The notes under the pieces are model-generated. The model saw only the letters and a program-made list of their open reading frames with translations. It had not been told where the DNA came from and did no database searches. A stretch of DNA of 64,000 nt from Luteibacter sp. Sphag1AF (GTDB lineage: Bacteria; Pseudomonadota; Gammaproteobacteria; Xanthomonadales; Rhodanobacteraceae): assembly GCF_014192715.1 (NCBI RefSeq), contig NZ_JACHYH010000003.1, positions 124,001 to 188,000 on the forward strand, written 5' to 3'. Both the position numbers and the translations under genes were made by a program. Below, in pieces: positions 1 to 64,000 of the stretch; position 1 is the stretch's first letter, and each line of letters opens with the position of its first letter.

Positions 1-63
1 CGATCCAAGCTGCTCGACGCTGAGGCCGCGAGGCCGCAGCACGCTAGTTGACGAAACTGCCAT
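1..63 (-). CDS. rpoA: RNA polymerase alpha subunit, N-terminal 21 codons only (partial)
   Basis: The first 21 codons read from the ATG just after rpsD give a peptide starting MAVSSTSVLRPRG. This matches the family start, where a short variable stretch leads into the conserved VLRPRG motif of RpoA. A GGAG ribosome-binding site lies 6 bases before the ATG, inside the 16-base gap after the rpsD stop. RpoA dimerises to start assembly of RNA polymerase. It is the usual last-but-one gene of the alpha operon (rpsM-rpsK-rpsD-rpoA-rplQ). The rest lies outside the window. Confidence 0.85.
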   Translation of the reverse strand, partial: MAVSSTSVLRPRGLSVEQLGS

Positions 64-79
64 GCAAGGCTCCGATGGA

Positions 80-706
<627 letters not shown>

Positions 707-716
707 GGTTAACTCC

Positions 717-1103
717 TTAGACTCGACGCTTCTTGGGGGGACGGCAGCCGTTGTGCGGAATCGGCGTGACGTCAATGATGTTGAGCACTTTGTAGCCCAA
801 CGCATTCAGGGAACGCACGGCCGACTCACGGCCCGGGCCAGGGCCCTTGATGCGAACTTCAACGGTCTTCACACCGTAATCGCCTGCAGCGCGGCCAGCC
901 TTTTCGGCGGCAACCTGGGCAGCGAACGGCGTCGACTTGCGCGAACCGCGGAAACCCGCGCCGCCAGCCGTCGCCCACGACAGGGCGTTGCCCTGACGGT
1001 CGGTGATCGTAACGATGGTGTTATTGAAAGAAGCCTGCACGTGGGCCACGGCATCCGTGACGACGCGCTTGATCTTCTTCTTAGTCTTAACCGGCTTAGC
1101 CAT
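717..1103 (-). CDS. rpsK: 30S ribosomal protein S11
   Basis: S11 lies on the 30S platform near the E site and contacts the Shine-Dalgarno helix. The 128-residue product has the usual family length and a basic N-terminus ([13 protein letters not shown]). The conserved core [14 protein letters not shown] and [17 protein letters not shown] is followed by the C-terminal signature [19 protein letters not shown]. It lies 12 bases after rpsM and 10 bases before rpsD, so it is translated as part of the alpha operon. No internal promoter is visible. Confidence 0.98.
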
Positions 1104-1115
1104 AATCGGTATCCG

Positions 1116-1472
1116 TTACTTCTTGATCGGACGACGCGGACCCTTGCGGGTACGGGCGTTGGTACGCGTGCGCTGACCGCGCACCGGCAAGCCACGACGG
1201 TGGCGAAGGCCACGGTAGCAACCGAGATCCATCAGACGCTTGACGGCCATGCCGACTTCGCGGCGGAGGTCGCCTTCCACGGTGTACTTAGCGATTTCGG
1301 CGCGGATTTTCTCCACCTCGCCTTCGCTCAGCGACTTGATGGGAGTGGTCGGAACCACGCCAGCATCGACACAAACCTGCTTCGCCCGCGAACGGCCGAT
1401 ACCGAAAATGCTCTGCAAACCAACCCAGACATGCTTCTGGACCGGCAAATTGACACCCGCGATGCGCGCCAT
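1116..1472 (-). CDS. rpsM: 30S ribosomal protein S13
   Basis: S13 sits in the 30S head and makes bridges to the 50S subunit and P-site tRNA. The 118-residue product starts [19 protein letters not shown] and has the helix-two-turn-helix core ([13 protein letters not shown]) and the family C-terminus [16 protein letters not shown] followed by a basic tail ([18 protein letters not shown]). It is the first gene of the alpha operon. A gap of 123 bases separates it from secY; the gap holds a GC-rich hairpin and a possible promoter but not the rpmJ gene usually found here. Confidence 0.98.
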
Positions 1473-1514
1473 GATGTACTGTCTCCGATGCGTTTCGTGC
1501 GCGGTAAACGCGCA

Positions 1515-1543
1515 ATTCTAACCTGAATTAACCTAAACGGAAA
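1515..1543 (-). promoter_or_regulatory. possible sigma-70 promoter for the alpha operon
   Basis: On the minus strand a TAGAAT hexamer (5 of 6 matches to -10) lies 17 bases after TTTCCG (3 of 6 matches to -35). It falls between the GC-rich hairpin after secY and the rpsM start, 42 bases before that ATG. Position fits a separate alpha-operon promoter. The -35 is weak, so this is an inference. Confidence 0.4.
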
Positions 1544-1548
1544 GCCCT

Positions 1549-1565
1549 GCGGCGCCAGGCGCCGC
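1549..1565 (-). terminator. GC-rich hairpin after secY, weak terminator or attenuator
   Basis: An 8-base arm GCGGCGCC and its exact complement are separated by one base, so about 6 pairs can form around a five-base loop. On the transcribed strand it is followed by AGGGCTTTCCG, which has only three U residues. It lies 30 bases after the secY stop. It could terminate or attenuate spc-operon transcription; the short U tract makes efficient termination doubtful. Confidence 0.4.
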
Positions 1566-1595
1566 GGCCTCCCCTACCTGGGGCATGCGCCGGGG

Positions 1596-2921
1596 TCATC
1601 CCCGACGCAAGTTGGACTTCTTAAGCAGACTCTCGTACTGGTGGCTGACAAGATGGGCCTGGACCTGAGCCGTAAAGTCCATCACCACCACCACCACGAT
1701 CAGCAGCGAAGTGCCGCCGAAATAGAACGGTACGTGCCAAGCGTTCTGCATGAACGACGGGACAAGGCAGACCAGCACGATGTAGAGCGCGCCAACACCG
1801 GTAAGCCGGGTCATTACGCCATCAATGTAGTCTGCGGTAGCCCGACCCGGACGGATGCCCGGAATCAGCGCGCCCGAACGTTTGAGGTTGTCGGCCGTTT
1901 CCTGCGCGTTGAACACGATCGCCGTATAGAAGAAGGCGAACGAGATCACCAGCACTGCGAACACCAGGTCGTACACGGGCTCACCCGGAGTCAACGCCGT
2001 GGTCAACCACTGAAGCCAGCGCGACTGGTGTGCACTGCCGAACCACGTAGCAGCCGTTGCCGGGAACAGCAGCAGACTGCTTGCGAAGATCGGCGGAATG
2101 ACGCCCGCCATGTTGATCTTGAGCGGCAGATGCGAGGTCTGGTTCATGTACTGACGCTGGCCACCCTGCTTCCGCGCATAGTTCACGGTGATGCGCCGCT
2201 GGGCGCGCTCCATGAACACCACGAAAGCCGTAACCGCCAGAATCAGCGCAGTTACCATGAGCAGCTTCAACACCGAGAGCTCGCCGTTGTTCGCCATGGT
2301 CAGCGTGTGCGCGATGGCACCCGGCAGACCCGCGACGATACCGGCAAAGATCAGCATCGAGATACCGTTACCGATACCGCGCTCCGTGATCTGCTCACCC
2401 AGCCACATCAGGAACATCGTGCCAGCCGTGAGGCCAACCACCGACGCCATGACGAAGCCGGCACCCGGCATGTAGACCACCGGCGCACCACCCGCTGCGA
2501 CCTGCTTCTGCAGGGCCACCGCGATGCCGAAGGCCTGGAAGGCCGCGAGACCCACCGTGCCGAAGCGCGTGTACATGGTCATCTTGCGACGACCCGACTC
2601 GCCTTCCTTGCGAAGCTGCTGAAGGCTGGGAATCACCGAGCCCATCATCTGTACGACGATGGACGCGGAAATGTACGGAACCACGCCGAGCGCGAATACC
2701 GAGAAGCGCGACAGCGAACCGCCCGAGAACATGTTGACCATGTTCAGGAGGCCACCGCCCTGCTCGATCAGGCTGGTCATCGCTTCCGGGTTGACACCCG
2801 GAACAGGGATGAACGAACCGAGGCGGAAGACAATCAGCGCACCAATAAGGAAAAAGATGCGCTGGCGGAGTTCCGTCAGTTTGCCCAGCGAGCCGAGCGT
2901 ATTGCCCTGCGCTGCTGCCAC
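1596..2921 (-). CDS. secY: protein translocase channel subunit SecY
   Basis: SecY forms the inner-membrane channel through which SecA or the ribosome pushes unfolded proteins. The 441-residue product has ten hydrophobic segments, the lateral-gate and plug region after [14 protein letters not shown] and the conserved [14 protein letters not shown]. The frame opens 11 codons further upstream, but that start lies inside rplO. A GTG at the chosen position has a GGAG site 7 bases upstream and gives [20 protein letters not shown], matching relatives. The GGAG overlaps the rplO stop region, suggesting coupled translation. It is the last gene of the spc operon here, since rpmJ is absent. Confidence 0.95.
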
Positions 2922-2925
2922 CTGA

Positions 2926-3357
2926 TTACTCCACGCTGCCGCCGGCAGCTTCAATAGCTGCCTTGGCGCCGGCGGTGGCGAGGAGGCCCGAGAGCTTCAC
3001 CGCACGAGTGATTTCGCCCTTGAGAACAATCTTCACCTTCTTCGCGCGGCTGGTCACGAGACCGGCTGCATGAAGAGTAACGAGGTCGATCGTGTCAGCC
3101 TTGAGGGCAGCCAGCTGGTACAGCATGACCTGCTGCGTGTCGGCCTTCTTCAGCGAGCGGAAGCCCACCTTCGGAAGACGACGCTGCAGCGGCATCTGAC
3201 CGCCTTCGAAACCAACGCGGTGCGTGTTGCCCGCGCGAGCATGCTGACCCTTGTGACCACGACCGGCAGTCTTGCCGAGGCCGGAGCCGATACCGCGACC
3301 AACGCGAAGCTTGGTCTTGCGGGCGCCCTTACCGGGACGAAGTGAATTAAGACGCAT
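2926..3357 (-). CDS. rplO: 50S ribosomal protein L15
   Basis: L15 binds 23S rRNA late in 50S assembly. The 143-residue product starts [14 protein letters not shown] and has the long glycine-rich basic extension typical of the family ([20 protein letters not shown]), followed by the [15 protein letters not shown] signature and the compact C-terminal fold. It lies 5 bases after rpmD and 4 bases before the secY start chosen here, in the normal spc order rpmD-rplO-secY. Confidence 0.97.
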
Positions 3358-3362
3358 GATGC

Positions 3363-3566
3363 TTACTCCTCGACCCGAACCAGGTAGTAAACCGTGTTGA
3401 TAAGACCACGGACCTGGGGGCTATCTTTCAGTTCGCGCACATCGTTGAGCTTGCTCAGGCCAAGGGCCTTCACGCTCAGACGATGACGACCCTGCACACC
3501 GCGGAGGCCCTTGACGAGGCGAACCTTGACGGTGGCGTTAGCAGCGGTTTCGTTCTTCTTAGCCAT
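3363..3566 (-). CDS. rpmD: 50S ribosomal protein L30
   Basis: L30 is a small 50S protein found only in some bacterial groups. The frame is open for ten codons upstream, but the start [20 protein letters not shown] gives a 67-residue protein close to family length. A GAGG site lies 9 bases upstream. Conserved positions include the [18 protein letters not shown] stretch. The ATG lies inside the end of rpsE (8-base overlap), so its translation is probably coupled to rpsE. Confidence 0.95.
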
Positions 3567-4068
3567 TGCCGAGAACCTCTTCGATCGTCTTGCCACGCTT
3601 GGCGGCGATGCGCTTCGGCGAAGCGACGGCCTGCAGGCCCTTGATCGTGGCGCGAACCAGATTGATCGGGTTACGCGAACCGACGGCCTTGGCGAGGACG
3701 TTCTTCACGCCGACCACTTCGAGAACAGCGCGCATCGCGCCGCCGGCGATAACGCCGGTACCCTCGGAAGCGGGCTGCATGTAAACACGGGCTGCGCCGT
3801 GGTTAGCCTTGATGGCGTACCAGAGCGTGCCGTTGTTGAGTTCGATGGTGACCATGTTGCGGCGAGCGCGCTCCATCGCCTTGGAGATGGCAACCGGCAC
3901 TTCGCGTGCCTTGCCATAACCGAAGCCGACGCGGCCTTCGCCGTCGCCAACAACCGTCAGCGCGGTGAAGCTCATCTGGCGGCCACCCTTGACGGTCTTG
4001 GCCACGCGGTTGACGGCGATCAGCTTTTCAAGCATGCCGTCCGAATTTTCGCGATCTGTCGAGGACAT
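3559..4068 (-). CDS. rpsE: 30S ribosomal protein S5
   Basis: S5 is at the mRNA entry side of the 30S subunit and acts in decoding accuracy and helicase activity. The 169-residue product has the N-terminal double-stranded RNA-binding-like domain ([20 protein letters not shown], then [15 protein letters not shown]) and the C-terminal domain with [19 protein letters not shown]. Both are intact. An AGGA site is 6 bases before the ATG. A gap of 111 bases to rplR, long for this operon, contains a very stable hairpin. Confidence 0.97.
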
Positions 4069-4142
4069 CTCTTTTCCTGTTACGCCCGGACTTCCGGGAC
4101 TTCAATTACGGCTTGAGCCGCTTGGAGTTGTAGGTACATCGG

Positions 4143-4168
4143 GTGACGCCGGCCGTAGCCGGCATCAC
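4143..4168 (-). other. stable UACG-capped RNA hairpin in the rplR-rpsE gap
   Basis: On the transcribed strand GTGATGCCGGC and GCCGGCGTCAC form an 11-base-pair stem with one G-U pair. It is capped by UACG closed by a C-G pair, which is a member of the very stable UNCG tetraloop class. No U tract follows, so it is not an intrinsic terminator. It lies about 75 bases before rpsE and could be a processing or stability element, or a remnant REP-like palindrome. Confidence 0.75.
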
Positions 4169-4179
4169 GGCCAGATCTC

Positions 4180-4530
4180 TTAGAACTTGAGACCGGCCTC
4201 ACGAGCCGCTTCGGCCAAAGCCTTGATGCGACCGTGGTAACGGAAACCCGAGCGATCAAACGCGACGGACTGGACGCCCGCTGCGATGGCGCGCTCGGCA
4301 ACGATCTTGCCAACGGCAGTCGCTGCTTCGAGGTTCTTCGTGCTCTTCAGACCTTCAGCAACGGACTTCTGCAGCGTGGAAGCCGCAGCGAGAACCTTGC
4401 CATCCGCCGCAAAGACCTGGGCGTAAAGGTGCTGACCGGTGCGATGCACGCTCAGGCGGGACACCGCGAGCTCACGGATGTGGGCACGGGTGGACTTGGC
4501 GCGGCGCAGACGGGATTCGTTCTTGTTCAT
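4180..4530 (-). CDS. rplR: 50S ribosomal protein L18
   Basis: L18 binds 5S rRNA together with L5 and helps place it in the 50S central protuberance. The 116-residue product has the basic N-terminus ([20 protein letters not shown]) and the conserved core [16 protein letters not shown] and C-terminal [20 protein letters not shown] that are diagnostic of the family. It lies 30 bases after rplF. Length is normal. Confidence 0.97.
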
Positions 4531-4560
4531 CGTGTCATCTCCAGGAAGCGGATAGGCCGA

Positions 4561-5091
4561 TTAGGCCTTCTTGGCTTCCTTCAGCAGGATCTTCTCGCCG
4601 CTGTAACGCACGCCCTTGCCCTTGTACGGCTCCGGCTTGCGGTACTGACGGATCTTCGCGGCAACCTGACCCACCAGCTGCTTGTCGGCGCCCTTGACAA
4701 GGACTTCCGTCTGCGTCGGCACTTCGAGGGTGATGCCTTCCGGCGCCTCGAAGACGATCGGGTGCGAGAACCCGAGCGACAGGTTCAGGGACTTGCCCGT
4801 GATAGCAGCGCGGTAGCCGACGCCGACGAGCTCGAGCTTGCGCTCAAAGCCTTCGGAAACACCGACAACCATGTTGGCGATCAGAGCGCGGGCCGTACCA
4901 CCGAACTTGTCGTCAGCGCCTTCGGCGACAACGATGTTCACGATACCGGCATCCTGCTGCAGGCTGACGCCCGGCAGCGCGTGGGTCGTCAGGGTGCCCT
5001 TCGGGCCCTTGACCGTGGTCGTGCCATCAGCACCGACCGAGACTTCAACGCCCTTGGGCAGGGAAATCTGTTTCTTGGCAACGCGGGACAT
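4561..5091 (-). CDS. rplF: 50S ribosomal protein L6
   Basis: L6 binds helix 97 of 23S rRNA near the factor-binding site. The 176-residue product has two tandem L6 domains: the first starts [17 protein letters not shown] and contains TVKGPKGTL; the second ends with the signature [20 protein letters not shown]. It has the standard length and lies 10 bases after rpsH and 30 bases before rplR in the spc operon. Confidence 0.97.
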
Positions 5092-5101
5092 AGCGGGCTC
5101 C

Positions 5102-5497
5102 TTATGCCACCTGGCCGATGACTTCGCCGCCGAGGCCGCGCGAGCGGGCCTGTGCGTCGGTCAGCAGACCAGCGGAAGTGGAGATGATCGAGATACCCAG
5201 GCCACCAAGGACCTTCGGCAGCTCGTCCTTGCCGCGGTAAACGCGGAGACCCGAACGGCTGACACGGGAAATCGATTCGATGGCCGGGCGGCCTTCAAAA
5301 TACTTGAGCTTGATTTCGAGTACCGGCTTGCCCGCTTCGTCGGCGGACTTGGCATCGAGGATGAAGCCTTCATTCTGGAGAAGCTTGGCCAGGGCCAGCT
5401 TCATTTTCGACGACGGCATACGTACAACCTGCTTGCCCGAAGCCTGGGCATTGCGGATGCGCGTAAACAGATCGGCGATGGGATCAGTCATGCTCAT
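5102..5497 (-). CDS. rpsH: 30S ribosomal protein S8
   Basis: S8 is a primary 16S rRNA-binding protein and, in E. coli, the autogenous repressor of the spc operon. The product begins [18 protein letters not shown] and ends with the family signature [20 protein letters not shown]. The frame is open for eight codons upstream (MHSQGFFS), but those do not match relatives; the chosen ATG has AAGGG 9 bases before it. Length is 131 residues. A 132-base gap to rpsN, unusual inside this operon, carries a hairpin and a possible extended -10. Confidence 0.96.
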
Positions 5498-5570
5498 AGA
5501 AAAAAACCCTTGAGAGTGCACCGATATCCGAATTACCGGAGTATCAAATTGTATTTTTCAGCCGACAGTC

Positions 5571-5605
5571 GCCGGCCTGCATTGCGCAGACCGACGACTA
5601 TAACA
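5571..5605 (-). promoter_or_regulatory. extended -10 motif and hairpin in the rpsN-rpsH gap
   Basis: On the minus strand TGTTATAGT (5605 to 5597) matches an extended -10 (TGnTATAAT). It is followed at once by a 10-base-pair hairpin (GTCGGTCTGC against GCAGGCCGGC, two G-U pairs, five-base loop, 5595 to 5571). No good -35 is visible. This could be an internal promoter with a structured 5' end in front of rpsH, or only a structured leader. The CGGTCTGC arm resembles the hairpins before rpsJ and rpsL. Confidence 0.35.
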
Positions 5606-5629
5606 GCTTGTTTCGCCAAAGGCGAATTA

Positions 5630-5935
5630 TTACCAGCTAGCCTTACGCAGACCCGGCACGTCACCGCGCATGGTTGCTTCACGCAGCTTGTTACGGCCGA
5701 GGCCGAACTTGCTGTAGACGCCGCGCGGACGACCAGTCAGTGCGCAGCGGTTACGCTGGCGAGACGGGCTGGCATCGCGGGGCAGCTTCTGCAGCTTGCC
5801 CTGCGCTTCCATCTTCTCTTCGAACGACGCCGTGGCGCTCAGAACAATCGCCTTCAGTTCAGCGCGCTTGGCGGCGAACTTCTTGACGAGCTTGGTGCGC
5901 TTGAGGTCGCGCTCGACCATAGAGGTCTTAGCCAT
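5630..5935 (-). CDS. rpsN: 30S ribosomal protein S14, zinc-independent long form
   Basis: S14 is a 30S head protein added late in assembly. The 101-residue product is the long form without zinc-binding cysteine pairs: it has a single cysteine in the conserved [19 protein letters not shown] stretch. It starts [19 protein letters not shown] and ends [13 protein letters not shown], both standard. It follows rplE by 13 bases. The zinc-free form means this copy should not depend on zinc supply. Confidence 0.97.
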
Positions 5936-5948
5936 GTTCTACCTGTAA

Positions 5949-6488
5949 TCAGTTGCGGAACGGGAAGCTGAAAGCTTCCAGCAGCGCTTTGGCTTCTTCG
6001 TCGGACTTGGCGGTCGTGGTGATGGAGATATCCATACCGCGCAGCGCGTCAACCTGATCGAAGTCGATTTCCGGGAAGATGATCTGCTCTTTGATACCGA
6101 AGTTGTAGTTACCACGGCCATCAAAAGCGCGACCCGAGACGCCACGGAAGTCGCGCGTACGCGGCAACGAGACGTTGATCAGGCGATCCAGGAATTCCCA
6201 CATCTGTGCACGGCGCAGGGTGACCTTGCAACCGATCGGCCAGCCGTCGCGGATCTTGAAGGAGGCGACGGAAACGCGCGCCTTCGTCGTGATCGGCTTC
6301 TGACCGGCGATCTTCGCCATGTCGGCCACGGCATTTTCAAGAATCTTCTTGTTGCCGGCAGCTTCACCCACGCCCATGTTCAGCGTGATCTTCGTGATGC
6401 GCGGAACCTGCATCACATTCTGGTAACCGAAGCGCTCAGTGAGCTTCTGCATTACCGACTCTTTGTAAAACGTTTCAAGGCGGGTCAT
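5949..6488 (-). CDS. rplE: 50S ribosomal protein L5
   Basis: L5 binds 5S rRNA and contacts P-site tRNA from the central protuberance. The 179-residue product has the family motifs [16 protein letters not shown] near residue 33, [10 protein letters not shown]-like [20 protein letters not shown] in the middle, and [20 protein letters not shown] and [18 protein letters not shown] near the end. Length and start ([20 protein letters not shown]) are standard. It lies 12 bases after rplX. Confidence 0.97.
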
Positions 6489-6500
6489 GACTTCGATTCC

Positions 6501-6812
6501 TTACGCGTCGACCACTTCGCCAGAGACGAACACGCGCACCTTGCGCCCGTCCTCGAGCGTCTTGGTAGCTACGCGCTCGCCCTTGTTCGTGGCGGAGTTG
6601 AAGAGCTGTACGTTGGAGATGTGGATCGAAGCTTCACGCTCGACGATCCCACCCGGCTGGTTGGCCTGGGGGTTCGGCTTGGTGTGACGCTTGATCAGGT
6701 TGACGTTCTGCACGACAACGCGATCGCCATCCACGCGCAGCACGTCGCCGCGCTGCCCCTTGTTTTTACCGGTGATCACGACGACGTGGTCACCCTTGCG
6801 GATACGGTTCAT
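6501..6812 (-). CDS. rplX: 50S ribosomal protein L24
   Basis: L24 starts 50S assembly by binding the 5' domain of 23S rRNA. The 103-residue product has the KOW RNA-binding motif at its N-terminus ([20 protein letters not shown]), followed by [12 protein letters not shown] and [18 protein letters not shown], the standard L24 pattern. It lies 14 bases after rplN and 12 bases before rplE. Confidence 0.97.
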
Positions 6813-6826
6813 GGTCTGGTCTCCGC

Positions 6827-7195
6827 TCAGAGCACTTCGGGCGCGAGCGAGACGATCTTCATGAACTTCTCGGTGCGCAGCTCGCGAGTGACCGGCCCGA
6901 AAATACGGGTGCCAATCGGCTCGAGCTTGTTGTTGAGGAGAACGGCCGCGTTGCCGTCGAAACGGATCAGCGAACCATCAGCGCGGCGCACACCCTTGGC
7001 GGTACGAACCACCACGGCGTTGTACACCTCACCTTTTTTCACCTTACCGCGGGGAATTGCATCCTTCACGGTGACCTTGATGACATCGCCGACGCTGGCG
7101 TAACGGCGCTTGGAGCCGCCCAGCACCTTGATGCACATCAGTTCTTTAGCGCCGCTGTTGTCCGCCGCGGAGAGCGTGCTTTGCATCTGAATCAT
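6827..7195 (-). CDS. rplN: 50S ribosomal protein L14
   Basis: L14 sits on the 50S interface, contacts 16S rRNA and is the binding site of the RsfS silencing factor in bacteria. The 122-residue product is full length: [20 protein letters not shown], then [20 protein letters not shown] and the C-terminal signature [20 protein letters not shown]. It is the first gene of the classical spc set and follows rpsQ by 14 bases. No promoter separates it from the S10 genes, so the two operons may be co-transcribed. Confidence 0.98.
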
Positions 7196-7209
7196 GGCTG
7201 CACCTCCTC

Positions 7210-7470
7210 TTAGACTTCAGCGCGCGTGATGATTTCGACCACGCGGTGATGCTTGGTCTTCGACAGCGGACGGCACTCGGCGATACGCACCAGGTCACCT
7301 TCGTTCGCACCCGTTTCATCGTGTGCGTGAAGCTTCGTGGAGCGGCGGATGATCTTGCCGAGCAGCGGATGCTGCACCTGACGCTCGATCAGAACCGTTA
7401 CCGTGTGGTCCATCTTGTTGCTGATGACGCGGCCCGTCAGGGTGCGCGCCGTCTTCGTGTTATCGCTCAT
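7210..7470 (-). CDS. rpsQ: 30S ribosomal protein S17
   Basis: S17 is an early 16S rRNA-binding protein with an OB fold. The 86-residue product has the diagnostic pattern [20 protein letters not shown], then [20 protein letters not shown] and [19 protein letters not shown]. Length is standard. It is the last gene of the S10 operon and lies 11 bases after rpmC. Confidence 0.97.
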
Positions 7471-7481
7471 CTTCGCCGTCC

Positions 7482-7667
7482 TTACTTCTTGCCGCCGAGC
7501 ACAAACTTCGTGCGGGCGATGTCACGCCGAACGCGGCGTAGCTGGTGCGGCTGCGTAAGCTGACCGGAGCCCTTCTGCATGCGCAGATTGAACTGCTCCT
7601 TGCGAAGGTCCAGCAGGTGCTGTTTCAGCTCTTCCGCCGACTTCTCTTTGATTTCTTTCGTGGCCAT
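7482..7667 (-). CDS. rpmC: 50S ribosomal protein L29
   Basis: L29 lies at the polypeptide exit tunnel next to L23, close to where SRP and trigger factor dock. The 61-residue product has the two-helix pattern of the family: [20 protein letters not shown] in helix 1 and [17 protein letters not shown] in helix 2. Its ATG shares one base with the rplP stop (TAATG), which predicts coupled translation. Confidence 0.96.
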
Positions 7668-8080
7668 TACATCACCGCCCTGGAGACGAACTGGGTCTGC
7701 ACGGACAGTTTGGCTGCTGCCAGACGGAACGCTTCGCGTGCCGTCGTCTCGTCGACACCTTCGATTTCATAAAGCATGCGGCCGGGCTGGATCGGAGCGA
7801 CCCAGAACTCGACGCCACCCTTACCTGCACCCATTCGAACTTCGATGGGCTTACGGGTGATCGGCTTGTCCGGGAACACGCGAATCCAGAGCTTGCCACC
7901 ACGCTTCACGAAGCGCGTGATGCAACGACGGGCGGCCTCGATCTGACGTGCGGTCAGCTGACCGTGCGTCGTCGCCTTCAGGCCGAACTCGCCAAAGCTC
8001 ACGAGATTGGAGTTGAATGCCAGGCCGTCATTACGGCCCTTATGCATCTTGCGGTACTTGGTACGCTTGGGTTGCAACAT
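7667..8080 (-). CDS. rplP: 50S ribosomal protein L16
   Basis: L16 organises the A-site region and is needed for peptidyl transferase activity. The 137-residue product starts [17 protein letters not shown] and has [20 protein letters not shown] and the loop [20 protein letters not shown] typical of the family. Arg in the [12 protein letters not shown] stretch is the residue hydroxylated in E. coli L16 (Arg81); it is present here. It lies 11 bases after rpsC. Confidence 0.97.
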
Positions 8081-8091
8081 GGCAACGCTCC

Positions 8092-8814
8092 TTACTTGGC
8101 AGTCCGCTCGCGGCGGTTTTCACCACCCTCGCGACGCGGCTGCTGAGGCTGCTGTTCTTCCTTCGATTCCTGCGACACTGCCGCAAGGTCAAAGATCTCG
8201 CCCTTATAGACCCACACCTTGACACCGATGATGCCGTAGGTGGTCTTGGCTTCGGCGGTGCCGTAGTCGATATCCGCACGCAGGGTATGCAGCGGCACGC
8301 GACCTTCACGGCTCCACTCGGAGCGGGCGATTTCAGCACCGTTCAAGCGACCGGAAACGTTGATCTTGATGCCCAGTGCGCCGAGGCGCATGGCATTGCC
8401 GACCGAACGCTTCATAGCGCGACGGAACATGATGCGACGCTCAAGCTGCTGAGCAATCGACTCGGCGACAAGCTGGGCATCGAGCTCCGGCTTACGGACT
8501 TCGCTGACGTTGATGTGCGTCGGAACGCCCATCATGTCGGTGACTTCCTTACGCAGCTTCTCGATGTCCTCGCCCTTCTTGCCGATCACAACGCCCGGAC
8601 GGGCGGTATGGATCGTGACACGGGCGGTCTTGGCCGGGCGCTCGATCTGAATCTTCGAGATACCGGCGGCGGCGAGCTTCTTGCGCAGCATCTCGCGGAC
8701 CTTCAGGTCTGCAGCGAGGTACTGTGCATATTCGCCCTTATTGGCGTACCACTTCGAGTTCCAGTCCTTGGCAATGCCGAGGCGGATACCGGTGGGATGA
8801 ACTTTATGACCCAT
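8092..8814 (-). CDS. rpsC: 30S ribosomal protein S3
   Basis: S3 lines the mRNA entry tunnel with S4 and S5 and contributes to mRNA helicase activity. The 240-residue product has the N-terminal segment [20 protein letters not shown], a KH domain with the [17 protein letters not shown] loop, and the C-terminal S3 domain with [20 protein letters not shown] and the [13 protein letters not shown] signature. A short polar tail rich in Glu, Gln and Arg closes the protein. It follows rplV by 15 bases. Confidence 0.97.
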
Positions 8815-8829
8815 CGTTTCTTACCCCAG

Positions 8830-9165
8830 TCAGTTGCCAACAACCACAGTGATGTGGCTGGTGCGCTTCAGGATGCGCGAACCGCGGCCTTTGGCGCGGG
8901 CGGACATACGCTTCATCGCCGGACCTTCGTCCACGAAGATGCGGGCCACCTTCAGCTCATCCACGTCGGCGCCGAGATTGTTTTCGGCGTTGGCGACAGC
9001 AGACAGCAGAACCTTGCGAACAAGGAGAGCGGCTTTCTTGTTGGTAAAGGCAAGCACGTCGCTGGCCCGGCCCACGGGGAGACCGCGGACGAGGTCGGCC
9101 ACCAGGCGTGCCTTCTGCGCCGAGATGCGGGCGCTACGCAGGATCGCTTTGGCTTCAGTGCTCAT
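8830..9165 (-). CDS. rplV: 50S ribosomal protein L22
   Basis: L22 reaches all six domains of 23S rRNA and its hairpin lines the exit tunnel beside L4, where macrolide-resistance changes arise. The 111-residue product starts [20 protein letters not shown] and has the C-terminal signature [13 protein letters not shown]-like [23 protein letters not shown] one codon earlier is also possible; the ATG is preferred because it shares one base with the rpsS stop (TGATG). No tunnel-loop deletion is evident. Confidence 0.96.
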
Positions 9166-9437
9166 CACTTGCCCTTCTTGTCGGCAGCGTGGCCCTTATA
9201 CGTGCGGGTCACCGCGAACTCGCCGAGCTTGTGCCCGACCATGTTCTCGTTGATCAACACGGGGACGTGCTGGCGCCCGTTATGGATGGCGATCGTCAGA
9301 CCGACCATCTCCGGGATAATCATCGAACGGCGCGACCAGGTCTTGATCGGACGCTTGTTATTGGCGGAAACGGCGGCTTCCACCTTCTTATTAAGGTGCA
9401 GGTCGACGAACGGACCTTTTTTTAGAGAGCGCGGCAT
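9165..9437 (-). CDS. rpsS: 30S ribosomal protein S19
   Basis: S19 is in the 30S head and forms a complex with S13. The 90-residue product starts [18 protein letters not shown] and has the family signature [20 protein letters not shown] followed by [17 protein letters not shown]. Length is standard. It lies 13 bases after rplB, and its stop overlaps the rplV start by one base. Confidence 0.98.
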
Positions 9438-9450
9438 AATCGTTTCCTAA

Positions 9451-10272
9451 TTACTTGCGACGACGCACGATGAACTGCTGAGTGCGCTTGTTGTTGCGCG
9501 TCTTGTAACCCTTGGTCGGCGTGCCCCACGGGCTGACCGGGTGACGGCCGCCGGAGGTACGGCCTTCACCACCGCCATGCGGATGGTCGACCGGGTTCAT
9601 GACCACACCGCGAACGGTCGGACGGATGCCCTTCCAACGCTTGGCGCCGGCCTTGCCGAGCTTGCGCAGGCTGTGCTCCGAATTACCGACTTCACCGATG
9701 GTGGCGCGGCATTCGACCGGCACGCGACGCATTTCGCCGGAGCGAAGACGCAGCGTGGCGTAACCCTGTTCGCGTGCGACGAGCTGGACCGAGGCACCGG
9801 CGGAGCGTGCGATCTGCGCACCCTTGCCCGGCTTCATCTCGATGCAGTGAATCGTCGAACCCACCGGGATCGCACGAAGCGGCAGGCAGTTGCCAGCCTT
9901 GATGGGAGCATCTGCGCCCGACACCAGACGATCACCAACCGCCACGCCCTTGGGCGCGATGATGTAGCGACGCTCGCCGTCGGCGTAGCACAGCAGCGCG
10001 ATGTGCGCCGTGCGGTTCGGATCGTACTCAAGACGCTCGACGACAGCAGCAATGCTCTCTTTGTCGCGCTTGAAATCGATGATGCGATACGCCTGCTTAT
10101 GACCGCCGCCGCGATGACGCGTGGTGATGCGACCGTAGTGGTTGCGGCCACCCGTCTTCGACTGCGATTCGGTCAGGGGTGCGTACGGTGCGCCCTTGTG
10201 CAGACCTTCGGTACGTACGCTGACAGCGTCGCGACGTCCCGGAGAGGTCGGCTTGTGAGTGATCAGTGCCAT
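9451..10272 (-). CDS. rplB: 50S ribosomal protein L2
   Basis: L2 is one of the largest 50S proteins, needed for subunit association and peptidyl transfer. The 273-residue product equals the usual length. It has the N-terminal [20 protein letters not shown], the OB-fold and SH3-like core, and the C-terminal [20 protein letters not shown] loop; His in NPVDHPHGG corresponds to the catalytic-centre histidine (His229 of E. coli) and is present. It lies 18 bases after rplW. Confidence 0.98.
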
Positions 10273-10290
10273 CTCAATTCAACTCCTGGC

Positions 10291-10584
10291 TCAGGCCTTG
10301 GCCGACACGTCGATCGTGTGACCGTCGGCGAGGCGCACGTAGGCCTTGCGCTTACCCTGGCGGCTGCCAGCGCGGAAGCGGAACGACTTGACCTTGCCCT
10401 TGGTGTTCACCAGGTTCACGTTTTCAACCTTGACGGAGAAAAGGTGTTCCACAGCGGCACGGACATCAGCCTTCGTCGCCTCGGGGGCTACTACGAAAAC
10501 ATACTGGTTGTTTTCCGCAAGGCGTGCTGCCTTTTCGGAAATGTGCGGCGCGCGCAGCGTAGTAAGGGTGCGTTCGTTGCTCAT
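10291..10584 (-). CDS. rplW: 50S ribosomal protein L23
   Basis: L23 is the main docking site for trigger factor and SRP at the exit tunnel. The chosen start [19 protein letters not shown] gives 97 residues. The frame extends three codons upstream from a GTG, but the ATG has GGAG 8 bases before it and overlaps the rplD stop as ATGA, a standard coupling arrangement. The core ([39 protein letters not shown]) is typical. Confidence 0.96.
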
Positions 10585-11183
10585 GCCAGCCACTCCTCGA
10601 CCTTCTTCACCGCATCCACCGTCATGACGACGTAGTCGGAACCGACGAGGCTGACCGGGTTCAGGGCCAGCACGTCAACGACGTGGATATACGGAATGTT
10701 GCGTGCAGAAAGGTAGAGCGCTTCGGTGGAGTCTTCCGACACCAGCAGCACGCGACCCTTCACTTCGAGCTCGGCCAGCTTCGCGATCATGCCCTTGGTG
10801 CTCGGGGCTTCCATCGACAGCTCGGAGACGACCTTCAGGCGATCCTGACGGTTCAGCTCGGCAATGATGGAACGGATCGCGACGCGGTAAGCCTTGCGAT
10901 TGACTTTCTGTTCAAAGCTGCGCGGCTTCGCGGCAAAGGTGACACCACCGCCGACGAAGATCGGAGCGCGGTAATCGCCGTGACGAGCGCCGCCGCCCTT
11001 CTGCTTCTTGAACTTCTTGGTCGTACCGGACATCTCACCACGCGACAGCTGTGCCTTGGTACCGGCACGGCCAGCCGCCTGGTAGGCAGTCACGACCTGG
11101 TGAACGAGGGCCTTCTTGTACTCACCGCCGAACACTTCGTCCGACACGTTGAGCGACTTGGCGCCAATAACATTGAGTTCCAT
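10581..11183 (-). CDS. rplD: 50S ribosomal protein L4
   Basis: L4 lines the exit tunnel and, in E. coli, represses the S10 operon at transcription and translation by binding the leader RNA. The 200-residue product contains the tunnel loop [19 protein letters not shown] and the globular domain with [20 protein letters not shown]-like residues near its start. Whether the L4 control works here is unknown; the long structured leader before rpsJ would be the target. It follows rplC by 11 bases and overlaps rplW by 4 bases. Confidence 0.97.
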
Positions 11184-11194
11184 GGCGTCTCTCC

Positions 11195-11836
11195 TCAGCC
11201 CTTGGTCGTCGGACGGATGACAACGTCACCGCCAGGCGCACCCGGGACAGCACCCTTGACAGCAATCAGGTGACGCTCGGCGTCGACCTTGACCACTTCC
11301 AGGCCCTGCGCGGTGCGGTTAACGGCACCCATGTGACCCGACATCTTCTTGCCGGGAAACACGCGACCCGGGGTCTGACGCTGACCGATCGAGCCAGGGG
11401 CGCGATGCGACAGCGAGTTACCGTGGGTAGCGTCGCCCATCTTGAAGTGATGGCGCTTGATGGTGCCCTGGAAGCCCTTACCCTTCGACACACCGGCGAC
11501 GTCAACCGTCTGCCCGACGGAGAAAACATCGTCCGCCTTGATTTCAGTGCCGATGGGGTACTTGCCAGCGTCGTCCGCGGTGACGCGGAATTCCCACAGG
11601 CCACGGCCCGGCTCAACCTTAGCCTTGGCGTAGTGACCCTTTGCCGGCTGCGTGAGAAGCGAGGCACGCTTCACACCGGTGGTGACCTGCACCGCCGAGT
11701 AGCCGTCGTTTTCTTCGGTCTTCACCTGCGTCACACGATTCGGGGTCGCTTCAATCAGCGTCACCGGAATCGAGCGGCCGTCTTCGGTGAAGAGCCGGCT
11801 CATGCCGCACTTGCGGCCAACCAGTCCGATACTCAT
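11195..11836 (-). CDS. rplC: 50S ribosomal protein L3
   Basis: L3 binds near the 3' end of 23S rRNA and starts 50S assembly. The start [20 protein letters not shown] gives 213 residues. The frame reaches eight codons upstream into the rpsJ stop region, but the chosen ATG has AGGA 7 bases before it and matches relatives. The finger loop carries [20 protein letters not shown] and [20 protein letters not shown]; Gln in GQRQTP is the residue methylated by PrmB in other species. Confidence 0.96.
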
Positions 11837-11856
11837 CTTCGTATCCTGTAATTCGC

Positions 11857-12168
11857 TCAACCGAGCTTGATCTGCACGTCAACACCGGCAGCAAGATCGA
11901 GCTTCATGAGCGCGTCCACGGTCTTGTCGTTGGGGTCAATGATGTCCAAAACGCGCTTGTGAGTACGGGTCTCGTACTGGTCGCGGGCATCTTTGTCGAC
12001 GTGCGGCGACACCAGAATGGTGTAGCGCTCAATCTTGGTCGGCAGGGGGATCGGGCCGAGAACCGTTGCGCCAGTGCGCTTGGCCGTCTCGACGATCTCG
12101 CTGGCCGAACGGTCGATCAAACGATGATCGAACGCCTTGAGCCGAATGCGAATTTTTTGGTTCGCCAT
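11857..12168 (-). CDS. rpsJ: 30S ribosomal protein S10 (NusE)
   Basis: S10 is a 30S head protein and, as NusE, an antitermination factor that links RNA polymerase with NusG and NusB. The 103-residue product starts [19 protein letters not shown] and has the family motif [20 protein letters not shown] followed by [12 protein letters not shown]. It is the first gene of the S10 operon, preceded by a leader of about 170 bases and a strong promoter. Confidence 0.98.
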
Positions 12169-12343
12169 AAAAACCGTGTCCTGTTATCGAAAGAACATTC
12201 TGTAATCGGAGTGGCTTCTCACCGCTCCGTACAACCATTGCACAGCACTTACAACAACGGACCAGCTTCAAATGCGATGTTTCGCACCGAGGCCAGCCCT
12301 AAAATGCTGGGCAGACCGCGAAAACGGTCTGCCCAGACAGAAA
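12169..12343 (-). promoter_or_regulatory. S10 operon leader RNA with a 5'-terminal hairpin
   Basis: This untranslated leader runs from the predicted start near 12337 to the rpsJ ATG. At its 5' end TGGGCAGACCG and CGGTCTGCCCA form a perfect 11-base-pair hairpin (12335 to 12308) with a six-base loop. A second imperfect stem (GGAGCGG against CCACTCC, one mismatch, 12228 to 12208) lies nearer the gene. In E. coli the S10 leader binds L4; the stems here do not obviously copy those, so L4 control is only an analogy. Confidence 0.6.
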
Positions 12344-12372
12344 AGTATAAAATACGCGAACGCCATGGTCAA
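12344..12372 (-). promoter_or_regulatory. rpsJp: sigma-70 promoter of the S10 operon
   Basis: On the minus strand TTGACC (5 of 6 to the -35 consensus) is followed after exactly 17 bases by TATACT (5 of 6 to -10). Transcription should start near 12337, only a few bases before the leader hairpin. It lies about 170 bases upstream of the rpsJ ATG and downstream of the tuf terminator, so the S10 operon can be transcribed independently of tuf. Confidence 0.8.
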
Positions 12373-12542
12373 CAGAGCTCACGCCCTGTCAACACAGTCA
12401 TTCCCGTAACGTCCATGTAAGCGAACTCGAAGCACATTCCGTGCGCCTCATTTCGCGGTGTGGCCACTCATGCCACTTAAGGCTGGTGACACATAACCCG
12501 TCGACTATACCCAATCCACATTCAAATTGGAAGCCCTTTCTT
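12373..12542 (-). other. gap between the tuf terminator and the S10 promoter
   Basis: No gene is seen here. The stretch contains the 18-base element CGAAATGAGGCGCACGGA (minus strand, 12455 to 12438) that recurs upstream of rpsL. A second TTGACA-like hexamer lies about 25 bases upstream of the S10 -35 but has no matching -10. With the leader and terminator it makes up the 428-base gene-free gap between rpsJ and tuf. Confidence 0.5.
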
Positions 12543-12578
12543 CCAAAAAAAACGGAGGCCGAAGCCTCCGTTTTTTTC
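12543..12578 (-). terminator. rho-independent terminator after tuf
   Basis: The transcribed strand has ACGGAGGC and GCCTCCGT around a UUCG loop closed by C-G, directly followed by a run of eight U residues. The A run on the other side makes it symmetrical, so it could act on both strands. It lies about 20 bases after the stop of tuf and ends the rpsL-rpsG-fusA-tuf operon. Confidence 0.93.
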
Positions 12579-12596
12579 AGCCGTTAAACTGGCTAA

Positions 12597-13787
<1,191 letters not shown>

Positions 13788-13841
13788 GACTCTTAAAAAA
13801 CCTCTGAATATCTGATGCTTAGACTAGTAAAGAGGGGCCGA

Positions 13842-15971
13842 TCAGCCCTTCTTCATGACCTGTTCGGCGATGTTGGACGGCGCCGGCTCGTAATGATCGA
13901 ATTCCATCGTGAACGTTGCGCGACCCTGAGTCTGCGAACGCAGCGAGGTAGCGTAACCGAACATTTCGCCAAGCGGGATCATCGCATTGACGGTTTTACC
14001 CGACGGCGTTTCTTCCTGACCGGTCAGCATGCCACGACGACGACTGATGTCGCCCATGACGTCACCGACGTAGTCTTCCGGCGTCACGACCTCAACCTTC
14101 ATGATCGGCTCGAGCAGAACCGGCTTCGCCTTGCTAAAGCCCTGCTTGAATGCCATGGAAGCGGCGAGCTTGAACGCCATTTCCGACGAGTCGACGTCAT
14201 GGTACGAACCGAAGACAAGCTTCACCTTGACGTTGACGACCGGGAAGCCAGCCAGCGGGCCGCTGGTGATGGTTTCGCGCAGACCCTTTTCGACTGACGG
14301 GATGAATTCCTTCGGAATCACACCGCCGGTGATGTCGTTGATGAACAGGAAGTCGTCCTTGATCGTCGGCCCGATCTTCGGGTCGTTACGATCCTCATCG
14401 GTGATCGGCGACAGCTCGATCACAACGTGACCGTACTGACCCTTACCACCCGACTGCTTGGCGTGCTTGTAGTCCGACTTGACGTCCGCGAGCTGAATCG
14501 TTTCGCGGTAAGCCACCTGCGGCTTGCCCACGTTGGCTTCAACGTTGAATTCGCGACGCATGCGATCAACCAGGATGTCGAGATGAAGCTCGCCCATGCC
14601 CGAGATGATCGTCTGACCCGACTCTTCGTCCGTCTTGACGCGGAAGGACGGATCTTCGCCAGCCAGACGGCCGAGCGCGATACCCATCTTCTCCTGATCC
14701 GACTTGGTCTTCGGCTCGACCGCCATCGAGATCACCGGCTCCGGGAACGTCATGCGCTCCAGGGTGATGATCTTGTCCTGCGAGCACAGCGTGTCACCGG
14801 TCGTCACGTCCTTCAGGCCGACAGCAGCGGCGATATCGCCGGCGCAGACTTCCTTCAGTTCCTGACGGTCGTTGGCGTGCATCTGCAGAATACGGCCGAT
14901 ACGCTCTTTCTTGCCCTTGACCGGGTTGAACACCTGGTCGCCAGCGTTGAGCATGCCCGAGTACACACGGAAGAACGTCAGCGCACCAACGAACGGGTCG
15001 GTCATGATCTTGAACGCAAGCGCCGAGAACGGAGCCGCGTCGCTCGCCTGACGGGTGTCCGGCTTCTCGTCTTCGTCCACACCCTCAACCGGCGGACGAT
15101 CCGCAGGCGACGGCAGCAGTTCGACGACGGCGTCGAGCATGGCCTGCACGCCCTTGTTCTTGAACGCCGTACCGCAGTAGACCGGGATCACGTCGTTGGC
15201 CAGCACACGCGAGCGCATGCCAGAGATGATCTCTTCTTCGGAGAGGTCGCCCTCTTCGAGGTACTTGTTCATCAGGTCTTCGTTGGCTTCCGCGGCGGAC
15301 TCAACCATGAAGCTGCGAGCTTCCTGGGCGATTTCCTGCAGGTTGGCCGGGATGTCCTGGTATTCGAACTTCATACCCTGGGACGGCATGTCCCAGATGA
15401 CAGCCTTCATCTTCAGCAGGTCGACAACACCTTCAAAGTTGTCTTCGGCGCCAATCGGCACCTGCATCGGGACAGCCTTAGCACCCAGACGGGCCTTCAG
15501 CTGCTCGACAACCTTGTTGAAGTTGGCGCCGGTGCGATCCATCTTGTTGACGAACGCAAGACGGGGCACCTTGTACTTGTTGGCCTGGCGCCAGACAGTC
15601 TCAGACTGCGGCTGGACGCCACCGACGGCGCAAAGCACGAACACCGCACCATCGAGCACGCGCAGCGAACGCTCGACTTCGATCGTGAAGTCGACGTGTC
15701 CCGGGGTGTCGATGATGTTGAAGCGGTGCTGCGGCTTCGAGCCATCCATGCCCTTCCAGAAGCACGTGGTCGCAGCGGACGTGATGGTGATACCACGCTC
15801 CTGCTCCTGCTCCATCCAGTCCATCGTGGCCGCACCGTCGTGCACTTCGCCGATCTTATGGCTGACACCGGTGTAGAACAGGATGCGCTCGGTGGTCGTG
15901 GTCTTGCCGGCATCAATGTGAGCCATGATGCCGAAGTTACGATAAAGCTCGATGGGCGTAGTGCGTGCCAC
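13842..15971 (-). CDS. fusA: elongation factor G
   Basis: EF-G is the GTPase that moves tRNA and mRNA through the ribosome and, with RRF, recycles it. The 709-residue product has G1 AHIDAGKT at 17-24, DTPGH at 88-92 and NKMD at 142-145, followed by domains II to V; domain IV includes the RETI motif (YRETIQL). Length is close to the E. coli 704 residues. It lies 27 bases after rpsG. No second fusA copy is in the window. Confidence 0.98.
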
Positions 15972-15998
15972 GGTCTTTCCTCGAAATCTAAGCTGGTA

Positions 15999-16466
15999 TT
16001 ACCAGCGGTAATGCGAGAAGGCCTTGTTGGCCTCCGCCATGCGGTGCGTCTCTTCGCGCTTCTTGACTGCGCCGCCGCGGCTTTCGGAAGCCTCGAGCAG
16101 TTCAGCGGCAAGCTTGCGCGGCATGGACGTCTCACCACGCTTGCGCGCGGAATCGATCACCCAGCGCATGGCAAGAGCCATACGACGACCGGGACGAACT
16201 TCGACGGGCACCTGGTAGGTGGCACCACCGACGCGGCGGGACTTGACCTCAACCGCCGGAGCGATATTGGCCAGAGCCTTCTCAACGAGCTGCACCGGCT
16301 CGGCGTGCTTTTCGCCGATGTGCTGCAGAGCGCCGTAGACAATGCTTTCGGCAACGGACTTCTTGCCGCTCTTCATCACCATATTGATGAAGCGGGCAAT
16401 CAGCTGGCTTCCGTGCTTCGGGTCCGGGAGGACCACACGGGCGGGATGGGAACCTTTACGCGACAT
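15999..16466 (-). CDS. rpsG: 30S ribosomal protein S7
   Basis: S7 starts assembly of the 30S head and lies at the E site; in E. coli it represses the str operon. The 155-residue product has [20 protein letters not shown] near its start, [20 protein letters not shown] in the middle and [14 protein letters not shown] later. Length is the usual 155-156. It follows rpsL by 16 bases, a short space that leaves little room for the long S7-binding intercistronic region of E. coli. Confidence 0.97.
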
Positions 16467-16482
16467 AATTCTTGTCCTTTAC

Positions 16483-16857
16483 TCAGCTCTTCGGGCGCTT
16501 GGCGCCGTACTTCGAGCGCGACTTGCGACGCTTGGTCACGCCGGCGCAGTCGAGACTGCCGCGAACCGTGTGGTAACGCACACCCGGAAGATCCTTGACG
16601 CGACCGCCACGGATCAGAACAACCGAGTGCTCCTGCAGATTGTGACCTTCGCCACCGATGTAGCTGATGACCTCGAAACCATTCGTCAGGCGCACCTTGG
16701 CAACCTTACGCAGGGCCGAGTTCGGCTTCTTCGGGGTGGTCGTGTATACGCGCGTGCAAACACCGCGGCGCTGCGGGCTGCTCTGCAGGGCCGGGGAAGC
16801 GCTCTTATACGCCTTCGGGCTGCGGGATTTGCGCACCAACTGGTTGACTGTCGTCAT
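16483..16857 (-). CDS. rpsL: 30S ribosomal protein S12
   Basis: S12 checks codon-anticodon pairing in the decoding centre. The 124-residue product contains [16 protein letters not shown] and [17 protein letters not shown]; the lysines equivalent to Lys43 and Lys88 of E. coli, where streptomycin-resistance changes occur, are both lysine here, so the sequence is of the sensitive type. It is the first gene of the str operon. Its leader holds two hairpins; an AGGA site lies 10 bases upstream of the ATG. Confidence 0.98.
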
Positions 16858-16883
16858 GCGAAGCTATTCCTGAGAAACATAAA

Positions 16884-16907
16884 GGCAGACCGAGGGTTCG
16901 GTCTGCC
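16884..16907 (-). promoter_or_regulatory. rpsL leader hairpin, possible attenuator
   Basis: GGCAGACCG and CGGTCTGCC form a perfect 9-base-pair stem with a six-base loop. On the transcribed strand it is followed by TTTATGTTTC, a weak U-rich tract, and then the rpsL ribosome-binding site 16 bases on. It could attenuate read-through from rpoC or act in rpsL control. The same arms occur in the hairpin at the start of the S10 mRNA. Confidence 0.5.
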
Positions 16908-16925
16908 AGGAAACGGGTTGTTAAC

Positions 16926-16957
16926 ATGGGCCGTCTGCCAGGCAGACCGACACCCAT
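16926..16957 (-). other. second palindrome of the rpoC-rpsL gap
   Basis: GTCTGCC and GGCAGAC meet across one base (16933-16947), and an outer ATGGG/CCCAT pair (16926-16930 with 16953-16957) can extend it with an internal loop. It repeats the GGTCTGCC sequence of the neighbouring leader hairpin. A further stem GAGGCGC/GCGCCTC lies at 16976-16995. No convincing promoter is visible in this 172-base gap. Confidence 0.5.
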
Positions 16958-16983
16958 CATCCATGAACCGAACACGAGGCGCC

Positions 16984-17001
16984 TCCGTGCGCCTCATTTC
17001 G
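16984..17001 (-). repeat. 18-base element shared with the S10 upstream region
   Basis: CGAAATGAGGCGCACGGA (minus strand) is identical here and at 12455-12438. Both copies have the same orientation and both precede a GGTCTGCC hairpin, by about 80 bases here and about 100 bases in front of rpsJ. Function is unknown; a common regulatory site or a duplicated upstream region are the two obvious readings. Confidence 0.65.
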
Positions 17002-17029
17002 TATGTACGAGCATTGCCCTTGGCGGGCG

Positions 17030-20000
17030 TTACTCGGCGCTATCGTTGGAGCCGGCAGGAGCCTCTTCGAAGCTTGCGACCGAAGCCGAACCCGAAAGGG
17101 TTTCAAGCTCCGAAGCGGTCAGACCGCCCTGGTTACGACGCGCAGCGTGGTAAGCCAGACCCGTACCTGCAGGGATTAGCCGCCCAACAATAACATTTTC
17201 TTTCAGGCCACGCAACGTATCGCGCGTACCACGGACTGCCGCTTCGGTAAGGACGCGGGTGGTCTCCTGGAACGAGGCTGCCGAGATGAACGACTCGGTG
17301 GCCAGCGATGCCTTGGTGATGCCCAGCAGCACCGAATCGAATTCCGCACGACGCTCACCACGAGCCTCGGCACGGTCATTCTCTTCGTTTATGCGAACGC
17401 GCTCGACCTGTTCACCGCGCAGGTACGTGCTGTCACCCGCCTCGGCAATTTCGACCTTGCGCAGCATCTGACGAATGATCGCCTCGATGTGCTTGTCGTT
17501 GATCTTCACGCCCTGCAGGCGATAGACGTCCTGAATCTCCTTGACCAGGTAGGAAGCCAGCGGCTCCACACCCAGCAGACGCAGGATGTCATGCGGATTC
17601 GGCTCGCCGTCGACGACGGTTTCGCCCTTCTCCACGTGTTCGCCTTCGAACACGATGACCTGACGCCACTTCGGAATCAGCTCTTCGTGCTCGTTGCCGT
17701 CCAGATCCTTGATGATCAGACGCTGCTTGCCCTTGGTGTCCTTGCCGAAGCTCACAATGCCCGAACGCTCGGCGAGAATCGCCGGTTCCTTCGGCTTGCG
17801 GGCTTCAAACAGATCGGCAACGCGCGGAAGACCACCGGTGATGTCACGGGTCTTCGACGTTTCCTGCGGGATACGGGCGACGACGTCACCCACGCCCACT
17901 TCGGCGCCGTTCTGGATCGAGACGATCGCACCGGCCGGCAGGAAGTACTGCGCAGCGATGTCGGTGCCCGGCAGCTTGAGCTCACGGCCCTTGCTGTCTT
18001 CCAGGCGCACGATCGGGCGCAGATCCTTCGCCTGCGTACCGCGACGCTTCGGATCGGTAACGACAGCGCTTTCCAGACCCGTAAGTTCGTCGGTCTGCGA
18101 CTGGACGGTCACGCCATCAATGAAGTCGATGAAGCGAACCACACCGGCCACTTCCGTGACGATCGGATGGGTATGCGGATCCCAGTTGGCAACCGTCTGG
18201 CCAGCCTTGACCGGATCACCATCCTTTACAGCGATGGTTGCACCGTACGGCACCTTGTAACGCTCGCGCTCGCGACCGTTGACGTCGATGACGCTGACTT
18301 CGCCGGAACGCGACACGGCCACGAGGTGACCCTGCGAGTGCTGTACCGACTTCAGGTTGTTGAACTTCAGGGCACCGGTCGTGCGGACGGTGACGTTATC
18401 CACGGCGGCAGCACGGGAAGCCGCACCACCGATATGGAACGTACGCATCGTCAGCTGGGTACCCGGCTCACCGATGGACTGCGCGGCGACCACGCCCACA
18501 GCCTCACCCATGTTCACCAGGTGACCACGGGCCAGATCGCGGCCGTAGCACAGGGCGCACACGCCGTGGCTTGCACGGCAGGTGATCGGCGAACGGACCT
18601 TGATCAGCTGCACGCCAGCCTTGTCGAGCTTGTCGACCAGGCCTTCGTCCAGCAGCGTGTCGCGGGTGACGATGGCCTGGTCGTCGTCGCCGGGGGCGTA
18701 GACGTCCTCGACCACAACGCGACCCAGCACGCGCTCGCGCAGCGGCTCGACCACGTCACCGCCTTCAACGATCGGCGACATCATGACGCCGTCTTCCGTG
18801 CCGCAATCGTGCTCGGTGATGACAACGTCCTGCGCCACGTCAACGAGACGACGGGTCAGGTAACCGGAGTTCGCGGTCTTCAACGCCGTATCCGCCAGAC
18901 CCTTACGGGCACCGTGGGTCGAGTTGAAGTACTGCAGAACGTTCAGACCTTCGCGGAAGTTCGCCTTGATGGGCGTCTCGATGATCGAGCCATCCGGGCG
19001 AGCCATCAGGCCGCGCATACCAGCCAGCTGACGAATCTGAGCCGCACTGCCTCGGGCACCGGAGTCAGCCATGATGTACAGCGAGTTCATGGACTTCTGG
19101 TTGACCGTCTTGCCGTCGGCATCGACCACCTTCTCGGTGCCGATACCGTCGATCATGGCCTTGGCGACCAGTTCGTTGGTACGCGACCAGATGTCGACGA
19201 CCTTGTTGTAGCGCTCACCAGCGGTCACGAGACCCGACTGGTACTGCTCCTGGATCTCGACGACTTCCTTCTCGGCTTCCTCAAGGATGCCCTTCTTCTC
19301 AGCCGGGATCTTCATGTCGTCGATGCCGATGGAGATACCGGCACGCGTAGCGAAGCGGAAACCCGTGTACATCAGCTTGTCGGCGAACACGACGGTCTCT
19401 TTCAGACCGAGCAGACGGTAGCTCTGGTTGATCAGGCGCGAGATGTTCTTCTTGGTCAGCTCGGTGTTGACCAGCGCGAACGGCAAGCCGCTCGGGATGA
19501 TCTCCATGAGCAGCGCGCGACCGACCGTCGTGTCGACGATGGCCATGCGCTCGGAGAGCTGGCCGCCCTCCTCCGCCAGTTCGACGAGGCGAACGCGGAC
19601 CTTGACCTTGGCATGCAGCTCGACAGCGCGGTTGTCGTACGCACGGCGCACTTCAGCCACGTTCGCGAACACCATGCCGGTGCCCTTCGCATTGATGAGC
19701 TCGCGGGTCATGTAGTACAGACCCAGCACCACGTCCTGCGACGGAACGATGATCGGCTCACCGTTCGCGGGCGACAGGATGTTGTTCGAGGACATCATCA
19801 GTGCGCGGGCTTCGAGCTGAGCTTCGATCGACAGCGGCACATGGACGGCCATCTGGTCACCGTCGAAGTCGGCGTTGAATGCCGTACAGACGAGCGGATG
19901 CAGCTGGATGGCCTTGCCTTCGATCAGCACCGGCTCGAATGCCTGGATGCCCAGACGGTGAAGCGTCGGCGCACGGTTCAGCATAACCGGGTGCTCGCGG

Positions 20001-21247
20001 ATCACGTCCTCGAGGATGTCCCAGACCTGCGCTTCTTCGCGCTCAACGAGCTTCTTCGCGGCCTTGATGGTGGTGGCTTCGCCACGCGCCTGCAGCTTGG
20101 CGAAGATGAAGGGCTTGAACAGCTCAAGCGCCATCTTCTTCGGCAGACCGCACTGGTGCAGCTTCAGCGTCGGGCCGACCACGATGACCGAACGGCCGGA
20201 GTAGTCGACGCGCTTGCCGAGCAGGTTCTGACGGAAGCGACCCTGCTTGCCCTTGATCATGTCGGCCAGCGACTTCAGCGCGCGCTTGTTCGTGCCGGTG
20301 ATGGCACGACCGCGACGGCCGTTGTCGAGCAGCGCATCGACCGATTCCTGCAGCATGCGCTTTTCGTTGCGCACGATGATGTCGGGCGCAGCGAGTTCAA
20401 GCAGACGCTTCAGGCGGTTGTTGCGGTTGATGACGCGGCGATACAGGTCGTTCAGATCGGACGTGGCAAAACGGCCACCGTCCAGCGGAACGAGCGGACG
20501 CAGATCGGGCGGCAGCACCGGAAGGACGGTCATGACCATCCATTCGGGCTTGTTGCCCGATTCCAGGAACGCTTCGATCAGCTTCACGCGCTTGGTGAGG
20601 CGCTTGAGCTTGGTTTCCGAATTGGTCGAAGTGATCTCTTCCTTGAGGCGAATGACTTCGCCCGGCAGGTCGAGGCTCTTCAGCAGCTCGTAGACGGCCT
20701 CGGCACCCATGCGGGCATCGAACTCGTCGCCGTGCTCTTCGGTGGCTTCCAGGTACTGGTCTTCGCTGAGCAGCTGGCCGCGCTCAAGCGCGGTCAGGCC
20801 CGGATCAATCACGACGAAGGCTTCGAAGTACAGGATGCGCTCGATGTCACGCAGCGTCATGTCCAGCATGAGGCCGATGCGCGACGGCAGCGACTTCAGG
20901 AACCAGATGTGCGCGGTCGGGCTGGCGAGCTCGATGTGGCCCATGCGCTCACGGCGCACCTTGGCCAGCGTCACTTCCGTGCCGCACTTCTCGCACACCA
21001 CACCACGATGCTTCATGCGCTTGTACTTGCCGCACAGGCACTCGTAGTCCTTGACCGGACCAAAGATCGCGGCGCAGAACAGACCGTCACGCTCAGGCTT
21101 GAACGTGCGGTAGTTGATGGTTTCCGGCTTTTTGACTTCACCGAACGACCACGAGCGGATCAGCTCTGGCGAAGCCAGAGCGATCTTGATCGCGTCGAAG
21201 TCCAGCGTCTGTCGCTGCTGGTTAAACAGATTGAGCAGGTCTTTCAT
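17030..21247 (-). CDS. rpoC: RNA polymerase beta' subunit
   Basis: Beta' forms one pincer of RNA polymerase and holds the catalytic magnesium. The 1405-residue product has the N-terminal zinc-binding cysteines ([20 protein letters not shown], near residue 70), the active-site [12 protein letters not shown] near residue 460, and the second zinc site near 815-900 ([20 protein letters not shown]). The bridge and trigger helix regions are intact. It follows rpoB by 25 bases. The stop is 172 bases before rpsL, with no strong terminator between them, so read-through into the str operon is likely. Confidence 0.98.
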
Positions 21248-21272
21248 GCGTAATCTCCGGTAGCCGCGACGA

Positions 21273-25442
<4,170 letters not shown>

Positions 25443-25587
25443 GGTGGGAGCCGCCTCGGTTCGCAGTGACGCCGGTGGTGCACACACCGGCTAATGGTGG
25501 TTCGGTAATCGGAGATCGGGAATCGGCGTGAATCCCGATGTCCCATTACCGACGGACAAAAACACAAACTTGGCTTTGGAACAGGCA

Positions 25588-25615
25588 AAGCCCGGGGGCT
25601 TACGCCCCCAGGCTT
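25588..25615 (-). promoter_or_regulatory. rplL-rpoB intergenic hairpin (attenuator or processing site)
   Basis: On the transcribed strand AAGCCTGGGGGC and GCCCCCGGGCTT form a 12-base-pair stem with one U-G pair, closed by a GUAA loop of the GNRA class. The U residues lie inside the stem and are followed by TGCCTGTTCC, so a full terminator is unlikely. In E. coli this gap holds a partial attenuator and an RNase III site that set the ratio of L7/L12 to RNA polymerase; a similar role is inferred. Confidence 0.65.
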
Positions 25616-25655
25616 GCTTGACGCTAGATCGAATAAGCGACGCGCAAGGCGTCGA

Positions 25656-26024
25656 TTACTTCAGTTCGACCTGGGCGCCTGCGTCTTCCAGATCCTTCTT
25701 GAACTTGGCAGCGTCTTCCTTGCTGGCAGCTTCCTTGACGGTGCCGCCGGCTTCGGTCAGATCCTTCGCTTCCTTCAGGCCGAGACCCGTGATGGCGCGG
25801 ACAACCTTGATGACGTCGATCTTCTTGGCGCCAGCATTCTTCAGGATGACGTCGAACTCGGTCTGCTCTTCAGCAGCAGCAGCCGGGCCAGCAGCAGCAG
25901 CGGCAGCAACCGGAGCAGCGGCCGAAACGCCGAACTTCTCTTCGATAGCCTTCACCAGCTCCATCACTTCCATGAGCGACTTGGCGGCAACTGCTTCAAC
26001 GATCTCGTTGGTCGAAAGGGACAT
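25656..26024 (-). CDS. rplL: 50S ribosomal protein L7/L12
   Basis: L7/L12 forms the flexible stalk dimers that recruit translation GTPases. The 122-residue product has the dimerising N-terminal helices ([20 protein letters not shown]), an Ala-rich hinge near residues 35-52, and the factor-binding domain with [25 protein letters not shown] site is 8 bases upstream of the ATG. It follows rplJ by 44 bases. Confidence 0.98.
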
Positions 26025-26068
26025 TTGATTTACCTCTGGAAATTGATTCGGTTAGAAAGTCGGCGAAC

Positions 26069-26602
26069 TTAGGCGGGCTCGGCTTCAGCCGGGGCTTCGG
26101 CGGCAACTTCGCCACCACCCTGCTGATCGGCCACGGCCTTGACGGCGCGTGCGAACATCGCAGCCGGTTCGGACAGCACACGGGCCAGCATAGCCAGCGC
26201 TTCTTCGCGGGTCGGCAACGAGGCGAGCACGTCGACGTGAGCAGCGGGAAGGAGCTTGCCTTCCACCGACACGACCTTCGGGATCAACTTATCGTTGGTC
26301 TTCGCGAATTCCTTGATCAGGCGCCCGGCTGCACCGGGTTCCTCGAGCGAGAACGCATACAGGAGGGGACCGACCAGCGCATCTTTGACGACGGCGAAAT
26401 CGGAGCCTTCCACAGCGCGCGCTGCCAGGGTGTTCTTGACAACTTTCAAGAACACGCCGGATTCGCGAGCCTTCTTACGCATCGCGGTCATCTGAGAGAC
26501 CGTGGTGCCAGCGTACTCGGCGGCGATCAAGGAGTGCGCCTTAGCTGCGACTTCTGTCAGCTCGGCGACTACTTCTTTCTTCTGAGACAGATTTAGAGCC
26601 AT
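26069..26602 (-). CDS. rplJ: 50S ribosomal protein L10
   Basis: L10 anchors the L7/L12 dimers to the 50S subunit and, in E. coli, represses its own leader. The 177-residue product starts [20 protein letters not shown], has the conserved LMAEYAG-like [20 protein letters not shown] segment and a C-terminal helix for L7/L12 binding, and ends in an Ala/Glu-rich tail. A strong GGAGGAG site lies 4 bases before the ATG. A leader of more than 300 bases separates it from rplA. Confidence 0.97.
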
Positions 26603-26898
26603 TGCACTCCTCCAAATGAACTCCGCTTACGGCTCCTGCCGCTTGCGGTCCTGAGCGACGCCGTCCATGACGTCGGGGACACGGGGTGCCCCGGGTGGTG
26701 GCCTTTCCAGAAAACAAACACTTCCAGAAGGGGCAGCACCATCTGCGCAGGCCGGATTTACAAGAAACCCGATTAAGCGAACCCGTTGGCGATGACGGCG
26801 TTTCCTTGCCTACACGAGCTCCCTGCTCGTCGTCGTCGCGCGCTGTTCGCGCCTGCGGTCTTTGACGGCGGCTACGGTCGTCTGACCGTTGCTGCCTT
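26603..26898 (-). promoter_or_regulatory. rplJ leader region
   Basis: No gene is seen between rplA and rplJ. On the transcribed strand there is a small stem ACGGTC/GACCGT with an AGAC loop (26889-26874) soon after the rplA terminator, and close to rplJ a stem CCGC/GCGG and CGGC/GCCG with a 3-by-3 internal loop just before the ribosome-binding site. L10 binds such leader RNA in other bacteria; a match to the known L10 leader was not established. No convincing promoter hexamers were found. Confidence 0.4.
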
Positions 26899-26935
26899 CA
26901 AAAACGTGCCCACGCTGGTTTGCACCAGCGTGGGG
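26899..26935 (-). terminator. terminator or attenuator after rplA
   Basis: CCCACGCTGGT and ACCAGCGTGGG form a perfect 11-base-pair stem capped by GCAA (GNRA class), then CACG and five U residues on the transcribed strand. The stem begins about 10 bases after the rplA stop. The four-base spacer before a short U run suggests partial termination, so that rplJL and rpoBC still receive some transcription from the rplK promoter. Confidence 0.75.
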
Positions 26936-26943
26936 CTTAATAC

Positions 26944-27645
26944 TTACTTGGTGTTGACAGTCGAGTTATCGACAACAACGCCCACGCCCATCGTGCTCGA
27001 CAGCGAGATCTTCTGCAGGTACTGGCCCTTGGCAGCAGCCGGCTTGGCCTTCAGCAGATCGGCAATCAGGGCATTCAGGTTGTCGGCCAGCTGGGCAGCC
27101 TCGAAGCTGGCCTTGCCGATCGTGGCGTGAATGATGCCGCCCTTGTCGTTACGGAACTTGACCTGACCTGCCTTGGCGTTCTTGACTGCCGTGGCAACGT
27201 CGGCCGTGACCGAGCCGTCCTTCGGGTTCGGCATCAGGCCACGGGGGCCGAGCACCTGACCGAGCTTACCGACAACGCGCATCGCGTCCGGCGTAGCAAT
27301 GACGCGGCCGTAGTTCAGATCGCCAGCGGCCATCTTCTCGGCGAGGTCGTCCATACCAACGGCGTCGGCACCAGCGGCGAGCGCTGCATCAGCCTTTTCG
27401 CCAGCCGGCACGAACACGGCAACGCGGATGGTCTTGCCGGTGCCGTGGGGCAGCAGCGAGGAACCACGGACGCCCTGGTCGGACTTCTTCGCGTCGATGC
27501 CGAGGCGGATGGCAACATCCACCGACTCAGCGAACTTCGCCTTGGCGTTGTCCTTGACGATCTTCAGAGCTTCGTCAAGACCGTAGATCTTGCCGTGCTG
27601 CACAGCAGCCGTAGCTGCCTTCATACGCTTCGTGAGCTTTGCCAT
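26944..27645 (-). CDS. rplA: 50S ribosomal protein L1
   Basis: L1 forms the mobile stalk at the E site and, in many bacteria, represses rplK-rplA by binding their mRNA. The 233-residue product starts [20 protein letters not shown] and has the conserved [20 protein letters not shown] and [18 protein letters not shown] segments of domain I. It follows rplK by 3 bases and is followed by a strong hairpin. Confidence 0.97.
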
Positions 27646-27648
27646 GTC

Positions 27649-28077
27649 TTAACCCTCCACTACCAGACCCATGCTGCGCGCGCTGCCGGCGATCGTACGC
27701 ACGGCGGCATCCAGATCAGCAGCCGTGAGATCCGGCTCCTTCTGCTTCGCAACATCTTCCAGCTGGGCACGGGTGACCTTGCCCACCTTATCGGTGTTCG
27801 GCTTCGACGAACCCTTCGCAACGCCCGTGATCTTCTTAAGAAGAATCGTGGCCGGCGGGGTCTTCGTGATGAAGGTGAAAGTACGGTCGGAGTACGCCGT
27901 GATGATCACGGGAATCGGGAGACCCGGCTCCAGCTTCTGCGTGGCGGCATTGAACGCCTTGCAGAATTCCATGATGTTCAGGCCGCGCTGACCGAGGGCA
28001 GGACCCACCGGCGGCGACGGGTTGGCCTGACCGGCCTTGACCTGCAACTTGATGTAACCAATGACTTTCTTTGCCAT
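27649..28077 (-). CDS. rplK: 50S ribosomal protein L11
   Basis: L11 with its rRNA site forms the GTPase-associated centre and is needed for RelA activation. The 142-residue product starts [20 protein letters not shown] and has the proline-rich [20 protein letters not shown] of the N-terminal domain, where thiostrepton acts, and the RNA-binding C-terminal domain ending [16 protein letters not shown]. Its own promoter lies in the 185-base gap after nusG. Confidence 0.98.
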
Positions 28078-28210
28078 TCGACTTTCCTCGCGAGTTCAGG
28101 CGCCTCTCGGCTCCTCGCTGTTAAGACTTCCCTGAATTTTTCGGATTCGCAGCCTGCGAACCCCTTAAACACGGACACGCCGGGCCCAAAGGCGCCAGCG
28201 TGAACCGAGC

Positions 28211-28239
28211 ATTATAGGCATCCGGCCGGGGTTAAGCAA
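28211..28239 (-). promoter_or_regulatory. sigma-70 promoter of rplKA(JL-rpoBC)
   Basis: On the minus strand a perfect TATAAT (28216-28211) lies 17 bases after TTGCTT. It sits in the nusG-rplK gap, about 130 bases upstream of the rplK ATG. The leader that follows is structured near its middle (TTCGCAG/CTGCGAA) and probably includes the L1 operator, which was not identified. Confidence 0.75.
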
Positions 28240-28262
28240 ACCCTGTGCCGGAGGGGAGGCCG

Positions 28263-28823
28263 TCAGGCCTTCTCCACCTGGCCGAAGTCGAGTTCGACCG
28301 GAGTCGAGCGACCAAAGATGAGCACCGCAACGCGCAGACGGCTCTTCTCGTAGTTCACTTCCTCAACCACACCATTGAAATCGTTGAACGGGCCATCCGT
28401 GACGCGGACCATTTCGCCCGGCTCGAAAAGCACCTTCGGACGCGGCTTTTCCACACCCTCGCGAACGCGACTCAGGATATTCTCAGCCTCGGTATCACGG
28501 ATCGGCAGCGGACGATCCGCCGTACCACCAATGAAGCCCATGACCTTAGGCGTTTCCTTGACCAGATGCCAGGATTCGTCGTCGATTCGCGGGGTCTTGC
28601 CCTCGGTGTTCGTCTCGATCTGAACCAGGACGTAGCCCGGAAAGAACTTGCGCTCACTGCGACGCTTCTGGCCGCCGCGCATTTCGATGACTTCCTCGGT
28701 CGGAACCAGGATTTCACCAAAGCGATCTTCCATGCCCTCACGCTTGACGCGATCGTCAAGGGCACGCTTTACCTGATGCTCAAAACCCGAATAGGCGTGA
28801 ACGACGTACCAGCGCTTGCTCAT
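28263..28823 (-). CDS. nusG: transcription elongation and antitermination factor NusG
   Basis: NusG holds RNA polymerase in a processive state and links it to Rho or to S10 on the ribosome. The 186-residue product has the NGN domain starting [20 protein letters not shown] and a KOW domain near residues 130-160 ([20 protein letters not shown]). Length is close to the 181 residues of E. coli. It follows secE by 8 bases in the conserved secE-nusG pair. Confidence 0.98.
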
Positions 28824-28831
28824 GCCTTACC

Positions 28832-29227
28832 TCAATGTCCGATCTTAAGCAGCCAATCGAGCACGATCGTCTTCAGCAGGAAGTCGATCAGCCCCATCAG
28901 CAGCGAGAGAATGATGACGACCACGATAATGATACCGGTGGTCTTCAGCGTTTCGTCGCGCGACGGCCAGACGACCTTGCGCAGTTCAAACTGGGATTCA
29001 GCGAAGAAGCCGCGCAGCTTGCGGCCGGGCTGGGTAAATGCACCAATCGCGAAAGCAGCGGCAATGGCCGCGATGACGCCAATAACACGCACCGCCTGGG
29101 GCACGTTGGGGTCGTTGCTGAAGTAGTAGAAGCCGACGATGCCGACAACAAGCACGATAGCCGCAAGCGCAAGCTTGCCGATGTCGGCCGGACCCATACC
29201 CTTGGCTTGTTCTGCCTTAGTGTTCAT
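28832..29227 (-). CDS. secE: protein translocase subunit SecE
   Basis: SecE clamps the SecY channel in the inner membrane. The start MNTKAEQAKGMGPADIGKLA gives 131 residues; the frame is open 16 codons further, but that Arg/Pro-rich stretch is unlike SecE. Three hydrophobic segments (about 18-35, 47-65 and 99-125) are present, as in the three-segment SecE of enterobacteria, with the conserved amphipathic helix and FELRKVVWPSRDE before the last one. Confidence 0.95.
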   Translation of the reverse strand: MNTKAEQAKGMGPADIGKLALAAIVLVVGIVGFYYFSNDPNVPQAVRVIGVIAAIAAAFAIGAFTQPGRKLRGFFAESQFELRKVVWPSRDETLKTTGIIIVVVIILSLLMGLIDFLLKTIVLDWLLKIGH

Positions 29228-29311
29228 ACGCACTGGGCGGGATTCGGCGGGACGCCGTGGGCCACGAGGCCTCACTTCCGTCCGTCGTCACCCACCCTTG
29301 GTCCTCTGGAA

Positions 29312-29387
<76 letters not shown>

Positions 29388-29453
29388 ACTGATAAAACGG
29401 TAAACGCGGTAGCGGGCAGGCTTGGCGCCTGTCCGCCCCGCGATCGGTATTTT

Positions 29454-30644
<1,191 letters not shown>

Positions 30645-30709
30645 GCGCGCTAACCCCGGTGGAGTCAAACAAGGAGAGGATTACAACGAGAATCGGAATC
30701 TTTTAGAGA

Positions 30710-30785
<76 letters not shown>

Positions 30786-30811
30786 AACGAACACAACGCG
30801 CGAGATATCAA

Positions 30812-30885
30812 TGGAGCGGGAGACGGGAATCGAACCCGCACAATCAGCTTGGAAGGCTGAAGTTCTACCATTGAACTACTCCCGC
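30812..30885 (-). tRNA. glyT: tRNA-Gly (TCC anticodon)
   Basis: A 74-base cloverleaf on the minus strand: acceptor GCGGGAG/CTCCCGC, D arm AGTTCAATGGTAGAACT, anticodon stem TCAGC/GCTGA enclosing CTTCCAA (anticodon TCC), T arm with GGTTCGATTCC and encoded TCCA. It lies between the Tyr and Thr genes. Confidence 0.96.
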
Positions 30886-30902
30886 ACTGCGCGGAACTCG
30901 TC

Positions 30903-30988
30903 TGGTGGAGGAAGGTGGATTCGAACCACCGAAGGCGTAAGCCAGCAGATTTACAGTCTGCCCCCGTTGGCCGCTTGGGTATTCCTCC
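30903..30988 (-). tRNA. tyrU: tRNA-Tyr (GTA anticodon)
   Basis: An 86-base class II tRNA on the minus strand: acceptor GGAGGAA/TTCCTCC, anticodon stem GCAGA/TCTGC enclosing CTGTAAA (anticodon GTA), a long variable arm (GGCTTACGCC), T arm with GGTTCGAATCC and encoded ACCA. It is the first gene of the tRNA-tuf transcript, 15 bases after the promoter -10 box. Confidence 0.96.
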
Positions 30989-31002
30989 AACATAGAACGC
31001 CT

Positions 31003-31031
31003 ATTGTCGCGAGCGCCTCACAAACTGTCAA
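31003..31031 (-). promoter_or_regulatory. strong sigma-70 promoter of the tRNA-tuf operon
   Basis: A perfect -35 TTGACA is followed by exactly 17 bases and GACAAT (4 of 6 to -10) on the minus strand. The start point falls a few bases before the mature tRNA-Tyr end. The GC-containing stretch after the -10 (AGGCG) is typical of stable-RNA promoters under stringent control; that control is inferred. Confidence 0.82.
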
Positions 31032-31150
31032 CAGCTCTGCACATGTTCTGAACGTGCTGATGACGAGGCCAAACCACGACAACTGCCTGACGGACGGGTG
31101 GACCGTCGGGCGGCCGCGAAGTGTAGCGGCGCTTTAACGAATTGGGAAGC

Positions 31151-31645
31151 TCAAGCTGACGGTTTTTGCCGAATGGCCGTCACCAGGGGCTCGGTGGCCC
31201 GGGTCATTTCCAGCAGCTTCAATGCATATTCCTGAAGGCGCCGATCGGAATCGTCTACCGGCAGCCACGGCGGAACCGGCGTGGGCTTGCCCCCGTCCGG
31301 ACGATCCAGCGCCACGAACACCATGACGCAGCTGGTCGCCAGGCGCTCATCCCCGCTGCGCAGATCGCGTGCCAGGACGTCCACCGCAAGGTGCATGCTG
31401 GAGGTGCCGGTGTGGATCAGGCGGGCGCGCACCGTTACCAGGTCGCCAATGAGGATGGGCGCCAGGAACTGGATGCCGCTGACCGAGGCCGTGACGCAGT
31501 ACGCCCCGCTCCAGCCCACGGCACAGGCGTAACCGGCCTGATCCAGCCACTTCATGGCCATGCCGCCGTGGACCTTGCCACCAAAATTCACATCCGTTGG
31601 CTGGGCGAGGAAGCGGAAATTCACCTCGCGTTGCGTACCCGGCAT
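31151..31645 (-). CDS. hotdog-fold acyl-CoA thioesterase, YciA-like
   Basis: The 164-residue product resembles YciA/BACH-type acyl-CoA hydrolases, which split acyl-CoA into free acid and CoA in the cytoplasm. The family pattern is seen in PTDVNFGGKVHGGMAMKWLD near residues 20-40, where the central helix of the hotdog fold begins, and GDLVTVRARLIHTGTSSM near 75. The start MPGTQREVNFRF has AAGGA 7 bases upstream; the frame is open eight codons further. It is divergent from the signalling module. Substrate chain length cannot be told from sequence. Confidence 0.85.
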   Translation of the reverse strand: MPGTQREVNFRFLAQPTDVNFGGKVHGGMAMKWLDQAGYACAVGWSGAYCVTASVSGIQFLAPILIGDLVTVRARLIHTGTSSMHLAVDVLARDLRSGDERLATSCVMVFVALDRPDGGKPTPVPPWLPVDDSDRRLQEYALKLLEMTRATEPLVTAIRQKPSA

Positions 31646-31695
31646 GTTTCGATCCTTAAGTATCGACAAACCCCCATTATGCCTCGCGTCGCTGC

Positions 31696-31724
31696 TTGCC
31701 GAGCGACCACAGCTCGCTTAGATT
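31696..31724 (+). promoter_or_regulatory. possible promoter of the partner-switching operon
   Basis: TTGCCG (4 of 6 to -35) and TAGATT (4 of 6 to -10) are 17 bases apart, 26 bases before the phosphatase ATG. On the other strand of the same gap a CATAAT box (31681-31676) could serve the divergent thioesterase. Both are moderate matches. Confidence 0.4.
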
Positions 31725-31750
31725 CGGCCAAAGGCCGCAGGGAACCTCTC

Positions 31751-33667
31751 ATGGTGTTGCGCAGTGTGGCGTCTCGACTGGCGATGGGCGTCGTGCTCGG
31801 GTCAGCGATTGTCCTGCTGACCACTGGCGGACTGCTGCTGATCCACACCCGCGAGCAGGTACTGGACCAGACCCAGCAGGAATACCTCGCCCTGGCCTCC
31901 TCCGCCGCCCAGCGCATCCAGAACCGCATCGACGGCGTCGGCGGCGTAGCACGCGTCCTGGCTGGCGCACTGGAGTCACGCCGGGCAGAGGCTCCTGCAC
32001 TCATTCGCGACGTCCTTGCCACCAACGCCGACATCGTGAATATCACGGCCGCCTTCGTACCTCGCGACAGCGGCGCGCTCGTTCCCGCCGACGCGCCCGT
32101 GGCCCGACGGGACCGCGAGGGCCACATCGAGCTCACCAGCCGCGTCGGGGAGCCGGAAATCTACTGGTCCGCCCCGTGGTTCATCCGTGGCCTCAATTGC
32201 GACCGCGGGTGCTGGCAGCCCCCATTCCGCCCGACCGACCGCGACGAGCGCCTGATGGGCTATTCGGTCGCCATCCCCGGCACCACGGTCCCCGTCCAGG
32301 GCGTGGTTGACGTCACTGTCAGCATGGCCTGGCTGCAGACGGTGCTCACCGAGTTGGAAAAGACCCCGCACGCCTACGCATTTGTTCTGGACGGCCACGG
32401 CAACTTCCTGGCCCACGAATGGATGACCTATATCAACACCCAGGCCAGCCCGGCACTGCTCAAGGCCATGGCCGGCAGCCGTGGGCGGCCCGTCCGGATC
32501 ACACCGGAAGACGGGGCGCGCATCAGCGAGCCGGTATGGGTGTATTTCGTGCCCGTGAAGGGCACGGACTGGACCTTTGGCCTCACCGTGCCAGAACAGC
32601 AGATCTACGCTGGCGTGCGCCGCAATTTCATGGTCGACGTCGGACTTGGCATGGTCACGCTGCTTGGCGTGTTTCTCATCGCCATCGTGGCCGCGCGGCG
32701 CCTGATGGCACCGCTTGGCGTACTGGCCGACCGCGCCGAACACGTGGCGCGCGGTGAACTGGATTTTGCGCTGCCCACGTTGCGCGGCGACGATGAAGTG
32801 GCACGACTCAACCGCGCGTTCGACGACATGCGCCGGCAATTGGCCGTCCATATCGACGGCGCCAAACGCATCGCGCGCGATCAGGCACGCATGGCCAGCG
32901 AACTTGAAATTGCCCGGCAAATCCAGCTTGCGCTGCTGCCGGATGCTCATTACGTGGCCGATAACGGCCAGCTCGAACTGTACGCCACACTGCGTCCGGC
33001 AAGCGCTGTCGGCGGCGATCTCTACGCCTATTTCGCGCTCGGCGCCCAGCACCTTTGCGTCATGGTGGGTGACGTTTCGGACAAAGGCATTCCCGCTGCC
33101 CTCTTCATGGCGCGCACGATCACCCTGGCCCGCACGATGGCCACCCATGCACGCTCCCCGAAAGACATCCTCGCCGTCCTCAACCGCGAACTGTGCAAGG
33201 GCAACGACACCTGCATGTTCGTCACCCTGCTTTGCGGCGTGATCGAAACCGGCACAGGCATGCTGACGCTGGCCAGCGCCGGCCACGAGCAGCCGGTGCT
33301 GCATGCCGGCGGCACGGCGATACTGGTGGACGTGGAAACCGGGCCTGCGCTCGGGCTGGACCCGGAAGCGAGTTATCCTGTGCGCGTACTCACCCTGCTG
33401 GAGGGAGATACGCTCCTCATGTACACGGATGGCGTAAGCGAGGCACACAACGATACTCAGCGCCTCTATGGCGCTCAGGCGCTGCTGGACAGCGTGGCAC
33501 GGGTCGAGGGAGGGGCAACCCCTGAGGCCTATGTGGAACGCATCCTGAGTGACGTGGACAGCTACGTGGACGGTCAGGCGCCCTACGACGATATTGCGCT
33601 TCTGGCCCTCACCTGGCGGGAAGCACGCAGCGAAGGGGTCCGCATCCATGCGGTTGCACATTCGTAA
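31751..33667 (+). CDS. membrane sensor PP2C-type (SpoIIE) serine phosphatase with HAMP domain
   Basis: The 638-residue product looks like an RsbU/SiaA-type phosphatase that removes phosphate from a STAS protein after an outside signal. Transmembrane segments lie near residues 8-31 and 294-316 and flank a periplasmic Cache-like sensor domain (35-290). A HAMP linker (317-370), a coiled stretch and the phosphatase domain follow. Metal-binding aspartates are in GGDLYAYF (Asp423), GDVSDKG (Asp441), YTDGVSEA and YDDIALL, so activity should be intact. The ATG has GGGA 7 bases upstream; the next gene overlaps by 20 bases. Confidence 0.9.
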   Translation: MVLRSVASRLAMGVVLGSAIVLLTTGGLLLIHTREQVLDQTQQEYLALASSAAQRIQNRIDGVGGVARVLAGALESRRAEAPALIRDVLATNADIVNITAAFVPRDSGALVPADAPVARRDREGHIELTSRVGEPEIYWSAPWFIRGLNCDRGCWQPPFRPTDRDERLMGYSVAIPGTTVPVQGVVDVTVSMAWLQTVLTELEKTPHAYAFVLDGHGNFLAHEWMTYINTQASPALLKAMAGSRGRPVRITPEDGARISEPVWVYFVPVKGTDWTFGLTVPEQQIYAGVRRNFMVDVGLGMVTLLGVFLIAIVAARRLMAPLGVLADRAEHVARGELDFALPTLRGDDEVARLNRAFDDMRRQLAVHIDGAKRIARDQARMASELEIARQIQLALLPDAHYVADNGQLELYATLRPASAVGGDLYAYFALGAQHLCVMVGDVSDKGIPAALFMARTITLARTMATHARSPKDILAVLNRELCKGNDTCMFVTLLCGVIETGTGMLTLASAGHEQPVLHAGGTAILVDVETGPALGLDPEASYPVRVLTLLEGDTLLMYTDGVSEAHNDTQRLYGAQALLDSVARVEGGATPEAYVERILSDVDSYVDGQAPYDDIALLALTWREARSEGVRIHAVAHS

Positions 33668-34076
33668 TCGTTTGCACGAAGTTTTCGACGCGCTGGACCG
33701 CGCCGACGACGCTCTGGACGTCGACTCGCTGGACCCGTCATTCCGCGCCGACATCCGGCTGGTACTTGAGGAACTGATGGTCAATACCGTTCGCCATGGC
33801 TATCCGGACGGCCGCGAAGGCTCCATCGTGATCCACCTCGACATCTCTCCGCCGCGCGTCAAGGTGGAACTGCGCGATGACGCCATGCCGTTCGATCCCT
33901 TAAGCACCGAGGCACCCGACCTCCCCGGCGACCTCGCCTGGCGCGAGACGGTAGGTGGGTTGGGCGTGCACCTCGCCCGCAGCATCGCCAGCGACATTCA
34001 GTACGCACGCGACGGTGACAGAAACCACGTCACCCTCCTCTTCGACCAATCCCAATCTGAAGAATCCCCCGCATGA
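33648..34076 (+). CDS. RsbW-like anti-sigma-type serine kinase (HATPase)
   Basis: The 142-residue product is a lone GHKL ATPase domain. The N box is LVLEELMVNTVRHGYP, with the catalytic-base Glu (41 or 42) and Asn46; the G1 and G2 boxes are DDAMPFDPL and GLGVHLARS. Proteins of this size act as kinases that phosphorylate a STAS partner and release it. The ATG lies inside the phosphatase gene with AAGGGG 9 bases before it, and the stop overlaps the STAS start as ATGA. The true target, a sigma factor or another output protein, is not in the window. Confidence 0.85.
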   Translation: MRLHIRNRLHEVFDALDRADDALDVDSLDPSFRADIRLVLEELMVNTVRHGYPDGREGSIVIHLDISPPRVKVELRDDAMPFDPLSTEAPDLPGDLAWRETVGGLGVHLARSIASDIQYARDGDRNHVTLLFDQSQSEESPA

Positions 34077-34471
34077 GCCTGAACCTTCGCAGCGAAAGCC
34101 CCACACCCCAGCGAAGCATGGTCTGGATGGACGGCCGGCTGGACGCGGAAACCTATGCCCAGTTCGACGAAGCCATGCGCGATGTCACGCCCATGGTGGA
34201 CAACGGCGGCACGCTGGTACTGGATCTTTCCGGCCTTGAATACATCAGCAGCGCCGGCCTGCGCAGCCTCGCCCAACTGCGCAAGGCGATGCACGACCGC
34301 GCGGGCCGCACACTGCTTCTCAATCCCACGCCACAAGTGCGCAAGGTGTTTGAAATCGTGAAGGCCGTGCCCATCGCGGAAGTGTTCGCAGATGTGGCAG
34401 AACTGGATCAGTATCTGGACCTGATGCAGAAGCAGGTCACGGCACAGCAGGCGGAACTGCCCAAGCCCTGA
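34073..34471 (+). CDS. STAS-domain anti-sigma factor antagonist (RsbV/SpoIIAA-like)
   Basis: The 132-residue product is a single STAS domain. The segment LVLDLSGLEYISSAGLRSL has Ser60 at the place of the phosphorylated serine of SpoIIAA and RsbV. It should be phosphorylated by the ATPase encoded just before and dephosphorylated by the membrane phosphatase, so the three genes form one partner switch. Its start overlaps the kinase stop by 4 bases. A strong bidirectional terminator follows. Confidence 0.88.
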   Translation: MSLNLRSESPTPQRSMVWMDGRLDAETYAQFDEAMRDVTPMVDNGGTLVLDLSGLEYISSAGLRSLAQLRKAMHDRAGRTLLLNPTPQVRKVFEIVKAVPIAEVFADVAELDQYLDLMQKQVTAQQAELPKP

Positions 34472-34489
34472 CGCGACCGGGTTGTCAGA

Positions 34490-34523
34490 CAAAAAAATGG
34501 CCCGTTTCCGGGCCATTTTTTTT
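34490..34523. terminator. bidirectional terminator between the STAS gene and ychF
   Basis: ATGGCCCG and CGGGCCAT form an 8-base-pair stem with a TTTC loop (GAAA on the other strand), flanked by a seven-base A run and an eight-base T run. It works on paper in both directions and ends the partner-switching operon and the ychF transcript, whose stop codon lies in its T run. Confidence 0.92.
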
Positions 34524-35613
34524 ATACGTTGAAGCGGAAGTGGAGAACGTCGCCTTCTTTCACGATGTACTCTTTGCCTTCCAGCCGGAGGCGCCCCGCT
34601 TCCTTGGCGCCGGCCTCACCCTTGAACTTGATGAAGTCGTCATAGCCGATCGTTTCCGCGCGAATGAAGCCGCGCTCGAAGTCGGTGTGGATGACGCCAG
34701 CCGCCTGCGGCGCGGTGGAGCCTGCGCGCAGCTGCCATGCGCGCACTTCCTGCACGCCAGCGGTGAAGTAGGTCTGCATGCCCAGCAGGCGATAGCCCGC
34801 GCGGATCACGCGATTGAGGCCCGGCTCTTCAATGCCCAGCGAGGCAAGGAATTCGTCGCGGTCGGCATCTTCAAGCTGCGAAAGCTCTTCTTCGATGGAC
34901 GCACACACCGGCACCACTTCCGCGCCTTCGGTCTGCGCGCGCGAACGCACGGCATCGAGATGCGGATTGTTTTCAAAACCGTCTTCGGCCACGTTGGCGA
35001 TGTACATCACCGGCTTGAGCGTGATGAGGAACAGGTCGCGAACAAGCGCCTTTTCTTCCGCATCCAGGCCCAGCGAACGCGCGGAACGGCCCTGGTCGAG
35101 GCCCGCCTGCAGCTTTTCGAGCACGGGCTTGCGGGCCATCGCTTCCTTGTCGTTGGCTTTGGCCGCGCGGGTGGCACGATCCAGCGCCTTTGCCACCGAC
35201 TCAAGATCCGCCAGCGCCAGTTCGGTATCAATGGTGTCGATATCAGCGAGGGGATCGACCTTGTTGGCCACGTGGATGACATTGCCATCCTCGAAGCAAC
35301 GCACCACGTGGGCGATGGCATCCACTTCGCGAATGTGCGCGAGGAACTTGTTGCCCAGGCCCTCACCCTTCGATGCGCCAGCCACCAGACCCGCAATATC
35401 CACGAACTCCATCGTGGTGGGAATGATGCGCTGCGGCTTCACGATGTCCGACAGCGCATTCAGGCGCGGATCGGGCACGGGCACGATGCCGGTATTCGGC
35501 TCGATGGTGCAGAAGGGAAAATTCGCCGCGGCGATACCGGCCTTGGTGAGCGCGTTGAACAGGGTGGACTTGCCGACGTTAGGCAGGCCGACGATGCCGC
35601 ATTTGATGCCCAT
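34522..35613 (-). CDS. ychF: OBG-family ATPase YchF
   Basis: YchF is a conserved OBG-family protein that prefers ATP to GTP, binds ribosomes and is linked to oxidative-stress responses. The start [20 protein letters not shown] gives 363 residues, the E. coli length; the frame is open 12 codons upstream. The P loop GLPNVGKST is at 9-17, switch II contains [17 protein letters not shown], a coiled-coil insertion follows, and a TGS domain closes the protein. It is downstream of pth, a common pairing. Confidence 0.97.
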
Positions 35614-35715
35614 GAGGTGCTTCCGGTGATTTGACGGGTAAAGGGGCACGATGGCCCCGATGTATCGACCGTCGCACGCAACAAGCAGCGCCCGCCGATA
35701 CAGGTTGTGAGGAAA

Positions 35716-36294
35716 TCAGGCTTTAGTGTGCAAGCGTTTCATCGCTTCGTCGAAGCGCCCATCCACCGCAAGCGGCAGCACATCAAAGGCGCGGCCAATG
35801 CCGTGCATGATGGCGTCCTCATCGGTGGCCGACGGGCGACCAAGCACCCAGGAAGTGACTTTGTCCTTGTGTCCCGGATGGCCGATACCGACACGCAGCC
35901 GGTGAAATTTGCCGTGCCCCAGGTGCGCCATGATATCGCGCAGGCCATTCTGGCCGCCGTGGCCGCCATCGAACTTCAGGCGGATGGTGCCCGGATCGAG
36001 ATCAAGCTCGTCGTGGGCCACCAGGCATTCTTCGGGTTCGATCTTGTAGTACCGCAGCGCCGAGGCGACAGCGATGCCACTTTTATTCATGAAGGTGGAC
36101 GGCTTCAACAGCCAGACCATTTCGCCATTCAGACGCAGCTTGCAGGTTTCCCCGTGCAGCTTGCCGTCGAAGCCAAAACGCTCCCCCTGATCCATTGCCA
36201 GGGCGTCAACAAACCAGAACCCGGCGTTATGCCGGGTTCTGATGTATTCGGCCCCGGGGTTGCCGAGGCCGACGATGAGACGAAGTCCCGCCAT
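35716..36294 (-). CDS. pth: peptidyl-tRNA hydrolase
   Basis: Pth frees tRNA from peptidyl-tRNA that drops off the ribosome. The start MAGLRLIVGLGNPGAEY gives 192 residues. The active site is intact: Asn12 in GLGNPG, His22 in TRHNAGFWF, and the Asp in VAHDELDLDPG. The MNKSG and GGHGGQNGLRDI signatures are also present. The upstream frame is open but does not match the family, and no clear ribosome-binding site is seen. It follows rplY by 58 bases. Confidence 0.96.
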   Translation of the reverse strand: MAGLRLIVGLGNPGAEYIRTRHNAGFWFVDALAMDQGERFGFDGKLHGETCKLRLNGEMVWLLKPSTFMNKSGIAVASALRYYKIEPEECLVAHDELDLDPGTIRLKFDGGHGGQNGLRDIMAHLGHGKFHRLRVGIGHPGHKDKVTSWVLGRPSATDEDAIMHGIGRAFDVLPLAVDGRFDEAMKRLHTKA

Positions 36295-36352
36295 GCGTGA
36301 CGAAGATCGTTGGTGGCCCGCCGTGCCGTGAGGCGAAGCGGGCCACCGCGGA

Positions 36353-36994
36353 TTACTTCTTGTCCGCCGGCTTGTCTTCGGCAGGAGCAGCGTCGGCCGG
36401 AGCCGCGTCCACTTCTTCCTGCACCGAAGCCACGGTGACAACCGCGACGTCGTGTTCCTTGCCCAGCGCCAGTTCGGGAACCGTCACGCCCTTGGGCAGC
36501 TTCACTTCCGACAGGTGAACGATGTCGCCAGCCTTCAGCTTGGCCAGGTCCAGCTCCAGGAATTCCGGGAGGTCCTTCGGCAGGCACGACACGACGATTT
36601 CCGTCAGGTTGTGCGAGATAACCAGACCAGCGGTCTTGGCGGCCGGCGACTTTTCCTGGTTCAGGAAGTGAACCGGAACAGCAACCTTGACGGCTGCGTT
36701 TTCGTCAACGCGCAGGAAATCCATGTGCAGCATCTGCTGCTTGAACGGATGCTTCTGGAATGCCTTGATGAGAACCTTCTCAACCTTGCCTTCCAGGTGC
36801 AGGTCCAGGACCGACGAACCAAAAGCTTCGTTGTCGTAGCCGCGCAGGATGGAGTTGTGCAGGATCTGGATGCTTACGGGAGCCTTGCCGGCGCCGTAAA
36901 CGACCGCAGGAACGTAAGCCGCACGACGCAGGCGGCGGCTCGCACCTTTCCCCTCGTCATTGCGGAGTTCCGCTTCAATTTTGATGTTAGCCAT
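36353..36994 (-). CDS. rplY: 50S ribosomal protein L25, long CTC form
   Basis: L25 binds 5S rRNA. This 213-residue form has the N-terminal L25 domain (MANIKIEAELRNDEGKGASR, then AYVPAVVYGAGK) plus the second TL5/CTC domain, longer than the 94-residue E. coli L25. The C-terminus is an acidic Ala/Pro/Lys-rich tail (DAAPADAAPAEDKPADKK). It lies between prs and pth, as in related genomes. Confidence 0.95.
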   Translation of the reverse strand: MANIKIEAELRNDEGKGASRRLRRAAYVPAVVYGAGKAPVSIQILHNSILRGYDNEAFGSSVLDLHLEGKVEKVLIKAFQKHPFKQQMLHMDFLRVDENAAVKVAVPVHFLNQEKSPAAKTAGLVISHNLTEIVVSCLPKDLPEFLELDLAKLKAGDIVHLSEVKLPKGVTVPELALGKEHDVAVVTVASVQEEVDAAPADAAPAEDKPADKK

Positions 36995-37067
36995 GGTGTT
37001 GCCTCACTGAAAAAGACCACCTCACGGTGATCGGTCGACTCCCCCGCGACCAGGGAAGTCGTTGAAA

Positions 37068-38024
37068 TCAATCAATATATAGCGAACTGACCGACTCGCC
37101 GAATGCAATGCGCCGAATGGTCTCGGCAAGCAGTTCGGCAACGGACAACTGGCGGATTTTCGCACAACCCAGGGCATCAGCGCGCAGGGGGAGCGTATTG
37201 GTCACGATCAGCTGGTCGAGTCGGGAGTTCTCGATATTGGAAATCGCGGCGCCCGAAAGCACCGGATGGACACAGTATGCCACGACCTTGCGGGCGCCCT
37301 TGTCTTTCAGGGCAGCGGCGGCGGCGCACAGGGTGCCGGCCGTGTCCACGATGTCGTCCACGAGGATGCAGGTTTTGCCTTCCACGTCACCGATGATGTT
37401 CATGACCGTGGCCACATTCGCCTTCGGGCGGCGCTTGTCGATGATGGCCAGATCGGCGTCATCCAGGCGCTTGGCCAGTGCGCGGGCGCGCACCACGCCA
37501 CCCACGTCCGGGCTGACCACGATCAGGTCATCCATGCTGTGATGGCGCCAGATGTCGGCCAGCAGCACGGGCGAGGCGTACACGTTGTCCACCGGGATAT
37601 CGAAGAAGCCCTGAATCTGGTCGGCGTGCAGGTCAACCGTCAGCACGCGGTCCACACCGGCCGTGGCGATCATCTTCGCGGCCAGCTTGGCCGTGATGGG
37701 CACACGGGCCGAACGCGGGCGACGATCCTGGCGCGCATAGCCGAAGTACGGCATCACGGCCGTGACGCTGCCGGCCGACGCACGCTTGAGCGCATCCACC
37801 AGCACCAGCAGGTCGAACAGGTTTTCCGCGCTGGGCGCACCCGTCGGCTGAATGACGAAAACTTCCTGTTTACGTACGTTTTCTTCGATCTCAATCTGAG
37901 CTTCGCCGTCGCTGAAGCGACCGATCAGCGCCTTGCCAAGCGGAACGCCAAGGCGCTGGGCGACATCTTCGGCAAGCACGCGATGAGCATTGCCGGTGAA
38001 GAGCATCGGGGTGGACGTATCCAC
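37068..38024 (-). CDS. prs: ribose-phosphate pyrophosphokinase
   Basis: Prs makes PRPP from ribose 5-phosphate and ATP for nucleotide, histidine and tryptophan synthesis. The GTG start gives 318 residues beginning [17 protein letters not shown], with GAGG 6 bases upstream; the frame is open through the tRNA-Gln gene but that is not coding. Motifs are [20 protein letters not shown] and the PRPP loop [13 protein letters not shown]. It follows tRNA-Gln by 53 bases and ispE by about 195. Confidence 0.95.
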
Positions 38025-38077
38025 AGGTAACCTCTTGGAATCAGTTGAAGGGGGTGTGTAAGCCACCTCGTGTGAAG

Positions 38078-38154
38078 TGGCTGGGGCGGCAGGATTCGAA
38101 CCTGCGTATGCGGGAATCAAAATCCCGTGCCTTAACCAGCTTGGCGACGCCCCA
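38078..38154 (-). tRNA. tRNA-Gln (TTG anticodon)
   Basis: A 77-base cloverleaf on the minus strand: acceptor TGGGGCG/CGCCCCA, D arm with GCCAAGCTGGTTAAGGC, anticodon stem CGGGA/TCCCG enclosing TTTTGAT (anticodon TTG), T arm with GGTTCGAATCC and encoded GCCA. It lies between ispE and prs, probably in the same transcript. Confidence 0.96.
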
Positions 38155-38219
38155 ACATGGCACTCGGCGAAACCTTTTTCGCCGTTACTCACCGCCAACC
38201 GCGGCTGACTTCCTCTTCG

Positions 38220-39611
38220 TTAACCTTTGGCCATCCGGTGCGCGACGATGCGTTGCCGCGCAGAATGCAGCGGCGACGGATCCACGCCTGCCGCCACATG
38301 GGCGACAAAGGGTTCCGGACAGCGCAAGGCGACGGCAAGCGCCGCCTCGTATGTTCGTGTTTCCAGAAAAACACAGCCGCCGCTGCCTGAAAGGCGCGCG
38401 CGACCATGTCGACCCAGCCAGTCCAGAGCCGCTGCCACCCGGGGGTGACGCGCGCGGACAACCGGCTCGAAGGCATTTTCAGCCGAATCGCCGGAAACAA
38501 AGGACGAAATTGTCGCTGGCGGCGCATTTCGTGTCAATTCGGGAGATTGGAAAAGAGCAGCCGTCGGCACGTGTTCGCGAGGGTCCAGCACCACGTACCA
38601 ACGCTTCGGGAGCTTGATCGGCGACAATTTTTCGCCCACCCCTTCCGCCCATGCCGAGCGGCCACGGACGAAAACAGGCACGTCCGCACCCAGCGAAAGA
38701 CCCAGACCGGCCAGATCATTCTCACTGAGATTCGTTTCCCACAACGCATTCAGGGCCACCAGCACCGTGGCCGCGTCAGAACTGCCCCCGCCCAGACCGC
38801 CGCCCATGGGAATGCGCTTGCGTACTTCGATATCGGCGCCCAGGGGCGTGCCCGTGTGCCTGGCAAGCAATCGGGCCGCGCGCACGGTCAGGTCGTCATC
38901 TTCCGAAACGCCGGGCACTGGAATCGGACGCGAAATGACGCCATCCGCCCGCACCCGGATGCGGACTTCATCACCCCAGTCCAGCAGCCGGAAAACGGTT
39001 TGCAACTCGTGATAACCATCCGGACGCCGGCCGGTGATCCGCAGGAACAGATTGAGCTTGGCCGGCGCGGGCCAGACCGTGCCATCGCCGGGCGCCAGAG
39101 GCGCCAGCGCACGACTCATGAACACACGCAGGTGATCGGGAAAGCCGTTTTCCCGGTCGCGCTCCAGCGCGAAGGCAAACTCAGGCAGGCTTTTGTCCAT
39201 TTCGACAAAACCGTGCTTCGCATAGAACGGCGCATTCCAGGGCACGTCAGCCAGCGTGCCCAGATCCACACGACGATAACCCGCCTCGCGCGCCCACTCG
39301 CAGGCATGCTCAAGCAATGCCGCACCAATGCCGCGGCGACCATGTGATGGCAGCACGTCGATCTCGGCGATGCCCAGCGTGTCGCCGCCGTTTTCCACGT
39401 CCAGGCACACAAAGCCGACAACCGCGTCGCCATCCACCGCCACCCACACGAAACCGCGCGTGATGAGATGACGAACAACGTCCACCGGCAGGGTCACCGC
39501 CGAGTACGACGCCCACGCTGCGTGTCCGCGAAACAGCTGCACCGCTTCGCGCTCGATGGCACAAAGCAGCTCAGCCTGGGACGGATCGGCGCGTTCGATT
39601 CGGATAGACAT
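38220..39611 (-). CDS. ispE: fusion: GNAT acetyltransferase + 4-diphosphocytidyl-2-C-methyl-D-erythritol kinase (IspE)
   Basis: One open frame of 463 residues joins two enzymes. Residues 1-165 are a GNAT N-acetyltransferase ([20 protein letters not shown]; acetyl-CoA loop [16 protein letters not shown] at 89-104). Residues 178-463 are IspE of the MEP isoprenoid pathway: [20 protein letters not shown] (Lys185), [16 protein letters not shown] at 269-284, GADVPVF (Asp310) and [10 protein letters not shown] near 406. There is no stop between them. An internal ATG (residue 165, at 39119) would give a normal 299-residue IspE, so a separate kinase may also be made. A frame change from a sequencing error cannot be excluded. 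Confidence 0.85.
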
Positions 39612-39656
39612 GTCGGGGCCGGGCAAAGACGCCGATTATAGGGCGCCGATCCAATG

Positions 39657-40262
39657 TCAGTCAGACGTCCAGTTGTCGATCGACAGGCGCACCTTGTACG
39701 GCGGATGTTCGGCAAACACCTTTGTGGGAAGCGCAGGCTCGAGCGTGGCATTCCACGCGCGGTACTCCACCTGCCAGCCATCCTGCTCGATGCGCGACGG
39801 CAAGCCGTCAGCGCCGAATGCGATGTCGGCCGGACCACTGTCGGCGCGCAGGCCGCGCACCCAGGCTTGCAGATCGCGCATGGGAAGTTTCCAGCCCAGC
39901 GCACGCTCCATCAGCGACTCGGCGTCGGCGCCCCGCTGGGGACCGCCATCAAGCCCTTCCAGCGTCGCACCGGCGGGACCGCCGCTCAGGCGGAAACTCT
40001 TGCCGGTGACAGGACCACGCACGGTGAAGTCGTAATCGTCACCCGACTGACGCCAGGTGAGCGTGCCGCTGCCGCCATCCTGCCCGTTCGATACAGAGAG
40101 CTTGCCCTGCACCGTCCAGTGGTCCTTGCCCGAAAGCGCGCGTTCGCGGCTCTCCTGCGCCCCCAGCGTGGCGGCGTCGCCCTGCTGGCGGATGAGCGGT
40201 TTGGTGGTACAGGCGGTCATGAGCGCAAGCGGCAACAGCAGAAAACAAAGCCGCATCCTCAT
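39657..40262 (-). CDS. lolB: outer-membrane lipoprotein insertion protein LolB
   Basis: LolB receives lipoproteins from LolA and inserts them into the outer membrane; it is itself a lipoprotein. The 201-residue product has a signal peptide with lipobox LMTAC (Cys18), then WTVQGKLSVSNGQDGGSGTL and LTWRQSGDDYDFTVRGP, and the AWVRGLRAD segment typical of LolB. The start overlaps the TPR gene stop (ATGA). It precedes the ispE fusion by 45 bases, matching the lolB-ispE order of the lineage. Confidence 0.92.
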   Translation of the reverse strand: MRMRLCFLLLPLALMTACTTKPLIRQQGDAATLGAQESRERALSGKDHWTVQGKLSVSNGQDGGSGTLTWRQSGDDYDFTVRGPVTGKSFRLSGGPAGATLEGLDGGPQRGADAESLMERALGWKLPMRDLQAWVRGLRADSGPADIAFGADGLPSRIEQDGWQVEYRAWNATLEPALPTKVFAEHPPYKVRLSIDNWTSD

Positions 40263-41998
40263 GGTTTCAGCCTCTGCTCGGTACTGCGAAGAGACGCGTT
40301 GTCCGGATCAAGCTTGCGGACCTCGTCCAGCACGCGCTTTGCTTCGCCGTGCTCGCCCCGCTTCCAGAGCACTTCGGCCAGGTGAACGCCGACGTCGGCG
40401 TCTTTGCGGGCGCCCCAGGCGCCACGAAGCGTCTGCTCCGCGCCGTCGAGCTGGCCCTTGCGGTATTGCAGCCAGCCCCAGGAATCGGCGATGGCCGGGT
40501 CGTTGGGACGTGCCTTTCGGGCCGCCTGAATAAGCGACGCGGCCTCGTCCAGATCACGATCACTGTCGGCCAACGTGTAGCCCAGCGCATTGCTGGCCTC
40601 GATATCGCCGGGCTTGAGTTCCAGTACGCGGCGGAAATCGGCTACCGCCAGATCAATCTTGTTCGCCTGCGAATAAGCCAGGCCGCGACCGTAAAGCATC
40701 TCCGGGTCGTCAGCCTTCACCCGCAGCGCGCGGGAATAGGATTCGGCTGCCTGATCGTAGTCACCGTCGCGCATGTACAGTTCGGCATCCAGACCGAACG
40801 CCTTGAGCAGGAACTCCGGCTGGTCGGCGTAGGCGGTTTGCAGGTCGGCCACCAGCGAGTGGGCATCGTCTTTCTTGCCCTGCCCGTCGAGGATCACCGC
40901 GCTGCGAACGGACGCGTCAAACGCATGCGGGCTTTCGTCTGCCACATCGCCGTACCAGTCCAGCGCTTCGGCGGGCTTGTCGAGCATTTCGGCGAGCTGG
41001 CCCATCGTGAACGCGTTGTCCGCCTGCTGATCGTCCGGCAGGCGCTGAATCTGCGCGTAAAGCCGCTGCATGCCTGCCTTGTCGTTGGCGCGGGCTGCCA
41101 GCGTCGTACGCAGCGTGTAGGTGTCAGCGTCCTGTGCGCCCGTGGAAAGGAAACGGGCCGCACCGGCCTCGTCCCCGCCCTGTGCCAGCAGCGTGGCGTA
41201 AGCCAGCCGCAGGTGGGCGTTCTTCGGGTCTTTGGCAATCGCCTTCTGGAACAGCGCCTTCGCGCCAGCCGGATCTTTGGCCCGATAACGCTGTTGAGCA
41301 GCCCAGGCGTAGGTCTCGGCGCTATGGAAACGCGCCATGGCTGCCTGCCCCGTACGGGTGGCGTAGTCATGTCGGCCCAGGCCCTCGCCCAGCTCCGCCA
41401 TGGCCAGCCAGGCGCCGGCATCGTTCGGCAAGCGATCCGGGGTCGCCACCTGTTCGAGCAACTGGCCAGCCTGAGCGGCGTCCCGGGCAGACAGGATGAT
41501 CCGGCCAAAATCGCGCCAGGCGTCCGTGTCGCCGCTGGAGACAAGGATTTCGAGCTGGCGCTTCGCTTCGGCGGTGTCGCCGCGATCCAGAGCCAGTCGG
41601 GCACGCGTACCGGCCAGCTGCCCCGGGGTTGCCCCCAGGGCCTGCCAGCGCGTCAGCGCGGCCTGCGTGGCGGCGCCATCACGAATGGCCAGGGCCAACT
41701 CCACAGCTCGCTGAGCGACCTTCGGGTCATCGGTCAGGCCGGCGGCCCGGCCATAGGCGGCCGAGGCACCCGGCAGGTCATTGCGGGCCAGGGCGAAATC
41801 CCCTTCCAGCAATTGCGCCGTAAGATCACGCTCAGGTGGCAGAATGGCTACCTGCAGATGATCCAGCGGCTGGGCGCTGGCCGGGGTGCGGGAAACCGGA
41901 CGCTCCGGCGCCGTGGCGCAGCCCGCCAGGGCGGCCAAAGCGATGAGCCCCGCCACAAAATGCCGCACTTGCTTGAACTTGGACCGGCCGCTCCGCAC
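40259..41998 (-). CDS. TPR-repeat lipoprotein
   Basis: The 579-residue product has a signal peptide ending in lipobox LAGC (Cys27), then many tetratricopeptide repeats across residues 60-575 (for example AESYSRALRVKADDPEMLYG and AVADFRRVLELKPGDIEASN). Such proteins form outer-membrane-linked protein scaffolds. Its steady pairing with lolB suggests an envelope role, but no function is shown. The GTG start has GGAG 7 bases upstream; it is divergent from hemA. Confidence 0.85.
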   Translation of the reverse strand: MRSGRSKFKQVRHFVAGLIALAALAGCATAPERPVSRTPASAQPLDHLQVAILPPERDLTAQLLEGDFALARNDLPGASAAYGRAAGLTDDPKVAQRAVELALAIRDGAATQAALTRWQALGATPGQLAGTRARLALDRGDTAEAKRQLEILVSSGDTDAWRDFGRIILSARDAAQAGQLLEQVATPDRLPNDAGAWLAMAELGEGLGRHDYATRTGQAAMARFHSAETYAWAAQQRYRAKDPAGAKALFQKAIAKDPKNAHLRLAYATLLAQGGDEAGAARFLSTGAQDADTYTLRTTLAARANDKAGMQRLYAQIQRLPDDQQADNAFTMGQLAEMLDKPAEALDWYGDVADESPHAFDASVRSAVILDGQGKKDDAHSLVADLQTAYADQPEFLLKAFGLDAELYMRDGDYDQAAESYSRALRVKADDPEMLYGRGLAYSQANKIDLAVADFRRVLELKPGDIEASNALGYTLADSDRDLDEAASLIQAARKARPNDPAIADSWGWLQYRKGQLDGAEQTLRGAWGARKDADVGVHLAEVLWKRGEHGEAKRVLDEVRKLDPDNASLRSTEQRLKP

Positions 41999-42127
41999 AA
42001 TTGTTCTCCGTAACCTGTTTATTGCCCATCTGTTCGTTGGGTGGCATCCCGTTCAAGACGGGTACCGCGCTCACAGCTTAGCCTACGTCACACCGACCCC
42101 AAGCATCCGCCGACAACCGCGCACGTC

Positions 42128-43399
42128 ATGCCACTCATCGCCCTCGGGCTCAATCACCTCACCGCGCCGGTCAGCCTGCGCGAACAGGTGGCATTCGACG
42201 CCACGGCAGCTCCGGAGGCGCTGGGCGACCTCGCCCGGCAACCGGGTGTGGAAGAGGCGATGATCCTCTCCACCTGCAACCGTACCGAGTTGTATGTCAG
42301 CGTGGCGGAAGGCGCCGAAGCGGTTCCTCAGGCATGGCTTTCACGTCAACACCGATTGACCCCACAACGCCTGGACGAGTTCCTTTACAGGCACGATGAA
42401 GGCGACGCCGTTCGTCACATGTTCCGTGTGGCCACCGGGCTGGATTCGATGGTGCTGGGCGAGCCGCAAATTCTTGGTCAGGTGAAAGACGCCTACCAGC
42501 AGGCACGCAGCGCACAGGTGCTTCGCGCCCCCATGGAACGCCTGCTTCAGCACACCTTTGCCGTGGCCAAGCGCGTACGCACCGACACGCGCATCGGAGC
42601 GCACACCGTCTCGGTGGCCTACACCGCCGTACGCCTCGCCGAGCAAGTGTTCACCGACCTCAAGCAGGCGTGCGTCCTGCTCATCGGCGCAGGCGAGACC
42701 ATCGAGCTTGCCGCACGCCATCTGGCAGACAAAGGCGTTCGCCGCCTGATCGTCGCCAACCGCACACTCGAAAACGCCCAGGAACTGGCCTCCCGCTACA
42801 GTGGCTACGCCATCGCACTGGCTGATCTCCCTCAGCACCTGGCCGAGGCCGACATCGTCATCACGTCCACGGCGTCTCGCTCCCCTGTGGTCACCCGTGA
42901 CATGGTGTCTCGCGCCATCACGGCGCGTCGTCGCCGCCCGATGTTCATGGTCGACATCGCCGTGCCCCGCGACATCGAGCCTGACGTGGCGAAGCTGGAC
43001 GACGTGTTCCTGTACGGAATCGACGATCTGAAGCAGGTAATCGACGAAAACCGCCGCTCGCGGGAAACCGCCGCCCGCGAAGCCGAAGCCATCATCGACC
43101 TCCAGGTGGACCGCTACATGTCCTGGCGCCGCGCGCTCACCCTGCGCAACCCCGCCGTGGATATGCGCCAGGCGGCCGAAGCGCATCGCGACGAAGTGCT
43201 GAGCAAGGCGCAGGCCATGCTGGCTCGTGGCCGCAGCCCTGATGAAGCCTTGGCATTCCTGGCCAACACGCTCACCAACAAGCTGCTGCACGTGCCCAGC
43301 GCACGCCTTCGCGACGCCGCCCTGTCGGGCGATCTGGACCTGCTGCATGCGGCAGGCCGGCTCTACGGACTGGACGCGGAAGACGACGTTTCCGCATGA
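42128..43399 (+). CDS. hemA: glutamyl-tRNA reductase
   Basis: HemA reduces glutamyl-tRNA to glutamate-1-semialdehyde, the first committed step of heme synthesis. The 423-residue product has catalytic Cys50 in STCNRTELY, His99-region residues, the NADPH-binding [20 protein letters not shown] and the C-terminal dimerisation helices. The start [20 protein letters not shown] matches the family; 29 upstream in-frame codons do not. No clear ribosome-binding site precedes it. prfA follows by 80 bases, the usual hemA-prfA pair. Confidence 0.96.
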
Positions 43400-43478
43400 T
43401 GGCGGGTCCGCGCACGTACGCACCCGGTCGATAAGACCCGCGCACGCGCCCCACACGCCTCCCCCGATTGCGAGACGC

Positions 43479-44561
43479 ATGACGCCCTCGATCCGCCGCA
43501 AACTCGAAGCCCTCGCCGAACGACACGAGGAAATCGGCCTGCTGCTTGGCCAGCCCGATGTGCTGGCCGACAACAACCGTTTCCGCGAGCTGTCGCGCGA
43601 ATACGCGCAACTGGAGCCCGTGGCCCTGTCGTTGCGCGAACACGACCAGGCCGAGCGCGAACTGACCGATTCGCGTGCCATGCTCGACGACCCCGAAATG
43701 CGCGACATGGCCGCCGACGACATCAGCCGGATCGAGGCTCGCCTCACCGAACTGGATGCAGAGCTTCAGGTACTGCTGCTGCCGAAAGATCCGCGCGACG
43801 AAGGCAACGTGTTCCTTGAAGTGCGTGCCGGTACCGGTGGGGATGAAGCCGCCCTGTTCGCGGGCGATCTTTTCCGCATGTACGCCCGTTACGCGGAGCG
43901 TCAGCGCTGGCACGTGGAAATCCTGAGCGCCAGCGAAGGCGAGCACGGCGGCTACAAGGAAGTGGTCGCCCGCATCGAAGGCCGCGGCGCCTATTCGCGC
44001 CTGAAATTCGAGTCGGGCACCCATCGCGTGCAGCGCGTGCCGGACACCGAGTCGCAGGGCCGAATCCATACGTCCGCCGCCACCGTCGCGATTCTTCCGG
44101 AGGTGGAGGAAATCGACGACATCGAACTGCGCGACGCGGACCTGAAGGTAGACACTTTCCGCGCCTCGGGTGCTGGCGGTCAGCACGTCAACAAGACCGA
44201 CTCGGCCATCCGCATCACGCACCTGCCCACGGGCACGGTGGTGGAATGCCAGGACGAGCGCAGCCAGCACAAGAATCGTGCCCGCGCCATGAGCCTCCTG
44301 AAAGCCCGCCTGCTGGACGTGGAGCGCAGCAAGCAAAGCGCGGCCCAGGCAGAGTCGCGCCGCCTCCAGGTGGGCAGCGGTGACCGCAGCCAGCGCATCC
44401 GCACCTATAACTTCCCGCAGGGTCGCATTACGGACCACCGCATCAATCTCACCATCTACCAGCTGGCCGAGACCATGCAGGGCGATCTGGCCGAACTGAT
44501 CGACACCCTCACCCGCGAATATCAGGCCGACGAGCTGAAGTCGCTCACCGCATCGTCCTGA
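43479..44561 (+). CDS. prfA: peptide chain release factor 1
   Basis: RF1 reads UAA and UAG and frees the finished peptide. The 360-residue product has the GGQ motif at 233-235 ([17 protein letters not shown]) and the stop-codon recognition tripeptide Pro-Asp-Thr at 188-190. E. coli RF1 has Pro-Ala-Thr there, so the middle residue is acidic here. The start [19 protein letters not shown] was chosen because the upstream frame overlaps hemA. The prmC gene that often follows is absent. Confidence 0.96.
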
Positions 44562-44627
44562 CGTCCTCACTCCCCACCCACGCGGGGAAGTGCTAAACAG
44601 TGCGCATCCCGCCGGAGGAATACGCAC

Positions 44628-45404
44628 GTGGCCCATTCGCGCAAGAAAGAATACGAAAAGACGCTCGAAGCCCTGCAGATCGAGCTGGTCGGTCTCACGC
44701 GATGGCTGCGATCTACCGGAAAGCGCCTGATCGTGCTGTTCGAGGGCCGTGATGCCGCTGGCAAGGGCGGCACCATCAAGGCCATCACCGACAAGCTGGA
44801 CACTCGCGCCGCCCGCGTCGTGGCCCTGGGCAAGCCCAGCAGCGAGCAGGAAACCCAATGGTATTTCCAGCGCTACGTGGAGCATTTTCCTGCGGCCGGC
44901 GAGTTCGTGCTGTTCGACCGCAGCTGGTACAACCGTGCCGTGGTCGAGCCGGCCATGGGCTTTTGTACCGACAAACAGGCAGAGGCTTTCCTTGAGGCCT
45001 GCCCCACTTTCGAAAAGCTGATTACCGACGACGGCATCATCCTCATCAAGTACTGGCTGACGGTCGATCAGCAAGAGCAGGAAAAGCGCTTTGCCGAACG
45101 CGCCGATGACCCGCTCAAGCGCTGGAAGCTGTCACCCGTCGACATGCGGATGCGCGAGAAATACGGCAAAGTCGGCAAGCTTCGCAATACGATGATCGAG
45201 CGTACACATCGCGAGAACGCTCCGTGGTTTGTGGCCGATTTCAACGACCAGAAAGTTGGCCGGCTGAACCTGATCCGCCATCTTCTGGATCAGATCCCCG
45301 ACCGCCACTGCGATGACAAGGCCGTGAAGTTGCCGAAGCTGAAAGAAAAGCCGAAGACCGAACACGTGACGGACGCGGCCGCCCGAGTCCCCAACGTTTA
45401 CTGA
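44628..45404 (+). CDS. ppk2: polyphosphate kinase 2 family protein
   Basis: PPK2 enzymes transfer phosphate between polyphosphate and nucleoside di- or monophosphates. The 258-residue product is a single-domain form with Walker A FEGRDAAGKGGTIKAI (40-47), Walker B-like FVLFDRSWYNRAVVEP (DRSW at 97-100) and the lid segment KRWKLSPVDMRMREKYG. The GTG start has GGAGG 9 bases upstream. Nucleotide preference and direction cannot be told here. Its 3' end overlaps the convergent CtaG-like gene by 7 bases. Confidence 0.93.
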   Translation: MAHSRKKEYEKTLEALQIELVGLTRWLRSTGKRLIVLFEGRDAAGKGGTIKAITDKLDTRAARVVALGKPSSEQETQWYFQRYVEHFPAAGEFVLFDRSWYNRAVVEPAMGFCTDKQAEAFLEACPTFEKLITDDGIILIKYWLTVDQQEQEKRFAERADDPLKRWKLSPVDMRMREKYGKVGKLRNTMIERTHRENAPWFVADFNDQKVGRLNLIRHLLDQIPDRHCDDKAVKLPKLKEKPKTEHVTDAAARVPNVY

Positions 45405-46249
45405 CTGGAAGGGCGGTAAACGCGCGGACGTGGCACGCGCCTGGGCAATCGTCCGTTACGCGACAGGCGCACCCATTGCTGCAGCGCGAGCAGTCCGCCG
45501 ATGGATTCGATGGTGGCGGCAGGCACCCACATGATCAGACCGCCGATCATCTGCCCCGTCAGCACATTCATGGTGAATGCGCGCCCGCAAATCTCGAAGA
45601 TCGGATACAGATCGGTTTTCGAGAAGGTGACGAAGGCGCCCGCCACGATCTGCGGCACCATCGTGATCGCCGGCGAAAGAACGCGCATGCCCGGCGCCAT
45701 CCGTCCCGGCGGACGCGGGCGGTGGTCAAGGATGATCGCCCAGTACGCCAGACCACTCACGATCATCGACCAGTTCATGGCGCGATAAATCCGCCAGTCG
45801 AGCATCGCCAGTGTCTGTACGGACGGAATCAGCCACACTAGGATCAGCGCGACAAACACGCCCGTGACGAGACCCGGATGCATCACCACATGAAGCAGCC
45901 CGCGCCACGCCCGCGAACGGGCAAGCGGACGCAGCCAGCGCGCGCGCAGACGCATTCCAAGACCTGCGCGCAGCACGGTCGCCGGATAGGCGGCAGCGAT
46001 CAGTAACGGCGCCAGATGATGCAGCAGCACCTGCTGGATGCGGTGCATGAAAAACTCATGCTCCGCGAAGTAATCGAAGTAGCTGTGCAACGAGGCATAG
46101 ATGATGACCATGCCCACCCAGAACGTGGCCTGCCGGGCAACCGGCACGCGCAGGCGGCGCGTACCGCGCACGTAAAGGACGCAGGTCAGCACGAAGGTCA
46201 GCAGGAACACCCATGAGAATTCCCAGGGCACGATCCATTTCAGGAACAC
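45398..46249 (-). CDS. CtaG-like (caa3-type oxidase assembly family) membrane protein
   Basis: The 283-residue product is very hydrophobic, with about six or seven membrane segments, and fits the caa3_CtaG family: HRIQQVLLHHLAPLLIAAAYP, a histidine-rich HVVMHP loop, and a late GGLIMWVPAATIESIGGL segment. Members assist cytochrome oxidase copper-centre assembly. No oxidase genes are nearby, so the target is uncertain. The stop overlaps the end of ppk2. Confidence 0.75.
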   Translation of the reverse strand: MFLKWIVPWEFSWVFLLTFVLTCVLYVRGTRRLRVPVARQATFWVGMVIIYASLHSYFDYFAEHEFFMHRIQQVLLHHLAPLLIAAAYPATVLRAGLGMRLRARWLRPLARSRAWRGLLHVVMHPGLVTGVFVALILVWLIPSVQTLAMLDWRIYRAMNWSMIVSGLAYWAIILDHRPRPPGRMAPGMRVLSPAITMVPQIVAGAFVTFSKTDLYPIFEICGRAFTMNVLTGQMIGGLIMWVPAATIESIGGLLALQQWVRLSRNGRLPRRVPRPRVYRPSSQ

Positions 46250-46288
46250 TTCAACCTCCCTCCCCCCGTCGCGCGACGGCTCGTATCG

Positions 46289-48154
46289 CTACTGACCAGG
46301 ACGACGCGCGCGGCGTTGACGACGCCATCCGAACAAAAGCCCGACCAGCGCCACCAGCACGGGAACCAGAACGATATTGATGAACTTCAGGCGCAGTCCG
46401 AGTGCGTCGATCTCCGCATTCAACTGATGCTGCACCTCACGCAGTTCTTTGCCGATGGCGAGCTTGCGCTGCAGATACTGCTCCACCTCGCGGCGCTGCT
46501 CGGCCGTGGCATTGGCTGCGCTGGACGTGCCCTTGCCCGGCTGCAATTCACTCAGGCGCCGCTGGGTTTCGTACAGCTCGCTTTCCAGCTCGCGCTTCTT
46601 GACCAGGAACTTGCGATCAGCCGCCGCCTGCAAGGCGCGCACCTTCGTGAAGGGGCGCTGCGAACTGGCGCGGCCGCGAATGGACAGGAGCGCCGACGAA
46701 CCACTGAGGTTGTCCACCAGGTTGGCGATGAAGTCGCCATTGTTGGCGAACGCCGTCATCTGCTGCTGTCCGAGCAACGGCTGCACTTCCACCCAGAGGC
46801 GGTCGGTGAGCAGATCGGTATCGGCCACCAGCACCACCTCGCCGGGCGCGGCGGCCTGATCCAGATGCCCCTTCCCCTGACGCTCGGGAAACGCCGAGTG
46901 GAACGTGTCGCGCAGGCGCGCTGCAAGAATGTAGCGCTCGCGGGTCGGCGCGTAGTCGGCAAGAAGCGCCGATGGATCGCTGCTGGCCTCACGCACGCGA
47001 TCCGCCGCAACCAGCGTGGCGTCGTCGGAGGTCTGCACCAGCGGCAACATCTGCGCGTGCGTGGTGGGCGCCAGCTCGAAGTGACCGGACGTCGAGAAGT
47101 TGAGGCGCTGCAGGCTGGCCGTCACCACATCGTCGTGGTTGAGATCCTGCGCGGACAGGCCCAGCATCGCCGGATGGCTGAGGCTGTTGCCGTTGAGTTC
47201 GATAGTCAGCGACTGCGACCGGTCCAGCACCACCTTGGTGGGGTCGTACACCACACCCCAGGCATCGAACAGGCGACGCAGATCGGAATCGTGGTCGTCG
47301 ATCACGCCGTGCGTGTCCACCAGCGGCGAGGTATCCATTTCAGCGTCGGGATCGACGAACACCACAAGGTGACCGCCACGCAACACGAACTGATCCAGCG
47401 CGTACTGCGCATCCACTGGCAGATGCTTGGGATGAATCAGCAGCAATACCTTGAGGCGGTCATCAATTCGGGTGAGCCCCGAAGGGTCGATCATCTTCAC
47501 GTCGGCCAATTGTTCCAGCTGCCGCATGATCGTCCACGGCTGCTCGCCCAGCACCACGTTGCCGTCGATCGGCAACGAGCTGATGACGCCGATGGTGGGC
47601 TTGCTGGGTGAGCTCAGCTCATACAGCAGTTTGGCGATGTCGTATTCGACAAACGCCTCGCGCCCCAGATCGAAGAAGGGAATGGCCTGCGTGGTCACGG
47701 AGTCCCCCGTGCCTGCCGTACCGACCAGACCGAAGAACACGCGCTCGCCGTTGCTGCCACCGTTGACGGGCATGAGACCGTAACTTTCAGCCGCATCTTC
47801 GTCGTCGGAATACGGCACCGGATCAATCACGCGCAGGCGAATGCGGCCATGTCCGCGCACCGCGATTTCGCGCAGCATTTCGTGCACGCGCTGCTCGTAG
47901 CTGCGCAGCTGCGCAAGGTCGCGGGTGGCGTGTTCGGAGAAATACAGGGTCAGGGTCAGCGGTCGCTGCAACCCATCCACGATGCCTGTGGTGCCGGGCG
48001 TCAGCGTGTAGATCTTGTCGGCCGTGAGGTCGATGCGTGCCGTACGCAGCGTGCGCGCACTCAAGGCAATCACCAGCAGGAAAGCCGCCGCGATGACCAC
48101 CAGTATCAGCCGCAGAACGAAGGGACGACTGATGTGAAAGTGCCGCGGATTCAT
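46289..48154 (-). CDS. Gld-type ABC transporter auxiliary protein (GldG-like)
   Basis: The 621-residue product has a membrane segment near residues 12-33, a large extracytoplasmic part (RTARIDLTADKIYTLTPGT onwards, with FVDPDAEMDTSP near 270), a coiled-coil region near 520-590 and a final membrane segment (INIVLVPVLVALVGLLFGW). It belongs to the ABC_transp_aux/GldG family, which works with an ABC-2 exporter. Its ATG shares one base with the permease stop (TGATG). Gliding is not implied; these genes are common in non-gliding bacteria. The cargo is unknown. Confidence 0.85.
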   Translation of the reverse strand: MNPRHFHISRPFVLRLILVVIAAAFLLVIALSARTLRTARIDLTADKIYTLTPGTTGIVDGLQRPLTLTLYFSEHATRDLAQLRSYEQRVHEMLREIAVRGHGRIRLRVIDPVPYSDDEDAAESYGLMPVNGGSNGERVFFGLVGTAGTGDSVTTQAIPFFDLGREAFVEYDIAKLLYELSSPSKPTIGVISSLPIDGNVVLGEQPWTIMRQLEQLADVKMIDPSGLTRIDDRLKVLLLIHPKHLPVDAQYALDQFVLRGGHLVVFVDPDAEMDTSPLVDTHGVIDDHDSDLRRLFDAWGVVYDPTKVVLDRSQSLTIELNGNSLSHPAMLGLSAQDLNHDDVVTASLQRLNFSTSGHFELAPTTHAQMLPLVQTSDDATLVAADRVREASSDPSALLADYAPTRERYILAARLRDTFHSAFPERQGKGHLDQAAAPGEVVLVADTDLLTDRLWVEVQPLLGQQQMTAFANNGDFIANLVDNLSGSSALLSIRGRASSQRPFTKVRALQAAADRKFLVKKRELESELYETQRRLSELQPGKGTSSAANATAEQRREVEQYLQRKLAIGKELREVQHQLNAEIDALGLRLKFINIVLVPVLVALVGLLFGWRRQRRARRPGQ

Positions 48155-48888
48155 CAGCGGCTCCTTTTCAGGTCAATCAGCACGATGCCGGCGGCAAGCC
48201 ACGCAACGATGCTGGCCACGAAGTACGTGACATCCCGCAGATCCAGTACCCCGCGTGCAATGGATGCCGCATGACGGGTAATGCTCAGCTGGCCGAGCGC
48301 GCCAATCACCCTGCCCGGCAACGCGTCCTGGAAGAAGTCCAGCACTTGCGGCTGGCCGGCAAGCAGCAGCAGGAAGCACACCGCCGCGGTGAGAATGAAC
48401 GCGACAATCTGGCTGCGCGTGGCCGCGGACATACAGGCACCGATGGCCAGGAAGCAGCCGGACATCAGCCAGCTGCCAAGGTAGCTGGCGAAGATCACGC
48501 CATTGTCCGGATCGCCCAGATAGTTGACGGTGATCCAGATCGGAAAGGTGAGCATCAACGCAAACCCGAGGAACACCCACGCCGCAAGAAACTTGGCGAT
48601 CATCGCCTGGGTGATGGTGATGGGAAGCGTCAGCATCAATTCAATGGTGCCCGAGCTTCGCTCTTCGGCCCACATCGGCATCGACACCGCAGGCACCAGC
48701 ACAAGATAAAGCCACGGGTGCACATCAAAGAACGGTTGCAGGTCGGCCAGTCCGCGGTCGTAGAAATCGCCTGCGTAGAAGGTGAGCAAGCCGGCAAGCA
48801 CCAGGAAGATCACGAGAAACACGTACGCCACGGGCGTGACGAAGTAACTCAGCAGTTCGCGGCGGGCGACAGCGAAAATCGCGTTCAT
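48154..48888 (-). CDS. ABC-2 type permease (GldF-like)
   Basis: The 244-residue product has six hydrophobic segments and the ABC-2 signature around MPMWAEERSSGTIELMLTLP, where the coupling helix contacts the ATPase. It pairs with the ATPase encoded just before it (ATGA overlap) and the GldG-like protein just after (one-base overlap). Together these are a complete exporter of unknown substrate. Confidence 0.9.
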   Translation of the reverse strand: MNAIFAVARRELLSYFVTPVAYVFLVIFLVLAGLLTFYAGDFYDRGLADLQPFFDVHPWLYLVLVPAVSMPMWAEERSSGTIELMLTLPITITQAMIAKFLAAWVFLGFALMLTFPIWITVNYLGDPDNGVIFASYLGSWLMSGCFLAIGACMSAATRSQIVAFILTAAVCFLLLLAGQPQVLDFFQDALPGRVIGALGQLSITRHAASIARGVLDLRDVTYFVASIVAWLAAGIVLIDLKRSR

Positions 48889-49823
48889 GCGGACGCCCCC
48901 TGACCATGGGACGTGGTGATGTGACGAAACACTTCGTCCAGGCGGCCACGCTCAAGCTGGATTTCCGACACTTCCAGGTTCTGCGTCCGCAACAGGTTCT
49001 GCACGTCTTCCAGAATGGGCCGTCCTTCACGCGGAAACACGGTGACACGGCCATCCAGCGGGTCCACTTCCACCGAGGCCACCTGCGGGATGCGGGCCAG
49101 CATTTCGCGCGACACACCACTGCCAGCGGCACTGAAGGACACGGCGCCGTGATAGCGCGAGCGCTTTTCCAGTTCTGCCGGAGTGGCATCGGCCAGCAGA
49201 CGGCCGTTGGCGATGATGGCCACGCGGTTGCACAGGGCGTGCACCTCTTCCAGCAGATGCGTTGAGATGAGAATGGTGCGATCACGCGCCATGGCGTCGA
49301 TCAGCATGCGTACGGAATGTTTCTGGTTGGGATCCAGGCCATCGGTAGGCTCGTCCAGCATGAGCACCGGCGGGTTGTGCAGGATCGCCTGCGCCAGGCC
49401 CACGCGACGGCGCAGGCCCTTGGACAACTGACCGATGGGCTGGTCCAGCACCTCGTCCAGTTGCAGCCGTGAAATCACTTCTTCGAATCGCCGATAGCCC
49501 TTGTCGCCCCCCACGCTGCGCACGCGCGCAATGAAGGTGAGGAACTCGCGCACCGTCATTTCCACGTAGCCCGGCGCACCTTCCGGCAGATAGCCCAGCG
49601 CCTTGCGTGCGGCCAGCGGCTCGCGGCGCACGTCGTGACCGCATACGCGAGCGGTGCCGGAAGTCGGCGCGAGAAACCCCGCGATCATGCGCATCGCGGT
49701 GGACTTGCCCGCGCCATTGGGTCCCAGAAGCCCCAGCACCTGGCCAGGCTCCGCACGAAGCGTCAGTGAGTCCACCGCCGTGAGCGGGCCATAACAGCGC
49801 GTGAGTTTCTCGGTTTCGATCAT
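48885..49823 (-). CDS. ABC transporter ATP-binding protein (GldA-like)
   Basis: The 312-residue product has Walker A GPNGAGKST at 34-42, signature LSKGLRRRVGLAQA from 133 (a variant of LSGGQ), Walker B VLMLDEPTDGLDP at 153-165 and the H-loop ISTHLLEE with His189. An extra C-terminal domain follows residue 215. It is the first gene of the three-gene exporter operon; all joints overlap. No promoter was recognised upstream. Confidence 0.93.
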   Translation of the reverse strand: MIETEKLTRCYGPLTAVDSLTLRAEPGQVLGLLGPNGAGKSTAMRMIAGFLAPTSGTARVCGHDVRREPLAARKALGYLPEGAPGYVEMTVREFLTFIARVRSVGGDKGYRRFEEVISRLQLDEVLDQPIGQLSKGLRRRVGLAQAILHNPPVLMLDEPTDGLDPNQKHSVRMLIDAMARDRTILISTHLLEEVHALCNRVAIIANGRLLADATPAELEKRSRYHGAVSFSAAGSGVSREMLARIPQVASVEVDPLDGRVTVFPREGRPILEDVQNLLRTQNLEVSEIQLERGRLDEVFRHITTSHGQGASA

Positions 49824-49899
49824 GGCCTGCTGTCACATGGGGCGCCGGAGAATGTAACCCATCGGGGTGAACACGGCGCATCCGCACCACGGGCGAAGC

Positions 49900-49930
49900 A
49901 AAAAAAACCCGCCGTTTCCGGCGGGTTTTC
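49900..49930 (-). terminator. terminator of the SRPBCC gene
   Basis: On the minus strand CCCGCCG and CGGCGGG form a 7-base-pair stem with a GAAA loop, extended by A-T pairs and followed by an eight-base U run. It lies about 20 bases after the stop of the SRPBCC gene and separates it from the ABC operon downstream. Confidence 0.92.
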
Positions 49931-49951
49931 TTAATCACCCGAAGGTGAAGA

Positions 49952-51325
49952 TCACTGAGCGGCGGTGGACGCAGCAGCCGGGGTCGGCGCCGTACCTGCA
50001 GCGGCCGGAGCGGCTGCCGTGCCCGACGATGCCGGGGCATCTTCCAGCGACGGCTGCTTCACGCCAGCTTCCTGCTCCGGCGTCTGCGCCGGGAGGTTGT
50101 TGCCCGAAAGCGGCAGGTAGATCTCGAACTTCTGCTCGTCGTAACCCTCAACCGTACCGTGGTTGTTGGTCGGAGCCTTGACCTGGATGTCGTACGGACG
50201 GTTCACGAGGTCATCGAACTTGTAGCCGTGGGTCTGTGCGTAAGCGGCAAGCATCAGACGGGTCTGCGGGAGACCGGCGCCGGTGCCATTCCACTCTGCC
50301 TTCAGAGCCTTGCCACCGAAGGCGAGCACAGCCTTGACGTTGCCATCGACAACGACGCGACCAAACTTGTCCTTGCTACCCGGAGCGGCCGTGTCGGTCG
50401 CCTGAGCCGGATTGGCGGCGGTCGAAGCCTCTGCCGGAGCGGCCGGATCAAGCGACGGCGGAATAGCGGCAGCAAGCTGCACGTCCTGGCCGTTGATCTT
50501 CAGCGTGGCGCTGTCGATTTCGGCAGCAACGTCGAACGTGTAGTTCTGGTCGCCCCAGTTCGTGGTGAACGTGATGCGCGGGCTGACGACGTTCACGCCG
50601 AGCTTCTTGGCAGCAGCCTGGATTTCAGCCATGGCCTTGTCCGACGCGGTGTCCACGTCGTCAAGCGTGCGCGGAGCCGTGGTCGACACGAACAGGATCG
50701 GCTTCGCCGGCTGATCGGCCATGACCGGGACCAGCTTGCTGTAGTCGACGTTCGGGATCGACGCCATCATGTTCTGCAGGTTGCCCAGGCTGAACTGGAT
50801 CAGCGAGTCCGGATCACCATGGATGTACAGGTCCGAGAAACGGTTGATCAGGTTGAAGCCGTAGGCGACGTCATAGGACCAGGTGACCTTGGTCAGCTTC
50901 TGGCCGCGACCGCTGCGCTCCATGTTGATCGTGAACTTCTTGTCCGAACCGCGCCAGCCGTTGGTGATGTTCCAGACGATGGTGCCCTTGCCGGCATCGG
51001 AAACCGAGGTGAAGGCCGGGTCGATCGAGGCGATTTCAAATTCGCCGTTGCCGACTTTCTTGTCTTCGCTGGTCCAGGCAATCTTCGAGCCCACGCCGTA
51101 TGCATTGCCCGAGAGCTCGAACTGGATCTTCGGGTCGAACGAGCGCATCGCGGTGTAATCCGGGAAGCGGCGGAAGTTGCTGAAAACGTCGTAAACCTGA
51201 CGGAGGTCCTTGCTGATCAACATCGAGCGCTCGACGTGACCGGAGGAAGGCATGGCCAATCCCACAACGACGCCGAGCACGGCGACGATGACGATGGCAA
51301 CAATAAGTTCTAACAGACGCGTCAT
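49952..51325 (-). CDS. membrane-anchored SRPBCC (polyketide cyclase-like) family protein
   Basis: The 457-residue product begins with one membrane segment (residues 4-24) and then has an SRPBCC/START-like domain: HVERSMLISKDLRQVYDVFS and FPDYTAMRSFDPKIQ near 30-70, with GWRGSDKKFTINMERS later. The second half resembles an effector-binding (GyrI-like) domain, and a low-complexity Ala/Pro/Thr tail ends the protein. A hydrophobic ligand is plausible for the fold. Function is unknown. It is a single-gene transcript with a strong terminator. Confidence 0.7.
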   Translation of the reverse strand: MTRLLELIVAIVIVAVLGVVVGLAMPSSGHVERSMLISKDLRQVYDVFSNFRRFPDYTAMRSFDPKIQFELSGNAYGVGSKIAWTSEDKKVGNGEFEIASIDPAFTSVSDAGKGTIVWNITNGWRGSDKKFTINMERSGRGQKLTKVTWSYDVAYGFNLINRFSDLYIHGDPDSLIQFSLGNLQNMMASIPNVDYSKLVPVMADQPAKPILFVSTTAPRTLDDVDTASDKAMAEIQAAAKKLGVNVVSPRITFTTNWGDQNYTFDVAAEIDSATLKINGQDVQLAAAIPPSLDPAAPAEASTAANPAQATDTAAPGSKDKFGRVVVDGNVKAVLAFGGKALKAEWNGTGAGLPQTRLMLAAYAQTHGYKFDDLVNRPYDIQVKAPTNNHGTVEGYDEQKFEIYLPLSGNNLPAQTPEQEAGVKQPSLEDAPASSGTAAAPAAAGTAPTPAAASTAAQ

Positions 51326-51558
51326 TCCACGGTTCTCCGAACGTCTTCTAAACGGGCGCCCCGAATGGCGACAAAGCCTTCCGGAAAAGCCCCTGATGAA
51401 TCGGCCCGTAACGTGGCATCGTCCGTGCCGAAAGGACGGATGGTACTTGCTCGCGCACGGGAACGCTATTGGGTAGAGGCACTGGATTTGCGATTGATCG
51501 CAATGGCCTCTTGCCGCAGCGCAACGCGGTTTTTGACCCCCGCCGCGCGCAGGCGAAG

Positions 51559-52200
51559 TCAGACGATACCCAGTTCCAGTGCCTTCAGGACCGCGCGGGT
51601 ACGGTCCCGGACGCCCAGCTTGGAGAGGATATTGGACACGTGGTTCTTCACGGTGCCCTCCGCCACGCGCAGCGAATTGGCGATTTCCTTGTTGCTGTAG
51701 CCGCCGGAAAGCAGGCGCAGGATCTCAGTCTCACGCTCGGTGAGCGGATCAGGCTGTTCCAGACTGGTGAACTGGTTCTGGATCCGGCCCACCCCGGCCA
51801 GCAGCCGCTGGGTCACCATGGGTGCGACCAGCGAGCCGCCTGCGGAAACCGTACGCACGGCTTCGACCAGTTGCTCCAGCGATACGTCTTTCAGCAGATA
51901 GCCGCGCGCGCCCGCCTTCAGGCCGGACAACACCAGCTGATCGTCGTCGAAGGTGGTCAGGATGATGGTGGGCGGCAGCTCATTGCGGGCGCCCAGGGCC
52001 TGAAGCACCTCAAGGCCGCTCATGTTCGGCATGCGCAGGTCCAGCAGCACCACGTCCGGGCGGACCTGCGGAATGGTCTGCACCGCCTGGGCGCCGTCGG
52101 CGCATTCGGCAATGACGCGGATGTCGCCCGCCAGGTCGAGCAGCGAGCGGATGCCCTGGCGGACCAGATTCTGGTCGTCAACGAGACAGACAGAGATCAT
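51559..52200 (-). CDS. NarL/FixJ-family response regulator
   Basis: The 213-residue product has a receiver domain with acidic pocket VDDQ (8-10) and phospho-acceptor Asp54 in VVLLDLRMP, and a LuxR-type helix-turn-helix: LTERETEILRLLSGGYSNKE then GTVKNHVSNILSKLGVRDR. It lies 43 bases after the histidine kinase gene and is most likely its partner. The closest known layout is the DesK-DesR/LiaS-LiaR type; the regulated genes are unknown. Confidence 0.93.
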   Translation of the reverse strand: MISVCLVDDQNLVRQGIRSLLDLAGDIRVIAECADGAQAVQTIPQVRPDVVLLDLRMPNMSGLEVLQALGARNELPPTIILTTFDDDQLVLSGLKAGARGYLLKDVSLEQLVEAVRTVSAGGSLVAPMVTQRLLAGVGRIQNQFTSLEQPDPLTERETEILRLLSGGYSNKEIANSLRVAEGTVKNHVSNILSKLGVRDRTRAVLKALELGIV

Positions 52201-52243
52201 TGCGAATCCTCAGCGTTAGCGCGGCATTGTGGCATGGGGGATG

Positions 52244-53458
52244 TCATGTCGATTCGGGAAGGCTGGTGTCCAACGCAGGGCGCGCAGGCGCGTGCGCCAG
52301 GGCCTGTTCTTCGCCGAGCGGCAAGCGGGCGGTCAGCGAGAATCCGCCGGCCGGGTCAGAGCTGAAATCAACGGTTCCGCCAAATTCGGCCAGGCGCTCG
52401 CGCATGCCCGTGAGGCCGTTGCCCGGGCGGAAATGCCCGGCGCCCCGCCCGTCGTCCCGCGCGTGCATGCACAACTCGTCCGGGCCGGTGTGGCGGAAGG
52501 TCAGCCAGAGGTGGCTGGCACCGGAATGGCGAACGGTATTGGTCAGTATTTCCTGTACACAGCGCAGCAACATCTGGGCGCGGCGGGGGTCTTCGACGCC
52601 AAAACGCGGCGGCAGCGACAGAATCACTTTAAGCCCCGGCACGCCTTCCATGAGGCTGCGCAGAGCCTGGGTCAGGTCGATGGCGTCGTCCTGGCGGAGT
52701 TCGCTTACCACCTCGCGGACGTCGGCAAGCAACTGCTTGGCCGTGGATTGCGCCTTGCGCACGTGTGAACCCGCCGCCTCGTTGGTGAGGTGGCTGGCCA
52801 CTTCCAGGTTGAGAGTGAGTGCCGTCAGGTGGTGACCCACCAGGTCGTGAAGATCACGCGCGATGCGCATGCGCTCGGCGATGCGGGTCGATTCGGCCAG
52901 CAACGCGCGGGTGGCGCGCAATTCCGAATTGAGCCGGCGCTGTTCCTCGCGCTCTTCGGCCTGCTGACTGGCCACGGCCGAGGTGATGAAGCTCAGCGTG
53001 GAGAAGCTGCAATACAGGCACGACTGCATGAGCGCTGCCATGCCCCACCCCGGCAGCCACTGGAGCGTGGCGCCAAAAATGGGAATGAGGGCCGCATGGG
53101 CCAGCAGCATCCAGACAATGCCAATGGGCACACTGACCAGCCATGGGGTGATGGTGGCCACGATCACCAGCAACAGGGCAGCCAGGCCGCTGAGGCTCAG
53201 CCAGCCCACGGCCAGCGCAGAGGCCGTCAGAAAAATGAGGGCGGCCAGCTTGACGCTGCCTGCCATCGGCGCCCCGAGCTTTCGGGTCAGCAGCCAATAG
53301 ACGATACCGAACGCCAGATAGCAGACCGTCCAGGTCAGCAGGGCGCCGTCGCTGATCTGACTGCCCCGCTGCATGGACAGCGGCATGCCGATGCACAGGT
53401 AGACGAAGTAGGTGCCATACCGGAGCAGGCGCGTGTGATTGAAGTGAGGCCAGGGCAT
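52244..53458 (-). CDS. HisKA_3 sensor histidine kinase
   Basis: The 404-residue product has about five or six membrane segments in its first 165 residues with almost no outside domain, so it may sense the membrane itself. A coiled region leads to the HisKA_3 motif RIARDLHDLVGHHL (His204) and an ATPase domain with Asn307 (EILTNTVRHSG), DDGRGAG and GNGLTGMRERL. It resembles DesK-like kinases. It is divergent from the GNAT-min operon and lies just upstream of its response regulator. Confidence 0.93.
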   Translation of the reverse strand: MPWPHFNHTRLLRYGTYFVYLCIGMPLSMQRGSQISDGALLTWTVCYLAFGIVYWLLTRKLGAPMAGSVKLAALIFLTASALAVGWLSLSGLAALLLVIVATITPWLVSVPIGIVWMLLAHAALIPIFGATLQWLPGWGMAALMQSCLYCSFSTLSFITSAVASQQAEEREEQRRLNSELRATRALLAESTRIAERMRIARDLHDLVGHHLTALTLNLEVASHLTNEAAGSHVRKAQSTAKQLLADVREVVSELRQDDAIDLTQALRSLMEGVPGLKVILSLPPRFGVEDPRRAQMLLRCVQEILTNTVRHSGASHLWLTFRHTGPDELCMHARDDGRGAGHFRPGNGLTGMRERLAEFGGTVDFSSDPAGGFSLTARLPLGEEQALAHAPARPALDTSLPEST

Positions 53459-53559
53459 GCGGCCATCATAGGGGTTGTGCGGCCCGCCACCATCTGACTG
53501 AAGTCACGGCCGGGCTCGCCCAAGCACGCGCTTTTACAAGTGTTTTACAAGTTGACCTG

Positions 53560-53588
53560 CTGTCATGCGTGGTGCCGCGTGCCATAAT
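53560..53588 (+). promoter_or_regulatory. likely promoter of the GNAT-minCDE operon
   Basis: CTGTCA (4 of 6 to -35) is followed after 17 bases by CATAAT (5 of 6 to -10). It lies 62 bases upstream of the GNAT ATG in the divergent gap with the histidine kinase gene. No other promoter is visible before minC. Confidence 0.6.
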
Positions 53589-53650
53589 GCCGCGCATACG
53601 AAGGGCCGGTCTGCGGTCTTCCCTCGAAACGTTCATCTGCGGAGCAACGA

Positions 53651-54253
53651 ATGGCCCTTGCCATCCGCGACGTGCGCGAGCACGACCTGGATGCCGTGCT
53701 GGCGCTCAACAACGCCGCCGGCACCGGCATTCTCGCCACCGACATCGCCCGACTGCACCACCTTTTCGATAACGCCCATTATTTCCGCGTCGCCGAGCTC
53801 GACGGCGCCATTGCAGGGTTCCTGATTGCCCTGCGCCCCGATGCAAACTACTCAAGCCCCAATTTCCGCTGGTTCCAGGCGCATTACGAAAGCTTCGTCT
53901 ATATCGACCGCATCGTGATCGGTGCCGGATACCAGGGGCACGGGCTGGGTCGTGTGTTCTATTGCGATGTACAAAGCTATGCCGAGGTACGAGTGCCGCT
54001 TCTGACGTGTGAAGTTTTTCTTGAGCCGCGCGACGACATGGTCGTGCTTTTCCACGGCACCCTGGGTTTCCAGGAAGTTGGCCAGCAGCAAATGGGCGAA
54101 ACCGGCCCGAAGGTGAGCCTGCTCGCCAAGGAGCTTCCCAGCTTCCCGTTCGTGCGCGAGCGTTATCTGGATAACGGCGGCCTGCCCGACGTGCCGTGGC
54201 TCGCCGAGCGTCACCGCCCCTGTAATGATCCGGCCCGGGAGACGCGCGCATGA
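53651..54253 (+). CDS. GNAT-family acetyltransferase upstream of minC
   Basis: The 200-residue product is a GNAT fold: MALAIRDVREHDLDAVLALN, the beta4-alpha3 segment VYIDRIVIGAGYQGHGLGRVF with the acetyl-CoA loop GYQGHGLG near residue 98, and LFHGTLGFQEVG later. GGAG lies 6 bases before the ATG. Its stop overlaps the minC start (ATGA), so it is translated with the division-site genes. The acetyl acceptor is unknown. Confidence 0.88.
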   Translation: MALAIRDVREHDLDAVLALNNAAGTGILATDIARLHHLFDNAHYFRVAELDGAIAGFLIALRPDANYSSPNFRWFQAHYESFVYIDRIVIGAGYQGHGLGRVFYCDVQSYAEVRVPLLTCEVFLEPRDDMVVLFHGTLGFQEVGQQQMGETGPKVSLLAKELPSFPFVRERYLDNGGLPDVPWLAERHRPCNDPARETRA

Positions 54254-55026
54254 ACGCCCGCGCTGATTCCCTGGAAGCCGCCTGCGACCTGCGTTTCGGC
54301 CAGGTAGGCATTGCCTGCGTGCGCGTGCGTCGCCCGGACGCTGCTGCCCTGTGCGACGAACTGGAACGCCGCGTGCGTTCGGCGCCGCAGATGTTCACGC
54401 GCGCCGCGGTGGTGCTTGATCTGAGCCACCTGGCCACCCTGCCCGACGACGGCATGGTTGATGCGCTGCTGGAAGCGGTGCGCAGCGCGGGCATGCTGCC
54501 GGTGGGCCTGGCTTACGGCACCAGCGATATCGAGCAGCTGGCCGAACGGATGGGCCTGCCGCTCATCGCCAAGTTCCGCGCCGCTTATGAACCGGCGCAA
54601 GGCGATGCTCCGCCGCCTCCGGTGGCCGTGGCCCCGGTGCGCAAGCAGGCTCCGGCTCCCGAATCCATTCACGACGACTACGCCCCGCCGGCCGCGCACA
54701 CCGCGCAGCATCACACCGGTAATGCCGTTCGTTCAGGCCAACAGATTTACGCTCGGGACCGCGACCTGGTTGTGACCGCTGCCATTGCCAATGGCGCGGA
54801 AGTGATCGCTGACGGTTCCATCCACATTTACGGCGGCCTGCGCGGACGCGCCATGGCCGGTGCACAAGGCGACGAGACGGCACGCATTTTCTGCTCGGAT
54901 TTCCGCGCGGAACTGGTGGCCATCGCCGGGCACTACCGTGTATTTGAAGACATGCCCAAAGAATTTGAAGGCCAGGCCGTGCAATGCTGGCTCGACAATG
55001 GAAAACTGCTGATCGCACGGCTCTGA
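54250..55026 (+). CDS. minC: septum site-determining protein MinC
   Basis: MinC blocks FtsZ polymerisation away from midcell. The 258-residue product has an N-terminal FtsZ-binding domain (about 1-115), a Pro/Ala-rich linker (116-155), and the C-terminal beta-helix domain with GQQIYARDRDLVVTAAIANG, GAEVIADGSIHIYGGLRGRA and the cell-division signature through AGAQGDETARIFCSDFRAEL. The start overlaps the GNAT stop; minD follows by 31 bases. Confidence 0.95.
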   Translation: MNARADSLEAACDLRFGQVGIACVRVRRPDAAALCDELERRVRSAPQMFTRAAVVLDLSHLATLPDDGMVDALLEAVRSAGMLPVGLAYGTSDIEQLAERMGLPLIAKFRAAYEPAQGDAPPPPVAVAPVRKQAPAPESIHDDYAPPAAHTAQHHTGNAVRSGQQIYARDRDLVVTAAIANGAEVIADGSIHIYGGLRGRAMAGAQGDETARIFCSDFRAELVAIAGHYRVFEDMPKEFEGQAVQCWLDNGKLLIARL

Positions 55027-55057
55027 GCGCCTGCATCACACTCGCGGAGATATCCAC

Positions 55058-55870
55058 TTGACTGAAATCATCGTCGTCACTTCCGGCAAGGGCGGAGTCG
55101 GCAAGACCACCACCAGCGCATCGCTGGCTACCGGTCTTGCCATGTCCGGAAAAAAAGTCGCCGTCATCGACTTCGACGTCGGCCTGCGCAACCTCGACCT
55201 GATCATGGGCTGCGAGCGGCGGGTCGTTTACGACTTCGTCAACGTCGTCCACTCCGAGGCCACGCTCAAGCAGGCGCTGATCAAGGACAAGCGCCACGAA
55301 AATCTGCACGTGCTCGCCGCGTCGCAGACCCGTGACAAGGACGCCCTCACCCTGGAAGGCGTGGAAAAGGTCCTGGACGAACTGACGAAGGAAGGCTTCG
55401 ACTTTGTCGTGTGCGATTCCCCGGCCGGCATCGAGAAGGGCGCGCATCTGGCGATGTACTTCGCCGATCACGCCGTGGTCGTGGTGAACCCGGAAGTGTC
55501 CTCGGTGCGCGATTCCGATCGCATCCTGGGCCTGCTGGCCAGCAAGACCCGCCACGCCGAACGCGGTGACACGCCGGTCAAGCAGCATCTGCTGCTCACC
55601 CGCTACAACCCCGTGCGCGTGGAAGCTGGCGAAATGCTCAGCGTGAAGGACGTCGAAGACATTCTCGGCATCCCGGTCGTGGGCGTCATTCCAGAGTCGG
55701 AAAATGTGCTCGCGGCATCCAACGCTGGCGTGCCGGTCATTCTCGACGACAACTCGAATGCCGGTCATGCATACAAGGACACGGTGGCACGCATTCTTGG
55801 TGAAGAACGTCCCCTGCGCTTTACCGAAGTGCAGAAGAAGGGCTTTCTCAAGCGCGTATTTGGAGGCTGA
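55058..55870 (+). CDS. minD: septum site-determining ATPase MinD
   Basis: MinD is the ATPase that carries MinC to the membrane and oscillates with MinE. The 270-residue product has the deviant Walker A KGGVGKTT at 11-18 with the signature lysine, [20 protein letters not shown], and the C-terminal amphipathic membrane helix ([13 protein letters not shown]). It uses a TTG start with GGAGA 7 bases upstream, which may keep synthesis low. minE follows by 2 bases. Confidence 0.97.
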
Positions 55871-55872
55871 GC

Positions 55873-56139
55873 ATGGGTATCCTCGATTTCCTGCGACGCA
55901 AACCTGAGCCCAGTGCCGGCGTGGCGCGTGAGCGCCTGCGCATCATCGTGGCTCAGGAACGTTCGACCCGCGGCGGCCCGGATTATCTTCCGCTGCTGCG
56001 CAACGAACTGCTTGAAGTGATCCGCAAGTACGTCAACGTCGACGTCGAGGCCGTGAACATCAGCCTCGATCGCGACAGCGGTCATGAAGTACTGGAACTG
56101 TCGGTCGCCCTGCCCGACATCAAGCCGGCAGCACCGTAA
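55873..56139 (+). CDS. minE: cell division topological specificity factor MinE
   Basis: MinE stimulates the MinD ATPase and sets the division site to midcell. The 88-residue product has the N-terminal membrane-targeting sequence ([16 protein letters not shown]), the contact helix [16 protein letters not shown], and the C-terminal dimer domain ([20 protein letters not shown]). Length matches the family. It ends the minCDE set; the next gene begins 11 bases later. Confidence 0.97.
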
Positions 56140-56150
56140 GGTCTGACGGC

Positions 56151-56654
56151 ATGAGTTCGCCCGATACCCCGGGGCAGGCATCGGCCCCACCTGAGGGCGA
56201 CGGCGTCCTTCTGATTGGCGATATCGGCTTTGAAGCGCCCCGCGCGCTTCTGGCCGACTTCGGCCTCACGCTGATCGAAACCGCTCCGGGGCAATCCATC
56301 CCCGGCAGCTATTGGGGCGATTCAGAGGCCGGCATCATCGGCACCGATGTTTACGCACGGGCCGACACACCTGTCCATTCCCTGTTGCACGAGTCCTGCC
56401 ATTTGCTGGTGTTGCCCGCCGACAGGCGCGCAGCCGTCCATACGGACGCCACCGACTCCATCGAAGAAGAAGACGCCACCTGCTATCTCCAGATCGTGCT
56501 GGGTGACCGGCTGCCCGGCGTCGGGCGCGGCAGGATCATGGAGGACATGGACCGCTGGGGCTACACGTTCCGGCTGGGCTCCACGCGCGCGTGGTTCGAG
56601 CACGACGCCAGCGAGGCGCGTGCGTTCCTTGAGGCACGCGCCCTACCCGTCTGA
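56151..56654 (+). CDS. uncharacterised protein with an HExxH motif
   Basis: I do not recognise a named family. The 167-residue product has a short disordered start, then VHSLLHESCHLLVLP with His80-Glu81 and His84, the pattern of zinc metallopeptidases. About 21-23 residues later SIEEEDATCYLQIVLGD offers a third acidic ligand as in gluzincins. No signal peptide or membrane segment is seen, so it should be cytoplasmic. It starts 11 bases after minE and is probably in the min transcript. Peptidase activity is inference from the motif. Confidence 0.7.
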   Translation: MSSPDTPGQASAPPEGDGVLLIGDIGFEAPRALLADFGLTLIETAPGQSIPGSYWGDSEAGIIGTDVYARADTPVHSLLHESCHLLVLPADRRAAVHTDATDSIEEEDATCYLQIVLGDRLPGVGRGRIMEDMDRWGYTFRLGSTRAWFEHDASEARAFLEARALPV

Positions 56655-56657
56655 GCC

Positions 56658-57926
56658 TCAGCCCGGCTCCTGAAGCTCCGCTTCGGAGGTGGTGCGCGCC
56701 ATGCTGACGGCCTTGTGCCGGGCCACGGCACGACGATCCAGATGGGCGTACCAGAGCCATCCGGCCAGTCCGACAAGGCACAGTCCCGTCGCACCAAACG
56801 CGAGCGTCGCCATGTTCAGCGACAGAAGGGGCGACAGCACCCCTGCTACCAGCGCGGTGGCCATCAGGCTGCCAAACGCCTGCACCGACGACACCGCGCC
56901 ACGCTGTTCCGGAAAGCGGTCCAGCAGAAGCAGCGTCAGCGTAGGGAAGGCCATCTGGATGCCCAGGCCATACAGCGCCAGCGGCAAGGTGGACCACGGC
57001 ACCATCGGCCGGGGCAATGCATACGCCAACACGATGTTGAGTGCGCACGAGCTCAGCATGAACACGTATCCGATAGCCACCGTGCGAGCGGCGGTCAGGC
57101 GGCCAGCCACCCGACCCGACAGATACGCACCCGCCACCATGCCCACCACCACCGGCACGAACAGCCACGGAAAGCCCTGCGCACCCAGTCCCAGCAGGTC
57201 GCGGATCAACCGGGGCGCCGAAGCGATATAGAGGAACAGCCCCGCGAAGTTGATCGAGCTGGCCACGGCCAGCGGCCAGAACGGCAGATCTTTCGCGATG
57301 CGCAGATAACCGGCCATCAGCGGACGAGGCCGGAATACCGTGCGCCGCTCCTTCGGATGGGACTCCACCAGCAGACGCGCCACGGCAATCGTCAGCAACA
57401 CGGTAAACGCGGCCAGCGCCCAGAAAATGCCGCGCCAGCCGTCGATCACCAGCAGCCACGCGCCCACGATGGGTGCGATGGCCGGCGCGATGCCGAAGAT
57501 CATCATCACCTTGGACATCATGCGCTGGGCATCTTCGTTGTTCATCGTGTCGCGCACCACGGCACGCCCCACCACGATGCCCGCGCCCGCACACACACCC
57601 TGCAATCCGCGGCAGGCCAGCAGGAAACCGTAGTTGGGCGCCATGGCCGCGCCAATGGATGCAGCGGCATAGACGGCCATACCCGTGACGATGATCGGCT
57701 TGCGGCCATAGGCATCCGAAAGCGCGCCATGGAAGAGGCTCATCACGGCATAGGACAGCAGGTAGACGCTGATGAGCTGCTGAAGAGCCACTTCGCCCAC
57801 GCTGAAGTCCCGCCCGATGTCCGGAAAGCCCGGAAAAATGGCGTCAATGGAGAACGGGCCAATCATGGTGAGCGCCGCCAGCAGAAATGGCAGGTGACGC
57901 CGCGGATCGCGGGTGTCGGAGGTCAT
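56658..57926 (-). CDS. MFS transporter, Bcr/CflA drug-resistance type
   Basis: The 422-residue product has twelve hydrophobic segments. The family motifs GPFSIDAIFPGFPDIGRDF (segment 1) and FHGALSDAYGRKPIIVTGMA (loop 2-3) place it with the Bcr/CflA proton-driven exporters. The start MTSDTRDPRRHL was chosen; the frame is open 36 codons upstream without family match. It converges on the HExxH gene with only 3 bases between the stops. Substrate is unknown. Confidence 0.9.
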   Translation of the reverse strand: MTSDTRDPRRHLPFLLAALTMIGPFSIDAIFPGFPDIGRDFSVGEVALQQLISVYLLSYAVMSLFHGALSDAYGRKPIIVTGMAVYAAASIGAAMAPNYGFLLACRGLQGVCAGAGIVVGRAVVRDTMNNEDAQRMMSKVMMIFGIAPAIAPIVGAWLLVIDGWRGIFWALAAFTVLLTIAVARLLVESHPKERRTVFRPRPLMAGYLRIAKDLPFWPLAVASSINFAGLFLYIASAPRLIRDLLGLGAQGFPWLFVPVVVGMVAGAYLSGRVAGRLTAARTVAIGYVFMLSSCALNIVLAYALPRPMVPWSTLPLALYGLGIQMAFPTLTLLLLDRFPEQRGAVSSVQAFGSLMATALVAGVLSPLLSLNMATLAFGATGLCLVGLAGWLWYAHLDRRAVARHKAVSMARTTSEAELQEPG

Positions 57927-58038
57927 GAGCTGCGCTTGGAGCGGGGGAGTAGCAAGAGTATATCCGCAGGAAACCGCGCATATCGTTTGCGCGAACGCTG
58001 CGCCATAATCGGGCCATGGGTTCGCACAGGGCACGCAA

Positions 58039-58431
58039 GTGACTTACACGGGTTTCCTCGCCGTTGGTGTGGGAGGTGTCGTCGGCTGCTGGCTGCGCTG
58101 GTGGCTGGCCGTGATGTTCAACCCCCTCTTTCCGAATGTGCCGCTGGGCACGCTCGCCGCCAACCTGGTCGGCGCCCTCCTGATGGGCGTGACCCTTGGT
58201 GTCTTTGAACACTTCCAGGCACTGCCGCTTGAAGCGCGCCTCATGGTCGCTACCGGTTTCCTGGGCGGCCTCACTACGTTCTCCACGTTTTCGGCGGAAA
58301 CCACCGGCTTGCTGCTCCGGCAGCAGTACCTCTGGTTTGGCGCCAACGTGTGCGCAAACCTCGTCGGTTCCATCACGTTGACGATTGTGGGCCTGATCGT
58401 CACCCGGGGAATTTTGCGACACGTGGGCTAA
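58039..58431 (+). CDS. crcB: fluoride ion channel CrcB
   Basis: CrcB (Fluc) is a dual-topology dimeric channel that exports fluoride. The 130-residue product has four membrane segments and the diagnostic LGTLAANLVGALLMG and GFLGGLTTFSTFSAE motifs with the phenylalanine-lined pore region. It begins with GTG. A fluoride riboswitch was looked for in the 112-base divergent gap and not recognised. cfa follows by 32 bases. Confidence 0.95.
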   Translation: MTYTGFLAVGVGGVVGCWLRWWLAVMFNPLFPNVPLGTLAANLVGALLMGVTLGVFEHFQALPLEARLMVATGFLGGLTTFSTFSAETTGLLLRQQYLWFGANVCANLVGSITLTIVGLIVTRGILRHVG

Positions 58432-58463
58432 GCAACAGGATCAATCGCAAGCGAGGTCAGACG

Positions 58464-59582
58464 ATGGGTGGTGATTCCCTGAAGGCACGCGCGCAATCCC
58501 TGCTGGAACATGCTGGCATCCGCCTCGGCGGCGACCGGCCCACTGACCTGATCATCCATGACGAGCGCACCTATGCCCGCGTGTTTGCGCATGGGTCGAT
58601 GGGCCTGGGTGAGGCATACATGGATGGATGGTGGGACGTGGACGATCTGCCCGGGTTTTTCGCTCGCGTGCTCGACTCTCACATAGACGACTCCCTGCGC
58701 ACACTGGACACCCTGATCGCGCACCTTAAGGCACGCCTTCTCAACATGCAGCGCGGCGAGCACGCGTGGGATGTGGGGCGCCAGCACTACGACCTCGGCA
58801 ATGATCTTTTCGAGGCGATGCTGGGCAAGCGTATGGTGTATTCGTGCGGATACTGGGCCAGCGCAAACAATCTGGATGATGCCCAGGAAGCCAAGCTCGA
58901 TCTCATATGCAGGAAACTGGCCCTGAAGCCCGGGCAGCGCGTGCTGGACATCGGCTGCGGCTGGGGGGAAGCGCTGAAGTACGCGGCAGAAAAATACGGC
59001 GTGAGCGGCGTGGGAGTGACCATCTCCCAGGAACAGGCCACCTATGCGCAGGAACTGTGTCGCGGCCTGCCCATCGACATCCGCCTGCAAGACTACCGGC
59101 AGATCGACGAACGTTTCGACGCCATCATGTCCATCGGCATGTTCGAGCACGTGGGCTTCCGCAACTACCGCACCTGGTTTGAGGTAGCCCGGCGCTGCCT
59201 CCCGGTGGACGGGCTGGCGGTGCTGCACAGCATCGGCAGCAACGGCTCGCCAGGAAGGCCCGATCCGTGGATCGAGAAGTACATTTTTCCCAACTCCGTG
59301 ATTCCATCGTCCAGCCAGGTAACCACCGCACTGGAAAACCTCTTCGTTATCGAGGACTGGCACAACTTCGGCCCCGATTACGACCGCACCCTGATGGCGT
59401 GGCTGGCCAACTTCGACAAGGCATGGCCGCAACTCGCCGGCCGGTACGACGAGCGGTTTCGTCGGATGTGGCGCTTTTACCTGGCATGCTCCGCGGGCGT
59501 ATTCCGCAGCCGGCGCGATCAACTGTGGCAGCTGACGCTGAGCCCGCACGGCGTTCCCGGAGGCTTCCGCGTGCCGCGCTGA
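58464..59582 (+). CDS. cfa: cyclopropane-fatty-acyl-phospholipid synthase
   Basis: Cfa adds a methylene group from S-adenosylmethionine across double bonds of membrane phospholipid chains. The 372-residue product has an N-terminal lipid-binding region (AYMDGWWDVDDLPGFFARVL), QHYDLGNDLFEAML at 107-120 and CGYW, and the SAM site RVLDIGCGWGEALKYAAEKY from 159. The ATG has GAGG 7 bases upstream; an upstream open frame overlaps crcB. Slightly shorter than the E. coli enzyme. Confidence 0.95.
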   Translation: MGGDSLKARAQSLLEHAGIRLGGDRPTDLIIHDERTYARVFAHGSMGLGEAYMDGWWDVDDLPGFFARVLDSHIDDSLRTLDTLIAHLKARLLNMQRGEHAWDVGRQHYDLGNDLFEAMLGKRMVYSCGYWASANNLDDAQEAKLDLICRKLALKPGQRVLDIGCGWGEALKYAAEKYGVSGVGVTISQEQATYAQELCRGLPIDIRLQDYRQIDERFDAIMSIGMFEHVGFRNYRTWFEVARRCLPVDGLAVLHSIGSNGSPGRPDPWIEKYIFPNSVIPSSSQVTTALENLFVIEDWHNFGPDYDRTLMAWLANFDKAWPQLAGRYDERFRRMWRFYLACSAGVFRSRRDQLWQLTLSPHGVPGGFRVPR

Positions 59583-59617
59583 CATCACGTCGACCTGGTC
59601 GCCCGTAGTTTGGGGGC

Positions 59618-61042
59618 ATGCCCGGCGCCTCCCCCGACCTTGTCGACACTGACGTTCCCGCGCGGCTGGACCGCCTGAGCTGGGGTCGCTTCCATACGCT
59701 GGTCGTGATCGCACTCGGCATCACGTGGGTGCTGGATGGTCTGGAAGTCACCATCACCGGCTCCATTGCCGGAGCGTTGAAGTCCAGCCCGGTGCTGCAT
59801 CTGACGGACGCAGAGGTAGGCCTGGCTGCCAGCGTCTATCTGGTGGGTGCCGTGGTGGGCGCGCTGTTTTTCGGCTGGCTCACCGACCGCCTGGGCCGCC
59901 GCAGGCTCTTCACCATCACGCTGGGGCTGTATCTGCTCGCGACGGCGGCGACGGCGTTCTCGTTCCACTTCTGGACCTTCGTGTTCTTTCGCGCTTTGAC
60001 TGGTGCAGGCATCGGTGGCGAATACGCCGCCATCAACTCAGCCATCCAGGAACTCATTCCCGCGCGTTATCGCGGCCATACCGATCTGGTCATCAATGGC
60101 AGTTTCTGGATCGGCGCGGCGCTGGGAGCACTCGGTGCCGTCGCCCTGCTGGGCAATCCATGGGTCAGCCCCGAGATCGGCTGGCGGCTGACCTTTGGCG
60201 TCGGCGCCGTGATGGGACTGGGCATCCTGCTTCTGCGCCGACATATCCCGGAGAGCCCGCGATGGCTGATGTTGCACGGGCGCGTGGAGGAAGCCGAAGC
60301 CATCATGGCGCAGATCGAGGCGCGTACAGGCGCGACGACGCCACCTGCGGATCTGCCGCGACTGCGCCTGCGACGACGCACGCTGCGCATGAATGACCTC
60401 GTGCGCACGCTGTTTCGCGACTACCCTCGCCGCACGGTGCTGGGCATGATCCTGATGGCCACGCAGGCATTTTTCTACAACGCGATCTTCTTCACCTACG
60501 CGCTGGTGCTGGGACGCTTCTATGGCGTGGCCGACGCCTCCGTGGGCCTGTATCTGCTGCCGTTTGCTGCGGGCAACTTCCTCGGCCCCCTGTTGCTCGG
60601 GCGACTCTTCGACACCGTGGGCCGCCGCCCCATGATCGCCCTGACCTACGCGCTGTCTGGCATCCTGCTGGCGGTGACGGCGTGGCTGTTCGTGCATGGC
60701 CGGCTCGATGCGCGCACCCAGACCCTCGCGTGGAGCGTGGTGTTCTTCTTCGCCTCCGCTGCCGCCAGCTCTGCCTACCTGACGGTAAGCGAGAGCTTCC
60801 CCCTGGAACTGCGCGCTCTGGCCATCGCACTCTTTTATGCCTTTGGCACCGCCCTTGGCGGCGTGGCTGGCCCATGGCTGTTCGGGTCGCTGATCGGCAC
60901 CGGTGAACGCGCATCCATTGGCTGGGGCTACGCGCTCGGTGCCGTGCTGATGCTGGCTGGCGCCGTGGCGGCGCTGTGGCTGGGCATCGCTGCGGAACGC
61001 AAGCCACTGGAAGACGTGGCCAGCCCATTATCGAAGGCGTAA
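59618..61042 (+). CDS. MFS transporter, sugar-porter-like
   Basis: The 474-residue product has twelve hydrophobic segments and the MFS motifs FFGWLTDRLGRRRLFTITLG (loop 2-3), GAGIGGEYAAINSAIQELIP (segment 4-5) and RHIPESPRWLMLHGRVEEAE (centre), plus GRLFDTVGRRPMI in the second half. It resembles metabolite/proton symporters of the sugar-porter and aromatic-acid groups. Substrate is unknown. It lies 35 bases after cfa in the same direction. Confidence 0.88.
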   Translation: MPGASPDLVDTDVPARLDRLSWGRFHTLVVIALGITWVLDGLEVTITGSIAGALKSSPVLHLTDAEVGLAASVYLVGAVVGALFFGWLTDRLGRRRLFTITLGLYLLATAATAFSFHFWTFVFFRALTGAGIGGEYAAINSAIQELIPARYRGHTDLVINGSFWIGAALGALGAVALLGNPWVSPEIGWRLTFGVGAVMGLGILLLRRHIPESPRWLMLHGRVEEAEAIMAQIEARTGATTPPADLPRLRLRRRTLRMNDLVRTLFRDYPRRTVLGMILMATQAFFYNAIFFTYALVLGRFYGVADASVGLYLLPFAAGNFLGPLLLGRLFDTVGRRPMIALTYALSGILLAVTAWLFVHGRLDARTQTLAWSVVFFFASAAASSAYLTVSESFPLELRALAIALFYAFGTALGGVAGPWLFGSLIGTGERASIGWGYALGAVLMLAGAVAALWLGIAAERKPLEDVASPLSKA

Positions 61043-61116
61043 GACCTGACGAAGAGCATGTGGTCACATTTTGATCAGCGCAACGCAAGTCATTGGCCAG
61101 GCGGGCGCAACTGAAC

Positions 61117-61162
61117 TTATCCACATGCTTATGCATCCGCTATCCACACCGGGTGTGGATAA
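61117..61162. promoter_or_regulatory. cluster of three DnaA boxes
   Basis: Two exact TTATCCACA boxes (61117-61125 on plus, 61162-61154 on minus) and one CTATCCACA (61140-61148) lie within 46 bases. The last two form an inverted repeat (TATCCACAC and GTGTGGATA around CGG). Exact boxes this dense are not expected by chance. No dnaA, dnaN or AT-rich unwinding region is near, so this is not an obvious origin; a DnaA-titration or DnaA-control site is possible. As a palindrome it could also end the convergent genes, but no T run follows. Confidence 0.6.
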
Positions 61163-61170
61163 ACACGGCG

Positions 61171-61590
61171 TCAGCGCACGAGTTCAGCCCCATCGCACTC
61201 CGCCACACCCTGATGAAGATTCACGGGCACCTCCGCGTATACGCCATCCAGATAGTAGGAAAGCTCATTCTCGAACACCGCCGCATGCCCTTGCGCGTAG
61301 CGGATGTCGATCCGGTCCTCTTCGACAAATACGCAGTATCCATTGCGGACACCGGTCATGCGCAGCAAGAGCGGCTCACGCCGCTTCACGAATACGGGCG
61401 ACAGGATGCGCGCGCGCACCTCCACCGCAAACGTATCAGGCAATGTGCGCGACCTGACCTCGTCCACCGTCAGCGCCACCGCACCGTTAGCCATGGGGTA
61501 CTCAAGCACCGTCAGGCGCTCCGAACAGCCCGCCACCACAAAACCACAACCGCCAATTGCAGCAGCGCGCAACACAGAAAAGGCAACCAT
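61171..61590 (-). CDS. small putative lipoprotein of unknown function
   Basis: The 139-residue product has a short hydrophobic start and lipobox VVAGC (Cys22), so it is probably a lipoprotein. The rest (about 115 residues) is a mix of beta-type stretches such as FAVEVRARILSPVFV and has no recognised domain. AAGGA lies 7 bases before the ATG. It converges with the MFS gene and is divergent from parC. Confidence 0.65.
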   Translation of the reverse strand: MVAFSVLRAAAIGGCGFVVAGCSERLTVLEYPMANGAVALTVDEVRSRTLPDTFAVEVRARILSPVFVKRREPLLLRMTGVRNGYCVFVEEDRIDIRYAQGHAAVFENELSYYLDGVYAEVPVNLHQGVAECDGAELVR

Positions 61591-61916
61591 CGACTCGTCC
61601 TTGAGACAGTGGACAAACGCCCGCGACGCAGCCGTGCGCCGGGTAGCCAGCCGATGCTATGCGCCGTCATCCTCCCATTCTGCGACGTGGGGCACGTTGC
61701 GGGAGTTCGTGCCGTTATGCCGCTTCCTGTCGCTCATCGCCCGGCCCGGCTCGAAAGAAGAGGACGATGCGACCATCCGAACGACGAAGGCCGAAGCCTT
61801 CTTTCGGCATTGCCCGCGTCTGCAAGCCCAATCCGGTCTACACCCCTGAGACTCCTTTCTGGCAACATCCCCGGGTTAACGACGCGCCGATGCGCGCCTG
61901 CCGGATAGCTAAATCC
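61591..61916. other. gene-free gap upstream of parC
   Basis: No convincing gene is seen in these 326 bases. The open frames across it are not supported by ribosome-binding sites or family matches. A small stem GAAGGC/GCCTTC with a CGAA loop (61786-61801) is followed by TTTCGG, too weak for a sure terminator. No clear promoter hexamers were found for parC. Confidence 0.5.
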
Positions 61917-64000
61917 ATGAATCTGCAAGCCAATTACGAACAGATCCCGCTCAAGGACTACGCCGAGCGGGCGTATCTCGACTATTCCATGTACGTGGTG
62001 CTGGATCGTGCCCTTCCCTTCGTGGGTGACGGCCTGAAGCCCGTGCAGCGGCGCATCATCTACGCGATGAGCGAACTCAGCCTCGCCGCGACCGCCAAGC
62101 CGAAGAAATCGGCCCGTACCATCGGTGACGTGATCGGCAAGTTCCACCCCCATGGCGACTCGGCGTGTTACGAGGCCATGGTGCTGATGGCCCAGCCGTT
62201 CTCCTATCGCTATCCGCTGGTGGATGGTCATGGCAACTTCGGTTCGCCGGACGATCCGAAGAGTTTCGCGGCCATGCGCTATACCGAGTCGCGCCTTACC
62301 CCGATTGCCGAAGTGCTGCTTTCCGAGCTTGGTCACGGCACGGTGGACTGGGTGCCGAATTTCGATGGCACCATGGACGAACCTTCGTGGCTTCCCGCGC
62401 GCGTGCCCCATGTGCTTCTGAATGGTTCGATGGGCATCGCGGTCGGCATGGCCACCGATATTCCGCCGCACAACCTGCGCGAAATTGCGAGTGCGTGCAT
62501 TCGCCTGCTGGAAGATCCCGACGCCACCATCGCCGACCTGTGCGAGCACGTGCGTGGACCGGACTATCCGACAAGTGCGGAAATCATCACGCCGCCGAAG
62601 GAACTGATGTCGATGTACCAGACCGGCAACGGCTCGGTACGCGCACGCGCCATCTACGAACGCGACGACGGCAACATCGTGATCACCGCCCTGCCGCATC
62701 AGGTGTCTCCGTCGAAAATCCTGGAGCAGATCGCCGCACAGATGCGCGCGAAGAAGCTTCCGATGATCGAAGACCTGCGCGACGAATCCGATCACGAGAA
62801 CCCCATTCGCCTGGTGCTGGTGCCGCGCTCGAATCGCGTCGATGCCGACGAGATGATGCAGCATCTGTTCGCCACGACCGATCTGGAAAAGAGCTTCCGC
62901 GTCAATCTCAACATGATTGGCCTGGATGGTCGTCCGCAGGTCAAGGATCTGAAAACGATCCTCAACGAATGGCTGCGCTTCCGCACCGACACCGTGACGC
63001 GTCGCCTCACCCATCGCTTAGGTCGCGTCGAACGCCGTCTGCACATGCTTGAGGCGCTGCGCATCGCGTACCTCAACCTGGACGAAGTCATCCGCATCAT
63101 CCGCAGTGAAGAAGAGCCCAAGCCGGTTCTCATCGCGCGCTTCCGCCTGTCCGAAGAGCAGGCCGACTACATCCTCGAAACGAAGCTGCGTCAGCTTGCC
63201 CGTCTCGAAGAAATGAAGATCAATGGCGAGACCGATCAGCTGGAAGAAGAGCGTGCACGTATCAACGTGCTGCTGAAATCGCCTGCCAAGCTGAAGAGCC
63301 TCATCAAGGAAGAACTGCGCAGCGATGCGGAGAAGTTTGGCGACGACCGTCGCTCGCCACTGATCGAGCGTAGCGCGGCGCAGGCGCTGGACGAGAGCGC
63401 GCTGGTGGCTTCCGAGCCGGTAACGGTGGTGCTTTCGCAGAAGGGTTGGGTGCGTGCCGGCAAGGGCCACGAGATCGACGGCGAAGCACTTTCCTATCGC
63501 GACGGCGACAGCCTGCTGGCCATTTCGCGCGCACGCACCACGCAGCAGATTGCGTTCATTGATTCCACGGGACGCGCGTATTCCACGGCGGCACATACGC
63601 TGCCATCGGCGCGCGGCAATGGTGAGCCGCTGACGGGCCGCTTCAGCCCGCCGGCAGGCGCGCGTTTCGATGCGGTGGTCGCTGGCGACAATGACACGCG
63701 CATCATTCTGGCCACCGACTTCGGCTACGGCTTTGTCACGCGTTTCGAAGCGCTGACCGGTCGCAACAAGGCCGGCAAGCAGATCATCACGCTGGGCGAG
63801 GGTGCGCGCGTGCTGGCACCCACCGCCACACCCGATCCGTCACGCGACCGCATCGTCGTGGTCACCACCGAAGGTCACCTGCTGATGTTCTCGGTGGCTG
63901 AGCTGCCGGAACTGGACAAGGGCAAGGGCAACAAGCTCATCGAGATTCCGAAGGCGAAACTGGCGTCGGGCGATGAGCGCGTGGCTGGCGTGGCCGTGGT
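61917..64000 (+). CDS. parC: DNA topoisomerase IV subunit A (partial, 3' end outside)
   Basis: ParC with ParE unlinks daughter chromosomes. The first 694 codons are present and remain open at the window edge. The start [20 protein letters not shown] and [20 protein letters not shown] identify ParC rather than GyrA. The catalytic tyrosine is Tyr122 in [10 protein letters not shown]. Ser82 and Glu86, equivalent to Ser80 and Glu84 of E. coli where quinolone-resistance changes arise, are unchanged. The C-terminal domain begins near residue 490. A weak ribosome-binding site precedes the ATG. Confidence 0.95.

Follow-up and report, generated by a model that had tools for sequence, protein, structure and literature searches.

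Which protein does a partner-switching operon control when no target gene lies beside it? The question is raised by three overlapping genes (positions 31751-34471, plus strand) in a stretch of 64,000 nucleotides from the genome of the soil gammaproteobacterium Luteibacter sp. Sphag1AF (the window), which encode a phosphatase, a kinase and a STAS protein. The original prediction had read them as a self-contained partner switch with the logic of Bacillus sigma-B control, and had offered an alternative sigma factor, a diguanylate cyclase as in SiaABCD or something new as the output. Judged by its sequence, the operon is an RsbU/RsbW/RsbV-like partner switch of the "orphan" sort, whose target would be encoded elsewhere. 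We favour, and hold to be rather probable, a reading in which the operon has a single input and acts on a target other than sigma-S whose gene lies at another place in the genome.

A membrane sensor phosphatase, a kinase and a STAS protein

The first gene (31751-33667, plus strand) encodes a dCache-HAMP-SpoIIE membrane sensor phosphatase of 638 residues, as assigned from the open reading frame, Pfam, an AlphaFold2 model and fold comparison. The SpoIIE (5.5e-50) and HAMP (7.4e-11) families both score above cut-off, with the SpoIIE/PP2C domain at residues 433-622, the HAMP domain at 314-364, transmembrane segments assigned by eye and a double Cache domain at about 30-285. The dCache_1 match (31.5 bits) lies below its cut-off of 45; in the predicted structure of residues 30-285 (pLDDT 90.6) the double-Cache fold is clear, with Z scores of 20-23 against dCache domains (Z 23.1, rmsd 2.6 over 233 residues for 3li8; E 1.4e-31 for 3lic). 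Receptors of choline type and receptors for amino acids and polyamines are among the top folds, their Z scores being almost equal, and the literature matches listed for MkcA contributed nothing useful on the Cache ligand. A cysteine pair in the Cache domain (C-x3-C in NCDRGCW, 32198-32212, plus strand) is present in 23/23 Luteibacter genomes and also at L093-L096 and L053-L056, and is absent from the remaining nine alignment rows. The front of the protein is Cache-HAMP, and Pfam recognises no other domain there and no receiver domain. The phosphatase motifs GGDLY, VGDVSDKG, YTDG and YDDIA occur in all 23 Luteibacter genomes.

The second gene (33648-34076, plus strand) encodes an RsbW-like GHKL serine kinase of 142 residues, which matches HATPase_c_2 above cut-off (9.9e-21) and RsbW in the PDB (6m36, E 6.4e-5). 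Its motifs LVLEELxVN and GGLG are likewise kept in 23/23 Luteibacter genomes. The usual G1 box of such kinases is DxG; in the window it reads DDA, so that the Asp is retained and Ala stands at the Gly position. The statement that all catalytic residues are intact thus holds for the key motifs, but not for the glycine of this box.

The third gene (34073-34471, plus strand) encodes a STAS-domain antagonist of 132 residues (STAS 2.1e-14; the families above cut-off are STAS and STAS_2), whose solved sequence relatives are SpoIIAA-type, as those of the kinase are RsbW. The motif ISSAGLR with Ser60 is found in 23/23 Luteibacter STAS proteins, and Ser60 is the likely acceptor serine, at the position of the acceptor in SpoIIAA/RsbV. 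The predicted identity of the three proteins was thus confirmed, and their description as a self-contained switch with a likely acceptor Ser60 supported, by reading frames, Pfam, the modelled dCache fold and the conserved motifs. The C-terminal segment of the STAS protein, KVFxIVKAVP..EVF...ELDxYLDxMQ, is also conserved, and its last part, ELDxYLDxMQ, is kept across phyla from Luteibacter to cyanobacteria and acidobacteria, although KVF[DE]I served as a search pattern, so that the conservation in that search arises partly by selection.

The end of the phosphatase gene overlaps the start of the kinase gene by 20 nt (33648-33667, plus strand), with the kinase in the +1 frame, and the kinase and STAS genes overlap by 4 nt. 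The length and frame of the 20-nt overlap are identical in 23/23 Luteibacter genomes. A programmed frameshift at this site is unlikely: inspection by eye showed no slippery run, and the kinase frame opens with an ATG of its own, which in most Luteibacter genomes follows a purine run (GGAG or GGGG) that resembles a Shine-Dalgarno sequence. Upstream of the operon lies a promoter-like site (TTGCCG, 17 nt, TAGATT; 31696-31724, plus strand). The pattern TTGNNN-(16-18)-TA[AG]ATT, which was picked after the alignment had been viewed, occurs upstream in 23/23 Luteibacter genomes, with a spacer of 17 nt in 22 and 18 nt in one, and in 1/4600 mononucleotide shuffles; a stricter consensus scan of the upstream region returned no promoter-like site. 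Downstream, a strong hairpin with A and T runs at its sides (34491-34522; -20 kcal/mol, z -4.5, equalled by 0/200 shuffles, absent from the pattern-scan listing) is probably a two-way terminator common to the operon and the convergent ychF. The flanking genes are tuf, a thioesterase gene, ychF, pth, rplY and prs.

Conservation and repeated fusion or splitting of the unit

The three genes are under constraint, with dN/dS of 0.10-0.22 in nine gene comparisons (three genes in three genome pairs), and chance is excluded because the frames, the 20-nt overlap, the motifs and the promoter-like site are kept in all 23 Luteibacter genomes. They are inherited as one unit: strong matches to the phosphatase (E at most 1.9e-50, the next being 5.9e-33) and to the STAS protein (at least 140 bits, the next being 71.8) occur in an identical set of 32/61 related genomes, a count that was made on these two proteins. 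In a class-wide STAS search, which scored at most 11 candidates per genome and thus gives lower bounds, at least 18/369 were found at E of 1e-12 or better, and at least five matches, own included, exceeded 100 bits. A STAS contig scan of genomes, from which the best 80 of 505 loci were taken, included a cyanobacterial locus (L107) with the whole trio and a STAS protein that is 47% identical. Among the open-licence literature matches listed, there was no study of the phosphatase-kinase-STAS unit in Luteibacter or Xanthomonas.

Nine other genomes of the order, including those of sister genera, encode the phosphatase and kinase as a single polypeptide. Of 18 named-record loci, 8 have the fused form and 10 the split one, which rejects the idea that splitting is confined to Luteibacter. 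Kinase-STAS fusions occur at two further loci (L137 and L142). These fusions among the parts imply that phosphatase, kinase and STAS protein very probably act on each other. On an unrooted tree of 35 rows (10 of the 23 Luteibacter genomes included, six long branches flagged), the state changed between fused and split at least six times. Luteibacter stands inside a fused Rhodanobacteraceae clade, a position that makes its split form derived, provided that the root falls outside.

Comparison with known partner switches

The operon joins a SpoIIE/PP2C phosphatase, a GHKL serine kinase and a STAS protein with a likely acceptor serine, the combination that broadly defines the RsbU/RsbW/RsbV type. 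It shares these three protein types with RsbU-RsbW-RsbV of the Bacillus sigma-B system, but its phosphatase carries a membrane Cache sensor rather than an RsbT-binding domain, no sigma-B adjoins it, and the kinase scores only 26 bits (cut-off 145) and 24.5 bits (cut-off 155) with the two RsbW equivalog models. Neither Pfam nor the flanking proteins revealed a stressosome RsbR/RsbS/RsbT in the operon. The second-best PDB sequence match of the phosphatase is Rv1364c of M. tuberculosis (3ke6), a phosphatase of the same fold, which differs in having all parts in one soluble polypeptide. The Luteibacter operon resembles SiaABCD of Pseudomonas in pairing a membrane phosphatase of HAMP-PP2C layout with a small, here predicted, phosphoprotein, but its kinase and substrate belong to the HATPase_c_2 and STAS families, no SiaD-like neighbour is present, and the SiaA equivalog model scores 53.2 bits against a cut-off of 700. 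A SiaABCD-type system, to which the original prediction had pointed by way of comparison, is therefore not supported, leaving a functional analogy only; HsbRA/CrsRA and a stressosome operon were also rejected as identities by the tests run.

Other gammaproteobacterial sets of phosphatase, kinase and STAS protein are CrsR-CrsA of Shewanella and HsbR-HsbA of Pseudomonas, which, like the sister genera of Luteibacter, have a single phosphatase-kinase protein. HsbR carries a receiver domain, and RpoS is the target of both sets (PMC6482189), whereas the Luteibacter operon has a membrane Cache-HAMP receptor, no receiver domain and no RpoS. Similar in layout are two cyanobacterial clusters of phosphatase, RsbW-like kinase and STAS protein for which passages of the sources name no sigma gene among the members: the icfG cluster of Synechocystis (IcfG, Slr1861, Slr1856/Slr1859; PMC12329169) and HmpU-HmpW-HmpV of Nostoc (PMC8256260). 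In Synechocystis, Slr1861 controls SigC together with a second STAS protein, Ssr1600 (PMC12329169); Luteibacter differs in having a single RpoD-like sigma factor and thus no SigC-type second one.

The search for a target

The 10 flanking proteins scanned included neither a sigma factor nor a diguanylate cyclase, in agreement with the earlier remark that no sigma factor lies beside the operon. The neighbourhood comparison covered 905 ORFs of at least 90 aa within 6.5 kb of 22 loci, several of them closely related and some with flanks shortened by contig ends (most in Rhodanobacter, G025, G034 and the Desulfobulbaceae MAG). At E 1e-5, six ORF groups crossed clades. A 4HBT thioesterase recurs at 7/22 loci (six Rhodanobacteraceae and G059), and its antisense frame forms a second recurrent group; the other four groups, named by eye as TonB-receptor-like, a fragment, an aldo-keto reductase and a LysR-type regulator, occur at two loci each. 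No other candidate for a conserved fourth gene, for which the original prediction had suggested looking, thus recurs between clades at three or more loci, and the thioesterase gene is a weak lead. With profiles built from the own genome, which recovered their controls (GGDEF 4/4, sigma region 2 1/1), no GGDEF gene was found among the 905 ORFs, and two ECF-type sigma genes were: one at L093 (6398-6985), 2.2 kb downstream of the unit and near a TonB-receptor-like gene, and one at L104 (1026-1655), 6 kb upstream. Among the orthologues seen, it is usual for no target to lie next to the unit, so that this is not peculiar to the Luteibacter sp. genome.

A search of the genome for sigma-70-type factors found 15 (RpoD, RpoH, FliA, RpoE and 11 of ECF type). 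RpoS-like proteins, defined by a threshold of 330 bits that we set ourselves, occur in 11/61 genomes and in 3/32 holders of the unit; three of the 11 pass the curated cut-off (378.7 bits), and the remaining eight lie at 331-377. In the 23 Luteibacter genomes (G007 being only 80% complete) no match reaches 330 bits; the best match to the RpoS model in each is about 290 bits, in a frame of RpoD length that in the own genome is RpoD by NCBIfam. Since no Luteibacter genome shows RpoS, sigma-S is excluded as the output. Within the family, RpoS-like proteins are found in 0/28 holders and 3/9 non-holders, but no mutual exclusion is claimed, since 23 of the 28 holders belong to a single genus and RpoS-like proteins do occur in three holders from outside the family. 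Passages of two sources contained nothing on RpoS in Xanthomonas (PMC8693919; PMC3771888). FliA scores above cut-off in 8/11 holders searched and not in G033, G043 and G053; as G033 has neither RpoS nor FliA, the output need not be FliA.

These results bear on the suggestion of an alternative sigma factor, which is lost for sigma-S and still has candidates in the other factors. Following sigma-B logic, the kinase would be an anti-sigma factor for RpoH, FliA, an ECF-type factor or RpoD, encoded elsewhere and freed when unphosphorylated STAS protein captures the kinase. We regard this as possible, if on balance doubtful. The closest solved relatives (SpoIIAA-type and RsbW), the 15 sigma factors and the ECF-type genes near 2/22 loci speak for it, as does Slr1861, a kinase of similar context described as an anti-SigC factor (PMC12329169). 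Against it, the two ECF-type genes are neither adjacent nor common between clades, RpoS is missing in Luteibacter and FliA in three holders. The known sigma partners of RsbW-like kinases (sigma-B/F, sigma-S and SigC) have no counterpart here, save perhaps FliA and RpoH.

Proposed mechanism and output

In the proposed mechanism a small molecule would bind the periplasmic double-Cache domain, and the signal, passed through the HAMP linker, would make the cytoplasmic phosphatase domain of SpoIIE type more or less active. The phosphatase would take the phosphate off Ser60 of the STAS protein and the RsbW-like kinase would restore it, and the ratio of the two forms may set the binding partner of the STAS protein and hence of the kinase.

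The genome also holds a second partner-switch cluster (C1:1181-1186 kb), accompanied by histidine kinases, whose genes we have ourselves labelled RsbR/RsbS/RsbT/RsbX-like, and the operon might feed this set. Such a connection is quite improbable, given that the two lie on different contigs, that Cache-HAMP is all that is recognised at the front of the phosphatase, and that phosphatase specificity was strong in docking studies (PMC11418112).

Alternatively, the STAS protein itself would be the output and would switch a c-di-GMP enzyme or another effector, affecting biofilm or motility. SiaC-SiaD and SypA are precedents for such an output, and a further gammaproteobacterial one is the binding of phosphorylated HsbA to HsbD (PMC6482189). 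The 21 GGDEF matches in the genome are possible targets in trans and the conserved C-terminal segment is consistent with this reading, although the role of the segment could instead lie in folding or with the phosphatase or kinase. However, no diguanylate cyclase stands beside the operon and no GGDEF gene near the 22 loci. Moreover, no fusion of STAS to an output domain was seen among 48 measured loci (of the best 80 of 505), where 5/48 STAS frames exceed 170 aa, two of these with a HATPase and three with nothing recognised besides STAS. A STAS protein that switches an effector of this kind is conceivable, but falls short of probable.

Of the two possible outputs, a non-sigma effector that the STAS protein addresses by way of its C-terminal segment appears slightly more likely than another of the sigma factors, sequestered by the kinase. 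As a tentative account, the operon would be a widespread, vertically kept and repeatedly fused or split unit with a non-sigma output, in which the C-terminal segment of the STAS protein addresses an effector in a genome that lacks RpoS. The fused and split versions that occur naturally lend themselves to testing whether the kinase needs to be tethered to the phosphatase. The target, if found, would explain why the unit has been kept with no target gene at its side, and would tell which role partner switching plays in RpoS-less gammaproteobacteria such as Luteibacter.

Organization and conservation of the unit

The three genes run in the same direction on the forward strand (31751-34471) and overlap one another, with the phosphatase (31751-33667) followed by the kinase (33648-34076) and the STAS protein (34073-34471). 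In agreement with the original prediction, HAMP, SpoIIE, HATPase_c_2 and STAS all score over the Pfam cut-off in the trio, while dCache_1 lies under it. The periplasmic part of the phosphatase, modelled with AlphaFold2 (mean pLDDT 90.6), resembles double-Cache sensors across almost its full length in a structure comparison, and a profile search leads to 3lic (E 1.4e-31), also a double-Cache protein. The proposal that all catalytic residues are intact holds for the N box (LVLEELxVN) and GGLG of the kinase and for the key motifs, but not for the kinase G1 box, in which the Asp is present and Ala replaces the usual Gly. Judging from the sequence, S60 in ISSAGLR is the likely acceptor serine of the STAS protein; it corresponds to the serine phosphorylated in SpoIIAA.

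The trio and its key motifs are present in all 23 Luteibacter genomes examined. The phosphatase and kinase genes overlap by 20 nt in the identical frame in every one, and the kinase and STAS genes by 4 nt in 22 and by 1 nt in one (L026). Across nine comparisons of the unit genes dN/dS is 0.10-0.22, and the Luteibacter unit is real and conserved beyond chance. A strong hairpin separates the operon from the convergent ychF, and a promoter-like site, TTGNNN-17-TA[AG]ATT, lies upstream in 23/23 Luteibacter, with a spacing of 18 nt in one; this pattern, defined only once the alignment had been viewed, occurred in 1/4600 mononucleotide shuffles. A separate pattern scan listed neither the hairpin nor the site.

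Most Rhodanobacteraceae versions of the Cache domain carry a C-x3-C pair (23/23 Luteibacter; loci L093-L096 and L053-L056), which is absent from the other nine rows of the sensor alignment. A periplasmic disulphide is the simplest reading of the pair, which may instead have a redox or metal role. One Rhodanobacteraceae genome, G023, is devoid of any large periplasmic domain: its fused phosphatase-kinase (L060:7623-9251) has a short membrane front only, the Cache domain having been lost or never acquired.

Inheritance, fusion and splitting

Strong phosphatase matches were found in 32 of 61 genomes (the window's own and 60 relatives), and strong STAS matches in the identical set; the other 29 have neither at this level, although matches to SpoIIE, Cache, HAMP or STAS that fall short of it occur in many. 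Each cut-off was placed where the scores showed a clear gap, between E 1.9e-50 and 5.9e-33 for the phosphatase and between 140.7 and 71.8 bits for STAS. The count covered these two proteins, with the kinase outside it. In G053, one of these holders, BLAST with the window kinase missed the kinase, which was found by reading the translation. The unit is inherited as one.

Elsewhere in the order, nine genomes (G033, G025, G034, G032, G043, G053, G037, G023, G059) have phosphatase and kinase in a single reading frame. Among 18 loci from the best 80 of 505 in a STAS-based scan of genome contigs, in which all three parts were sought and found, the two are fused in eight (Rhodanobacter, Oleiagrimonas, two Dyella, one Pseudoxanthomonas, Cyanosarcina, a Desulfobulbaceae MAG, Pseudohalioglobus). 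The other ten have them split (Luteibacter, two Xanthomonas, three Pseudoxanthomonas, four other MAGs). In a 35-row maximum-likelihood tree this state changed at least six times, six changes being required by the well-supported branches by themselves, and the Luteibacter split is nested inside a fused Rhodanobacteraceae clade. Kinase-STAS fusions occur at L137 and L142. Since fusions are thus found among phosphatase, kinase and STAS, the three proteins very probably act on one another, with tethering being optional.

Other arrangements were also seen. Two Pseudoxanthomonas-group loci (L097:5456-9995, L059:8429-12987) have tandem Cache-HAMP-SpoIIE receptors with a kinase on the second only, that is, two sensors per single kinase and STAS. 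Tandem STAS genes lie 3' of the kinase at three Pseudoxanthomonas loci (L099:10001-10848, L101:10001-10781, L102:10001-10795), and a deltaproteobacterial locus (L106:5978-9998) combines two STAS genes with an opposite-strand SpoIIE receptor, a substrate-binding-like protein and a partial HATPase.

Neighbourhood and candidate outputs

No sigma factor adjoins the unit, as originally noted: the ten flanking proteins are NusG, SecE, EF-Tu, a 4HBT thioesterase, YchF, Pth, L25, Prs, a GNAT + GHMP-kinase frame and a TPR protein. EF-Tu is encoded twice in the window (12597-13787, 29454-30668), as is usual for gammaproteobacteria. A conserved fourth gene, for which a search beside homologues had been suggested, did not emerge among 905 ORFs around 22 loci, some with flanks shortened by contig ends. 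Six ORF groups crossed clades: four comprise two loci each, and the others are the thioesterase, at 7 loci, and the frame antisense to it. The thioesterase (window 31151-31669; L061:10745-11410) is divergent in Luteibacter and co-directional in G059, from another family. The same ORFs include no GGDEF domain and two ECF-type sigma genes, one 2.2 kb downstream at L093, close to a TonB-receptor-like gene, and one 6 kb upstream at L104, neither recurring at the other loci. STAS frames measured at 48 of the best 80 of 505 loci include five longer than 170 aa, two with a HATPase and three with STAS as their one recognised domain.

The window's own genome encodes 21 GGDEF matches and 15 sigma-70-type factors: RpoD, RpoH, FliA and RpoE, which pass their NCBIfam cut-offs, and 11 that we group as ECF-type, RpoN being outside the search. 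It also has a second partner-switch set (C1 ~1,180.8-1,186.3 kb; L068:8854-14332), by our labels an RsbR-like STAS protein, RsbS- and RsbT-like genes, a HATPase-SpoIIE (RsbX-like), a histidine kinase and a hybrid regulator, which looks like a gammaproteobacterial stressosome module. In the same genome, a small STAS protein with DSSALG (L069:4269-4574) is encoded next to chemotaxis genes and a receptor-like gene.

CrsRA and HsbRA, the models from gammaproteobacteria, act on RpoS (PMC6482189), whereas no RpoS-like protein was found in any of the 23 Luteibacter genomes (G007 being 80% complete), so that this output is excluded there. RpoS-like proteins occur in 11 of the 61 genomes, three of them holders, at 331-400 bits, with three over the curated cut-off; the next lower score after this range (298) belongs to an RpoD-length frame. 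FliA exceeds the cut-off in 14 of 20 genomes searched (2 of 23 Luteibacter included); G033, G043 and G053, among the 11 holders in this search, are not above it. In G033, which lacks RpoS as well, the unit therefore exists with neither.

With RpoS absent, RpoH, RpoD, FliA, the ECF factors or a non-sigma effector remain as Luteibacter outputs. A sigma factor, for which cyanobacterial Slr1861-SigC is a precedent (PMC12329169), is nearly as probable as the STAS protein acting directly. Direct action has a precedent in HsbA (PMC6482189) and agrees with a conserved C-terminal STAS segment, although KVF[DE]I of that segment was itself a search pattern, which calls for caution in reading its conservation. 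For HmpV of Nostoc, PMC8256260 leaves the target open. The unit is an orphan partner switch of a known kind; the new facts are that it is inherited as one, that it has been fused and split repeatedly, and that sigma-S is excluded as its Luteibacter output.
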